From contig OX485807.1 in assembly GCA_950295325.1 (NCBI GenBank), positions 36,672,440 to 36,736,439 on the forward strand: 64,000 bases of DNA, in the 5' to 3' direction. This DNA is from Polytrichum commune (taxonomy: Eukaryota > Streptophyta > Polytrichopsida > Polytrichales > Polytrichaceae). The notes beneath the pieces are model-generated. The model was not told the origin of the DNA and searched no databases. It saw nothing but the letters and a program-made list of their open reading frames with translations. The translations under genes were made by a program, and so were the position numbers. Below, piece by piece: positions 1-64,000 of the stretch (the stretch's first letter is position 1; the number at the start of each line of letters is the position of its first letter).

Positions 1-1049
1 ATCTCCATCGTAGATTCCCATCCAAAAGTGCGTTAATTAAAGACCAAGGTAGCAGCCAACAAGTCTGCAATTAGGAGTCAATGATTTGGAAATTCCTATA
101 CAACAGATAAGAGATGTGAGAATTAGGGGATTTAACTGAGATACTGGATCATTGAAAAACTTCCTACCAAAACATATCCAGGAGTTAAGGAAAGGAAGAG
201 AGACTTCACCCACAGATGAAGGGATGGATGGACACAAGGCTGATCCGAACAGATCATTCCTCCGGAAACAATGATGATTCTGGCAGACTTCGAACTCCAA
301 TCTTGCAGTTAAGAATGAAAGGTTTCATTCTGTTGGAAGATTGATTAGTTGGTGGCAGCTGTGAAGTGGACGTTGAGAGTGCCCATCACGACCCGTCAAT
401 ATACCGAAGAATGTTGACAGATCGTGATGGACATGCCCATCATCCTCGTCAACCTACGATCGATCCAGACTCCTTCCAATTCCTGCTCCTCCTTCTGCAA
501 CAAGAATGATGTCGATCCTCCTGGTCAAGGTCTCCCTAATTACCGTCATGATCATGAATCACACATGATACGATGAAACAGGAACCAGGTATGTGTCGGT
601 GAAGAAGAAAACTGAAGAGAAGATCATTCAACGACATCAATGACCATCGACAGGAAACTACTAACAAAGTTGTTGATGAATACGGAGGGATAGGATAGGA
701 AACTATGTATCTAATGTCAAGCAATCGTTTTCGGATTCCTCAGATCTCTCCACAGTCATACAGACATGGTGGATATGTAATAGTGCATCATCATGTCCTT
801 ATAAACTCTCCAGACATGTGGAGTAGGACATGCGAATTTGGTCTCAGAAAACTTGAAGGTAAGAAACTTTATGTAGCTGCTTCTAAGTGAAGTTAAGTCA
901 CACTTAAGATGGTAAGACACATGATGTGATGAGTTGCTTCCAAGTGAAGTAAGTCATCAGATCGAAGATGATCATAAGACACATCATGATGAGTTGTTGC
1001 TTCGAAGTGAGAGTAAAGCGATCGACGGAGGAAGTCAAGAAAGGACTAG

Positions 1050-1051
<2 letters not shown>

Positions 1052-1100
<49 letters not shown>
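1052..1100. repeat. (GA)n microsatellite
   Basis: About 24 GA units. The open frames crossing it on both strands (934-1314) are dipeptide repeats and not genes. Confidence 0.95.
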
Positions 1101-1103
<3 letters not shown>

Positions 1104-1506
1104 CGATAAAACGACACACACAGCTCACGAATCGGAAACAAAGGGCGGAGTGTGAAGTATAAGACACCGTGATGATGAATTGGCATGATTCTCTTGGCTG
1201 GCTCTTATAATCACCGCAGTCAAACTTGGATACATTTCTCCACACATACATATAGATTTGCAAAAGGAAGAAAAAGAAATAAGAATCGGTAACGACTTTG
1301 GAGTCAGCCCTCAAGACAAAACAAGCTCTTGTGGGAGAAGGAGAAGTTAGTGAGACGATTGAGATGCAAACTTAGTCTCCAGCCAGCCTTCACCATTAGC
1401 CACCTCCACTCCGGCAACCCCGTGTTTCGATACAACATAAAAAGTAGAAAGAAAGAAAGGAAGGAAAAACAACCCAAAAAAGAAATCCAGATCGACAGGC
1501 GACCTG

Positions 1507-1532
1507 TCTATCTATCTATCTATCTATCTATC
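1507..1532. repeat. (TCTA)n microsatellite
   Basis: Six to seven TCTA units, followed by a few TCCA units. Confidence 0.95.
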
Positions 1533-2952
1533 CATCCATCATCGTCATGCTACATACATCGCCATCTCCCAACAATCGAATCCAAAAAAAGCGGGAACTT
1601 CAAGACCTCATTATTCATTTCTTTTACCTACTCCTCGGCCCGAGCACGAAAGAACACGAACAAAAACTGTAAAGGACTTCAGAAATTAGCATGGGTTTTA
1701 CGGTTAGGGTAGGATAGGTTAGGTTACGAAACTTTGTTGTTTGTTTGTATGTACACACAACAACTGGTGGAGCCATACACAACCAACCACATGATCATGA
1801 TGCGTATACGAGGACCGAGCAAAAGTCGACCGAAGAATTACACAGGGTTCTTGCTTGCACAGGGTTCGAAATCGGAGTACCGAGAACGGGTTTTCTTCCT
1901 TCCTTCCTCATATCACATGCATGATGAATAATAATATGATGCCCTGCCAAAAGTTGCTGAAATTGAGCAAGGGACAACGGAGAGGACATGCACCCATGCT
2001 ACTCAGACAACACACACATCATCAGGACTCATCCTTCAACTTGCACGTCAGATGTCTCTCCTGAGTCCTTCCTTCTTTACCTAGACCAATTCCTCAACCC
2101 TAACTTCTAAACTATATATACCGAGGATCAGAACGAAGGCAGCATCAAGACGGGATTACTACTCAGCGAATACATACGAATTAAGCAGCAGGCGAGCTCG
2201 AAATTGTGATGAGCGACCAAACCAACCCTCGATCTTCCTCCTGCTGGCAAGGATGACTGACCGAAGCAGTTGGAAGCTGGCGGGCGTTGAATGTGTGACC
2301 GAGGTATAACTAGTGCCGTTATCCCTTTTCGGAATCAATGCATATGTCATATATTCTATTGTAAAATATTATGAAGGAATATCTTCTTAAAGTAGTAGTA
2401 CTCATATTACGCAAAAAAGAATTCGGAGAGTCATCATCAGCACAATGAGCATGCTGCATGGGGTATCAGCAGCATTGTACTTGTTGGGGCGGGGGTTGAC
2501 ATCATCAGGGAACCCTTTCCTTGTATCCCCCTTGTATCATTGCAGGCTAATATGTTACAGATTTTTTTGGTTGAATTGTTAGGGTAGGGTGATCATACTT
2601 ACACACGAAATTAGGGTACTATCCGTCCGATACGTGAGAGAAACTCTAAGTAGTTTTACTAAAGATTGGGTTCCATGCTGCAAGTTGAAGATGGCCACTG
2701 TCCTCTTGATCGGGTAATGTAAATTAATTATAGTGTATATGATGAAGGACTGCGGTGGCATCTTTGACTGAGCTTCCCCATGAGTACCGAGTCCGAATGG
2801 AATAGATCTATAGGGAGCTGCACTGATCGATGTACTAACTGACGTCAATAAGGTAACCTTGAGCAGATGCAGCTGCTGGTACTACTAAAGGTCGGACCCC
2901 GGCCATGTAGTAGTAGAAAAAGTGGAGCACATTGCACAAGATGACAACCTAA

Positions 2953-3650
2953 CCACAGTGTTCACCCAGATACCACCCTAATATATTTTCTCACTGTGCC
3001 GTATCAACTTACAATCATCCACTTAACTTCACTTAACTAAATCAACCCCTCTAAGATTACATCATCATGACTCATCACCTGGATCGGCAACTTCAAAATT
3101 AAAGCAGAACAAGTGCCACAAAATTCTCATTAATATACCATCATCAAAGAGAATCATACCATACCGTATGAGGTGCTTTAGAATACTGTTACTTAGCCCT
3201 TACATTTTCGGAGGCTCATCGATCGCACAGGTTTACCACAGTACTGTTCACCCACATCCCACCCCAATGACTCAAACCCGGTTACACATCACCTCCGAGG
3301 CAAGATCTAGTGCCATAAAACATCAAATATAGCATGCATCGTCAACCTTTACCCTAACTACAGTGTCCACCCAGTCACCCGTACCCTAAATTTCTTAATC
3401 ATCAACACACATCATTGGCCTCTTGTAATGCAAAGTAAATTAAGCCTGTGACTCAACTCCGGATTACATGACCTCGACAAGCTGATGAAATGCCATAAAA
3501 CATCATTAGATCATCAACAACGTCATAATACCATCAGTGTTCATACACATACATCCTAGATTTCTTACTCATCCTGTAAGTAAGCTAATCAATTTAACCC
3601 CCGATTACATCATCATGACCTCGGCCATAGAACATCAATATATCATTAAC
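2953..3650. repeat. Degenerate direct repeats
   Basis: The block CAGTGT/CTGTTCACCC followed by ACCCTAA, GATTACATCATCATGAC and AGTGCCATAAAACATCA recurs about four times (near 2953, 3235, 3358 and 3532) with irregular spacing. No open frame or terminal repeats fit it. Confidence 0.5.
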
Positions 3651-6600
3651 ACCAAAAAGAAGATAAGTGATTATACCAGACATCGACTCCCTGAGAAGAA
3701 TATTACCCTCACATTTCCATTTCATCTGATCAGATGCACCCATCCCATCCACCAACCCACCACGATCTACACACAGTATAAATTAGTACTCATTCTCGAT
3801 GTGCTTAAGTTGTCCTCTTCTTCACATCATGGAACGCACAGAAGAAGAAGAAGCACCCACCACAACAACAACAACAACAACACCAATATATACATAGATA
3901 TATATATATTTATATATGACCTATGCGTACTGTGCTCCAAAACGGATGCAGCAAACAGAAGGAAGGAATTGATCATCATCAGTAGAAACAAAGTTGCCTA
4001 ACTTAGCAATGGCCTTTCATGGCTTCGATGTCGCCCTAGCCCGCCCTATACCGTTTCTTTCGATCGAATATATTCCTTTCTTTAGCTTATAGGTTAGCTT
4101 CCTGTCGAGGAATCTGGGTTCTGAGTCATTCGTCACTTCATCCCCTTGCCCATGTCACAAAACCTAGGTTAAAGTCCCAGCAGGCAACTTTGTCCGACTT
4201 GAAACAACAACAAAAACAAAAACTTCAAAACTTCCAAAACATAAACCACCTATAGTTTTTGTCTTTCCTAGGTTTAGGCTGGCAGCATTGAACAAAACAA
4301 AACAGTAGCAGCTATATAGCCCAGTTGTACTACCATAGCCCCGTTGCCCTAGCCCCGTTGCCCTAGCCCCTGTGTCTGAATTCTTCAGCAGGCAGGCAGG
4401 CATGCTGGAGTATGCATGCATCCATACATCGGGCACAAATCCCTGATCCAAATCCACTGACCCAATTCCCTTGTTCATGAGGGAACAACGTACAATTCCA
4501 AAATTCCGTCGTGTATTTTAAACCACGTCTTCCCCCGGTTCATGCGGTTGTGGGTTAACTTCGTTAACGGCTCCAGATCATCTGCTGCTGCTCCCACGCG
4601 TTTATTGAACATACGTCACATGAGTGGGCTGATGATCTCTCATTTCCAATGATGGCCAACTGCATCATTACACGAATACGCAGAAATTTCATCAAAAAGG
4701 TTGTTTTTGTCGATCGATCTTTAACTTCTGTGGCTGATGCACAACTCACCGTCCATCCGCTTACATGTCCTCGTGCATTCTGACAGCACAGGCTGTGTAA
4801 CTTGCTTAGCATACGCTAATGATCAATTATTGATCTACTTAAGAAATACTTCACGTCTGATATGTATGTTTGAATTAGGCTGCCCCATGCACTAATATAT
4901 CGACAATCCAATCTATTGCGAATATTTGCACCATGACAGTAACAAAATACATGAATAATATTTTTACTGTGGTTTCTATACAGATGAATAAATGAAGTTA
5001 TAGTCAGTTTTTGCACTAGGATTTTGACAAAGTAATTTCATGGTAAAGAGGCAATCTATTCGCGAAGGCGACCAAATTGCACTTATCAGTGTACAAGGAT
5101 GAGAGTCCTCGGTAATTGACATGCATCACTACAGAATTGTTTAAGGTAGAGCATGCTTAAACCAACTTTTTGGTTGATTTGAACTATTTATAGCATCCTA
5201 ATTGTATAGGTGTGGTAAATAATAATTTAGGAAATGAAACTTCATTGCCTTTAAATAATAAAATTGAAACTATTATCACCATAAGATGAATATAGTAGGC
5301 AATGTTTTCCACGACATGTACCAAATTTTCAATGTTGTCATGTAGGGGACATGCTTGGTTGGGCCACTAGGTAGTTGCAAAGCAAGTCTTTTATAATATT
5401 ATTTTGTCCCTTCCTAGCCTTTTCCCATCCCATTCTACCCTATAGCCAGCTTCTTATAGCCTCATTCCATCCATCCTACAAACCCCACAAACCAGGGTAT
5501 CATGAGCCTTAATCCGTCTACAAAAGCCCATTGCACTTACTAACTACAATGCATCTAACCCATGTCTCTTGAAGTCCTTACCTTTAGTAGTCTTGACCAC
5601 CAACTCTTTCTAGAGCTTGACACACCCATTGTTAGCCCACCCTCAGCACTCACCATACTAAATGCAACCCTTGAGCAAGGTAGGTAGCATAGGACAACCT
5701 TAGGCTTAACAAGGGTACAATAATGGGAGGTAGCTAAGGTCAAGGCATTTGTAGTCCATTTAACTGCTCAATAGGGTCATGTAATGCCAATGAGATCCAT
5801 ATTTTTAGGCGAACAAAGTTAAAGTTTAATTTGGTAGCAGCTAGTGATTGATTACCCTCATGACAGTTTTGATAATAGTTGGAGCCAAGGAGTAGCGTTG
5901 ACATAATCAGTTATGTAAACCCTAAATTTTATGCTTAGAAATTTGTAGCAATTTCCATATTCATGAATATTTTATAAAATATTTGCATTCTCCTTAGAAT
6001 ATGTTTCCCTTCGCAAGTACAATAATTCTCTGCTATTACTCCTCCAAAACAAATGCAAACTCTCTTATTTTATCGGTTATAGATGCCTCAACTTTATAGG
6101 CAACATAATTAGGTAGGGGTTGGAATCAGTATGATCTACCTTATGTCACTGAAGTATCTAAAAAATTATTACATTGATTGCTAGATTTGCGTATTTTTTC
6201 CAATGACATATGACAATTTTTGTTGAGGACTCATATATTGGTAGTGAGACACTAGTATATAAGTTGTTCGCAGCTACTAACACTAATTCATGTGCAACTA
6301 ATTTATTTTTGTAAATCTACGAACTTTATAAAAAAAATCACACATATTTTTACACATTTGCTTCTTATCAATTGATGGCATTCTTGTGCATCTGATAGGA
6401 TTGGCTAGGTAATTTGTATACCATACATTAGGAATTACCACTATGAGTAGACATTACACAACCATACTAAATAGTCTTATTACCTTGAGATGAGGATGCA
6501 GGGATGGAGAGTGCTATCATGTGAGTGGTGAGAGGGTAAAATACACACACAAATACATCCAATTGTATTCAATGCTCATGGAGTTATGAAAGTTTAGTGG

Positions 6601-6840
6601 GAATTCAAAGAGAGAGCTCTTAGCTCAAATCCTAAAACATGCTAGTGTACTTGAATCAAAGAATGAGGGTATACATTTAGAATTTGTGCTTGTAGGCATA
6701 GATTGAGGCAAATGATAAAAACCTACATATAGCTCAATGTCCACTAATTGTGGTTATTGGGAACCAAAAAAAATCAAAACATCAAATCCTAATGAAAGCA
6801 ACAAATGTAATAGCGTTCTCTATGTAGAATTATGTGTTGA
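3651..6840. other. Intergenic, no gene recognised
   Basis: AT-rich. It contains a short duplicated CCCCGTTGCCCTAG (4340-4370) and the repeat fragment at 4980-5180. No frame longer than about 105 codons, and none resembles a known protein. Confidence 0.5.
4980..5180. repeat. Unclassified dispersed repeat, fragment
   Basis: The end GTAGAGCATGCTTAAACCAA followed by TTTTTGGTTGATTT is shared with about 32700-32745. The rest is AT-rich and only loosely alike. Confidence 0.4.
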
Positions 6841-7576
6841 AGCTAGCTAAGTCTGAGGAAGATAGCATGCAAGTGGTGGACGCTGCAAGCAATTTGTCCT
6901 TTCCATTTACATCTCCATGTCCATTTAAATCTACATCTCATGCTCCTCCTAGCGATGAGCCCTCCCCTTAAAAGTCATTGTATTGAAGTATTGTTGAAGA
7001 GCAATCACGATCCAAAATCCTTGTTGTTGATCCTTCATCATCCTTCTCTAATGCCCATATACTAGATGCCCTCAAAATCATAATGTGTCATAGAAGCTCG
7101 ACATCTAATATCACAATTGTAGACTTTGATAACATTGTCATAAAGAATTTGAAGTACATGACGTTTACCTTGGGCAGGGATGCCTTTTTTTTATTTTTCC
7201 ACATGCAGATTTGTGAGTTCTAGATGCTTATGGCAAGGCGATGGATGGCATGGATAAGATTTATGACAATCGTGCTTGGTGCATAATGAAAACTAAAAAT
7301 GTTCAGAATACGTTTGATCTTACTTTCCAGGGGTCCACGTGCACTAGTCATCTCCAATGCCCGATGCCCAATGCCCAAAACTCTTATGCGTATCTTGCCC
7401 AAAAAGGTGGAGACAAAATTGTATCGATTGGGTTGGTATTACATCCACTCTCTTCATGGTTGGTGAACACCCACCTTAATATCTAGGGTCCAATGCAAGA
7501 TTTGTCATTCCCCTCCCATATGTTTTGTTTGCTATGCAAGAATTAAATACGTCCATTCCCAATCTTTGAACATGTA

Positions 7577-8519
7577 CCGTAGTTTAATAGCAGGTTCGAC
7601 ACAAAATAATTCTAAAAATAGATGCCCGAAAACTTTGGAATATTATTGGCATTTTTTGCAGAATATAAAATTAATTATTTTTCAAAATTACCGAAAAGTA
7701 AGAAATTTTTACTTCTCACTAGGATTTTACTTATAATGGAAGCATATGTGAATTTTGAAAGAGAGAAGGTGCTCGTTTTGTAATCAAGCTCACTTACATT
7801 AGTCCACAAAGAATATGGGTTAAGAAGTAGCAAGACTCTAGGTGAGGCTTTTCAAATGTGTTGTACACAAATTTTTGGAGGCCAATTGAGCATAGAAGAT
7901 GAAGTTTTATAGAATTTTGTCCAACTAATAAAAGTTGAGAAATCAATCCTTCTTCCACCTCCAACAAGTTTTGTGTCAAAATAAGTCTTTATGCAAAAGA
8001 TATGGACAAAACATTGCAGCCGTGTAAAGATCAAAAAAATAAAATGCGTTCATAACAGTTTTTCGGAGCTCATTTGTGCATAGAAGATCAACTTTTTTGG
8101 AATTTTGTTGGTCTAAGAAAAGTTTAGAAATCAAGTAATCTTTCACCTCCAACAAATTTTATGTCCTTTGAAGACTCTATTCAAAAGTTATGCGTGTTAT
8201 AAAAATGAAGTCTAACTCGGTGCTTCACCTCAAAGTTTACATATCCCATATGCATTGTTGAACACAACTCCACTCTACTTGCATAAAGCACAGAGCATTC
8301 TCAACTCTTCTTTCACATCTTACTTGTCATTCAATGCAAGAGAGATGTACAAGATATAAGCTTAAATAGAAAATTAAAAATGAATTTAAGCCAAAATTTT
8401 TAAAATTAAAAGAGAAATTGCCGAAAATATGAATATATTGTTTTTAGGTGCCGAACCTACTTTTTGAACTTTAATTAATTATTCGGCTAACATGTGTCGA
8501 ACCAGCTATGAACCTACGG
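7577..8519. mobile_element. 943-bp TIR element with TA target duplication, inside the SWIM/MULE pseudogene
   Basis: Its ends are inverted copies: both begin CCGTAG and share GGTTCGACAC after about 17 bases. TA flanks each side (7575-7576 and 8520-8521). The pseudogene reading stops at CYARI...SLNMYR on the left and resumes with IHLGVHNHP on the right, so the borders are confirmed by the interrupted gene. A TA duplication suits a Tc1/mariner (Stowaway-like) element. No transposase is seen inside. Confidence 0.8.
7872..8195. repeat. Degenerate tandem duplication (period ~187 bp) inside the 943-bp element
   Basis: Two diverged copies begin at about 7872 and 8059. Each runs from a TTTTTGGAG-like start through GCATAGAAGAT and CACCTCCAACAA. 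The copies differ by many substitutions and small indels. Confidence 0.6.
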
Positions 8520-8918
8520 TATCCACCTAGGTGTTCACAACCACCCAATGTCCATAGGTGTGTGTTCAAGGTCAGTGGAGACAACTCACCAATGCATGGC
8601 AAATGAGTCTCTAAAACCCCAACTGCAAAGAACTCAATGAATGTAATGCATGCATTTAAACAATTTGTGGGTGATTTGCTGCTCCAAGGAAAGAAGAACC
8701 ATCTTCATGGATCATCCTTGGAGGTGGTGATGCATAAATTCTCTACTATGGCTTCCCCTAGTTGTAGGAACTTTGTGGTGGTGTCAAATTGGGATCGGGT
8801 TCTTTGAGAATGCATAAGGTGTTGAAAGACCATTCCGGTTCAAGTATGTGCATGATAATAGATTTCCAAGACAATCCAAAGACAAGGTCTTTGTGTTCAT
8901 GATATATGTGGATCTGGC

Positions 8919-9474
8919 TCAGGGGGTGGACCCTTCATGCCATGTACAAACTAACGTGAGTGGAGGAAGGGGTATTATTTGAGGTATACTATTATATCTG
9001 GGAGAGGTACTATTTTCTCTAGTGTGTACATTTAAAAAGGCTATTAAGAAATTCAAACTGAAGGTAGATGTACAAAAAGGGCTCCTAAGATTTAGAAGAA
9101 AAATTGACAATAGATGTGATGATTTCATCCGATTTATCTTAGTTCATCCAAATGATGTGTGGTTTAGGGTCATATTATTATGAGTTATATTATGTGGATT
9201 AAAATACTTTCAATTACTTTCTTGTTGGAAAGTGAAAATGGATTATATAGGTAGTAAAAGCATGTGTATTCCAAGATTCATATTTTGTGTATGTTGTGTA
9301 GGCGACTATCACATTAAAATGAGAATCTTAGTATTAAATACATGAGTCCATTTTTAGCCTATTATTAGTACACATACATTTGTTTTTCTTTATAAGTGTT
9401 CCGTGTATAAGGGTTTTTTTTAAGAGTCACCCACATATGTCATTTAGGTTTCCGATAAAGAGTCCACCCCCCAA
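8919..9474. mobile_element. MULE-type MITE, family G copy 1 (inside SWIM/MULE pseudogene)
   Basis: Ends are inverted repeats CAGGGGGTGGAC and GTCCACCCCCC. The flanks ATCTGGCT and ATCTAGCT look like a decayed 8-9 bp target duplication. The transposase reading breaks at VFVFMIYVDL and resumes at GSGIDLV. It is shorter than the copies at 18.0 kb and 55.8 kb because an internal segment is missing. Confidence 0.75.
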
Positions 9475-10759
9475 GGTATCTAGCTAGAAGTGGAATTGAT
9501 CTAGTGAAGCACATGCAGTGTGGAGGTGACATGAAAAATTCTTGGATAATGTTCGACCATGTGCATCATCTGTGAGAGTGGCAACTTGGATATGTTACAT
9601 GTACATTAGCAAACATCGCAAGGCACTCACAATAACATGTTTTAATATGCAATTTGAGGATGCCCAATCACAAACAATGTTTTGAGAGATTTGAATGTTG
9701 TTACGTTGGAGAACAATGTTTTGAATGTCAACTTCAAAGGATTCATGGCAATAGTGCCCAAGCAAATTGGAACATTGTGACAAAAACTTACAGATATAGA
9801 GATCTCATTATTCCTTCGCTAAGTAATCCAGGCTTGGTGGTTGTCATCGGGAGCAACCACAAAGGCGGTCATGTATAATTCATTGGAATCGTAGGGGTCA
9901 TGGCATTATTGATATAGACAATGGGGAGGTCACATGCTCATTTTAAGTTACATCCCATACACATAAACCTTCCCACTGTTAGTATTCAAATGTGAATGAC
10001 ATCCATGCCGTGTGAAAGTGGGTAATGATACATATCACACACTTACTCCAACTTCTAGAGGTGTGAAAAAAGGATCTCATTCAAACAATCACATACCTTT
10101 TGGTATTGCACATATGACAAAAATCATTGTGTGATGCTTATCAAGAAGAAATGGGTGCTTGATTGGCCAACTATTCCTTCAGTGTGGTTGGTTAACTTGG
10201 GTACAAATCTTATATGGGGGAAGGTTTTTGCAATAGGAGACATTGACTTTCAACTACAACAACGAGAGGAAATTTTACTATAGTGTAGATTAAGAATAAC
10301 ATCAAACCACCCCATCCCTTGTTTACATTTCCGTGTACCTCCTAATTGAGATGGCACATTAATACCATGTTTTCCAAGGCAATTTGCTAGAACATGGCAT
10401 TATCATTGCCATTAAACATGATAAAATGGGAGAGTGCACTACATATGGATGGATATTATGTGGTTTTTGTGCACCCATCCCATACCATGGACATGAATGC
10501 ATTATAACTATGATTTCCAAGGAGGGAGAAGACATACCTCATGTCCATTGCAAATATTCCACAATGCACTTGCCTTAACTTTACAAAAATGTTGTCTTTG
10601 GCATTGGGGCAAGTGGATTTCATGCAAGCATTTGTATCATGTGTTTAGGTATTTGTGCAAGATTGATCATGCCACCAATAAATTAACCCATGCATCTACC
10701 TTCCAACACAACAAAGTGATGCATCTTTTTGAGTTGGCGGGTGTGTCGGAACAAGATTA

Positions 10760-12947
10760 GTACCATATGGGTGAAGGGCATGGACCTTGTTATTTAAAGT
10801 TTTAACACACACACACACATACAAAATAAAATAACATAATACAATAGGGTGTACCCAAATATGTCCACTCAAACTTGAGTCTTATATACTTGTAGGAACT
10901 AAGAGTTCAAGCTCCGCTTAACAAGTCCTCAAGCATATAGCTAAACGGCTCTCCCTCCATGCCTTTGGGGTGAGTAAAGTTATCTTAACTTACAGTCATT
11001 ACTTACAAGGTGAGAACATTGTGTAACACCATAGTCTCAGCTAGTGGGTAACTTCCTTGTACCTTTTAAAACTATTATATCTCCCATGGTGACGTCCTCT
11101 AGTCTTACAAATAATAAAGTCTAATTGGAATTAGAGATAGCAAAGCTAAGTAATAAATAGATACACATTAGAGTTTCCAACAAAACACATATTTAAGTAA
11201 AACAAGACTAAGCCCAAGTCCATAATTATAACATGCTAAATTCTATCATAGGATCTTATGATACGATTTTATGGTAAGATCCTTTGATAAAATATGAAAT
11301 GTATAATGATAATATTATAGAAATGATTTTAATGTATTTTTCACTATTCAACATTTATGTGTGTGTATATATAATTATTTTCATTATATTTTAATAGCAT
11401 AAATTCAAGTACCCACTAAGGATTCACACATCTTCCAAAAACATTAAGTATACCAGAAGTGTATCGCAAGATTCTATGATAAAAATGAAGCAACCAAAAA
11501 GTCTAGATTTTAAAATTATGTCTACATTCACTTCCATGCAAGATATGATGCTATTTTGAAAATAAATAACACAACTTCATTCCAATTATCTCTAGAAAGA
11601 CTAATTCTGGTTATTTTAATCCTCATTGCTCACACATGTCTGCTCACATACTAGCTCCCCTTATTTGGGGATAAAAGCATGGGACACTAGAACCTCCCAT
11701 CCTTTAGTGTAAATATGAAAATGGTGGGAGGTGGATGGGGATAAATATAAATTTTGTCCTCTAAATAGAAAGAGAACATACTTTGAGCCTTGGAGAATGT
11801 CATGTATATGAGATGCTTGCAACTAATTCTGCTACGTCATATGCAAATGAATTTTCACACAATTGAATTGCATGTGGTTGACTAATCGGTTCTTTATTTT
11901 GATGATGGTCATATTGCGTACATTGATCATCATCTTTAACACTACTAATAGACCACTATCCACTCCATTTTTCTAATCCTAGTAAACTTCTCTGAAGATT
12001 GCAAAGCTTCAGCGTTTGACGAAATTACGGTCATAGTTTGATCCTCAGTTGAACCCCGGAGATTCTCAATGTAGAAGCTTAATTCGAGACTTATGGCACG
12101 TGCCATCCTCGTTTTCAGCTTTAATCTTGGCGCCCATGAATCCTCGTGCACTCTAATGTCACATGCCAAGGAACCTTTTGAGAATATACTAGTGATTATA
12201 GTACATAAGTTGTTCAACAACTAACACTATTACCATACGAATCTCATAGCACTATGCTCGCATAAGTTAGCTCAAATTTCTGAAAACCCACGAGTATGAT
12301 AGATTAAAAATTTGGTCCCAATTGAGCAAAGTTAAGGGCGTATGGGACTATGGGAACATCATGTTGCAACAATTACTATTGATGAATGCCTCACAAATGC
12401 ACCAATTAAGGAGATTAGCCTAGGTGTCTTGCACTACGCTCTACAATTTTGGATTTCATATTCAACGTTGGATATTATATTACATGAGAACAATTACACT
12501 AAGGATGTTCTTGGATATTTGTCTCAATATTAACAAGTTGTTAGAGAACAACTACATTTGGTAAATATTGTCATGGGAACGCATACTTTGCTTAGCATCT
12601 ACTAAGTTGTTGCAACCGGCTTTGTTGAAGGCCCAACCACATATGGGTAGTGGTTTGGCATTCGAGAGGTGCGGCATACCTAGTATATGGAAGCATGAAT
12701 CACCTTGCGTTGGCAAAAGCAACACCTTAAATTCTTCCCTAAGCTCATATCCAAATATTTAACATTGACGTTGCTCATTCCAACATGATCCCAAAAAAGA
12801 AAAGGATAAGGATTCCTTAAGGTAGACGTGCCTTAGATGGATACTTTTCCCCTTTGAAATTTGACTATCATTTGAGCGGAGAGAACTCAAATCTCGTAAA
12901 CATGTTGGTGTGGACCCAAATTTGTTGTTTTCGACACTAAACTCTTT
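10760..12947. other. Intergenic, AT-rich
   Basis: A short CA run at 10806 and the unidentified frame at 11945-12220. AAGTTGTTC-AC-ACTAACACTA at 12205 recurs loosely at 6262, hinting at another worn repeat family. Confidence 0.45.
11945..12220 (-). other. Unidentified open frame (91 codons)
   Basis: Minus-strand frame with protein-like composition (GSLACDIRVHEDSWAPRLK, STEDQTMTVISSNAEAL). No family recognised, no visible splice partners, and neighbours are repeats. Possibly a transposon fragment. Confidence 0.2.
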
Positions 12948-13562
12948 TCATGATGTCATACTTCTGATTGTTTGAACCTTGCCCAGTGTCTTCATACATT
13001 TTGGATACATTTTCATTTTCCCAGCACATAACAACCCGAGTGCCAGTTCATCTTGCAAGGGCAACCCAATAGGTGGCGTGGACCCATGGATCGATAGCCG
13101 TTGTGAAACTATTTCCCCATTTAAAGTATTGTCACCTGCACGTGCCTCCCACCCCACTTGCCTCGTTGCGCGGTTGTCGGGGACGGCTGACACAGTAGCC
13201 AACACCGAACAATATATCTCGTTGGATTCGTGGGGTCGTGCTAGGAAGCAAGGGTTGATGGCCTTCGTGATGTCATATGATCTCAAGACACGAAGTTCAA
13301 TCAATCCAACCAGGCAACATCCAAAGTGGGTACGCACAAAGACAAATTTGCATGTTGGACAACAAAACAAATTTATTTTGTCATGTATTGGCCTCCCCAC
13401 TTTACACAGAAACGCTTGGCCATCCAGATGCTTGAAGGTCCTTTGAAATCTAATTGCTTCACCGGAATGGCCGGCACAGACACCTACCAAGATGCTCACA
13501 GGCAACTGAAGTTGATCACTAACAGAAGTGCTGGCTTGGCTTGGCTTGGCTTGGCTTTGCAC
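12948..13562. other. GC-richer segment with overlapping open frames
   Basis: Both strands are open for 150-200 codons (minus 12948-13562, plus 12979-13446). Neither translation resembles a known family, and the overlap is better explained by base composition. Its composition differs from the AT-rich surroundings, so it may be part of an old retroelement. It runs into the family P pair at 13575. Confidence 0.3.
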
Positions 13563-13574
13563 ACTCAGCGCCTA

Positions 13575-13794
13575 TGCCCGGGAAGAACCGGCAGTTAGTT
13601 GCAGATCAACCGGTTGAGTTCAAGAAATAACCAGTTGAAGTTCAAGACTTCAGGAAATTTACCGATCATTTCAGAGGAATCTACAGAATATACCTCAAAC
13701 TGAATAAAGCAACACCGGAAGATGTCAACATGCAACTGGTTGGATTTAGCATCACTAGGATCTTGACCGACTATGCCCAAAAACTTCCCGGGCA
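13575..13794. mobile_element. MITE, family P copy 1 (CCGGTT-rich)
   Basis: Ends TGCCCGGGAAG and CTTCCCGGGCA are exact inverted repeats. The interior repeats AACCGGTTGAG-like motifs and ends with CTATGCCCAAAAACTTCCC. A CTCAGC-CCTA motif before and after suggests a 9-bp or longer target duplication. Confidence 0.72.
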
Positions 13795-13806
13795 CTGCTC
13801 AGCCTA

Positions 13807-14030
13807 TGATCGGGGATAACCGGTAGTTAGTTACAGATATACCGGTTGAGTTTGAGAAATAACCGGTTGAGGTTCAAGACTGCAGGAAAATTACTAGTCA
13901 TGTAAGAGGAATTTATAAAATATACCCCAATTTTATAAAGGAAAACCGGAGGATGTTATCATGTAACTGGTTGGACTTGCAAACACTAGGATCTCAACCA
14001 ACCGATTATGCCCAGAAATCTCCCTGATCA
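13807..14030. mobile_element. MITE, family P copy 2, tandem to copy 1
   Basis: Begins only 12 bases after copy 1 in the same orientation, with a GCTCAG block again at its far side. Its ends are worn (TGATCGGGGA... and ...TCTCCCTGATCA). The pair looks like duplication of element plus target. Confidence 0.68.
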
Positions 14031-14291
14031 CTGTGCTCAGTGCTCAACGAGAACTTTGCAATTGAGCTTTGCACAAGTGGGGTTAATTGGTTCAGTAATT
14101 AATTGCATCAGTTGAACTTGTGGTGACGACTTAGTAGTAATGTGGCCGGTGATCCATCTTGCATCAGTTGCGTACTTGAACGGGGATCAGAGGCCCGTGA
14201 TCTTCTCTATTTCTAAATAAATAAATAAATATATGCATATATAATCTCTCACTCCACTCTCCACTGCTAAGGCCGTACCACGGCGACGAAG

Positions 14292-14316
14292 AAGTAGTAG
14301 TAGTAGTAGTAGTACT
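14292..14316. repeat. (AGT)n microsatellite
   Basis: About eight AGT units just before the 226-bp array. Confidence 0.9.
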
Positions 14317-14428
14317 GAGGTTGGTCGAGGTGTGAAGCTAAATTGCTTGTCAAGTTCAAGTGAATCAGGCCAACTGCATGACCAGCGAAATGCAAAAGTA
14401 TACCTAAGGGAGGCTGGTCCTTCTGCTT

Positions 14429-15270
14429 GATCATGACTCCTCATAAACATTAAGTTATTACGAACTAGTGAAGATTTTTATGTTTTTGTGGGGTCAAGAA
14501 ATCACGTGGTTTCATTCTCGAACAATTAGCCTTGATTTTTTCGTAAATTCTTTGACCTTCGAAGTTCGATCTGAATATGAGTTAGTGGTCCGGACAATTT
14601 GTGCATTCCCAGTTCTTCTTCTTGATTATGAGTTGTCAAAACTAAGTTGTCTTGATCATGACTCCTCATTAACATTAAGTCATTAAGAACTAGTAAAGAT
14701 TTATTTTTATTTTTGTGGGGTCAAGAAGTCACGTGGTTTCATTCTCGAACAAATAGCCTTGATTTTTTCTTAAATTCTTTGACCTTCAAAGTTCGATCTG
14801 AATATAAGTTGGTGTTCCGGACAATTTGGGCATTCCCAGTTCTTCTTCTTGATTATGAGTTGATAAAACTAAGTTGTCTTGACCATGACTCCTCATAAAC
14901 ATTAAGTCATTAAGAACTAGTAAAGATTTTTTTATTTTTGTGGGGTCAAGAAGTCACGTGGTTTCATTCTCGAACAAATAGCCTTGATTTTTTCTTAAAT
15001 TCTTTGACCTTCAAAGTTCAATATGAATACGAATTGGTGTTCTGAACAATTTGGGCATTCCCAGTTCTTCTTCTTGATTATGAGTTGTTAAAACTAAGTT
15101 GTCTTGATCATGACTCCTCACAAACATTAAGTAATTAAGAACTAGTAAAGATTTTTTTTTTGGTGGGGTCAAGAAATCACATGGTTTCATTCTCGAACAA
15201 ATTCTTTGACCTTTGAAGTTCAATTAGAATATGAGTTAGTGTTCTAGACAATTTGGGCATTCCCAATTAA
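14429..15270. repeat. ~226-bp tandem array (four units)
   Basis: AACATTAAGT-ATTA-GAACTAG recurs at 14446, 14671, 14898 and 15123. Each unit holds GTGGGGTCAAGAA, CACGTGGTTTCATTCTCGAAC, TTTGACCTTC and CATTCCCAGTTCTTCTTCTT. The last unit has an internal deletion of the GCCTTGATTTTTTC segment. A CACGTG G-box sits in each of the first three units. Confidence 0.88.
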
Positions 15271-15639
15271 TAGTATCACTACCCATCAGAGAGATGGAAT
15301 TGTCATATACGAGCTTATCTCTCGTTCATCAAACTTTAAAAAAAATAAAAAATTGCCGCCCTCCCAACATAGGTTTGTGGCATTGTTGTTCCATTGTTGT
15401 TTGTGGTTCCATTGCTGTTTTTTTGACCATCATGCTCTGTAGTTGCTCAACCATTGCAGATTGTTTTTTGGATTTTACCAACTGAAATTTTGGAATTTGA
15501 GGGTTTGTAATATAACATTGGAAAGATGTTGAAAATACCTTTCCAACAGTATATTACATACCCCAAAAAAATTAAAATTGTAGACGCAAACAAAAAAAGA
15601 AAAATCTGTAGTTGTTTTGGCATAGTCTTCTACCAGTGA

Positions 15640-15700
15640 TGTCAGGAGGGGCTGGGGCCCCCCTACCCCCCCCCCCCCTTGGCTCCGCCCTTGATTATTC
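15640..15700. repeat. G/C-tract repeat end
   Basis: CAGGAGGGGCTGGGGCCCC followed by a run of about 14 C residues and TTGGCTCCGCCC. GAGGGGCTGGGGC recurs at 23777. Such GGAGCC/GGGGC termini are common at ends of plant DNA transposons, but no partner end was found. Confidence 0.4.
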
Positions 15701-16025
15701 GATGGCACTTTCAACTGCACATACAATCTTGACCCTTGAATTGGGGTCAGGGTTGCCTCGTTTGGTTAGCCTTTGTAAAGTTTGAAGATTCTCATTTGAA
15801 GTTTCAGAATCAGGCTTGAAATATAAAAGCCATAACATGCCAAAACAAAGAGTGTCTTTCTCTTTAAGTGAACACATACGCCATGGTCCCATTTGTGTTA
15901 ACTATTAAAACTAGAATGGTGTCTATGCCTTGAGTAGTCCAATCTCATCGTACACATGTGTCAGTTTGGTGTATGTTCGTTGTAAGGTAAGTGGACCCCA
16001 TTGGATGACTTTTTTAAAATGGACA

Positions 16026-16425
16026 TGTATACATGAGTGGTGTGTGGTTTAGATTTGGATCAAAAAATGGATACCAAAAATAAGAAATTCCATTACGTGC
16101 CCAAACTTTTGTTAACGTAACCATTCTAGACAACCCAATCATCAAAATAATAGAAATATGTCATAAGAAAGAGGCTCTTGACTTTGATAATGTTTGAAGA
16201 AGAATTAGAGCAAATCCAATGAGAAGTACTCGTGGTTGCAAAGTTGCAAAGTTGTATACATGAGTGGTGTGTGTTTAGGTGTGGATCTAAAAGTGGACAC
16301 CAAAAATAAGAAATATGATTACGTACTCAAAATTTTGTCAACGTAACCATTCTAGACAGCCCAGTCGTCAACATGATAGGAACATGTCATAAGAAAGAGG
16401 CTCTTGACTTTGATAATGGATGAGA
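16026..16425. repeat. Tandem duplication, ~225-bp period
   Basis: GTATACATGAGTGGTGTGT occurs at about 16028 and 16253; both copies continue through ACCAAAAATAAGAAAT, AACGTAACCATTCTAGACA and AAGAAAGAGGCTCTTGACTT. It abuts the family H MITE at 16463. Confidence 0.8.
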
Positions 16426-16462
16426 TGTGTATGCATATGTCAATGTTTGAAGATGAATATGA

Positions 16463-16960
16463 AGGCTGCTCCACACACGAGCCAAGAGCTGTGACCGTGA
16501 AATTTTGAGAGCTCAAAAGAAAGTGTCCAAAGGTTGTCCCAAGACACCTCCAAAATCTTTTAGTGTGTTCATAGATCCTCAAATGTAGTGTGAAGTCATA
16601 TGTGACTGGGCCCTCAACCAAGTGCTATTTCCATGAATTTCTATTCATGCGGGTCCTCGCGCATGATAAAATAGAATAAATCAACAGTTGAGAGCATTCG
16701 GAGTGCCGGGGTCTCCCGGTTTTGTGTTAGGCCTACCTCCAAGAGGTGGTGTTTGAAAATAATCCAAACGACCATGAAACATGATCCATTTGATGCCATG
16801 TAGGAATCCATGTAGACTTTACATCCATCTTGCATTCACATTCTCCATTGGCCCCTCAAGCGTAGTGTGAAGCGAACTTGGACCAGCTCCGCCCTTTCCA
16901 CGAATGAGAGTGCTTAAGTGTAATGGTCACGGGCTCTCAGTCTCCTGTGCGAAGTGGCCC
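16463..16960. mobile_element. Harbinger-type MITE, family H copy
   Basis: Right end GAAGTGGCCC is followed by TTA (16961-16963). The left end is worn (GGCTGCTCCACACACGAG). The interior matches the 29.6-kb copy over nearly its whole length. Confidence 0.78.
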
Positions 16961-17344
16961 TTAGACCTGCACCTCAACTTATCATAGTCATCCAGGTGAA
17001 CTACATAGTAACAAGTTAGACTCCCCATTGTCAGTTATAAGTAATAAGAGATACATGTACACAGCACTTGCTTTGAAGATGACTGTGTGCAAATCCAACG
17101 AGAAGTGCCGGTGGTTGCAAAAGTTGAAAGCTTCCGTTGAGGCCCGCCCGCTTGCTGGCTTGCTGGCTTGTTTGCCTTATTCCGCTCAGATATTATAGGC
17201 ACGTCGCATTAAGAAGAGTAACTACAGAGAGCGGCCCACACACATTGATTGTTGCGAATGTTTCGAATGGGGCCAAGTGCATGCCAGCAGATGTGTTAAC
17301 TTAAGGCAGGACAATACCCAAGGGAGGCGTCTTCTCATCAGTGA

Positions 17345-17580
17345 CCCAAGGGAGAAGCGGCCGCTAGTCACCGAGGAACTGGTCGAGTGCGAGGAGAAAG
17401 AACCGGTTGAAGTCCAAGACTTCGGGAGATTTTTACCCCACCGCTCTACTAGAGGAATCTATGGAATATAGGCTTCAAATTTATGAAAGAAAAAAAACAA
17501 CCAAAGAGCACAGCATGTAACCAGTTGGACTTGGAAACACATGAGCATCTTGACTGATTATGCCCAAATACCTCCTCGGA
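17345..17580. mobile_element. MITE, family P, degenerate copy
   Basis: Recognisable by GAACCGGTTGAAGTCCAAGA, AGAGGAATCTATGGAATATA and GATTATGCCCAAATACCTCC. The terminal repeats are mutated, so borders are approximate. Confidence 0.6.
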
Positions 17581-18022
17581 CGTTAGAGTTATCTGGAAAG
17601 TAAAGGCCACGGATGACACCATGGGTTTAAGTCTCACAGTCATGTGTTTGTGAGAATCAACAGAAAGTCACCCACGTTTTTTTAATGCTTAGATTATCAT
17701 CCAGAAGGAGTGGTGTCGTCGATCTATTGAAAACCAGCTTTTTGGGTTGTTCTACTAGGATGGGTGGGTCAGGCTAGCTTTGCGTAGGCCACTTCGGGAT
17801 TATGGACAATAGGTTTTCGTGGGCATCATACTTTTTTTGAGGTCCTAATATTCACTCAAAGTTTGAGAGGTGGAATGAGGAGGTCCCAAGATTTGCACCC
17901 AACTTTCAAAATAGGGCTCCAAAACATGATGTGAGCTAACGAGCTCTTGATAGAAAATCTTCTCAAAGAAGGATCAAACCCACGATTTTATCCCTGATTT
18001 TGAGGGACTTTACAGATGAACC

Positions 18023-18734
18023 CTGGGGGCGAGTCTTCATTGGAAACCTACATGACGTGCGTGGGCCACTTTGAAATCAAGCCCCATATATTCAAGAACT
18101 TTATAAAGAGAAACAAGTGTGTATACACTAATGGCATGTTAGAAATGGATTCATGTATTTATACTACGCTTTTTAGTTTGATGTTATGAATGCCTCTACT
18201 ATATATATAGATATATATATATATCATGAATTAAATAGGCCTTTATTACACATAAAATCCACTTTCACTTTCCCATGAAAAAGTCAATTTCATCCATAGC
18301 AGATAACTCAACAGTTCTATTAAACAAACAAAGACAAAAGCATAATAACTTAGCCAACAACTGGAGAGCATAACTCAAGGAAGCCCATGAGTGCTCCAAG
18401 AGCCTCTAGTTTGTAAAACCTAGAACCCAACTCCAAACCCTAGCAAGAACAAACATGATAGTCATTGAGGACTTTGACCATATGACAACAATGGTTGAAA
18501 ACGCAAATTAGATGAACTAACGCATCCATTGTCAAACGGAATTCTTAAAAATCTTAGGGCCCCCTTTTGTACCTCTAACTTCAAAAAAGTTAATAGCCTT
18601 TTTAGATGTACACACTAGAGACAAAATAATACCCCTTCCTTATGTGTACTATGTGTGCTAATGCCTCAAATAATAACCCTTCTCACACGCACGCTAATTC
18701 GCACGTGTTGTGAAGACCCCCCCTCCCCCGGGTG
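18023..18734. mobile_element. MULE-type MITE, family G copy 2 (reverse orientation)
   Basis: Reverse-complement relative of the elements at 8.9 and 55.8 kb. The left end reads CTGGGGGCGAGTCTTCATTGG; the right end is a C-rich tract near 18717-18732. It shares the central ~230 bp of the 55.8-kb copy (CCCATGAGTGCTCCAAGAG), which the 8.9-kb copy lacks. It also holds an AT microsatellite (18199-18222). No clear target duplication. Confidence 0.7.
18199..18222. repeat. (TA)n microsatellite
   Basis: Imperfect TA run inside family G copy 2. Confidence 0.85.
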
Positions 18735-19213
18735 GATAATTCTATTGCTTCTTCTCCTCCTCTTATGATTACGATTATTATTATTCTACCAAGTTGTTAA
18801 AACTTGGCTTCACTTACCGTGTGTGTTTCTCTGACATGGCTATGGGCATGCAGAATTTGGGGAATAGTTCATGGGATCCTCGTGGGACTAATCGTCTTGA
18901 ATAAGTGTGTGGGAATCACAAGGACACCGGCACGACGGGCCCGGAGCATTATGACCAGTTCTTCGAAGGATCTGAGTGCGTGCGTTCCCTAGTTGTGGAT
19001 GGGCACTTTTCAGATATCAAAAATTTAATATACATTGAAAGGATCATGCTTCATTTTTCACTTTGAAAATTTTGAAGGTTTACATTTGACTCCAAACACC
19101 ATCACAAGGATCAACTTTCTATGTTCTTTGTTTGGAGTTACTAACATGTTCATGTCACAAGGGGAGTGCACCTAGTTTTGGATATTATTTGGATATCGAC
19201 TTGTATGCAGAGA

Positions 19214-19750
19214 TATTATGAAAGAAAACTGCATGAGCACATTACCATAAAGAACCCAAACCAAGAACATGAGAGTCGATCTTGCTATGATGTTTGGAGT
19301 TGAGAGGTGAACCTCTTGTGAATTATAAGAAAACCGCATGAATACAGTACCATGAAGAACCCAAACAAGAAACACGAGAGTCGATCTTGTTATGATGTTT
19401 GGAGTTGGGAGGTGAATCTCTTGTGAATTATAAGAAAACCATATGAGCACAGTACCATAAAGAACCCAAGCAAGAAACATGAGAGTCGATCTTGTTATGA
19501 TGTTTGGAGTTGAGAGGTGAACCTCTTGTGAATTATAAGAAAACCACATGAACACAGTACCATGAAGAACCCAAGCAAGAAACATAAGAGTCGATCTTGT
19601 TATGATGTTTGGAGTTGAGAGGTGAACCTCTTGTGAATTATAAGAGAACCATATGAGCACAGTACCATAAAGAACCCAAGCAAGAAACATGAGAGTCGAT
19701 CTTGTTATGATGTTTGGAGTCGAGGTGTGAGCCTCTTGTGCATTATTTGA
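19214..19750. repeat. 105-bp tandem array (five units)
   Basis: Units carrying ACCATAAAGAACCC/ACCATGAAGAACCC start at about 19243, 19349, 19454, 19559 and 19664. Alternate units share variants (GCATGAATACAGTACCATGA versus ATATGAGCACAGTACCATAA), so the array grew by duplicating a two-unit block. The period is divisible by three, which explains the 196-codon open frame of 35-residue repeats on the minus strand (19172-19762). No sign that it is a gene. Confidence 0.88.
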
Positions 19751-20389
19751 AGTGAGAGTCACAAGTTACCTTTAAATGATGTTTCTTTCATGGAGATATA
19801 TATATCCACACCATTTCAAGACTTGGGCATGTACCCATATGGTTAGAATATATTAGATTAGGTCACGGTTGATGATATGTGTACTCGCCTTAAAGTTGTT
19901 GACCGGATGACATCAGAGTGAGCCCGACACAAAACCTTTTTCACCTCGTTAGTGATGGTGTGTTTGAATGTGCCCACAAAATAATAACATCTGAACAGTG
20001 GCGTTTTTGGTGGAGTCGTTGGAGTGAACTCTGTCGTGTGGGAACTAAAATTCGCCAGCTTTTAAATCAGCTCAGGCCCGTGAGCCTTTTATGCGCAAAG
20101 TAGGTAGCTGGGTACTACTAACTCTTTCAGCCATGTCCTTTCACACTTTAGAGCGAGCAGCATTAATACTGCAGTCGTACCTCTTCAATATAATATGACA
20201 TGTTTGGGAAACAAGGAAACTGTGTCGTATTGTCGAGGTGCCACACATTCAATACTATGATAAAACAGGACCTCTTTGTCATGACAACGAGGTACTTTGT
20301 GAAAACACCACATTAGATACTCACTCTGTCATGTATATACAGTAAATATTCCTTTTTGTCAAACGCCCTCCCAAATGTGCAGATTTCTG

Positions 20390-20755
20390 TCATGAAATCC
20401 ATGTGGACTTGAAGACGGAAGCAATAGTCCAGTGATGTTGCCACTTCAAAAAAACAAGCAGCATATGTGTATATATCCTACTACGCTTCTCCAATATGGC
20501 CTGCAGTTTCGTTACGTTTGCAAGAGTGAACTCTAATGGGTTGTCCGTTAAAGATGTAGCTAATGATCGAGCACGAGGTTGAGCATATGTCAGTTTCACA
20601 ATAGGTGGAAGTCTCTCATCAACGTCTAAAGAGTCCAAGGGCTCTGCATTAAGGTCAACACTGTTACGAAAGAGACAGAAATTGATGAGTCTCTTGATTA
20701 GGTTTTGAGACAGAGAACCTAGTTCCCTTGGGTCCCATATATTAACATCATTTTA
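20390..20755 (-). other. Unidentified protein-like open frame (~120 codons)
   Basis: On the minus strand a frame opens after a stop near 20755 and runs to 20390. The translation has balanced composition and no repeats: it includes NIWDPRELGSLSQNLIKRL, then LDVDERLPPIVKLTYAQPRA, then FTLANVTKLQAILEKRS. I do not recognise the family. The first ATG is only at 20638, so if coding it is an exon or a transposon remnant. An acceptor-like CAG lies just before VDLNAEP. Confidence 0.35.
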
Positions 20756-20867
20756 AAATAAACCACATTTCATATGTGATAGTTACATGGATTTAATACC
20801 AACTATGTAATTATACATGTGTGGGACCTGTTGTACAAACATTTATCACCTCTATAATACGATTTTT

Positions 20868-20902
20868 TTGGGGGGGCAGGGGGGGGGGGGCAGGGGGGGG
20901 GT
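20868..20902. repeat. Interrupted poly-G tract
   Basis: Three G runs separated by CA. Exact lengths are unreliable in any assembly; G-quadruplex formation is possible. Confidence 0.85.
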
Positions 20903-22673
20903 CCATGAATGTTGTACTACCTAACGATGGCATTGTCATATTATAGACGTAGATTTGAACTAGAAGATTCGTTTTACAAAATTTACATTACATCGAGGTT
21001 GTTGTACTATCAAGTGGTGTATTAAAGAGGTAGGATTATATAGGTACCTTAATTGTATATATGTGGCCCTATTGTGGGCAACTTGGCTTCCAACTCCACG
21101 AAGCAATTTGTGTCGTTTGCAATTACGAATCACGCATATTGTTGAAAATGGGGTTGCAAAAGTTATCATAACATTCTTGAGCTCATGCAAATAGTTCCCC
21201 TTATTATCTAGGTGCCGAGGTTGTGGTTATAGTCCCCCCGTGTCAATGCGGGTTGAAGCACACGTGTCCTAGCCTGGTTGAAGCTCCAAGGAGGTCGCAT
21301 ATCCAACCAAAGAACCGGGGACCCGAAGCAAATCTCCTTGGAGATCCGGAACCAAACCACCAAGATTTTAGGGCCCACAAAGATGTCAGTCCGGAAGGGC
21401 TTAGTAATGTTATGTTGAGACGTCAAATTGAAGTAGAAAAAAAATCTTTCATCTTTTGATAGGTCAAACACTAGGCTCTCCCAATTGTGGTAAGTATGAA
21501 ATTTAACCCTAGAATGGCGTTGTATATTCAACACATCATCCAATCTCATGGTTATGCCATGTGTCTTTTTCGGTGTCCATTCTTTAAGTACAAGCTGTAC
21601 CATATATCACTGAACTACAGGTGTCTGACTAACAAGAAGGACCACACAAGGCCCACATACCTTAATTCATACAAGATTTCCATCACGTGGCCATCTTACG
21701 ACCCATTCTCAGGGGGGTGACCGGCCGAAAAGTAGAAACCACGTGAGAACAATTGTAGGGTGTTTTTTATTCATTGGCAAGAAAATTTATGGAAATTTTA
21801 GATCTACCATAGCCTAATTAAATTGCGAAACATGTGATTATATATAATTTAGCATAAGGGGAAACCCCCACTTTAGGTTTAAGGTAGAAAGAAATTAGTG
21901 TGACAAAAATAATAGAGAGATTTTTTATAAAATAAATAAAATGAGTATATTTACATATAATACATGCAAAATGGATGAAAATTGAACGATTGGATAATGA
22001 TGTGTACACTCTTCTTTCACCAATATATAGCAACATGGATATACGCCATGCCATATTGGAAACTAAATTTTGCCTTCGTAGGGAACGAGTAAATCAAAAT
22101 TTTATACGTAATTTAGCATCATTTGAAACAGTCTAGGATTTCTTTTATAATTACCTATATGGTGCTGAAGGTTTCGTGAAATTATTTTTTTCTACATAAA
22201 GTGTTCCCTCAAATCCAAATGAGGAGGTAAATAGCCCCCATAACAATACCCTTTGTATGCACGTGATTACATAACACACGAGGGAGTGACCCCCCCCCCC
22301 CCCCCCCCCCCGGAGGAACCATTCAAGAGATGCATGTTCACAACACTTGTGGAGGGAGAAGGCAAAACGGGGGAGGAAGACGGTGAAAATGACAATTACT
22401 ACTATATATCCACGTGATTGTTATTTAAAGCTAAAATAAATTCCAACATTGAGATCGAAGCCCATAATTAGTCTAGTGTAGTTAGTCAGGGAGGAACCAA
22501 CAACCAACCTATAGGAGACAAGTTCTACTATTCACCTCGGGCTCGGTACACGTTAGGAAACCATTCAAGGAGAATGGTTTTTAGTGTGCAAATTAAAATA
22601 GCAACCGGGTTTGTGATCAAATGTTTTGGTGACCAAGCATCTACGATATATCATTTTGTGGAGTTATGAGCAC
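20903..22673. other. Intergenic, mostly featureless
   Basis: Overlapping frames at 21208-21603 and 21223-21459 have no recognisable product. The poly-C element at 22223 is the only defined feature. Confidence 0.45.
22223..22311. repeat. Dispersed element ending in a poly-C tract
   Basis: AGGTAAATAGCCCCCATAA ... GAGGGAGTGAC, then about 22 C residues (22290-22311). The same frame of words occurs at 60350-60425 without the long C run. Probably the end of one repeat family. The homopolymer length should be treated as uncertain. Confidence 0.5.
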
Positions 22674-23556
22674 TGCATGGGGAGAACCGGTGGTCAGTTA
22701 CAAATGAACCAGTCGAGTTTGATAAACAACCAGTTGAAGCCCGAGACTTCAGGAGAATTACCGATCATTTTAGAGGAATCTATAGAAGAATATACCTCAC
22801 ATGAATGAAAGCAAAACCCAGAAGATGTCAACATGTGATGGGTTGGAGAATTACCGATCATTTTAGAGGAATCTATAGAAGAATATATACCACATGAATG
22901 AAAGCAGAACCCGGAAGATGTCAACATGTGACCGGTTGGAGAATTACTGATCATTTTAGAGGAATCTATAGAAGAATATACCCCACATGAATGAAAGCAA
23001 AACCCGGAAGATGTCAACATGTGACCGGTTGGAGAATTACCGATCATTTTAGAGGAATCTACAGAAGAATATACCCCACATGAATGAAAGCAAAACCCGG
23101 AAGATGTCAACATGTGACCGGTTGGAGAATTACCGATCATTTTAGATGAATCTATAGAAGAATATACCCCACATGAATGAAAGCAAAACCCGGAAGATGT
23201 CAACATGTGACCGGTTGGAGAATTACCGATCATTTTAGAGGAATCTACAGAAGAATATACCCCACATGAATGAAAGCAAAACCCGGAAGATGTCAACATG
23301 TGACCGGTTGGAGAATTACCGATCATTTTAGATGAATCTATAGAAGAATATACCCCACATGAATGAAAGCAAAACCTGGAAGATGTCAACATGTGATGGG
23401 TTGGAGAATTACCGATCATTTAAGAGGAATCTATAGAAGAATATACCCCACATGAATGAAAGCAAAACCCGGAAGATGTCAGCATGTAAACCGGTTGGAT
23501 TTAGGATCACTAGGATCTTGACCGAAAACTACATATGCCCAAAAACTTCCCAGGCA
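22674..23556. mobile_element. MITE, family P, expanded by an internal 93-bp tandem array
   Basis: Ends TGCATGGGGAGAACC and CTTCCCAGGCA correspond to the family termini. The segment present once in the 13.6-kb copy is here repeated eight times, taking the element from about 220 to about 880 bp. Confidence 0.75.
22752..23490. repeat. 93-bp tandem array (eight units) inside a MITE
   Basis: Units start GGAGAATTACCGATCAT at 22752, 22844, 22938, 23031, 23124, 23217, 23310 and 23403: period 92-94. Units are nearly identical in the middle. Two alternating variants (CTATAG/CTACAG, AGAGG/AGATG) suggest the last duplications copied pairs of units. Because 93 is divisible by three, the minus strand shows an open frame of 31-residue repeats (22694-23419). 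I regard this as a by-product of the array, not a gene. Confidence 0.9.
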
Positions 23557-25239
23557 TAGTCAGCGTGAACGTGAACTTGTTAATCTCAGCACCAGTTATC
23601 TTGAAAATGGTTTGATTACGAATGCTGAATCTGCTTAGCAACCATCACACGAGGATTATATTCAATCATATTTACACGAATTTTGGCCTTATCTAGAGCG
23701 CATGCGATGCGTAGGCGTAACGCACGAGACAATATTCTTGCAACCAAAATACGTTTGCAAATCAACGGGCCACTAGGAGGGGCTGGGGCTTCTTGCTCTT
23801 TGAGCTCGGGCGTCACCAACTCTTCTTTATAATCTTACCGGAAATCACATACGTATTCATTAACAACGGAGGGTTTCATTCTTTAGCTGATTCAACAACG
23901 GAATGAGAATCGGGGACCTCGATCGAGCACCAAGGGACCCAGTTGGAAAATGGATTAACCACAAACCTACGGGGAGCATGCATGCTACTGTCTACATGTC
24001 ACGATGAGTTTTGGTTTTGAAATTGTGTTCAAATAGTACATTCTAACACGAGATCCTATATTTTCAAATTGATTCGACACCGGGACTAGAATTGGAGAGC
24101 CATGAACGATCTCAGGTTCGTCTACATTGTTTGTGGTGCTAAGTGTCACTATTACCCATGTGACAGTTTGTACCTTGTTTTGAGGCATATGCTAGGTTAC
24201 ACTAATGATCGACGTTGATACTGTCACCGGCTCATGACACGTGGGATTCAAGTGTGCTTACTAATACTTTGGCATGTGTATGTTCAATAGTGTTACGAGG
24301 TGTATGTCTATGTTCGACTTTGGTCTACAACGTTGACAAAAAAGTGTACACAAATGACACTTGGCATCAGTGTGCTCAAAAATATCTCCCGCTTGCATGA
24401 TGAAGCGAAAACACAAAACAATTGCAATAATATCTTTCCCGTGCATACTAAGGCGTAAAACTATCAATTAAAGTATCCCAATGTGTTGTATTGGATGTCA
24501 TAATGCACTTTCATTTAAAAAGTTACTCATGTTGATGAATATTGTCATATCGGCAATTAACGAATGAGACGCTTTGAGACCTCTAGGCATGTAGTTTAGG
24601 CCAAATGGCAAATGACAGTAATGCCAACTAATGCCAAATGGCAGTAAAAATGCTAATCTAAGCTAGATTAGAATATAAACAAATTAAATAGCTAATAAGT
24701 AGTGGGAAAAGTTGGTGGGGTCAAGAAAATGTAGTTGTACCTCTTGGAAAGGTTTTCCAAAACCCGCGTTGGAAACATGCTTTTTGACACATTATGTAAG
24801 CTACTATATTTTATTGATTTCCCATTCTTTCACCCTTGCTTTGCTTTGCAAGCATTTTGTTTCTTGTTGAGGTATATTGCGGGTACTCAAAAGGCACCCC
24901 GCTAGCATTGCCACTTAAAGTTATGTCCAATCTTCATTTTAAGGGTCCATTTAATGTGAAGATTGTCAATTAAGTTTGAGAAGGATGACATCAACATGCG
25001 GCTAGCGTGATTGAGCGGAGTTTCAATTTTGACTAAGTTGTAAACCTATACGTAAACCCGGGGTGGGAGTACATACTAAGTAGCCGGTGTTTGAGGGCCA
25101 ATTACCGTGACGAGGCAAGAAATTGATCCCACATTAGAGTAGAACCACCTATTCCCAATCAGGTCCTCATCAAGAATCTATAAGGTGCCATAATTTCAAT
25201 AAGGTTGGGATTGATTTCGGTAATTCCTTTTCGTGGGTG
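23557..25239. other. Intergenic, mostly featureless
   Basis: No frame above 70 codons. A short AATGCCAA-type repetition sits at about 24600-24650. Nothing recognisable as a gene. Confidence 0.45.
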
Positions 25240-26035
25240 GTTAGAATAAGGTTCCATGTTTCATGGTTTCTAAGGGTTAGTTTCCATCTAGGCCACTCAC
25301 CCACCGGATTCTAGTGGAAATGCAAATGCCTCAACTATAATAGAGGCACCTATTCATGATCAAGATCCCATCGGCAATCTATAGGGTACTGGGATTTTGA
25401 TAAGGCTAGAATCAATAATGTCATGACACATGTCCTGGTTTTGAGTGCAAAATTAATGAGGAATGATGGCAGACCCTAGATATTGGTAACATGTTCAGGC
25501 CGACTTTTGGCTTCAAAATCTCACGGTAATTACCAAAAGAACTACAATGCTCTTGATTTCTATCTTCCTACACGGGATAGATTTGCACCACCTTATACTT
25601 CTCCAAGTCTGGCTCAAAATCTCTTAAGTGATCGGTTGTGAGTGCCTCTACTCTAAAATCTGGTGGGTGAAGTGGCCTACATGGAAACTAACCCTAAGTC
25701 TCCAACTTCAACTATGGTATCACCAGGGAATCGATAGTGCCATGACACATGTCCCCCAGTTTGAGTGCTAAAGTGAGGAGGAATTCATCTCAAATGAGTA
25801 GCTACAATAACCCCTAGACATTGGTAATGTGTTCGGACCAACTTTTGGCTTCAAAATTCACAATAGTTTCAATCCAAGGAACAAAACTAATGAAAAATTC
25901 ACAATCCTCTTGATTTCTATCTTCCTACACAAGAGAAACTCGCACCACCTCATACTTCTCCGGATATGGTGCAGAAGCTCTTACGTAATCGGCTATGGGT
26001 GCCTCTACTCTCTACATTTGGTAACCATTCCCCAA
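25240..26035. repeat. Diverged tandem duplication with an inverted segment
   Basis: CATGACACATGTCC occurs at 25422 and 25741, and CTTGATTTCTATCTTCCTACAC at 25553 and 25911 (spacing about 320-360). In addition, 25268-25310 (AAGGGTTAGTTTCCATCTAGG) is the inverted complement of about 25655-25700. This arrangement suggests a worn composite transposon; the superfamily is not identifiable. Confidence 0.6.
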
Positions 26036-26179
26036 ACACCGAAGACCGAACATAGTCGGCTTTTGGAACCTCGTCGCTCTTGCGTCAACATGTTAGAAAG
26101 GAAAGCGAACAAATACGGCTTAGTTAGAATCTTTGTGCACGTGAACCACTAGGAAACCGACACGTCAACAACACAACTC

Positions 26180-26700
26180 CAAAACATGGTCGAGGAACCC
26201 CCCAAAAGGCCATTGCCTCATTGTCGGAGGCCACGGTCCCTCTCGATAACCCTATCTTCGCGTCCTCACATACGATGCTTTGACTCGACCACTCCCGTGT
26301 CCTCGTCTCCGAGGAACGGTGGGGACCACCTCCAAGACTCCATGAGCCCCATGGTGGCCCCCCACTCCCTTTGTCGTTGTTGCGAGGGGTGCCCCCCCCC
26401 TCTCGTGGACGGGATCCCTAACCCCGATAATCCCCTCGCTCGCCTCCCCCCCCCCCTTTGAATTCGGCCGTTCCTTAATGTGAGGGTTTCCGAAAGCAAC
26501 CAATAAATCCTTGTCCTTTTAGGGTCCACTTGGCACTGTAGGGGGACCGCTCGGGTGCCACCTTTGATTCCAGCTCGCGCACACCGGCCAATACGACAAC
26601 TGTGGCCGCGACATGTGGATCATATCATTCGACTCCGGAACCAACCGCCCACCTGGAGTCCCGCCTTGACCCGGTCGGCCTTTCGTGGTGAAGGAATTGT
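26180..26700. other. GC-rich segment, possible retroelement remnant
   Basis: Sharply GC-rich against AT-rich flanks, with C runs at about 26390 and 26444-26456. Open on both strands without recognisable protein. The GGGGGACCGCTCGGGTGCCACC region resembles untranslated parts of plant LTR elements in style only; no LTR pair was found. Confidence 0.3.
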
Positions 26701-27536
26701 TGGAGATAACTTAGATATATAATGAATTTGGGAGATTATATAGAGGAACCAACTACAACTGATCATATGTATGTGCCCTCATCAGCTTGCCGCTTCCCGC
26801 GTGCACATTAACTTCAATTACGTCATCTTCGTGTCGCAAATCTCATAGCGTTGTTTATTCATCTGTACACTAATCACATTACAAGGGAAAAATATGATGG
26901 AATGTTGATTACGTAGAAACGGGCAACCTAATCGCACATATTAGTGTAGTTTTGCTTCGATCGGTCTTAGGGTTTGTGGAGTGTGTTGTTTGAGGGCAAT
27001 TTTATCTCACTTGAACTCTATTATAGTGATTCGGGGTCTATTCTGTTACTTTTGAAGCCACTCCATCTGATGATAGTCTTTTAGAGGCTGTAGAAGTATA
27101 GTTCACTTCGTTCTCACCTTCTCGATGTATGATTGATGTGCGTTGGGGCGTAGTCCTTGCCAAGGTTGTTGTTGATTCATATCATTTGGGTCCCACTAGA
27201 CGAGTATGGGTTTAGGGTCCAGAATTAGGTTCGTTGTGTCTTAAAAGAGGAAATGTCTGGGATAATATGTTACTTTGCGTTTTCAACCCCCCCCCCCCCC
27301 CCCCATTAGGTGTCACAAAACTATACCCCCAATTTTCAAGCACTAGTGACTATAAAATCACGGGAGGTCGAAGGAATTGTATAGAGACTGAGAGAAATCG
27401 AGATATCATGCACCCAATGGTACACAGTAACTCCTATTCCTAAAACATAGAAATATGCCAGAACGATCATCAACAACATGAAGATTTTGTCATTGACGGT
27501 CAAATTGTTTCACCCAACCACAAGCTAAACTTCATG

Positions 27537-29025
27537 CTAAAGATCTGGGTGTAGTACTCCAAAAATATCTCACTATTAAAATTTCTAACTTGTATTCAAT
27601 AGGTACACCAATCGAATTATTCTCAACAATGACCCAAATCATTCGAAAAGCATTGATTGGGTTGCACCATTTTCCACAAACACACACACACACACAACGC
27701 TTGTGTTTACCCACTACTTGGGGAGGGGAAATCCATTGGATGACTTATCATGCAAAGTGGGGCTCCGGATCTGGGTTCGGAATTCCAAAAATATCTTTCT
27801 ATCGAAATTTCTAGCTTCTCTTCAATGACCCAATCGAAGAAATCTTTGAAAATGGACCAATGAATCAAAAAAAAGCATTGATTCGCTTGCACAACGACCA
27901 CATAGCTTACAATATACCCTTTAATGTGGGACGGAAATTTGTTGGATGACTTATCAAGCCAAGCGGCCTATAGATTCACGTTTAGTGCTCCAAAAATATC
28001 TTACTAGGTATTGACATTTTGAGCTTGAATCTCTTCAATGAACCAATCGAAGTCGGCTCTTTAGAGGAGCTATCAATCAAAAACCATCAATTGGGCAATG
28101 TCATTTTCCACAAACACCACTCTGCTTATCGTTACCTATTTATGTGGGAGGAGAATTTGCTATATGAGTTATCATGCAAAGCGTGCTATATGTTAGATAG
28201 ACCCATTTTCGATAACCACCCAATCCTAATACATAGAGTCTCCTAAAGTCGTGAAGGTCCAAATTTGCAGCCATCATCTATAATTTGGAATGTTGGAAAT
28301 AAAGAATGATATGGGAGAGAGCAGTCATTACTATTGAGGAGTTCACCATGATGGAAAAAATAAGTTGAAAGGGCATGGACATGGGTTCCTTGAAAAAGGT
28401 ACTGACTGTACTCAAGTTTTCATTTACTAGTTATCAAAAACAAAAGAATCTTGCCTTTGAGAATTTACTACAATTTCAATACCTCAAAAGAAATTGGATT
28501 ATATTTTTTGGTTAAAACGTTGTGACATCAATGTCTAAGTCTGTGAAAAATCATTCCAACATCACACATGTACCACACAAAATTGGATCTATCTACCTTG
28601 GATTTGGGTTTGGTTGGCGGTTCGAAGCATGCTATGAAATCTTCTTTATACTTAACGGAAAAAAATTGGCTAGGTAAATGAGATGCCAAGAGCCCACCCA
28701 CCGCAAAGGTAGGGAGTAAACCCCACCCTACACCAAAAGGATTCTTGAGTAGGGTAGGACCAATGGGCTCATATTCACGTCAGATTGCCCGACGTTGATT
28801 ACTTATTTATTTATTTATGGATTTGGGTTTGGTACCCCAAATATATCTCACTATTGAGATTTTGAACTTCTCTATAATGGATTAATCAATTTATACTTCT
28901 CTTCGATGGACCAATCAATCTCACAACCCTGATTGGATTGCACCACTTTCTGCACCATTTTACCCAATAAGAGGAGGGATTGATCACACCTCAACTTATC
29001 GTGCAAAGTAGCACACACTATATTT
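27537..29025. repeat. Degenerate ~205-226-bp tandem array plus an outlying unit
   Basis: CCAAAAATATCT recurs at about 27559, 27785 and 27990, followed each time by CTTCAATGA/ACCAATCGAA-like and CCATTTTCCACAAAC-like text and ending with TTATCATGCAAAG. A fourth, more diverged unit lies at about 28815-29025. The plus-strand frame at 28019-28246 arises from this repeat. Confidence 0.7.
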
Positions 29026-29469
29026 GACCACACAAGTCAGCATTAGCATTGGGTTTCTCACTACACTGATTATCTACATTAGTGCATGTCCCTATTCAGA
29101 GTTACGCAGTCCAGTTACGTCTTTATTGGGGATTCAATTTTTGCTAATAAAGAGTTCACTAAGTTGTTCGGACAATATAGAACATAAATGACTTTGCTTG
29201 GTAGAACATTACAATCTCATTAACTAGTTATAGCATTGCGTGGTTCCAAATAATAACACACACTAATTGAGATAATCAATGTATTAAACATAACAAATTA
29301 CATGTCATTGATACCAATGTTGGCATTAACCTAATTTGCACAAAGATTTGAAGTTGCATCATTTATCAAAACCAAGTTCACTCCTGATGTATCGACTATG
29401 ACTCATGTTGTGTAAGCTTACATCGCTGCACATAACACATCGTATGGAAAATAAACCAAACAAGAGATA

Positions 29470-29493
29470 AACACACACACACACACACACACA
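29470..29493. repeat. (CA)n microsatellite
   Basis: About twelve CA units shortly before family H copy at 29558. Confidence 0.9.
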
Positions 29494-29557
29494 AACACAT
29501 TATAGCTATACAAATATTCACTCCTGATGGGACAAACAAAGCTCCTACTTGGCCTAA

Positions 29558-30052
29558 GGGCCACTTCACACACGAGCCAAGAGCCGTGACCATGAAATTG
29601 TGAGAGCCCAAAAGAAAAGTGTCCAAAGGCCATCCCAAGACACCTCCAAAATCATGTAGTTTAATCATGGATCCTCAAGTATAGTGTGAAGCCATATGTG
29701 ACCGGGCCCTCAATCAAATTGCTATTACAATGAAATTCTATTTATGCAGGTCCTCACACATGATAAATAGAATAAACCAACGGTTGTGAGCATTCGGAGT
29801 GCCATGGTCTCCCGGTTTCGTGTTAGGCCTACCTCCAAGTTGTGGTTCTTGAAAATAGTCCAAGTTACCATGAAACTTGATCCATTCGATGCCATGTAGG
29901 AATCCATGTAGACTTTGCATCCATCTTGCATTCACATACTCCGTTGGTCCCTCAAGCGAAGTGTGAAGCGAACTTGGACCGGCTCTGCCTGTTCCACCTA
30001 TGAGATTGCTTGAAGTGTAATAGTCATGGGCACTTAGTCTCGTGTGTGAAAC
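29558..30052. mobile_element. Harbinger-type MITE, family H copy
   Basis: Opposite orientation to the 48.3-kb copy. The left end is perfect and preceded by TAA (29555-29557). The right end has lost its terminal GTGGCCC, reading CGTGTGTGAA then TAA. Confidence 0.8.
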
Positions 30053-30321
30053 TAATCGCATGCCAACTCAATCCAAAAAGGCTAAGTGCAAAGATGTGAT
30101 ATGACCCAACCAACCAACCAACAAGTTCTTTACTAGTTATTTTTATTGGTTACCGGTTACTAAAGTGTTTATTCTTGGCAGAGGAGAGTAGTATTGTTCC
30201 AATGACCCTTTGTCCGGTGGGCATTGGGCCATTAACATTACGAACAGACACTTTATTCATGCCGGCCTTGCAATAAGTCCGGACTATCTATCTATCTATC
30301 TGATATGACCCACGATATAAT

Positions 30322-30478
30322 AAGAAGTTGCTGACAAGAGAAGGGTAGGGTTTTTGCCAATGGATGAACTCATCCATCATCCATGACAATATTCATTTAC
30401 TTACTCATAAGAAGCGTCACACGAAAAGTTGCCATAGTGACATAAAATACTGTATGACACTAACTATCTTTAGTGTTG
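30322..30478. mobile_element. MITE, family T, 3' fragment
   Basis: Only the right part is present, from a GTAGGGTTTTTGCCAATGG block through the terminal TTTAGTGT. The left half is missing. Confidence 0.65.
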
Positions 30479-31100
30479 TACTAAGTTATTCTCGATTGGT
30501 CTACAATGAGATCAAACCCAAGACCTAATCCTTGAGCTTTGTGGTGTGTCGGTAAACTCATTCATTTGTGAATGAAGAGGCTCTAGTAAAAACAACTCCC
30601 AAAACAACCACCCTACATGTTGAGAGTTGATTCATTCCATTTGAATCTTGCTAGTATAATTTGGGGATCTTTGACACCACCTCATATTGTCTAAACACTA
30701 AAAACCTCAAATTCCTAGCACCTTATATCTAGTGAGCCCTAATACCCATGATCCACCCAATCATACTGGGGATATCAGGGTGAACCGGATATTTCCAACC
30801 AACCAGGTGAGAACCTAGGGGCTTGCCCTGGTGCCGGCCAACTTTCCTGCGCCCATCGAAGGTGTTCTCCTTCGAAAGGAGGCAACAACCATCAAGGGCC
30901 TTCTCAATTCTCTAAGTGCATGTTTCAGGATTACATATAGATTCAAACAGACTTGAGATGAAGCAACACCATAATTCACACTGGTGGCAGCATCGGTGTC
31001 GTTTTTCTTGTCTTTTCTTGAATGTGAAAACTTCAATCACCATAACGCTTTGTTAAGATTTCAACGTCCCAAGGGAATAAGTTTACCAGGGCAAGAATAA

Positions 31101-31633
31101 TGTCTGGGGAGATTTTTGGGCACAATCGGTCAAAATACTACACTAACTAGGATATTTAGTGTTTGATTATATTTAGTGTTGTTACCACCCTACCCTGCTC
31201 AACACTAATTTTCAATTCCTTGACAATTAGTGTAAGACATAAATGTGCCGCTACCTTGCCTACAGCCACCTCCCTTATTATATCCTTTTATTCATATCCT
31301 TACTAACACTAAATTCAAACATGTAACTTCCACATGTTACGATAGTTGATATTTAGTGTTTGAGTTTAAATTTGATGTTACTTACTTTCATAGGGTTATT
31401 GATATTTAGTGTAAGCATTCGTATTTAGTGTACCAAACACCAAATATCCTATTTAGTGTAGTGTTTCCAAACCAAACCGGTTACATGTTGTGAACTTTCG
31501 GCCTTTCCTTTAGTATTTGGGGTATATTCCACAGATTCCTCTTTTCCTAAACGGCCGATTCTTTTCCTAAATTCTCGAGCTTGAAACGGTTATTTCTCAA
31601 ACTGTAACTAGAGGCCAGTTCTCCCCGTCCATT
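31101..31633. mobile_element. MITE, family P copy (reverse), split by a nested MITE
   Basis: The left end reads TGTCTGGGGAGATTTTTGGGC. The element is cut at 31138 and resumes at about 31462 with CCAAACCAAACCGGTTACATG, then GGTATATTCC and CGGTTATTTCTCAAACTGTAA, to CTCCCCGTCCA. Without the insert it would be about 210 bp. Confidence 0.72.
31138..31461. mobile_element. MITE related to family T, nested in a family P element
   Basis: 324 bp. Left end CTACACTAACTAGGATATTT and the complement of the right end CTACACTAAATAGGATATTT match at all but about two of 28 positions. The interior differs from the 47.7/55.9-kb copies but repeats TATTTAGTGT several times. It interrupts the family P element at 31101-31633, whose sequence resumes on the far side. 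Confidence 0.75.
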
Positions 31634-32459
31634 GGGCCGCCATTTTACCGTTCCCGCGTGATCCTTTATCACAAGGACAATAATTCACAAAGCTCCAAGG
31701 GCCGCTGCTTTAGCATTCCCATCCGTACTTGCAGTCTACCTACAACTAAAAGCTCTCACATGTGTTGAAAGCCTCCACGACAACAGACCTCTAACTAAAA
31801 ATAGAATTTCAATCCATGGATGAACAGGGACGTTCATCCATTATGCAATAGGCGGTTATAATGGATGTACCCCATCTACATTGACGAGATAAGTTATAAA
31901 GGTAGCCCAGTGAGGTGTAAGAAACTAGATTTGTAATTGATTGATGGTACCTATGCATGCACTAAAGGAAGGTCCAATGGGCAGCCGACACGTGGACGTG
32001 TGGAAAATCATAAGGTACGTTGTCATGAGGATGTCAACACCGGCAACGGCATAATTCATCTTGTGTAATATGGTAACTAGGTACACCTATGTAATCATGT
32101 ATCCGTGTAAGGTAGATGGGTCTTGAATGGTTTATGTGAGCACGGAATAAATGGTAATACTTTATATTGATGGTCTAGTGTACATGGGTCTTAATATAGC
32201 CACATTTAACACAATGCGAAGGGATGGGAGCATCATGCACAAGATACTAGGACTTCTAATGGCGTTCTTCCATTTACAAGGTTAACACTAGCTATGTGAA
32301 CGAGTCTTCCATTTGGAGGGTGAACATGTGATGAATTGTTATGTAGTCTACATATTACTTTTCATGGTAATAGATGATCTCCTCAATAGTGTAGGGGAAC
32401 CCATTTGAGATCGAGTAACCATGAACATGTGGGAGGCATGTGTTGTATTACACAAAATC

Positions 32460-32740
32460 TATGATTTCGTGTGGTATTAATATCATTGTGCTATGCTTAT
32501 TAGAGTGGTTTTCTTGATTTGTTATGTAACACTGAGTGAAGTTTGTCACCTTCTTGAGTTGCTAAGAAGACAATTAACATGGGTCGATGATGAATAATGT
32601 GGGGTACACTATATTAGATGCGTTGTGTAGCTACACACCTTGTCCTCTTCACACATGTATTGTTCCAACAAAATTTGCACATAATGTTCAATGATGTGTA
32701 GGAATCGTATGAGGTAGAGGGTGCCTAAACCAACCTTTTG
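32460..32740. repeat. Unclassified dispersed repeat, copy 1
   Basis: TTATTAGAGTGGTTTTCTTGA through GAAGACAATTAACATGGGT and GTGGGGTACACTATATTAGAT is shared with about 47309-47475. The following GCCTAAACCAACCTTTTGG block is shared with 5150-5180. It has no recognisable coding content. Confidence 0.6.
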
Positions 32741-33112
32741 GTTGATTAGCCTGTTTTTGGATTTCATTTGGATTAGTGGAATGCATAAGTGGCTTAGCAA
32801 GTTGGCTTAGACATGGTAGGAACAAAAAGAAAGTAAATTACACATCATATGAATATACTGCAAAAGTTAGAAGTAATGTACCCCTACTTTTTGAATCCAA
32901 CCCGACATCCACCCAAAGCTAACCCCACTTTAAACTAGAGGCATTTGACCAGTTTGAGTTGTGCTTTAATTACGGAATGAGGAGGCGTCCATAAAGATTG
33001 CTTTTAGAAGGGGGTTGAATATTGGCATCATCTACGTTATGGTCTCACATAATGTTCATGAGATAATCAAGTCGTACTAATTGAGGCCTACATCTCTAAT
33101 CATGATCACATT

Positions 33113-33172
33113 TCCAAAGTGCATGTGATTTGCAAAGTGCATGTGATTTTCCAAAGTGCATGTGATTCACAT
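33113..33172. repeat. Short tandem repeat, three units of ~20 bp
   Basis: CCAAAGTGCATGTGATT is repeated three times with small length differences. Confidence 0.8.
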
Positions 33173-34379
33173 TTCCAATCCATAAAATAACAAATCAATT
33201 CCATCATATGTCCATACCATAACATAAGTCATCATATATCTTCAATTTGGTGGGCCACATAATCTTAAGAGTACAATCCCAGTACCTTCCAAATTTTTTA
33301 ACTCCATGCTACAATGTCAACCTGACGATGTAGAAGACCCTTACTATGTTAAGTAATGTTATGACAATGAACACATCAAGATTTGAACACGATTCACAGT
33401 CAGTGTCCATAAGTGTGGGTCACTCACCTTGTAGCACTTTCCCATTAAGTATATTACCACCCCTCACGTGTTTTTTTTTGGTGAGATACATGGCTTCAAA
33501 CCTTGGGTTCATGAGCGGCTCACCACAAGACACATATAAGGCATGTGAAACTATGTTTGGAACCGATTCCAATTGTGTAACTACTTACACAGAATGTATA
33601 TAATACATTTTTGTAATGCTTTCAAGGGTGTATTTGAAGATGGCTATTCTTAAAGTTATTGTCTCCTCATGATGTTTCTTGTATGTCACATGGTTTAACC
33701 CCAAAGTATTCACTACATTTTGTCAATTAATCTATAAAACTTGTCATTTGTCTTTGTTCTATGAATTTCTTTGTTTCTAAGCTGGTGTAATAGAATTTCA
33801 CATAATTTGGGTTCAGGCTAGACAACATGTGTCACCCACACATATCTTCTAAACATACAGTATCTCCCATTCAAATGACCTCTCAATTATTCTTTGTCAC
33901 TCTATGTAGAAAATATCAATATCGATGTCTGCAATTGATTCAATATGTGGAAATATCACCAGAATCCATACAAAATCGAGCTCTCATTTGCTTCATGAGT
34001 TTAAAATCAAGATCCCATCCCATGCAAACTTGTTTTCGATGACAAAAAGCTGTTGTTAGTGAGACCTAGGTCCGCCAAGCTTCACCAGTTTAAAACCTCT
34101 CAACTTGAGTATCAAGTCCATCCAAATCATTCACAAAAGTTACTCCAAGAGTTGATTTCACTTCTTTCATTGAACAGCTGCAGATGGAGAGACTTACAAG
34201 TACATTGTGTATGACTAGCATACTAGTGGAAAGAATACAATGTAAACTATGCCGTGAGGTGTATACCTTGATTTTAACAAATCGTTCATACATGCGATTC
34301 ATCATCTCTATTATAGAAACAAGAAGTTTAAACATACACTAATGACCTCTTACCCAGTAATAATAATAACTTAAAATAT

Positions 34380-34385
34380 TTTATT
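34380..34385 (-). terminator. Candidate poly(A) signal of the ASG2-like gene
   Basis: An AATAAA on the minus strand about 400 bases downstream of the stop codon would give a 3' UTR of normal plant length. It is the first perfect hexamer I noticed, in an AT-rich tract, so it is only a candidate. Confidence 0.3.
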
Positions 34386-34787
34386 TTAAAGACAACTATG
34401 TGGGTTGGATTGTACCCTGTGACAAGCCTAAGTTTGTTCTGGTAAAATGAGCGACCCACACACCCACCTGCACTACTAATTCCTGTACAAATAAGACTAG
34501 TTACTGGAGTGGTCTTACATAAGGGTGTGGTCTTAATTGACACAAGGTGCTGCCACCAGATGTGAGCTGTAGTTCAAAGTCGTTTGTACATATTGTGTGA
34601 TGTCCAAAGTATCACAAACAATGCGGAGAGTACCTCATATATACAATTTTTTAGTCCCGTCAGAATGCTCCAACCAAGCCAGAATGCACTAGCCTACCAA
34701 AATCACCACCGACCAGTATGTATGTTTTTCAATGGGGAGTCAAGTGAGGACCTTCAGCAAGAGGAGACATCTGTTTAATAGAAGCTA

Positions 34788-37700
34788 TCAACTCTGAGTG
34801 CACTGGAATGGGTGTCCAACACCTTCAGCTCCTTCCTGCACTCTGAAGCGTTGAAGGAATTCCATAGGCCTGTTCCAAATCCATATTGTCAGATGAGTTA
34901 CAATAAATATTTGAGTACAATAGTGGAAGTAACTGCATACTAGAACAGAAACCCAGCAATATTTGGAACTTTCATAAGTATGGAGGTCTGTTTTGAACCA
35001 TGAGTCATTCAAATGTTATAGCACTTTTCTTGCACATCCTGGTCTCAAGTGTTTTAGATTTATTAAACAGCGCCTCGAGCAGTTATCACGCTACCCGGTA
35101 TTAGGGGAAAGTATGTCTTCGCCTGAGAGGCCTGGGAGCCGCCAAGAATTGGTTGTAAGCTTGTATAACCCAACCGTTGGATGAAATCGTGTCATCCAGA
35201 TCGCAGTTCCTCATCACCAGCTCAGGATGAGAAATCGTTGCTTTGATTCCAATATTGTGGATAAAAATGAAAAAATATGGATGAAAACGTGACATTTTGT
35301 CGCGGTGCAGCATGACAGCTGCCTGTGACAATGTGTAATTAATAGATAAACCTTCACTGAAGGAACGAGATCATTATAAGGTTGTAACTCAGAAGACTTC
35401 TAGAAAGAGCTAGCCAAAAAATGAATGAACCAACGACGAAGAGTTTATGTTTCAGGGATGTGTAAATACAACTGATACACTATGGTCGAAATAAAACAAA
35501 TCAACCACACATAAATTTTCCAATGAGCCTAAAAGGGATTGGTATTCAGTTGTGGAATGTAGATCACCTTGAGCATAGAGCGCCCAAAACACATAAACAA
35601 ATGCAGGACCAAACAGTAAAAGGACAGTACTTCACAACAATCAGAAAACAAGGCAGATCAACAAGAACAAACAATTCCTGTGGATACACAAAGAGAATTG
35701 CAGGGTTGGGAACGTGCACCAATCATGACCTTCACAGAAGCCACTTACAATATTTCTCGATGCCTTCTCATTTGTGTTTGGTTGTCAGCCATAACCTGCA
35801 GAGCATCTGATGTATCTGGACCAGCTTGCCCCCCTGCAACTATCGATGGAACTCTTGCACATGGGGTCCATAGCTGTTATTATAATACAACAACATTGAT
35901 TAGTTTGAATCCGAGAATGCCAAATAATTTATGCTAAATGTGAGGCCCATGCAGTATAACAAACTAATACTGCCATAACATAGGTGCTTCTTCTTGAAGC
36001 AACACACTGTGAAGGTTGCAATTGATTCCTTAATATCAACCTGAATAGATTTTTGTGTGCATGCTTCAACTCAACTACAGAACTGGCATATCCATGCAAC
36101 CAATCAAATATGATGTTTGTCTAACAACCGTGATAGAATGACGTCAATGAGATCTACAGCTACCCATCTAGAACTCAGAGGCTTAACCATTCCTTGTTCT
36201 ACATATCCCAAAGATGAAACTGACAAGCTCCTGCACTACCTTGATTGAGTTATCGATACCGCTTGTGGCAATTGCACAATCAAATGGATGGCTCTGCACA
36301 CAATTGACAACTGCAAATATGCCAAGATGTAATCAGATAGATTCAGAAAACTGAAACCACCAAAGAAAATTGATTAAAATCCTGCAGCATAGCCTCAAAT
36401 AAATAACCCCTAGACAACATCGCGTAACTAGGGATAAGATGTGCAACTCTATAGAAAATTACACTTGAGGAATTTTAGGTGAAGAATCCTGTTGGACGAG
36501 CTCTCAGAGATAGGAGGTTGGAATAAAAAGAAAACAAGCATGAAGTCATAGTAAAGAATAGCATGTGAATATCATTATAATGGAATGAGAATGACATCAT
36601 GAGAAGAACTTAAGTATTAGGCAGCCCACCACTCTCATCGCCATTTAGCATTTTGATGAGCCTTCCAGTCTTCTTCAACCATATGAACCAGCGTCCATCG
36701 TCACTTCCACTCGCCACAAATTCTCCTGTTATTGCAGTAAAATTGCAACGTAGGTTGCATACATTACACAAGAAACAAAAGTGTGCTAACACAAATTTAG
36801 GGAACTTATAGTATCAATGTAGCTTTAGATCGTGATTTAACATAATGCAACAGAAGAATGTCTTCCTTCCACACATGGGATAACCTATCTCCCCTGATCT
36901 GATAAGAAACTTGAAACAGTATTCCCAGAAAATTATTGTGAGGAATGCAGCCATGGAAAGACTGAAGTCCACTCTAAACTATCAGACTCAAAATGATACC
37001 TCGTTCACCAAGGAAGCTCGCCTGTTTGATGTCAGTGCCAGTGTTACAATGCCCAACATAACGTTGCCGCATATCCACTGCAACCTCAGACTGCAGGGAG
37101 TAACAAGAATGGTGCACAACCAAATCACTTGAGTCAAGTAAAACGCAGAAAAGTAACAAAGAACCAATAAGAACCATGCACGTCAACATATTCTGGTGGT
37201 TCAATACACCAAGTGAAACATTTTTGTAGAGCATAAGTTCCGTTTAATCATACAAAGATCAATTCAATTGTTTACAAAAATCCAATCTGAAAGGGAAGAA
37301 CTGAAAGTTGAATCCAGAAGAAACATGTGGTATATCAACATCCTGACTGGTATAAGTACCCACCTGCAAGAAGCTGCTGTCACTCGATGAAGATCCATTT
37401 TTCGGGTGAGACTGCACTCTTCCTGCAGTGTCCCCACGATGTTGGAGTCTCAAATCTAAACCAGATCCAGGTGGCATCCCTGCCTCACGAAACCTCAATT
37501 CTTCCTCCTCTGCAACTGACATCTCAATCTCCATATCCATGTCGTCCATATCATCATCAAAATAGTCGGAGTCATCTCTATCTACGGAATGCGAGTCTAG
37601 TGATTCATCAGCCTCTGCCCTGAACAAATATTCACTGATTGACCGGATCCTTGAGGCTCTCCTCTCCACCCTGGCATCACTATCACTGCCTGTCCTTGCC

Positions 37701-40700
37701 TCCTCTATCAAGCACCACAAAATTCTAGGTCAGGGTCCAAATTGTTCTGAAACTCACTGTGCTTTGCCCATGTTTTCTTTAAATACCAAGTACTGAGTCG
37801 CCCTTTGCCGATTTGTATGAAGTGCACAACTATTGATGGTGAGCAGACATATATCTTAGCATTTTCAAATATGTTAGCACACTACTCTCAGAAATACAAC
37901 AATCCTATTATAAAAGTACTATGGAAAGATTTTAAAATCATCGATTGTGGAGTAATTGGAGAAAAATGGAGGATTACCCAAACCTTCTCTCGAAAGAGGA
38001 GACAACCAGAAAGAAAAACGTAAGGAAGTATCCAAAAGACACATGATACATGTAAGTGGGAGTTTTCACACCTGCATCTATCTTGGCACGGAGCTGCGTG
38101 ACATGCTCAGCTAATTTACTATCAGCTGGATCCAAGTTATGGGACTTCATAGCAAAGTCAAATGCTTCCTTGAATCTCCCAAGCTGCCAACATTCCAAGT
38201 TACATCCTTCAGCAACACATACTTGATATGTTTCCAGAATAAACTGCGTGTTCTGTTCATGTCATGCACTGACACATGCTAATTCAACAGAGGCATGATA
38301 GGAAATAACCCCAGGCCCTTTCTTAAGGTTTCAGACTCTACAGAAAGTAATTTATCAAGCATCCCTTCTGCAGGCACAAGTGTAGGTACAAGTTCTGTAA
38401 GCAGGTAGCCAAATCAGGGTCCTGAAGATTGGTTTCTGTTCCTAGGACTTCCTATACACCATGACATTCAAATACTTTATTAAAAAAAGGCTCCACAGCA
38501 TTCCAAGTAGGTCGTAAGTCCTGTACACCAAACGCTGATACTGTGCAAGTTGACTTCTCACAACTGTTGCACAATTGGTTCATGTGAAGATCTAGACTCT
38601 AACAAATATGTGGAGAATGAGACGGAGAGAACCTGTGACAGTGCCTCCGCCATACAGTGGTGAGCACGACTGGACATGGGGTTAATGTGGCGAGCATCAT
38701 TTGCATCCCGAAGTGCCATATGAACATCATTTTTCCACATGCGCTGCAAAGATACCCACCTCATTGTCATGCACCCTGAATGAAACTAAGCACTAAACAC
38801 ATAAATGCATGTAAGACCTATTCTGAGCCATTCAAGTCACACTCATCTATAACTCCAAGCCTTCTGACCATTCTTGGAAACTAAGCCTCATCTTGGAACT
38901 GCCAGATTCATCTTATGCTTGAAGCAATCATAAATATCAAATGATATCCAGGTTTAAACACGTAACTGCACCTAATATTATATTCTTGATGCATTGATGT
39001 ATATCACCAAACATTTTCTTACTTTTACAATGTAATTTATGAACGTTCATTTAAGTTCCTCTACAAAGTTCCAAGTTCCTTCACAGTTCATGATTTAACA
39101 ACAATTATTTGGGCTCAAACTCTCTTAGACTAGGATTTCACAAATGAAAGGGTGACAGAAAGTATCAACCACATGAGATGAATTGAAAACAATCTTTCAT
39201 ATGGGAGATGATTCATAAATTTTATATTTTCCTCAAACCATCACCGCTTAGGCCACTTTTTGTAAAAATAATGACTCCAATTCTGTAAGGTAGCTTTAAC
39301 TAGAACATACATTTCAAATAACAGGAGATTCTCAATGGAAAAACCAATATAAGCATTCATCCTAGGCAGGAGTAGGTACAACATATATTGAGGAATACTT
39401 GGAAACTCTCCACCTGCTCTCCCAATAAATCAAGAACTAGGGGTCCGAACCTTTAGTAATGCTGCAGCTCGCACACAAAGGCAATCATGGCGGAGCGAAC
39501 TGCCCACCACCAAGCCTCCAGCATCCAATACCTCCCCAGTTGCCTCAATTGAATAAGTGATATTCCCTCCTTCAAGGGCCAGTTTTGCTTCATCTAGTAG
39601 CTCCTTGCACTCTTGCAGCTGCAATAACAAACATTGTTAAGGTTTGAGGTACTAACATGAATAAATAGAACAGAACATACCACACACTTAATCAAAGCTA
39701 TGCACCCTCCTTACAATCTGGCAAAGTCAGAACACTTCTCCCTAGGAGGAAACCGTCTGTAGAACTGGCAAGGAAGTTCATAAATAGATACAACAATGAT
39801 TACTCAAAGTAAAACCCTTTCACGAGACAATCCATTTTTGTCAAGGTGGGATAGATATTGCAAATGGTACAAACCCATTTAGAGTCACGTCGGTAACCAT
39901 GCTTCACAACACCTTCAGAAGGTGGTGGATAATTGTTTGTCTCGTTCAAAGTTGGTGTGAGCAATGTTCTCTTCGGCAAATCACTTGCCATGTATGAAAC
40001 AGAATCCTCATTTCCTGCAGTGATGCTATGAGAATCAATGTTTGACTTGTGAAGCAAATAAGTATTCAAAACCTGCATCTTATTCTTACTGTCCCCTTTC
40101 CTCCTTTACATTAAGGCTTTGTTGGAACAAAATTTCCATATGAATTGCATGAAACAGCATGAGAATCCTTGTCGGAAAAATCTCTCATTTTGACCAATGA
40201 GCAGGAAACCTATGAATTAAGGCCAGATTCACCCAGCAAAGTGGAGGCTGAAGGAGCTCTAAGGATCCTCAGAGACTGTACAAGAGACCTCTTGTTCAAA
40301 ATGGAACTTATCCCTGGAAAGAACCAATTCATCTACATAAAAAAAGGCTAGACAGCCAAAGAATGAACTTAACATACATAATTGTAGCAGCCAATATGGT
40401 CAACAGGCGGTGTCATCATACAGAAATGTATAAGAAGAACCAAAGCTGGCAGATATATCATTCCATTTCACTTTGTTCCCTCACTTCAATACCGTTACTT
40501 CAACTTTTTGACGATGGTGGTGGTGTGCAAAATAACGAATCAACTCGACAAGTAGAGGGACTGCTTCACTTTAAGCAACCTTTATCCATTTCATTACAAA
40601 CAAATCAAGAGCATTCCTATGGAATATCTTAGATACATCTGGTCATAGATTATGATGGTATCTATTTTAGGAGTTTCTTACGAAGTGCCTCAAAATGAAT

Positions 40701-43700
40701 GGGCTTGCAACCAAGTTAAACTTCTAGATTAACAACTTCTATTGTGCTGTAATGGATGTAGAAATTAGACTACAATTGTAGGTAGATACTCTGCAAGTAA
40801 AATGCAAGATAAACCAAAAGTTGTTCCTTGCGTAGCATTGCTACCACTAGAACTAATGCAATTGCAATAGCCATATTCATGGGGAAAACTTCATCTGACC
40901 AAAGTTCAACAGTGAGAAACCCACCACAGTTTGTGTCCATGAGGTAAACATGCTCCCCACTGTAGCTCAACAGGACTTCCTGGCCGTTTGGACTGAAGGT
41001 CACGTGTGTCAAATGAAGTCCTGATCGGCTCTGCATTGTGGACAATGAGTGAGACTCTTTGTCTCATATGACCTGAACTACTGAAGTTCATAAGCAGTAG
41101 ATGACAAATAGACTTCAACAATTTGGAGCAATATTAGCCAGAAAGTGAACATATTACATATTCTGATAAATGTGCTGGACAAAAGTAGCTGACGGGCTCG
41201 GGGGGCTTGCAAGGCTGCCTGGCTGATGTAGGAGGAGGAAGCTTGCGCCGATCATACATACGAGCAAATGCATCACTGCAACACCAAGAAATCCAAGTCT
41301 ATTATCTAGATCCGATTGAATTTAACAAGCAGATTTTGTTTCCTTAGAATGGAAGTGGTCTCACATTTATTTCAGAATCACAGTGAACAATGAAATCCTG
41401 CAGATCAATGAAATCCCACAGATCTAATTGACAAATTCAAAGACTTCTATGACCTGATTGTGGCTCACACAAACAAACTATAAACAAACAAGCACTTTGA
41501 AAGAGACAGTCACCAAGACCTTCCATAAACTTAACCAAATTCGTTGAACTCTTTAACCTAATTGAACACAACCGATCATCATAAAAATCTGTCTATCTAC
41601 TAAATTTATTGTCATCACAATTAACTTCAAGGTGATAAAAGTGAAGCACTTCCTTTGTGGTCCTTGCCTTCTTCAGAATGATTGTAATCAACATTGTGGA
41701 TCAACTGGAAGCACATTGGACATAGAGACCTACCATTTTCTACAACCAATAATAGGGAAATTTCCATGTTGTATGCACCTTTTGAGTTGCAGGAACCAAC
41801 AGATCCAACATTGGTCGAATGTATTCCAATGTTAACCTACAGAAATACTCTAGAGGCCAGTCCATGCACAAAGTGACACAAAACATTTACCTGCCTCCAA
41901 TAAGCAGTAGGTGAGGTCGTGTAGGACTAAGAGCACAAGTTTTCAGGACCAAGCACTGCTTTGGAGGATCTGCCAATGATTTCTTTTGGCCACCTCGAAG
42001 GTCCACCTGTCCAAACAAAACCCGTCATATATGTCAGAACTCTTTGTGAAATCTAGACCTCAACAATTGAATTTGCATAGTCCGAGATCAGGGTAGTGGT
42101 GCCTTCACATGCTATAACCATTACTACTGACGAAGTCGTACAAAAATACTCACAAGGATATTTCGACAGTCTTGATCTGCAGTAGATGGACACAGAATGC
42201 CCTGCCGAAAATCATGCTGCCTAAGTGTACCATCTTCACTTGCACTCCACACCACATTTGGATTCCCATCTTCAACCTAAGCAACAAAGAATTGTTCATA
42301 ATGACAACAAATTTAGAAATTTTTAAATAATCAAAAACCACTTGCACAAATGAAGGCTAGATATCTATCACTTTTGGAGAAAGTAGCTAGACTTATGATA
42401 TGATATTATGCTCCCTAGGTAACAAATAAGGGGTAGCAAATAATAAGTGAATGAATGACAATGGCCCATACCACAGTTCTAGCAACTAAGCACAGGCTTA
42501 TCATGAGTACCTACAAGCAAACAAGGTACAAAGTATTTTCACCAGCAAAAGCCACAAATAATTCTCCTCACCGCCAACTTCTTCACCCGTCTTGTGTGGC
42601 AACTAAAAAGTGCTGTTTGCTCTAAATATGAACCCCTTCCAGAGGCTGATGACCTGCTAACCCGATGTACTCTGACCTGAAGAGAGACAAACATAGTTTC
42701 TCATGAACAGAACAGAGAAGAGCAAAATACACAATCGCCCTGTTGAAATAGAAATTGTAGCAAACCCTCACCCTACATTCAACCAACAAGCTTTTGTCCA
42801 AGGGAGCAAATCAGCATTTCCCACAATTTCCAATATTCATGTGCAGGAACTTGACCCTGATCAGATTAAGTGGACTACTTACTGAACCTGGATTTAGCAA
42901 TACACACGTCTGAAAAGGTAAAGACATGATTCTCATCCTATTCAGCTTGTGAATGTTCACTCTAAATGGCATTCCAGTATCTAATGCACTAAGTAGGTTC
43001 ATAATAGTACATCAATACCATTAGCACCTGATTACGATCCAAACACTTCAAGACCAAATAATTGATATATTTGCACAAACCAATTCTAGACTTCCAACTT
43101 CTTATTTCTATGACCTCACCAGCTACCAAATTCTGATAAGTAAGTTTCACAGCACAAAGAATGACCAAATCAGAAAAAGCATATTTGGTTCTAATAGTTC
43201 TCATTATTCCAGCACTCAAACATACCTCTGCATCACCTGCACCAGAAACTACAACATCGTCTCCGGTCTCGGGCATAAATTTTGTACAGAATATATTAGC
43301 AGAATGTCCAGTGTCAATACTATGGAGCAATTGTTGACTTCCATAGTCCCAGATTTTAACCTGCCAGTCCGAACCATTGTATAAAATCACTACTCATACA
43401 TGTGATGCTCTACACAACCAATGATGAAAATTTGAAGATGAAGTTTGGTAACAAGCATGTCAGCAAATCACACTGGTGCAAATGCATACATCTGTAGATG
43501 AGTAAATTAAAAGAGGCCATTTAGAATGAGGTATGTCACGGGACAACTCACAGAAACAAGAGCGATTGAACCTACAATGTAACCAATTCTTCACAATTTA
43601 CCAGAAGCAGCATAGTTCATTGATTTCTGCTTGAGTGTAAGAACAAACCCTAGTATCATCAGATCCTGATATAAGGAGTGAGCCTTTCGCATTCCAAGCA

Positions 43701-45630
43701 AGAGAATTAACACAACCCTCGTGACTCTGCACAACACACACATAATTCTTGATTTAGGCATCCATAGGCATCTACCAAGAAACCAATCTGTCCAATTCAA
43801 ATCAGAACTACAAAGATAGATAATTTTGCAACTGACACTTCTATATCATAATATACATGATGTACCTTCCACTTATTTCAATTAAGATTTAAAAGCACAT
43901 ACAATCCTTTGTGAAAAGCTACAGTTAATATAATGGGTACACCTCAGATGCGTACAGAGTTTAGAAACTCAATGTGGCCCTAAACTACCAAGACACCAAA
44001 CGACAATGTAGGTGAAATGATCACTTGGGGTAGGCAATGAGAGATTTCTTCCCAGACCTAATAAATTCTCTAGCCTCGTTCACACAATCTTGTCGGTATG
44101 CACGGAGGCAAAAATAAATAAATAAATTGCATGCAAAATTGCATGAAGCATATATTTAGGGATTACAAGATAACTGATTATCTTCAGCTTCAACATGTCC
44201 AAGACGAGATATTATGAGAAACAGTCATACCTCCAGAATCTTCTCAAGATCCAATCGCTGCACTAACGAAGAATGCATTTGCAATGCTCGCCTTGAATAT
44301 GGGAGCATGACTGGGTACGGCAGCTGTTCTCAACGCCCACATAAAAATTTCGAGAATCAGCTTGCTGTCAAATAGAGAAGAGGGAAAATATAACAACACT
44401 GCGCCTTCAGCTACTGATGACCCCACTGACGTGCGAAAAAAAAGTGATTCAAGGGAATATGAAGATAAGATTCCTATAAACTGTATCATGGTGTAAAACT
44501 TGAGAAAACTCCCAAAAGCATCATCAGCAGTCCATTGTGAGACAGTTCCAGGAATGCAGACAGGCTCAATGCAAATAGCTCGTTGTCTTTGCAGTCAAAC
44601 GAAATGTCTTACAAGTACAGATTCCTCAAATTAAATCTCAAGAGCAGTAACAATTCATGGACGTAACAATTCATGCACAGACGTGCCCCAAATGAACATC
44701 GCAAGACGTCCTAATTTGGAGCGATATGGTATCTAGCGTACTCGTTAGTGTAGTCCAACATACAACGACAACAAAGGCTTCACTGCATCAAGACGTCTTG
44801 ATCTCCTAAGCGAAACACAACATATTCGGACATTTACTACGAGCTGCACTCGAAACTGGCTCCCGTATTTTGCTTTTTAAGTGCAAGATGCAATAGCTGC
44901 TTTAGGATGTCTCCAAATCAGAATGAACAGATTCAACCAAAACTCTCTCAACTTCACTCTAGTAAAGAATGTACCCTACTCACCAGCATCCAGTACAGAA
45001 CTCGGCCAGTTCCTTCATTGAATAACCGGGTTCCTAATTACTGCAACTTTCACATATAGGTTACAAATAACGACGATAAGGTTCACGGCAGCACTGGCAT
45101 AAATGCAGGACATCATTCCAGGTTCCCTCATCGAGAAATTACCCACATCGAGGAGCTCCATCAACTTGCTGCTAAGCTTGGCGGATGAGTGTGAATAGAT
45201 AAAATGGCAAAACCAAAAAAGAAATCTACGTTTATTTGTGGCCTGCTCCGCTACACACACGTTGTTTAGGTGATGCATAGTCCCTCCAAAAACCGCAAGT
45301 TGTGAACCCTTGAGGATGTAGGGAACATAGAATAATGTAAAATAATACTAACGATAATAAGGAGATAATGTATGCGAATGCTATTGATTGAGCAGCAGGA
45401 TCCCATCCACGAATGCAACCATTTATGATGTATGCTCTGCCTCCTTCAACCTCCCCCTCTGATGACTTCCATCTTCGCCGTGCTAGAAAAGTTCATCCAA
45501 ATTCTGTAGCCTAATTGGTGCATTGGACGAGAGGGAGGAAACGAGCGATCGCACAAACCTGAGGGGAATTGAGCGATCGGCCGACGATGTGGCCGGACAA
45601 GTTGCCATCCGGGCTCGTGAACTTCTTCAT
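34788..45630 (-). CDS. ASG2: WD40-TPR protein, ASG2/WDTC1-like substrate adaptor of CUL4-DDB1 ligase, 19 exons
   Basis: The protein matches Arabidopsis ASG2 (animal WDTC1/ADP), a DDB1-CUL4 associated factor. Exons: 45630-45559, 44323-44231, 43726-43649, 43360-43226, 42676-42572, 42276-42154, 42006-41891, 41275-41158, 41030-40921, 40088-39875, 39618-39451, 38743-38633, 38183-38072, 37704-37364, 37090-37000, 36725-36630, 36310-36240, 35873-35749, 34869-34788. All are GT-AG with consistent phase and join to 786 residues (Arabidopsis about 757). WD40 repeats fill residues ~56-317, including HEGCVN, SGSDDTRVKIWD, SGAGDAE, WSASEDGTLRQHDFR (171-185, a DWD-box variant that would contact DDB1) and MYDRR (~247-251). 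TPR helices span ~389-519, an acidic linker ~562-583, and C-terminal WD repeats ~638-725 (SGSDDGRWFIW, HPFD...TSGIDNSIK). It ends HPFQCTQS, like the family. The first 35 residues are weakly conserved, so exon 1 and the start are less certain. Confidence 0.96.
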
Positions 45631-46025
45631 GCTTCTTCCGATATACTGCAGTCATAAAATTAAAAAATGGCACCAAAAGCCTCAATTCAAAATCCAAATC
45701 CTGCACAGCATCCACAACCTCATCCCTTCCCGAATTTCACACACCAAGCCTCCACTTCCACGCTGCTGGTCATAACTCCGGCCGATCCTCCTCCACTACT
45801 ACCAACCTTCCGGGCTAGGTCATCGTAGGTTGCGCTGCACCGCTTGCTTAATAATAAATAAACTTGTAGCAATTGCTTAACCATGTCGCCATTCCTCCCT
45901 CCGACGCCAAAGAGCAGAAGCTCGGCTCCCTCCCCCCCCCGCCCCGCAACTCCTCCTCCTCCTCTTCTCCAATTGAAGAAGAGTGAGAGAGGACGCGGCA
46001 AGCGATACGGAAGGAAGGCAACAAA

Positions 46026-46060
<35 letters not shown>

Positions 46061-46270
46061 TCCTCTCTCCTCCTCTCTCCCCCAAACTTGGAAGCGTAGA
46101 CGAAGAGAAAACAGCAACAAAACAACAACTCCAGCAAATCCCGACGACCATCCGTGCCTTCCTTCCTTCCATGCCCTTGCCAAGCGGACGGGCTGGGCTG
46201 GGCTGGCCTGGCGAGTCCTCAACGGAAGCAGCAGCGACGCACTATTTTCTTCCCCTCGTCCCACGCGCAG
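45631..46270 (-). promoter_or_regulatory. 5' leader of the ASG2-like gene with GA tract
   Basis: This GC-rich stretch lies between the proposed start codon and the TATA box. On the transcribed strand it carries a (GA)n tract (complement of CT at 46030-46057) and short upstream open frames. An acceptor-like CAG about 16 bases before the ATG suggests a leader intron. GA/CT tracts just downstream of plant transcription starts are common. The long open frames here come from the GC-rich, low-complexity composition and are not counted as genes. Confidence 0.55.
46030..46057. repeat. (CT)n microsatellite in the ASG2-like leader
   Basis: About fourteen CT units on the plus strand, hence GA in the transcript leader. 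Confidence 0.95.
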
Positions 46271-46286
46271 AAGCCCACGGCCGTCC

Positions 46287-46297
46287 GATATATAGAT
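46287..46297 (-). promoter_or_regulatory. TATA box of the ASG2-like gene
   Basis: On the minus strand, CTATATATC stands in a GC-rich context about 660 bases upstream of the ATG. Initiation would fall near 46260, just before the CT/GA-rich leader. Position and context fit a core promoter; there is no transcript evidence. Confidence 0.5.
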
Positions 46298-46774
46298 CAA
46301 CGGCGCATGAGCTGCCACGAGGGTCCGCAAGGTTCATTCCGCCAGGCTCCGGTTGAGTTACAGGGCGCCTGTTGTTTCTGCCCTTTGTGTACCACGTGTC
46401 AACCCGTACTGCGGCGATAGGTCCAACTAGGCCTAGTCTAGTCACTGCGTGCTCGCCATGGTGTCGCAGCAGCAGCCGCCTCCTCGATGGGGTTAAACAT
46501 CGAGGTCCGCAAAGCCTGCTCGCCCGGCGACACTCTTTGCAGATGGTGTGTAATAATACTACATTAAGGTAGATGGGTCTTAATAAATAGTTTGTTCTTA
46601 CCAGCGTCGCTTAACCCACTGCTCCTAGGCTATGGAACATGTGGTTAGTAAGTTAGATCAAGATGGTTAGCAAATCCAAATCAAAGCCGTCCCCAACTTC
46701 CTTGTAATTTTGGTAGCCCGTATGTGTATCTCGTTCATTATCAAAGTGAAGATTTGTGAGCTCATTAAATGGTC

Positions 46775-47017
46775 ATATGAACCTTACAGCGGGACACTAG
46801 TGTCCCAAATGAAACAAAGCCTCCTTGATGATTGGTTTTGTGGTTGTAAGTGATCCAAAACAGAAATCGACTTCGAACATCAGAGTGTGTACAAGACGTC
46901 AAGATAATCTCAACGCCGCTTTGATCGCCTTCAAATGACCATATTTGACGTCCACACGGGCTTTAAGGTTTAACCGGTGCATTATGGGACACTAGTGTCC
47001 CGCCATAAGGTTCATAT
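46775..47017. mobile_element. 243-bp MITE with a perfect 16-bp palindrome in each end
   Basis: About 34-bp inverted repeats read ATATGAACCTTA, two variable bases, then GCGGGACACTAGTGTCCC. The GGGACACTAGTGTCCC core is itself a perfect palindrome and is identical at both ends. Flanking TCATAT/ATATG blurs the target duplication. The superfamily is not assigned. Confidence 0.75.
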
Positions 47018-47308
47018 ATGTAGGTCTCCCCCCTCCCACCGATCATGTTAATTGTTAAACCTATACATTTGGTTATCATGTTTAAGCTTGAATGTTGATC
47101 TCTCAAACATATTTGTCAAGATCTGGCAAGAGAGTGATGCCACATTAACACAACTTCACCTTTTTCACACCTTGGACCCAAACCCTACTATAAACTCCTT
47201 GGGTCCAAAACTTTTGCTCTCAACCTATAGGGTCACTCTATTTTGGAGTTTCTTTGATCTTGGATCTTAGTGTAAACCCACTCTAAGCGCAACCCTCTAC
47301 AATAAGAA

Positions 47309-47475
47309 CATATGATTTAGCATGGCATTGAATTTGGGGTGTCATGTTAATTAGAGTGGTCTTCATGACTTGTCAAGTAGCATCAAGTTTCATGTGACAC
47401 CTTCTCTCGTTGCCACCCGGTGATTGAAAGACGATTAATGTGGGTTGATGATAATTAGTGTAGGTCACACTAGAT
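47309..47475. repeat. Unclassified dispersed repeat, copy 2
   Basis: Matches 32460-32625: TTAATTAGAGTGGTCTTCATGA, then CACCTTCTCTCGTTGCCAC, GACGATTAATGTGGGTTGAT and GTAGGTCACACTAGATCAGA. Confidence 0.58.
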
Positions 47476-47728
47476 CAGAATTTTTTTGTGTATTTTCCTT
47501 AAACGCGCTACTATGGAAGCATCCCCCAATTCTTATAGTAGAAAGAATTCTGTCCATAATATGTTGGAGTTATCTGTTCACAAAAATAAGTGAGAATTGA
47601 CCACTTCCAAATGTCATCCTCAAACAACCGATGAATAAGTTATGACCATCTAGTAATATGTGAACCATGTTGTTTCACTTGATGTGGGGAGCGCCATGAA
47701 TCTTTAGATAGAGAAACAACTAGGAACA

Positions 47729-48123
47729 CTACACTAAATATTATATTTGTGTCACCAATTCTAATTGTTTTGCTCAACACTAATTGTAAACCGCAGTATA
47801 GTGTCACCAACACTAAATGTTAACCCAATGTTATTTGTCATTCCTTGTAACTTTTTTTTGTTTTTGTCTTTTTTGGGGGGGGGGGATTACAAATTTACAG
47901 TGTTGCAATGATTGTCACTTACTAAGTGGTTTTTCATCCAACTCTCAATCATCCATGACAATGTTTCATCACAAGTTGATGACAAGGCGGGGTTTTTGCC
48001 AATGGATGAACTCATCCATCATCCATGACAATATTTGTTCACTTATTCATAAGAAGTGTCATCCGAAAAGTTATCATAGTGACATTAAATACCATATGAC
48101 ACTAAATATCATATTTAGTGTAG
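47729..48123. mobile_element. MITE, family T copy (CTACACTAAAT ends)
   Basis: Complete relative of the 55.9-kb element, 395 bp, with the same palindromic termini and interior. A poly-T/poly-G stretch near 47860-47886 expands the middle. It stands in the transposon cluster between the two genes. Confidence 0.8.
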
Positions 48124-48254
48124 CTCCAACATGAGCAAGCATGAATAAAAAGCATCTTTATTGGGCACACTATTACTCCCTTTCAGAGTTGAGTTTTATT
48201 CTAAGTATCAATTTGTCAAATTTCGGAAGGCCTCAATTGGAATCCCTATTGTAA

Positions 48255-48753
48255 GGGCCACTTCACACACGAGACTGAGAGCCCATGACCATTACACATC
48301 AAGCACTCTCATTGGTGGAAAAGGCAGAGTTGTTCCAAGTTCGCTTCATACTACGCTTGAGGGACCAACGGAGTATGTGAATGAAAGATGGATGCAAAGT
48401 CTACATGCATTCCTACATGTCATCGTATGGATCACGTTTTATGGTCACTTGGACTATTTACAGAAACCACCTCTTGGAGGTAGGTCTAACACAAAACATG
48501 GAGACCATGGTACTCCGAACATTCACAACCGTTGATTTATTTTATTTAATCATGTATGAGGACCCACATGGATAAAAATCCATTAAAATAGCATTTGGCT
48601 GAGGGCCCGGTTACATATGACTTCGCACTACACTTAAGGATATGTGACCACACTACATGATTTTGAAGGTGTCTTCAAACGGCCTTTGGAGACTTTCTTT
48701 TGGGCTCTCATAATTTCATGGCCATGGCTCTTGGCTCGTGTGTGAAGTGGCCC
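48255..48753. mobile_element. Harbinger-type MITE, family H copy (intact ends)
   Basis: 499 bp with inverted ends GGGCCACTTCACACACGAG and an exact TAA duplication on each side (48252-48254 and 48754-48756). This is the best-preserved member of the family. The termini share GGGCCA and, at the same spacing, CACAC with the full-length Harbinger that starts 280 bases downstream. Confidence 0.88.
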
Positions 48754-49032
48754 TAAGTTGCATTGCATCCCACACCCTCAATAGGACATCAAGTGAAATA
48801 CTATTAACGATTATCAATGCATTATTGCAGTTTTGGTATGCTATGTGTTCAAGTCAATTCAGACTCTCCAATTCTTTTGTTAAGTATGAATGTGGAAAGG
48901 GATTTTAATGGTCGTGCCGAATAGTTGTTATTGTAGTGCTTGGATTTTGAATATGGAGAGTTTGAGTTTGTTAAATGGTATGTTGGTATTATTTAAATTC
49001 ATGTCCCCACATCAACATGTGGTGGAGGGTTA

Positions 49033-49483
49033 GGGCCATGCCACACGACCGGCAGGAAAAACTAACAGGGAGCTGCGATTGGCCAAAACGAACCCCTAAT
49101 TACCACACAAGAGGACGTTTGAAGGGAGGCAACATGACGTGGCAAGGAATCTTTGTTAAGTGAACTACCAGGCGAGGTGCACTGGAAACCCGTGGATTGT
49201 GGGAGAAGCACCCCTAGGCCCACAGTCTTGGACCTTTTCCTCCAGGTCCAGCTACCCTCACAGAGCCGAGCCCTGCACCCTCCCTCGCGTGACATGTGTG
49301 AGCGCCTGCAGAACCTCCCCCTGCACTCTCGCCTCACGGAGCTCTCCGCGCACGCCATCCCGGCCGCCCTCCCTGCCACAACGCCTTCGCATCCTAGCTG
49401 CAATCACACCGTGCACCGATTTTTTTTTTGTCGCAACCCTCTCTCCTCTCCAAAATGTTGTTGGTTTCCTGGTTCTGAATTGC
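49033..49483. other. GC-rich 5' region of the Harbinger element
   Basis: This is the segment between the left TIR and the ORF1 start. It is markedly richer in G and C than its surroundings (49160-49430) and gives open frames on both strands that resemble nothing. I read it as the promoter/leader region of ORF1. Confidence 0.5.
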
Positions 49484-51189
49484 ATGGATTCGCAAAGGCC
49501 TCTGCGAGACGTGGGTAGTAGCAATCCGAATGACATCTCTACTACCAATCCTCCTGCCGAGGGCAGCGAATTCCGTATACAACGAGGTAGCATTCCTCCT
49601 GCACCATTTTTCCAGGGTTTTCCACCTGTTGGGAGTCAAATGCCATTTCTATTTCCGCACTCCTTCATGCCTCCAATTCCAGGGGTGGGGTTTGCACCTC
49701 CGACTCAAGGCGGACCTAGCGCCACCATCGACCTCATGGCAGGGTCTCAAAAGCGAGGTTCCCAGGAATGTGTCACGGACCCATCCAAGTCCAGTTAGAA
49801 ACGGAGAGGTCCTCGGAAAAAACCATAATTTGTTGAACTGGATGACATGAAGGACGAAGTGGAGATCTTGAAGACTGGTGGGCATTGGAAGGATCACTGG
49901 GTCATCCAGTTGATTACCATTCGGGGAGAGATGTAGAGTACTTTCTCTGCACCACCAAAGCAAGGTAATGTTCGTTTTTATTTTATTTTATTTTTAGGCC
50001 ACATTCGACATCTCCAACCTCGCATGTGCAATGTTATCATCTTGGTCGTCCACATTGCATTCAGAGGGTAGTAGTTCTATGAGACAGGTTCTTCAAATGT
50101 CCGAAATGTGGAATTTTTTCGCAGTTTGTGAATGCCAGCTTCAGCTTGAGCTTCAATTTTTTTTGTTGTCCGGCTTCTTCTCAATTTGGGCACTTCCCCT
50201 GTAATCTGCTACCTCTCATTTTCGGTGACCGTCACATTTTGTCGACGTCGGGAATGCCTTGTTGTACTTTCTGAAATACAGAGACTTCCTGTTTCGGCTG
50301 CTCTGGAATTTAATCATATTCTGCAGCAGTTAGCGATTTTGTTTGATTTTCGGCATTGCTCCGGGGCACATGGTCTTTTGTCTCGGTTGTTCTCAATTTT
50401 TAGAAGTTTCTGCACTGCTAGGCGATTACCTTTGAATTTGGTGGTTGGTCTAAAGCACAGGGGCTTTTTGTTTCAGTTGTGTTCGATTTTGACCAGTTCT
50501 TGTAGTACTTAGCGTTTTCATTTGAATTTCGGCCCTGCTCTGGAGTAATTTTTTTCCGGTTGTTGTTGGTTGTGATCATTTTTTGCACTACTTAGCGATT
50601 TTCTTATAATTTTGGCAACGTGCAGTGGAAGCAATTTGCAGGCAACATATATTGTGCAGTCATTAGTGAATTCCAATTCCATCTCACATTTTGCAGTGGT
50701 GTTCAAGTGTGGACAACTGGTCGCGGGTACACACGAAACTTGTGTCTCTATGCCCGGATTTCACGAAGGACAGTGAGGCTTGCAGGAAAAATGGAGTGCC
50801 ATCTACAACGACTACAAGGAGGACAAGGCCATGAACATGAAGTCTGGCTCCCAACGATCCAAGAAATGTCACTGGTATCAGTTGGTGGATGAGTTCATGT
50901 TTGATGGAGCCAATGTTGTCTCACATGTTCACGCAAGCGCCATGAATGCAGATGGACTGAAGTCCACAACCACGTCGAATACCAACACTACGGAGCAGAG
51001 GAATGGGGAGAGCACATAAAAATCTCCAAAACCAAAGCGGAAGGAGGACATTTTCATGGAATGTTGCATAGGTGAGATTAGAGAGAGTAGTAAGAGTCTC
51101 ATGGAAAATTTGAAGGTTAGTGATGACATGAAGACGGCTTACTCAAGAGCATGCAACAAACCATGCAGAAATTGGTAGAAAAGCTCTAG
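49484..51189 (+). pseudogene. Harbinger ORF1 (Myb/SANT-like DNA-binding partner), broken
   Basis: In PIF/Harbinger elements the ORF1 product binds the transposon ends and brings the transposase into the nucleus. The frame from ATG 49484 (MDSQRPLRDVG) runs through a proline-rich segment. It meets in-frame stops at 49796 (TAG), 49826 (TAA) and 49934 (TAG), yet stays recognisable on both sides: a basic KRRGPRKKP stretch, then a trihelix-like GGHWKDHW motif. An intron of about 0.7 kb ends at acceptor 50695-50696. The second exon carries PDFTKDSEACRKK and, after a one-base deletion in an A run near 50790, YNDYKEDKAMN and WYQLVDEFMFD. A further stop at 51017 and a late shift precede the ancestral end at about 51189. 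Not functional. Confidence 0.85.
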
Positions 51190-51215
51190 CCAACTATACA
51201 GTAGTTGGTGGATGG

Positions 51216-52467
51216 TCAATCACTATCCATAGGAAACGTCTGTGCAATGCACGCCTTTGTCTTTGTCATCCATAGACTTTTGGCAATGTCATTTCTCCTT
51301 GCACATTTTTCTCTGTAGGTTTTGCTTCTTATACTCATTGCAATATGAAATTCTATGGCAGCTTCATGTTTGATGTATTCCAAGGTCTCTCTCGAGTTCT
51401 CTTTGATGTCAGCTAAGCTATGCAAAGCATGGTTTGCTACTGCAAGTCTCTCTTTTGTTGATGCCTTCGGAATTTTTCTGAGTATGAGGCCGTTATGGAC
51501 TTCATCTGAACCTTATTGCATCCACTCGTTTTTCCAAAAGTTGTCCCCGAAAATGATGCAAATATTGTGCAAAACCAAGCACGTGCTGACCAATTCGGGC
51601 ATAATCTTCAAATGCACGTCAATCCTCTTCAAGAGAATCCGCCATCTGCCTTTGAGCATACCGAATGTTCGCTCGATGTACATGCGTGTTGAGACCTGGA
51701 CAAAGTTCCAGTGGTACTCCTCTCGTGATAATCCGTCTTTGTGTCCCTTGAACGGAGCCAACATCCAGGGACGACATGGGTATGTAGCATCGCCAACCAA
51801 AGCATATGGCGAGAGTTTTCCAGCCTTACAGAATTATCCGATCGTGGTCCGTCCCCACAGATTGGCATCAATGCATTGATCTCGCCCAGCCTATGTCAAA
51901 ATCCCAAAACAAACATTTGCTTGATACCATTCCTTGCAAGAAGATTGAATGGACTCCTTTGCGGTTGTAATAATCAACAACATGCAGCCAAGGTGCGACG
52001 ATCGGTATGTGCGATCCATCAAACGTCCCCACCACATATGGTATTTAATGTAGATTTTGAAATTTCCGTACAAATTTGTTCATCACGGTGGTAGAAAGCC
52101 ATCTGATAAATTTCTTGAGTATAATTGTTTTTATGGGAATATTGAATTAAGAGATTGCTAGTTGACTTGTTGAGAGGCCAATCCTATATAAATCTGCAAT
52201 GCTCTGCATGGAATTACATGTGGCCAATCTTGAGATCGAGATAACTACCTTAATTTGAACTGGAATGATTGACCGCATGTTCGTATTTTGTTTCTGCAAG
52301 AAACGTGCGAGAGTGGAACACAAATATTCAAATGTCGAGACGTTCATACGCATGCATCCTTTGAACTCCCTCGTATTAAATGATCCGAACAGGTTTTGAT
52401 AAAAAAAACCATGTTGTCGCAACCCTCTCTCGTGAGCCCACAGTCGTTGTGGCCGCCTCCCATGCAC
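51216..52467 (-). pseudogene. Harbinger DDE transposase (DDE_Tnp_4 type), broken
   Basis: This was one intronless frame, read from about 52467 to a TGA at 51216. Motifs in order: a helix-turn-helix N-terminus with STFEYLCSTLARFLQ, the first aspartate in GTFDGSHIPIVAPW, HVVDYYNRKGVHS, SSKCLFWDFDIGW, the second aspartate in HDANLWGRTT, LVGDATYPC, HWNFVQVSTRMYIERTFGMLKGRWRI with the catalytic glutamate, and CLVLHNICI. The frame is interrupted by stops at 52147-52149, 52045-52047, 51834-51836 and 51513-51515, and by a one-base insertion at about 51870, just before the second catalytic aspartate. All three catalytic positions survive as DNA, but no full-length protein can be made. Confidence 0.9.
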
Positions 52468-52956
52468 TCGCCTGAATCCCTACACTGCAAGCGTCATAGA
52501 ACAGAGTTGTTGCCAATGTCATACAAAAATCACCCCTTCATCTCTTGACAAAATTTCCAACGTACAGAACAATGAGAGCTGAAAGATAAGTAGAATTATG
52601 AGCTTCTGGACCTCGATGTCCATCTTGACAGAGTGTGTGGTTTCCTAAACAAGCAATTGCCTTGAAACCGGAGCAGACAGAAATGAATGCTAATTATGAG
52701 GTTCTGGAGAGGTCATCTTCCTGCTAGGTCGAAGTACGTTGGTCTCTCCCACAAAAGTGGCTTCGAAGGTCTTGCTTTTCCCAGTGGCCCTTTGCCTCTT
52801 GTGTCGTAACTCTATGCTGGATTTGGTGACCTGGCTCTATCTACCCTACAGACCTTCGTAGCCTCTGCTGGCAAATTTCCTGCCGTTTGTGTGGCATCCA
52901 CCTTAGTGTGAGGGCAACCTTCACTATGTCCAAAGTTCGTGAATATGAAATTGTAA

Positions 52957-53430
52957 GGGCCCTTCACAATCACCTGAAGGCCATACCATGTGACATTTAG
53001 ATTAAATTTTGTGTGGTCACATGCCTTCGAGTATACGAGAACAACATACACAACTCGAGTCTCAACCAAATGCTATTTCATTATCACCCTATTCACGTGG
53101 GCATTTTCAACACATTGAATGCATGAGACTGATTTAGAAACCCTGGATGTCAAAAGTTTCAATATGTCATAATAAATAAAGGGTTGTAAGATTTTGAGTT
53201 GCCATGGTCTTCCAATGTTGTGTTAGACCCATCTCTTTGAGGCAAGCTTGGTAAAAAAAATTGATAGAGGATAAAACATTAGCCATTGCATGTCATGTAG
53301 GAGTTTGTGTAGATTGTTCATCCATTCAAATCTCTTTGGTCCTTTGGCCCTCAAGTTGTGGTGTGAATTGATGTGGATGGTCTGAACACTTTCCACCGAA
53401 GAGAGAGTTTTCAATGATCACCGTCCCTCA
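52957..53430. mobile_element. Harbinger-type MITE, family H, diverged copy
   Basis: It starts GGGCCCTTCACAATCACC after TAA (52954-52956), only 52 bases beyond the right target duplication of the full-length Harbinger. Interior blocks such as GTTGTGTTAGACCCATCTC and CATGTAGGAGT match the family. The right terminus is not recognisable, so the end is approximate. Confidence 0.65.
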
Positions 53431-53920
53431 AGCTCTAGTGGCAAGTTGGCTGCAATTGTTAATGCCAAATGGGGAAACATGGAGGTGCATGTCCACAAAA
53501 GAATTCATCACATGGGACCGTGTATTTGAAGGAGAAGAGAGGAAAGAAATTGCCACTTGTGAAGCATTTCTATCTAGTAAGGCGGTGATTGAGTTAATAT
53601 TTTTGCTCACCAAAGGTTAGTGACAAGTGGAGCTTACCAATGTTATGTCTCATGGTTTTGGTTTTGTCAATTGCAATGATGAAGTCTCTCATAGAACATG
53701 AAGTTGATTTGGAATGAAAATAAAAATCAATTTTGGCAAAAGTATGATTCAATAAAGTGACTATATTATGCACATATGAAGAATCTAACATGTATTGGGG
53801 TTTGAATCTTTATCCCTCCCGCTTGGAGCAATTGCATCCTTCATGAAAAAACTTATTTCCACACTAGCAACACTAACAAAATTAGTTGTGTTTCAAAACA
53901 AAAGATTGAATAAAACAAAA

Positions 53921-53941
53921 TAATAATAATAATAATAATAA
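53921..53941. repeat. (TAA)n microsatellite
   Basis: About seven TAA units, roughly 110 bases beyond the IFT46 stop codon, so probably within or next to its 3' UTR. Confidence 0.9.
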
Positions 53942-54048
53942 GTAATGCCCGTATCTTGGTACCGGCATGAATGTGAGCCCGTTAACCGTATGTTGACCAA
54001 GTTACATAAGTTTGTATTACCAATGTAACTTTAACCTCACCATCGGGC

Positions 54049-57000
54049 CTAGACTTCCAACTTTCCAACACCAAAGGAAGACTTGGTATCACATTTGAGC
54101 TCAAGGTACAACGAGAAGAACAAATGTAACGACTCCACCCGGCTCTCGTACCTACATAATGAAATGTGGAAAAGAAAAGAAAAAGCACAATGTTAAACCG
54201 ACACAATATAATATTGATCGACTTCATTTACCTGCATACGTAATTTCACGACATTGTCAATGGTTGAAAGAGGGTGTGAATATAGTATGCAATCAATGGG
54301 ATGGGTCAATAGACTTACACCGGGATATCAAAGATCAAACAACAAATGTCAACGAAAGTTGCGAGATCCACATCCAACGTAGCCGAAGGAAGCTCAATCT
54401 CATTCAAAGTTTTCTCGATTGTTGGCGGCCACTCCTATTCAAATCATACATGAATGCGAATGCGTTGTGAGTGCTTTCGATTTATGCAAGGAAAATGCAA
54501 GGTTCAACTCTTACTAGGCTTTGTTACTAGACCACTTATGATCGAACTTCACATTGTAATAATGAACATCGCGTACTCCAATACGGCTTTGATGTTTGGG
54601 GTACTACAAATGAAAACATTCAATACATGTTATTGCTTGATGATAATGTTAGGCAAGAGATTAACAATTCACCGTGTTTGTGTGACAATGTCACAATTGC
54701 CAATTTAGGGTCTAGAGTGGCCATGAATTTTTTGAATGGTCATATTTTATTGTGGTTCTTTTAGGTTTTATAGACTTTCAAGGACCAGTGACCAATGACG
54801 ATGACCACCATTTTTTAAATGCTCTCATTGGTCACATGGTGGTCTCGCTTTGAATTATACAAGGTCAATGAAAATTGAAGTGACCATGGGCAAGCATGTC
54901 AAAAAAATGAATGAGAAAGTGGCATGGAATCCTACAGGTTCAAAAGTGGATAATGTTTGATGATCACCCAAATTTTGTGATGAGAGAATCCAAATAAGTT
55001 GTCTCAGTGGGAAATGAAGGTGGCCATGTCTAAATATAAAAATAGAAGAAAATTCATTTCTAGCATTATATAGTATAAACAACAACAACAACAAAAACAC
55101 TACATTTGGGTCTAAGTTTACACTACGTCTCGTGACCAAAGCTTTGAGAAAATTGACGTGGATTTCTCTTGGTCATGGTCTTTGGACCACCAACCATCAC
55201 CGTTGAAATCCTAACTCCATTTTTCATCACTCCCTTGGTCACATGTGTACAACAACCCTCATGTGTGACCTAGAGAATTAGATACTTGGCACAAAACTCA
55301 CTTGCTTAAGCACCTCCATTTTGGGCATAGGCTTTGAGAAATTAACAGTGGGTGGTGGTTCATTGCAATGTAGTTCTTTAATGCTCTTAATCCACGCATC
55401 CAACTTTTGAGGATTCTTTTCAACAAGATCAATAGATGGGACCTGCATACATTCCCACTTACACATCCGTAAATGATCGCTCATCCAAGAGTAGAAGGTT
55501 ATCATAACTCATAACATTTTTGCATACATGGCGCACGAGATCGTTCATTTTATTTTTTCCATGAGTTAACTGGTTTCAACTAATAACCAACTCAAGTAGG
55601 TAGATGACTCGCCACTTGCAGTTGGTCATTCGCTCTCTGCTTGTTGGTTATGCAACGCATAATGACAAGAGAACAATGCATTTGCTAGTTATGTTATGCA
55701 AGGACCAAGATAACATGCATAAACTCTCCAACCAGGCAAGTTTGAACCCTTGGGGAGTGGATCTTTCATATAACGTACAAATTAACGTGAGTGTAACAAG
55801 GAGTACCTAGGAGAGAGAATTTTTTTCTTTTCAAGTGTGTACATTTAGAAAGGCAATTAAGAATGTTGAAGTGAATGTAAATGTAGAAAAGGGAGCCCTC
55901 AGGTTTAGAGAAAATTTTGATAATTGATGTGCTACACTAAATATAATATTTAGTGTCACCAATTCTAATTGTCTTGCTCAATACCAATTGTAAACCGCGG
56001 TATAATGTCACCACCACCAAATGTTAACCCAACATTATTTGTCATTCCTTGTAACTTTTTGGGAATCAAAGTTTTACAATGTTGCGATTATTGTCACTTA
56101 CCAAGTGATTTTCATCCAAATTTCAATCATCACTGACAATCTTTCATCACAAGTTGTTGACCAAATAAGGTAAGTTTTTTGGCCAATGGATGAACTCATC
56201 CATCATCCATGACAATATTTGTTTACTTAATCATAAGAATTGTCATCCAAACAAATTACCATAGTGACATAAAATATCATATGACACTAAATTTCATATT
56301 TAGTGTAGTTTCATCCAAATCATGTTTTCATTCATTATTGTCATATGGTAATACTCCTTAATGACTACCTTGTTCACTCTTGTTAGGGATTGCATTTGGG
56401 TTCTAGGTATTATAAGCTGAAGACTCTTGGAGCACTCATGGGCTCCCTTGAATTTCGCTCTTTGGATTATGGCTAGTTTATTGTGTTGTTGTCTTTGTTT
56501 GTTTGATGCAATCAATGAGTTACATGCTATGCATGAGAAAAAAGTTCAACATTTGACTTTCTCATTGGAAAGCTACAATGGATTCTATTAGAAGTAAAGG
56601 CCTAATTAATCCACAATTTTGTATATGTAATGAAGGCAATTATCACATTAAATTGAAAACCTTACTTTAAATACATGACTTCATTTTCTAGCATGCCGTT
56701 AGTACATATACATTTGATTTTCTCTGCAAACTTTTTGTATATAAGAGGTTCAATTTCAAAGTGACCCATGCATGTCATTTAGGTCTCCAATAAAGAGTCC
56801 ACCCCCTGGTTTGAACCTTACTCACTGTAAGATGAAAAACCTTGTGTGAAAAAATACTTTATTAACATGTTGTCATGTTAGACGCCTTGCATGTCCAATC
56901 ATAATTAATGTATAGAGTTTGCACTTCAATGGACAAATCTTATGACAGAAATGACATAAACAACTTTTAGATATGAACTAAATTTCTTGTTGTTGACATG

Positions 57001-58771
57001 CTTTAGTTGCATGCACAAAACTTGATTATTTGACCACATTGCTTCTCAAAATATGTATAATTAGGATTTCCATCATATTCTTTTGACATCTTCTTCCAAA
57101 TATTTTTTTGTAGAGCAAAGTTTTTTGTCCACGCTTACTAAAATGAGAATGTCACGTATATGTAAAGTACGACAGGCCAATTTTTTCAAATGTAACACTT
57201 TCACTTTAAAAATGAAAGAATCACTCTTGAATAACCTAATTTAGGTCTACATGCGTATGGTAGTGTCTAGTGGGCAAGAAAATTGCATGCTCAGACTTTG
57301 AGCACAAGTGTTGGACCTTGCACTTGACAATTGTGAAAACACACATAACATTGTTGAGTAGAACATTGATGTTCCTTTCGGAATTGATTATTATAGATAC
57401 CATCTTGGAGAATTTTCAGTGTTAAATTGAATAAATGATATGTGTGAAGGCTTCAAGTCTTAAGATGGGCTCACAATGGGTTGAGGAAAGGTTATATTAT
57501 GCATAATGTAGCATGAGCCAAAAGTAAGGTTTAGGTTGATATAATAACTGCACATATAATTTAGTAAGTAATTCTCTCAGAAAGAGGACGAAACAACTTC
57601 AAATGTTAACAACTTGTTTTTAATTCACAACATGTCCTTCCAAGTTCAACATTTGTATAAATCATCTCTAGAATAGGACATGGATGTGGTAACAATCATA
57701 ACATTATTCATCTCCATAACAATGTTATGGAGATGAAAATGTGAAGAATATTTCACGGAATAATGTCAGTCCCACATAATCTTGTTATGGATTTGAATAA
57801 TGTTATGATAGCCTCAACGAGTTCATAATTCATTCTATATATTGAGCACCTGGACCGGATGGAGATTAGGTTGCGAACACGCCGACCGGAGTTGCAACAT
57901 CAACACTTGTGCGTCACTTTGCTTTGGTCCATCCTCGTCCAATACCTACACCAACCCAATATTTTAGTTAGTTCTGTTATCCCCAAATGTTAATGGCTTC
58001 AGTTTTTTCTTGGTTTGTTTGAAAACGGTTTGTGGGTAACATGTGCACACGACAATAATATGAAGAAGAATAAAATTGTTATTGACACGCCATTATGAAA
58101 TGTAGATATGTATTCACCCAAAGTTGAACAACTTTTTGTTTGGGCCATTTGATCATGGACACGTCTTGTAAGTTCATGCAAGGCCCAAACCACTTATGAA
58201 CTCTAGAAACTTCTCAAGACCTTACCTTCAATCCAAGATTATCACAATGATCATCTGGACGTGGGACCTTGATGAACTCGTCAACAAGACCTAAGGCAGG
58301 AATGAACTCGGGAAGAAATGGCTTGAGAGTGGTCCCGATTTCTATATCACGTGGCTTGTATTGGTCTATGTATTGAAACAATTCACTTATCTCATTGTCC
58401 TGCATTCAAAATTGTAAACGTTTTGTTTGAAATTGGTTAAAAGGCTTGATGTAGCACATGTATTGGATTCATGGTATATTTAATCTTTCCAATTTCTTGC
58501 AATTGTTGAATATATGCATAATTTGAAAATATGATCATGTAGCTTTTTGATGAGACTATTGAAATGAACATATTGTTACCGGGAATGAATCAATACGGTG
58601 AGAGTACAAAGTATCATGAGAAGGGGCCCTCATCAAAGCGGAGGATGGCTGATGCCTCCCGATCGAAGGAGACATGACAAATTCATCAAAGTTGCTATGA
58701 AGTAATGAATCTTGATATCGAAGACATTGAGAGGTATTTTCAGTAACTAATGGTGTTCCAATTGCATCCAT
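54049..58771 (-). CDS. IFT46: Intraflagellar transport protein 46 (IFT46), IFT-B subunit, six exons
   Basis: IFT46 is a core subunit of the IFT-B train that carries cargo, notably outer dynein arms, into cilia. Exons on the minus strand run 58771-58580, 58399-58226, 57945-57850, 55442-55302, 54434-54319 and 54151-54049. All boundaries are GT-AG and every phase fits, giving 273 residues. Family landmarks appear in order: ELFQYIDQYKP and LKPFLPEFIPALG (residues ~70-102), VDEFIKVPRPD (~103-113), NLGLK then VLDE (117-126), KQSD (130-133), KNPQKLDAWI, a PPPTVNFSKPMP block (~185-195), EWPP (202-205), LPSATLDVDL, DIPVY joined across the last intron (237-241), then ESLHLFFSLYLELK. The start ATG at 58771 is the first in frame after an upstream stop; an unseen upstream exon is possible. 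The N-terminus is shorter than in animal or Chlamydomonas IFT46 (about 300-345 residues) and lacks their acidic tract. No frame damage is seen, so the gene looks functional. Confidence 0.93.
55749..56807. mobile_element. MULE-type MITE, family G copy 3, in IFT46 intron 3, carrying a nested MITE
   Basis: Left end CTTGGGGAGTGGATC, right end GAGTCCACCCCCTG. The 9-bp flank GTTTGAACC is repeated exactly on both sides, the target-duplication size of Mutator-like elements. A second element (55932-56308) is inserted within it, so this copy is the older insertion. It lies in the large third intron of IFT46 and does not touch an exon. Confidence 0.82.
55932..56308. mobile_element. MITE, family T copy (CTACACTAAAT ends), nested in family G copy 3
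   Basis: Both ends carry CTACACTAAAT in inverted orientation, and each terminus is itself nearly palindromic (ACTAAATAT/ATATTTAGT). If the outer CTA/TAG is shared target sequence, the duplication is TA. The interior matches the 47.7-kb copy closely, including AATGGATGAACTCATCC. Confidence 0.8.
57697..57807. mobile_element. Hairpin MITE, family C copy 1, in IFT46 intron 3
   Basis: 111 bp, almost wholly one inverted repeat: CATAACATTATTC... paired with ...GAATAATGTTATG, with ATAACAATGTTAT inside. It lies about 40 bases downstream of the exon-3 donor of IFT46. The transcript could form a strong hairpin here. Confidence 0.72.
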
Positions 58772-58984
58772 GAAACCTAGATTACTAAAACTCACATAAA
58801 TCTCATGCGAGTATTGTTCAATAACAAAACACAAAACATAATTTCATCGAGCAATGTCTGTAGAATCAACGAGAAATATAATATCCTAAGAATTCCATTA
58901 GTGGTCTATTTATGGACAAGGAGTTAATACAAGTCATATGACTAGTAGGCATTGATATTGACATAAAACTATCATAAGCTCTAG

Positions 58985-58994
58985 TCTATATATC
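58985..58994 (-). promoter_or_regulatory. Candidate TATA box of IFT46
   Basis: A TATATA core on the minus strand lies about 215 bases upstream of the proposed IFT46 ATG. With initiation about 30 bases downstream this would give a leader near 190 nt, and the 58771 ATG would then be in the first exon. The region is AT-rich, so chance occurrence is quite possible. Confidence 0.3.
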
Positions 58995-59289
58995 ATGGAT
59001 AGTGCACCCAACATGGTCAATTGAAAAACAAGTGTACATGAAAACAAAATGAAGGATGAAGACGTGTGTGTGTGTTTATTATTTTAATTGCAATAATCAA
59101 TCTTATCTACCTCTATAATACTAATTTTCAAACATGATATAATCTTTGTTGACAATAGAGTTCAAAACATTGTGAAGCCCTTTTGGCAAAGTGAAAAGAC
59201 TATTGATTTTTTGAGCAACCATGTAATCTTCTTCTTTTTCATCTTTTTAGCACTATTGTCAATAAATAACTTTGAGACAATGAGGACTT

Positions 59290-59627
59290 TGGAACATACT
59301 TGATTGAATTCGCACTTATTGAATTCAATCTTCCCGTCTGTAGAATGCACCACAAGTACTTGAGATTAATTCAAAGCCACATTATAGGATTGAAGTATGT
59401 CTTTTAAAGTGCCCCATGATACATAGACATTGTGTACTACAACACAAGTCTAATTTGGCATCTATATGTATGCATTTGACAACATTTACTGCATTTAGGA
59501 CCTGGTAAACCTTTTGGCTAACATCAAATGCCTTAGTAACCATGGTTCCAAGGTACTTCTCACACTCCATGAAGAATGTCATCTTAGAGCTATTATCAAC
59601 ATCTACAAAGGCTACATTTGACAACAT
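59290..59627 (-). other. Unidentified coding-like segments near the IFT46 promoter
   Basis: The 59627-59382 frame contains FVDVDNSSKMTFFMECEKYL and GTMVTKAFDVSQKVYQ. A second frame, VLVVHSTDGKIEFNKCEFNQ, ends at a GTATGT donor near 59297. They lie upstream of IFT46 on the same strand, partly within a local tandem duplication. No family recognised; coding status is doubtful. Confidence 0.2.
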
Positions 59628-59750
59628 TTACTACATTTATGTCTACCTAACCATGGTTCCATGGTATTTTTCAAACTCCATGAAGAATATCATCTTAGAG
59701 ATATTATTAACATGTACAAGGGCTACACACAATGACTTTGTAGCGATGGT
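59538..59750. repeat. Tandem duplication, ~113-bp period
   Basis: AACCATGGTTCCA-GGTA followed by CTCCATGAAGAAT and ATCTTAGAG occurs at about 59538 and 59651. On the minus strand the right-hand copy is decayed, while the left-hand copy is part of an open frame (see 59290-59627). Confidence 0.7.
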
Positions 59751-60349
59751 TGTCTATGTACATGATTATTGGTGAAAAATGAATGATGGGAACCTCTCTT
59801 GAGGAGGTCGCTAGCGAAAATCGTAGAAACAAAGTGCGATAAAAAACATGGTCTAATGTATTCATTGTGGATAAATTTTGCAAAAAACATACATGTAATA
59901 TAGGGAGTTTTTAAATAATGAAACATGTTTACATGTAAAACACCATCACATACAATGGCCTTTTTTTAATCTAGTCATTACATATGAAATAATGTGGAAA
60001 CAATTACTAGGGGTGGCTAGTCTAGGGTAAGGTTTGTGCTAGTGGATGAAAAGAAGTAATTTTCTAACCAAAAAGCTTGGATGGATGACTTCGCAGGCTG
60101 ATTGGCTTGAACGTTACTGAACCAACGTATCCAATGTGGAGTTAATGTTCTCTGCCTACGTGCCGGGAGGGAAAATTCCAGCGCGTTGTTTAAATTACAC
60201 TCTTCTTTCTAAAATTCTTTGGCAATATAAGTAAATAGGGGTATTTTAAAATGAGTTCCCAAAAATTTATAAAAATTGATAGGGTGTATTAAAATAAAAG
60301 CATTTACCTTTATTTTCAAAGATATCATACCTTATAATCTTTTCTACAA

Positions 60350-60425
60350 GGTAAATAGCCCCCCGATAAATAACTCATGAGCGCACATGTATGCATTAAT
60401 ATAAGAGGGAGTGACCTCCCCGAGG
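60350..60425. repeat. Dispersed element, second copy of the poly-C repeat
   Basis: AAGGTAAATAGCCCCCCGATAA ... AGAGGGAGTGACC, then TCCCCGAGGAAC; related to 22223-22311. Confidence 0.45.
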
Positions 60426-61004
60426 AACTTGTCTACATACAATGGAGCTCATGGTGGTGGTTGTGGGACTATGGGAGCCTACAAAAGATGGACACATGTC
60501 CAACTAGCTCTTCAAAGGAAAAAGGATGCATGTTAAAGATTCTTTCTGAAAACAAATTGTTGACAATAGAAGGAGGACACAAATGTGGAAAGGTGGGATT
60601 ACAAGTGCAAAAGGTGGGTATGGTGGGGAAACTTGGGGGAGTTGGAGGGAATGGACCCAAGGTGGTGAGATGGCACGGGCGGGGGGCATGGGGGCGTATG
60701 AGCATGTGCATGGACATACATACATATGACATGTACACACATGCATAGGGTTGCATGTATGCATGACCGTATGTTTGCAAGTGTATGGGGTTGTGATGAC
60801 CCATGATAATAATTCTTATTTACAAGTGCAACAGGCTGGAATGGCATGGGTCAAACTAGTAAGCTTACATGTGGACTATGTGTTGAAGATGGTCGTGCAA
60901 AATCCGAGCTTGAGATTGGTTGCATCGATCTTCTACTCATGAGATGATCCCCAATAATTCTTGATAAATGTTACATGGATAGACAAATTGATTCTATTGT
61001 AATG

Positions 61005-61275
61005 GAACCTACTTACCAATGCTAGGCATATGTAGAGAGCCTTAATCAAGTGCAATGTTATGGTCATTAGCTTCATGATTGCATCACCTTCTATTGAAGA
61101 TGTAATTTTTATAATTACACCTCACAATGGTCAATTATCATATCCATTGTTAATAAATATAATGAAGAAACAAAAGATGATATTATGATGCAACCTACTT
61201 ACCAAAGTTAGGCATATGTACGTAGCGAGCCTTCGTCATGTGCATTGTCATGGTTGTTAGTTACATGTTCCGATT
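61005..61275. repeat. Tandem duplication, ~185-bp period
   Basis: AACCTACTTACCAA-G-TAGGCATATGTA followed by GAGCCTT and GTGCAATGTTATGG occurs at about 61005 and 61191. Confidence 0.65.
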
Positions 61276-61980
61276 ATGGGATCAAAATGCCATCATCGAT
61301 AGACTGTAGTTTCATGCCAATGCACCAAAACTTGATTGAACAAGATCAAACAATATCTCACAATGCAATTACTATAACAAATAATTCAATAAATCTACAA
61401 ACTTGTAAGGTACATTTTCAACCGGACATCACCAACATTTGTAAGGCAATGCACCGACCCCAAAGCCCTTTCACGGGCCTTCCACAAGTTCAAAAGTAAC
61501 TCCCAAGATAGCAAGCTTAGGGAGCTTGTGTGTTCTTACGTGTAAAAAATGGTAGGACTAGTACATTACATTGCATAATGCATCAAAATTAAACTTGCAT
61601 TCCACATAAAAGAATCGTTGACACATTTCAATTGTGAGTTGTAAGAGTGACTTAAATGAATGGAAGCCACTTTGCATGTACCTAGTTTAATCATTTTACT
61701 GTGGGACCATTTCGAGAGAGTTATATAAGTTGATGTGGATTAGACAAGGATTACAACATTATTCAACATGCATATTCCGATTTATTCTATCAATATCCTT
61801 GGTTGATGCATGGAGGGGGTAGATTTCGACCATAACAATAATGATAGTGGACATCATTGAACATGAATAGTACAATAAAATAGAATAAATAATTGTCGAC
61901 TAATCTTATGAGAACACACAATGTACAAACTGTCGATATGGGTTAGTATGATTACTAAAGAATTCTCCTCATCATCATTG

Positions 61981-62130
61981 CATAAAATTATTCAAATCTA
62001 TAACAATGTTATGTGGGACTGACAATATTCCACGGAATACTCCCCCTACATCCACTCTGAACGTAGGGGAATGTTCCGTTGAATATTGTCAATCCCAAAT
62101 AACATTGTTATTGATCTAGATAATGTTATG
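61981..62130. mobile_element. Hairpin MITE, family C copy 2
   Basis: 150 bp, same family as the copy in IFT46 intron 3. The two ~60-bp arms pair through AATATTGTCA/TGACAATATT and CATAACATTAT-type ends. Confidence 0.72.
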
Positions 62131-62149
62131 TGTCACCACCTTCACCTTC

Positions 62150-63475
62150 TTGCATTTTGTATGAGTTTGCACTAGAGGTTGGTCTTGAGTTAGGACTTGC
62201 CTCTATGCTCTCTCCTTTTGGGGACTTCTTGCCTCTAAAACAATGCAATGACGTTCATATCAATGATATTGTGACCAACTAGGAACTCAAGGAATGCCCA
62301 TGACATGTTTCCATAAACAAAATTATGTTGTTCGCTTGAATGGAGTTGTGAGGACCACAAAGTTGTGGCAACCATGTAAGTTGAAACTTAAACACTTACA
62401 CATATAATCTCAAAATTAGCATGAGAAATTCCAAATTAGTCTCGGGAGATTAAGATAAAATGAACCAACCACAAATCTATAAAGGACAACTTACTACAAT
62501 GCTCTTTAACATGGGCACCTTGTATCCTAAGCTAAATGTAAAGGTTGCTTGCGGGTTTGAAGACAAAACCCATTCTCCACTTCCTTTGGTGTTGTAGTCA
62601 GTAATTGTTTTATTTTTGATCTCCCAAAACATGCGCCCACCACTCCAAGTCTTGATATCTTCAAACGTGTTTGATGAGCACGTATCAAGTTAGAACTTCA
62701 TGATCACACCTTGGGTTGAAGTTCTAGCCGAAGAAAGACAAACACATTATTGATCACGAATATTGCACCATCATCACAATGTTTTGGGAGTTGTTAAATT
62801 TGTAGAGCATTTATGCCATGTACTCTCATGCGAAATCACCTCCACTGAAAAAACAAGTTTTCCACTACAATTGTACTAGAGGACATCATGTTAAAGTCTT
62901 TTGCTACACTTTCCAAATCTTTGTCCATATGGTTCCCAATGTGAGATAGGGTTTTTGGCCATAAAGGCGGAGAAAACGACAATCTTTCATTAGATGCCGG
63001 TTCATTCAGTCATGTGAATTGTGGGGAGGAAGCGACACTTGATGAACATACATGTGCATAGTTGTTTATAGCAAGTACCTAGGGAAAATGACTCTCAAGT
63101 AGGTTATGTAGTCATCACAACACTAACATGCTTGAGAAATGAAAGGCGCTTATATGCACTCAAGTTAAAGAACAATCTTCTTCATGAGATGAACCCTTTT
63201 TTTCGTTGTTTTTGTTTTTTGCACTAGTGTAACCACAAGTTTGGGATAAGTTTGCTTACTTGTCCCATGTGGCTGAGAAATATTATACGATTGTAATGAC
63301 AACGTGGATATCTATATCTATTAATACGTATACCTTTCGATGAACCATTTTGGCGTGGGATAGGGGTACCGAATGCTTCGATAGTGGACCTAATATATAA
63401 CAGAGTATACTATGGTTTAGTTTAAGATACACCCTCAAAGACATGAGCATCCCAAATTGCAACTTTCCATTTCAC
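62150..63475 (-). other. Unidentified coding-like segments, possibly one decayed spliced gene
   Basis: Three or four frames on the minus strand look like exons. 63475-63405: LSKIQLVKWKVAIWDAHVFE, ending at a possible donor. 63010-62845: LSHIGNHMDKDLESVAKDF to VVENLFFQW, ending TGGAG|GT. 62732-62495: TSTQGVIMKF, then an in-frame TAA, then TFEDIKTWSGGRMFWEIKN, GSGEWVLSSNPQATFTF and GYKVPMLKSI before a GTAAGT donor. About 62235-62131: a lysine-rich end. The phase across the second junction fits (AG+A). The internal TAA suggests a pseudogene. I cannot name the family. Confidence 0.35.
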
Positions 63476-64000
63476 AAGTTGGATCTTGCTCAAATTTAAG
63501 GTTTATTTTGTAAGGTTGATTCACTTTTATTTTGGTATTGACACAACGAGCCAAGTCCATCAAATGGTCATTGATACAATGTAATTTATGTTGGAAGGTT
63601 ATTATGCATGTTATTGTAGAGACTTTGTAAAAAAAATGTTAGACTACATGGCAAATTTTGAATGAGGTGAATGTGTTTGAATGTGCGTGTCACCCTAAGA
63701 AAGATTGGGTGGAGGATAGAATCTTTTCCCAATAGAAATTACATCCAAGGTAAACATGCTTGCTTAATGACTATCTTACTCACACACCTATTTTGGAGTG
63801 GTGCATGTTTACAAGATGTGTATCCAAGATGAGCACCAATAATATTTGCATTTAATAAAAATTAGGAATAACCCCGGGGCGATCACACCCCCTTACGTTT
63901 CATAATCACGTGCGATAAAAGTTTGCTAGCCTATATTAAATGCAATAGATAATTTTTAAAATTATGATACATATACATAATTATTGATAATATCTTTTGT

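What the first reader, a model, noticed from the sequence alone, without database searches (positions are those of the whole stretch)
54049..58771. A ciliary transport gene (IFT46) dates this genome to a plant with swimming sperm
Six exons join in phase into a protein with the ordered IFT46 landmarks (KVPRPD, VLDE, KQSD, EWPP, DIPVY, ESLH...FSLYLEL). Angiosperms lack IFT genes, so the gene restricts the organism to seed-free plants, cycads or Ginkgo. Only spermatogenous cells build flagella in such plants, so expression should be confined to them.
Basis: partly seen in the sequence, partly recalled or inferred. Interest (0 to 1): 0.75.

Follow-up and report, generated by a model that had tools for sequence, protein, structure and literature searches.

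The report
Intact IFT46 gene in a moss
This is an ordinary, intact moss copy of IFT46, a gene used to build the tails of swimming sperm; its front end seems to lack the hook that carries outer dynein motors in algae, which would fit moss sperm having no such motors.

Summary
Six exons on the minus strand (58771-54049), with five GT-AG introns, join into a 273-residue protein. It matches Pfam IFT46_B_C at E=1e-74 and is 49% identical to Chlamydomonas IFT46 over 193 core positions. It is the only IFT46 locus found in this 408-Mb genome. The organism is very probably a moss: the window also holds a MIR1033 precursor, a miRNA family reported for Physcomitrium patens. IFT52 and IFT140 were found too. 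An IFT46 gene in a moss is expected, not new.

One modest addition: the 64 residues before the conserved core lack the Nxxx(D/E)E motif that docks the outer-arm adaptor ODA16 in Chlamydomonas. No ODA16 orthologue was found here, and published work says mosses lack outer dynein arms. The moss protein may be an IFT46 reduced to its core IFT-B role. This is suggestive only: the same searches also missed other IFT genes, mammals lack the motif yet have outer arms, and no transcript or second moss was available.

The parts
58580..58771 (-). IFT46 exon 1 (192 bp): ATG and the 64-residue N-terminal stretch with no detectable similarity to Chlamydomonas IFT46 1-113 and no Nxxx(D/E)E motif
   Evidence: start codon is the first ATG of its open frame but is not confirmed by a transcript
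58226..58399 (-). IFT46 exon 2 (174 bp): start of the conserved core, KVPRPD
57850..57945 (-). IFT46 exon 3 (96 bp): VLDE, KQSD
55302..55442 (-). IFT46 exon 4 (141 bp)
54319..54434 (-). IFT46 exon 5 (116 bp): EWPP, DIPV
54049..54151 (-). IFT46 exon 6 (103 bp): ESLH..FSLYLEL and TAG stop
55443..57849 (-). IFT46 intron 3 (2407 bp), which holds a small inverted-repeat element at 55932-56308
367..447 (-). MIR1033 microRNA precursor, used here as lineage evidence (moss)
   Evidence: Rfam RF03297, 85.8 bits against a gathering score of 70

Best explanation
The locus is the intact, single-locus IFT46 gene of a moss. IFT46 is a core IFT-B subunit that, in studied organisms, binds IFT52 through its C-terminal domain and is needed to assemble the IFT-B complex and hence flagella. 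In a moss the only flagellated cells are the sperm, so the protein most likely works when spermatids build their two flagella. Shown here: gene structure, family membership, core conservation, the presence of IFT52 and IFT140 in the same genome. Inferred: lineage (strong), protein function (from orthology), expression in spermatogenous cells (from biology only). Secondary reading, less certain: its N-terminus no longer docks ODA16, because moss sperm have no outer dynein arms to carry.
For: Six exons, five GT-AG introns, one open frame. PF12317 E=1e-74. Chlamydomonas IFT46 E=1.7e-58, 94 of 193 aligned core positions identical. The solved C-terminal IFT46 domain of 4uzz_A matches residues 164-261, E=3e-21. 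Only one locus in the genome by profile and by Chlamydomonas protein. IFT52 GIFT domain in four stretches at C3:25.05 Mb; IFT140 by three IFT140-type Pfam families on one 949-residue frame. Moss affinity: MIR1033 and P. patens origin of that family (passage).
Against: No transcript, no protein, no moss or fern orthologue to compare. Six of eight other ciliary profiles gave no true match: IFT43, ODAD1_CC, BBS2_N, DLIC, IFT81_CH gave none, and the six IFT57 matches lie in a low-complexity repeat. Some of these are probably misses of an unspliced search (IFT172 was also not seen with the shared IFT140/IFT172 profile), but an incomplete IFT set is not excluded. For the secondary reading: see rival 2.
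Confidence: 0.93

Rival explanations
1. Contamination: the gene belongs to a flagellate alga or an animal in the sample.
For: The sequence is only 49% identical to the one plant-lineage relative available, Chlamydomonas, and no land-plant IFT46 was available for a tree.
Against: It lies inside a 52.9-Mb contig at about 36.73 Mb, in the same 64-kb window as a MIR1033 precursor. Its intron 3 holds an element with a second copy elsewhere in the window.
Confidence: 0.02
2. The N-terminal reading is an artefact of annotation: a further 5' exon, not recognised here, carries the acidic N-terminus and the ODA16 docking motif.
For: The start at 58771 rests only on the first ATG of an open frame; in-frame AG dinucleotides lie just upstream. 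The annotated N-terminus (64 residues before the core) is shorter than in Chlamydomonas (113).
Against: None of the three minus-strand frames from 64000 down to 58500 contains Nxxx(D/E)E; a motif split by an intron or lying beyond 5.2 kb upstream would escape this.
Confidence: 0.3
3. The gene is a decaying copy that is no longer used.
For: Exon 1 shows no similarity to Chlamydomonas; no expression data.
Against: Open frame over six exons, all splice sites canonical, full-length core match, and no other copy found.
Confidence: 0.03

Closest known systems
Chlamydomonas reinhardtii IFT46 (PDB 8bd7 chain D)
   Same: Core from the ELFxYI..YKP stretch to LYLE.K aligned end to end, 94 of 193 positions identical; same landmarks.
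   Different: Chlamydomonas has 113 residues before the core with an ODA16-docking motif at 29-34; the moss N-terminus is 64 residues, has no such motif and no similarity above shuffles (score 22; 1509 of 2000 shuffles equal or exceed it). The Chlamydomonas chain runs 34 residues beyond the matched stretch, the moss protein 13.
IFT46 C-terminal domain, PDB 4uzz chain A
   Same: Residues 164-261 match it at E=3e-21.
   Different: Only this domain was solved there; its organism and its IFT52 partner are recalled, not read in a call.
Mammalian IFT46
   Same: Also lacks the Nxxx(D/E)E motif, according to passages of PMC11879689.
   Different: Mammals keep outer dynein arms, so in them the motif was lost without losing the cargo.

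Membership tests
IFT46 (IFT-B subunit) | IFT46_B_C domain (PF12317) | tested here: met
   251.2 bits against a cut-off of 22.2, E=1e-74, profile 13-208 of 211
IFT46 (IFT-B subunit) | Orthology to a proven IFT46 rather than to another protein | tested here: met
   Best PDB matches are IFT46 8bd7_D (1.7e-58) and the IFT46 domain 4uzz_A (3e-21); the third and last, a designed bundle, has E=0.78. No tree was built.
IFT46 (IFT-B subunit) | Partner IFT52 encoded in the same genome | tested here: met
   PF23355 matches: four stretches at C3:25.053-25.057 Mb and one at C1:46.95 Mb
IFT46 (IFT-B subunit) | Binding to IFT52/IFT88 and presence in IFT trains | not testable with these tools
   needs protein
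IFT46 with Chlamydomonas-type ODA16 docking (a subset; not a defining feature of IFT46, since mammals lack it) | Nxxx(D/E)E motif in the N-terminus | tested here: not met
   No match in the 273 residues; found at 29-34 in the Chlamydomonas sequence by the same script. Depends on the annotated start.
IFT46 with Chlamydomonas-type ODA16 docking | ODA16 encoded in the same genome | tested here: inconclusive
   61 matches to Chlamydomonas ODA16, all beginning at query residue 82 or later; the best is 42% over 149-282, as for WD40 proteins in general. Control: the Chlamydomonas IFT46 core found 2 of the 5 exons that encode it.
Moss genome | Moss miRNA family present | tested here: met
   RF03297 MIR1033 at 367-447, 85.8 bits, gathering score 70. 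That the family is confined to mosses is recalled.

The most novel reading that the evidence does not exclude
In mosses, loss of outer dynein arms and of the adaptor ODA16 was followed by erosion of the matching docking site on IFT46. The IFT train thus lost a cargo hook while its core was kept: a cargo-by-cargo reduction of IFT that can be read from one protein's N-terminus.
Probability: 0.45. Interest if true: 0.4.

Novelty: new member of a known kind. Interest (0 to 1): 0.25.

Why it matters
The gene adds one well-resolved moss IFT46 model, useful for annotation. If the N-terminal reading holds, moss IFT46 would be a natural test of which part of an IFT subunit is for cargo and which for the train: the Chlamydomonas motif was defined by mutation, and mosses would supply the evolutionary counterpart, where motif, adaptor and cargo are all gone.

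Tried and rejected
Contaminant: rejected on contig context. Second IFT46 copy: none found by profile or by Chlamydomonas protein. IFT57: the six matches are frames of a repetitive LNSQISTLKSQ-like tract and were dropped. ODA16 candidate at C1:48.277 Mb, which has a 67% match over 42 residues: inspected in L010 and L011; it is a different WD40 gene, with a coiled-coil-like stretch upstream and 31-43% identity in shifting registers over its longer matches, and no match to the ODA16 N-terminal domain (best E for that part 6.0). L008 and L009 likewise gave no significant N-terminal match. These are 3 distinct places of the 61 matches; the other matches were judged from the table only. Non-detections of IFT43, ODAD1_CC, BBS2_N, DLIC and IFT81_CH are not read as losses: the tool gave no positive control in any of its 14 control genomes.

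Structure prediction was not used: the spliced protein is not a letter-for-letter translation of window DNA, which the tool requires. No tree: no plant IFT46 set was available. PMC5576905 (N-terminus of IFT46) is not held. No passage I read discusses the N-terminus of a moss IFT46, but only passages were read, and the key paper on land-plant cilia (Hodges et al. 2012) was seen only as a citation.

Full report
What is there. On the minus strand between 58771 and 54049 six exons join through five GT-AG introns into one open frame of 822 bp, 273 residues. The joined protein matches Pfam IFT46_B_C at E=1e-74 over residues 65-259, and Chlamydomonas IFT46 at E=1.7e-58, with 94 of 193 aligned core positions identical. 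Searched against the 407.8-Mb genome in 64 contigs, the profile found 3 stretches, all exons of this gene, and the Chlamydomonas core found 2, both in this gene. So one IFT46 locus was found; unspliced searches may miss others.

Whose genome. The window lies in contig C5, 52.9 Mb. At 367-447 it holds a MIR1033 precursor, 85.8 bits against a gathering score of 70. A passage of PMC10094499 lists miR1033a-e as P. patens miRNAs; that the family is confined to mosses is recalled. A light-harvesting protein of the genome (L012, a TTG-started open frame) was compared with the PDB (60 of 88 matches shown): the top entry is a chain with two matching domains, and the next two are 8htu and 7xqp, which I recall as P. 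patens photosystem structures; this is weak support. A haploid number of seven would fit Polytrichales (recalled); this is a guess and no species is claimed.

The machinery around it. IFT52, the partner of IFT46, is present at C3:25.05 Mb. One 949-residue frame on C1 is IFT140, an IFT-A subunit: second propeller E=2.2e-39, C-terminal TPR E=9.6e-17, IF140/IFT172 TPR E=1.2e-161. So at least one IFT-A and two IFT-B subunits are encoded. IFT43, IFT81_CH, DLIC, BBS2_N and ODAD1_CC gave no match and IFT57 only a repeat artefact. None of these had a positive control. IFT172 did not appear either with a profile built for IFT140 and IFT172, so misses must be expected. A passage of PMC9010356 says bryophytes and pteridophytes lost BBSomes and MKS proteins; a passage of PMC4947347 reports IFT-A, IFT-B, kinesin-2 and dynein-1b transcripts in the male gametophyte of the fern Marsilea.

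How it most likely works. By orthology, as an IFT-B subunit that holds IFT52 and supports flagellar assembly. A passage of PMC3936282 states that Chlamydomonas ift46 mutants cannot assemble flagella. In a moss this would act in spermatids; no expression data were available here.

The N-terminus. In Chlamydomonas, residues 23-44 of IFT46 bind ODA16, the adaptor for outer dynein arms, through a 29-Nxxx(D/E)E-34 motif; mutating it abolishes binding. Passages of PMC11879689 say the motif is conserved in trypanosome, zebrafish, Tetrahymena, frog and worm and absent in mammals. Passages of PMC12637542 and PMC4415241 say moss sperm lack outer arms. A passage of PMC4361367 says ODA8 is missing from P. 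patens and Selaginella and that ODA16 shows a similar pattern, though the sentence can be read as referring mainly to a second group of organisms. In the present protein the 64 residues before the core have no Nxxx(D/E)E and align to Chlamydomonas 1-113 no better than shuffles (score 22, shuffle mean 24.8; 1509 of 2000 reach it). No minus-strand frame from 58500 to 64000 has the motif. Chlamydomonas ODA16 gave 61 matches in the genome, none reaching into its first 81 residues, the best 42% over 134 residues (101 of 140 candidates scored). Three places were checked in detail and none resembles ODA16 beyond its WD40 repeats. This fits a co-loss of motif, adaptor and cargo.

Limits of that reading. 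Absence of a short motif from 64 residues is what chance alone would usually give, so its weight rests on the start codon being right, which is unproven. Mammals lack the motif but keep outer arms, so the motif is not a reliable marker of the cargo. The genome search for ODA16 is exon by exon; its control recovered 2 of 5 core exons of IFT46. One genome cannot show when or in what order losses occurred.

Verdict. The docking-motif loss is a small, testable addition.

Noticed in passing
window 55932-56308 (IFT46 intron 3); second copy 47729-48123; partial 30325-30476: A 377-bp element with 27-bp terminal inverted repeats (92.6% alike), MITE-like, sits in intron 3; the second copy is 86-91% identical in two pieces. 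Genome copy number was not measured.
   Followed up: partly
window 51516-52479, minus: Remnant of a Harbinger-type transposase, DDE_Tnp_4 E=6e-17 for the 51516-51833 frame, downstream of IFT46; the family label Harbinger is recalled.
   Followed up: partly
G000 C5:1751760-1846160: Fourteen light-harvesting (Chloroa_b-bind) genes with the same top score within about 94 kb; five of them compared over 501 bp are 96.6-98.4% identical to a sixth. Recent expansion or gene conversion.
   Followed up: partly
G000 C1:46.950 Mb (L005) and C3:25.053 Mb (L006): The single IFT52 exon match on C1 lies in a 1.46-kb stretch 87.7% identical to the C3 IFT52 locus, including non-coding flanks: a partial segmental duplicate rather than a retrocopy.
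   Followed up: partly
window 14426-15202, 19222-19746, 22752-23499: Tandem arrays with periods 225, 105 and 93 bp.
   Followed up: no
G000 C2:59299937-59300906 (L004): A repetitive tract open in three frames, reading LNSQ/ISTLKSQ-like repeats, that mimics a coiled coil and gave false IFT57 matches.
   Followed up: no
window 16469-16963, 29554-30050, 48252-48757: Three copies of an approximately 490-bp dispersed repeat, 85-87% identical pairwise.
   Followed up: no
window 42992-43393, minus: Open frame with weak WD40 similarity (WDR5 propeller E=8.6e-06, below the curated cut-off), perhaps an exon of a WD40 gene.
   Followed up: no
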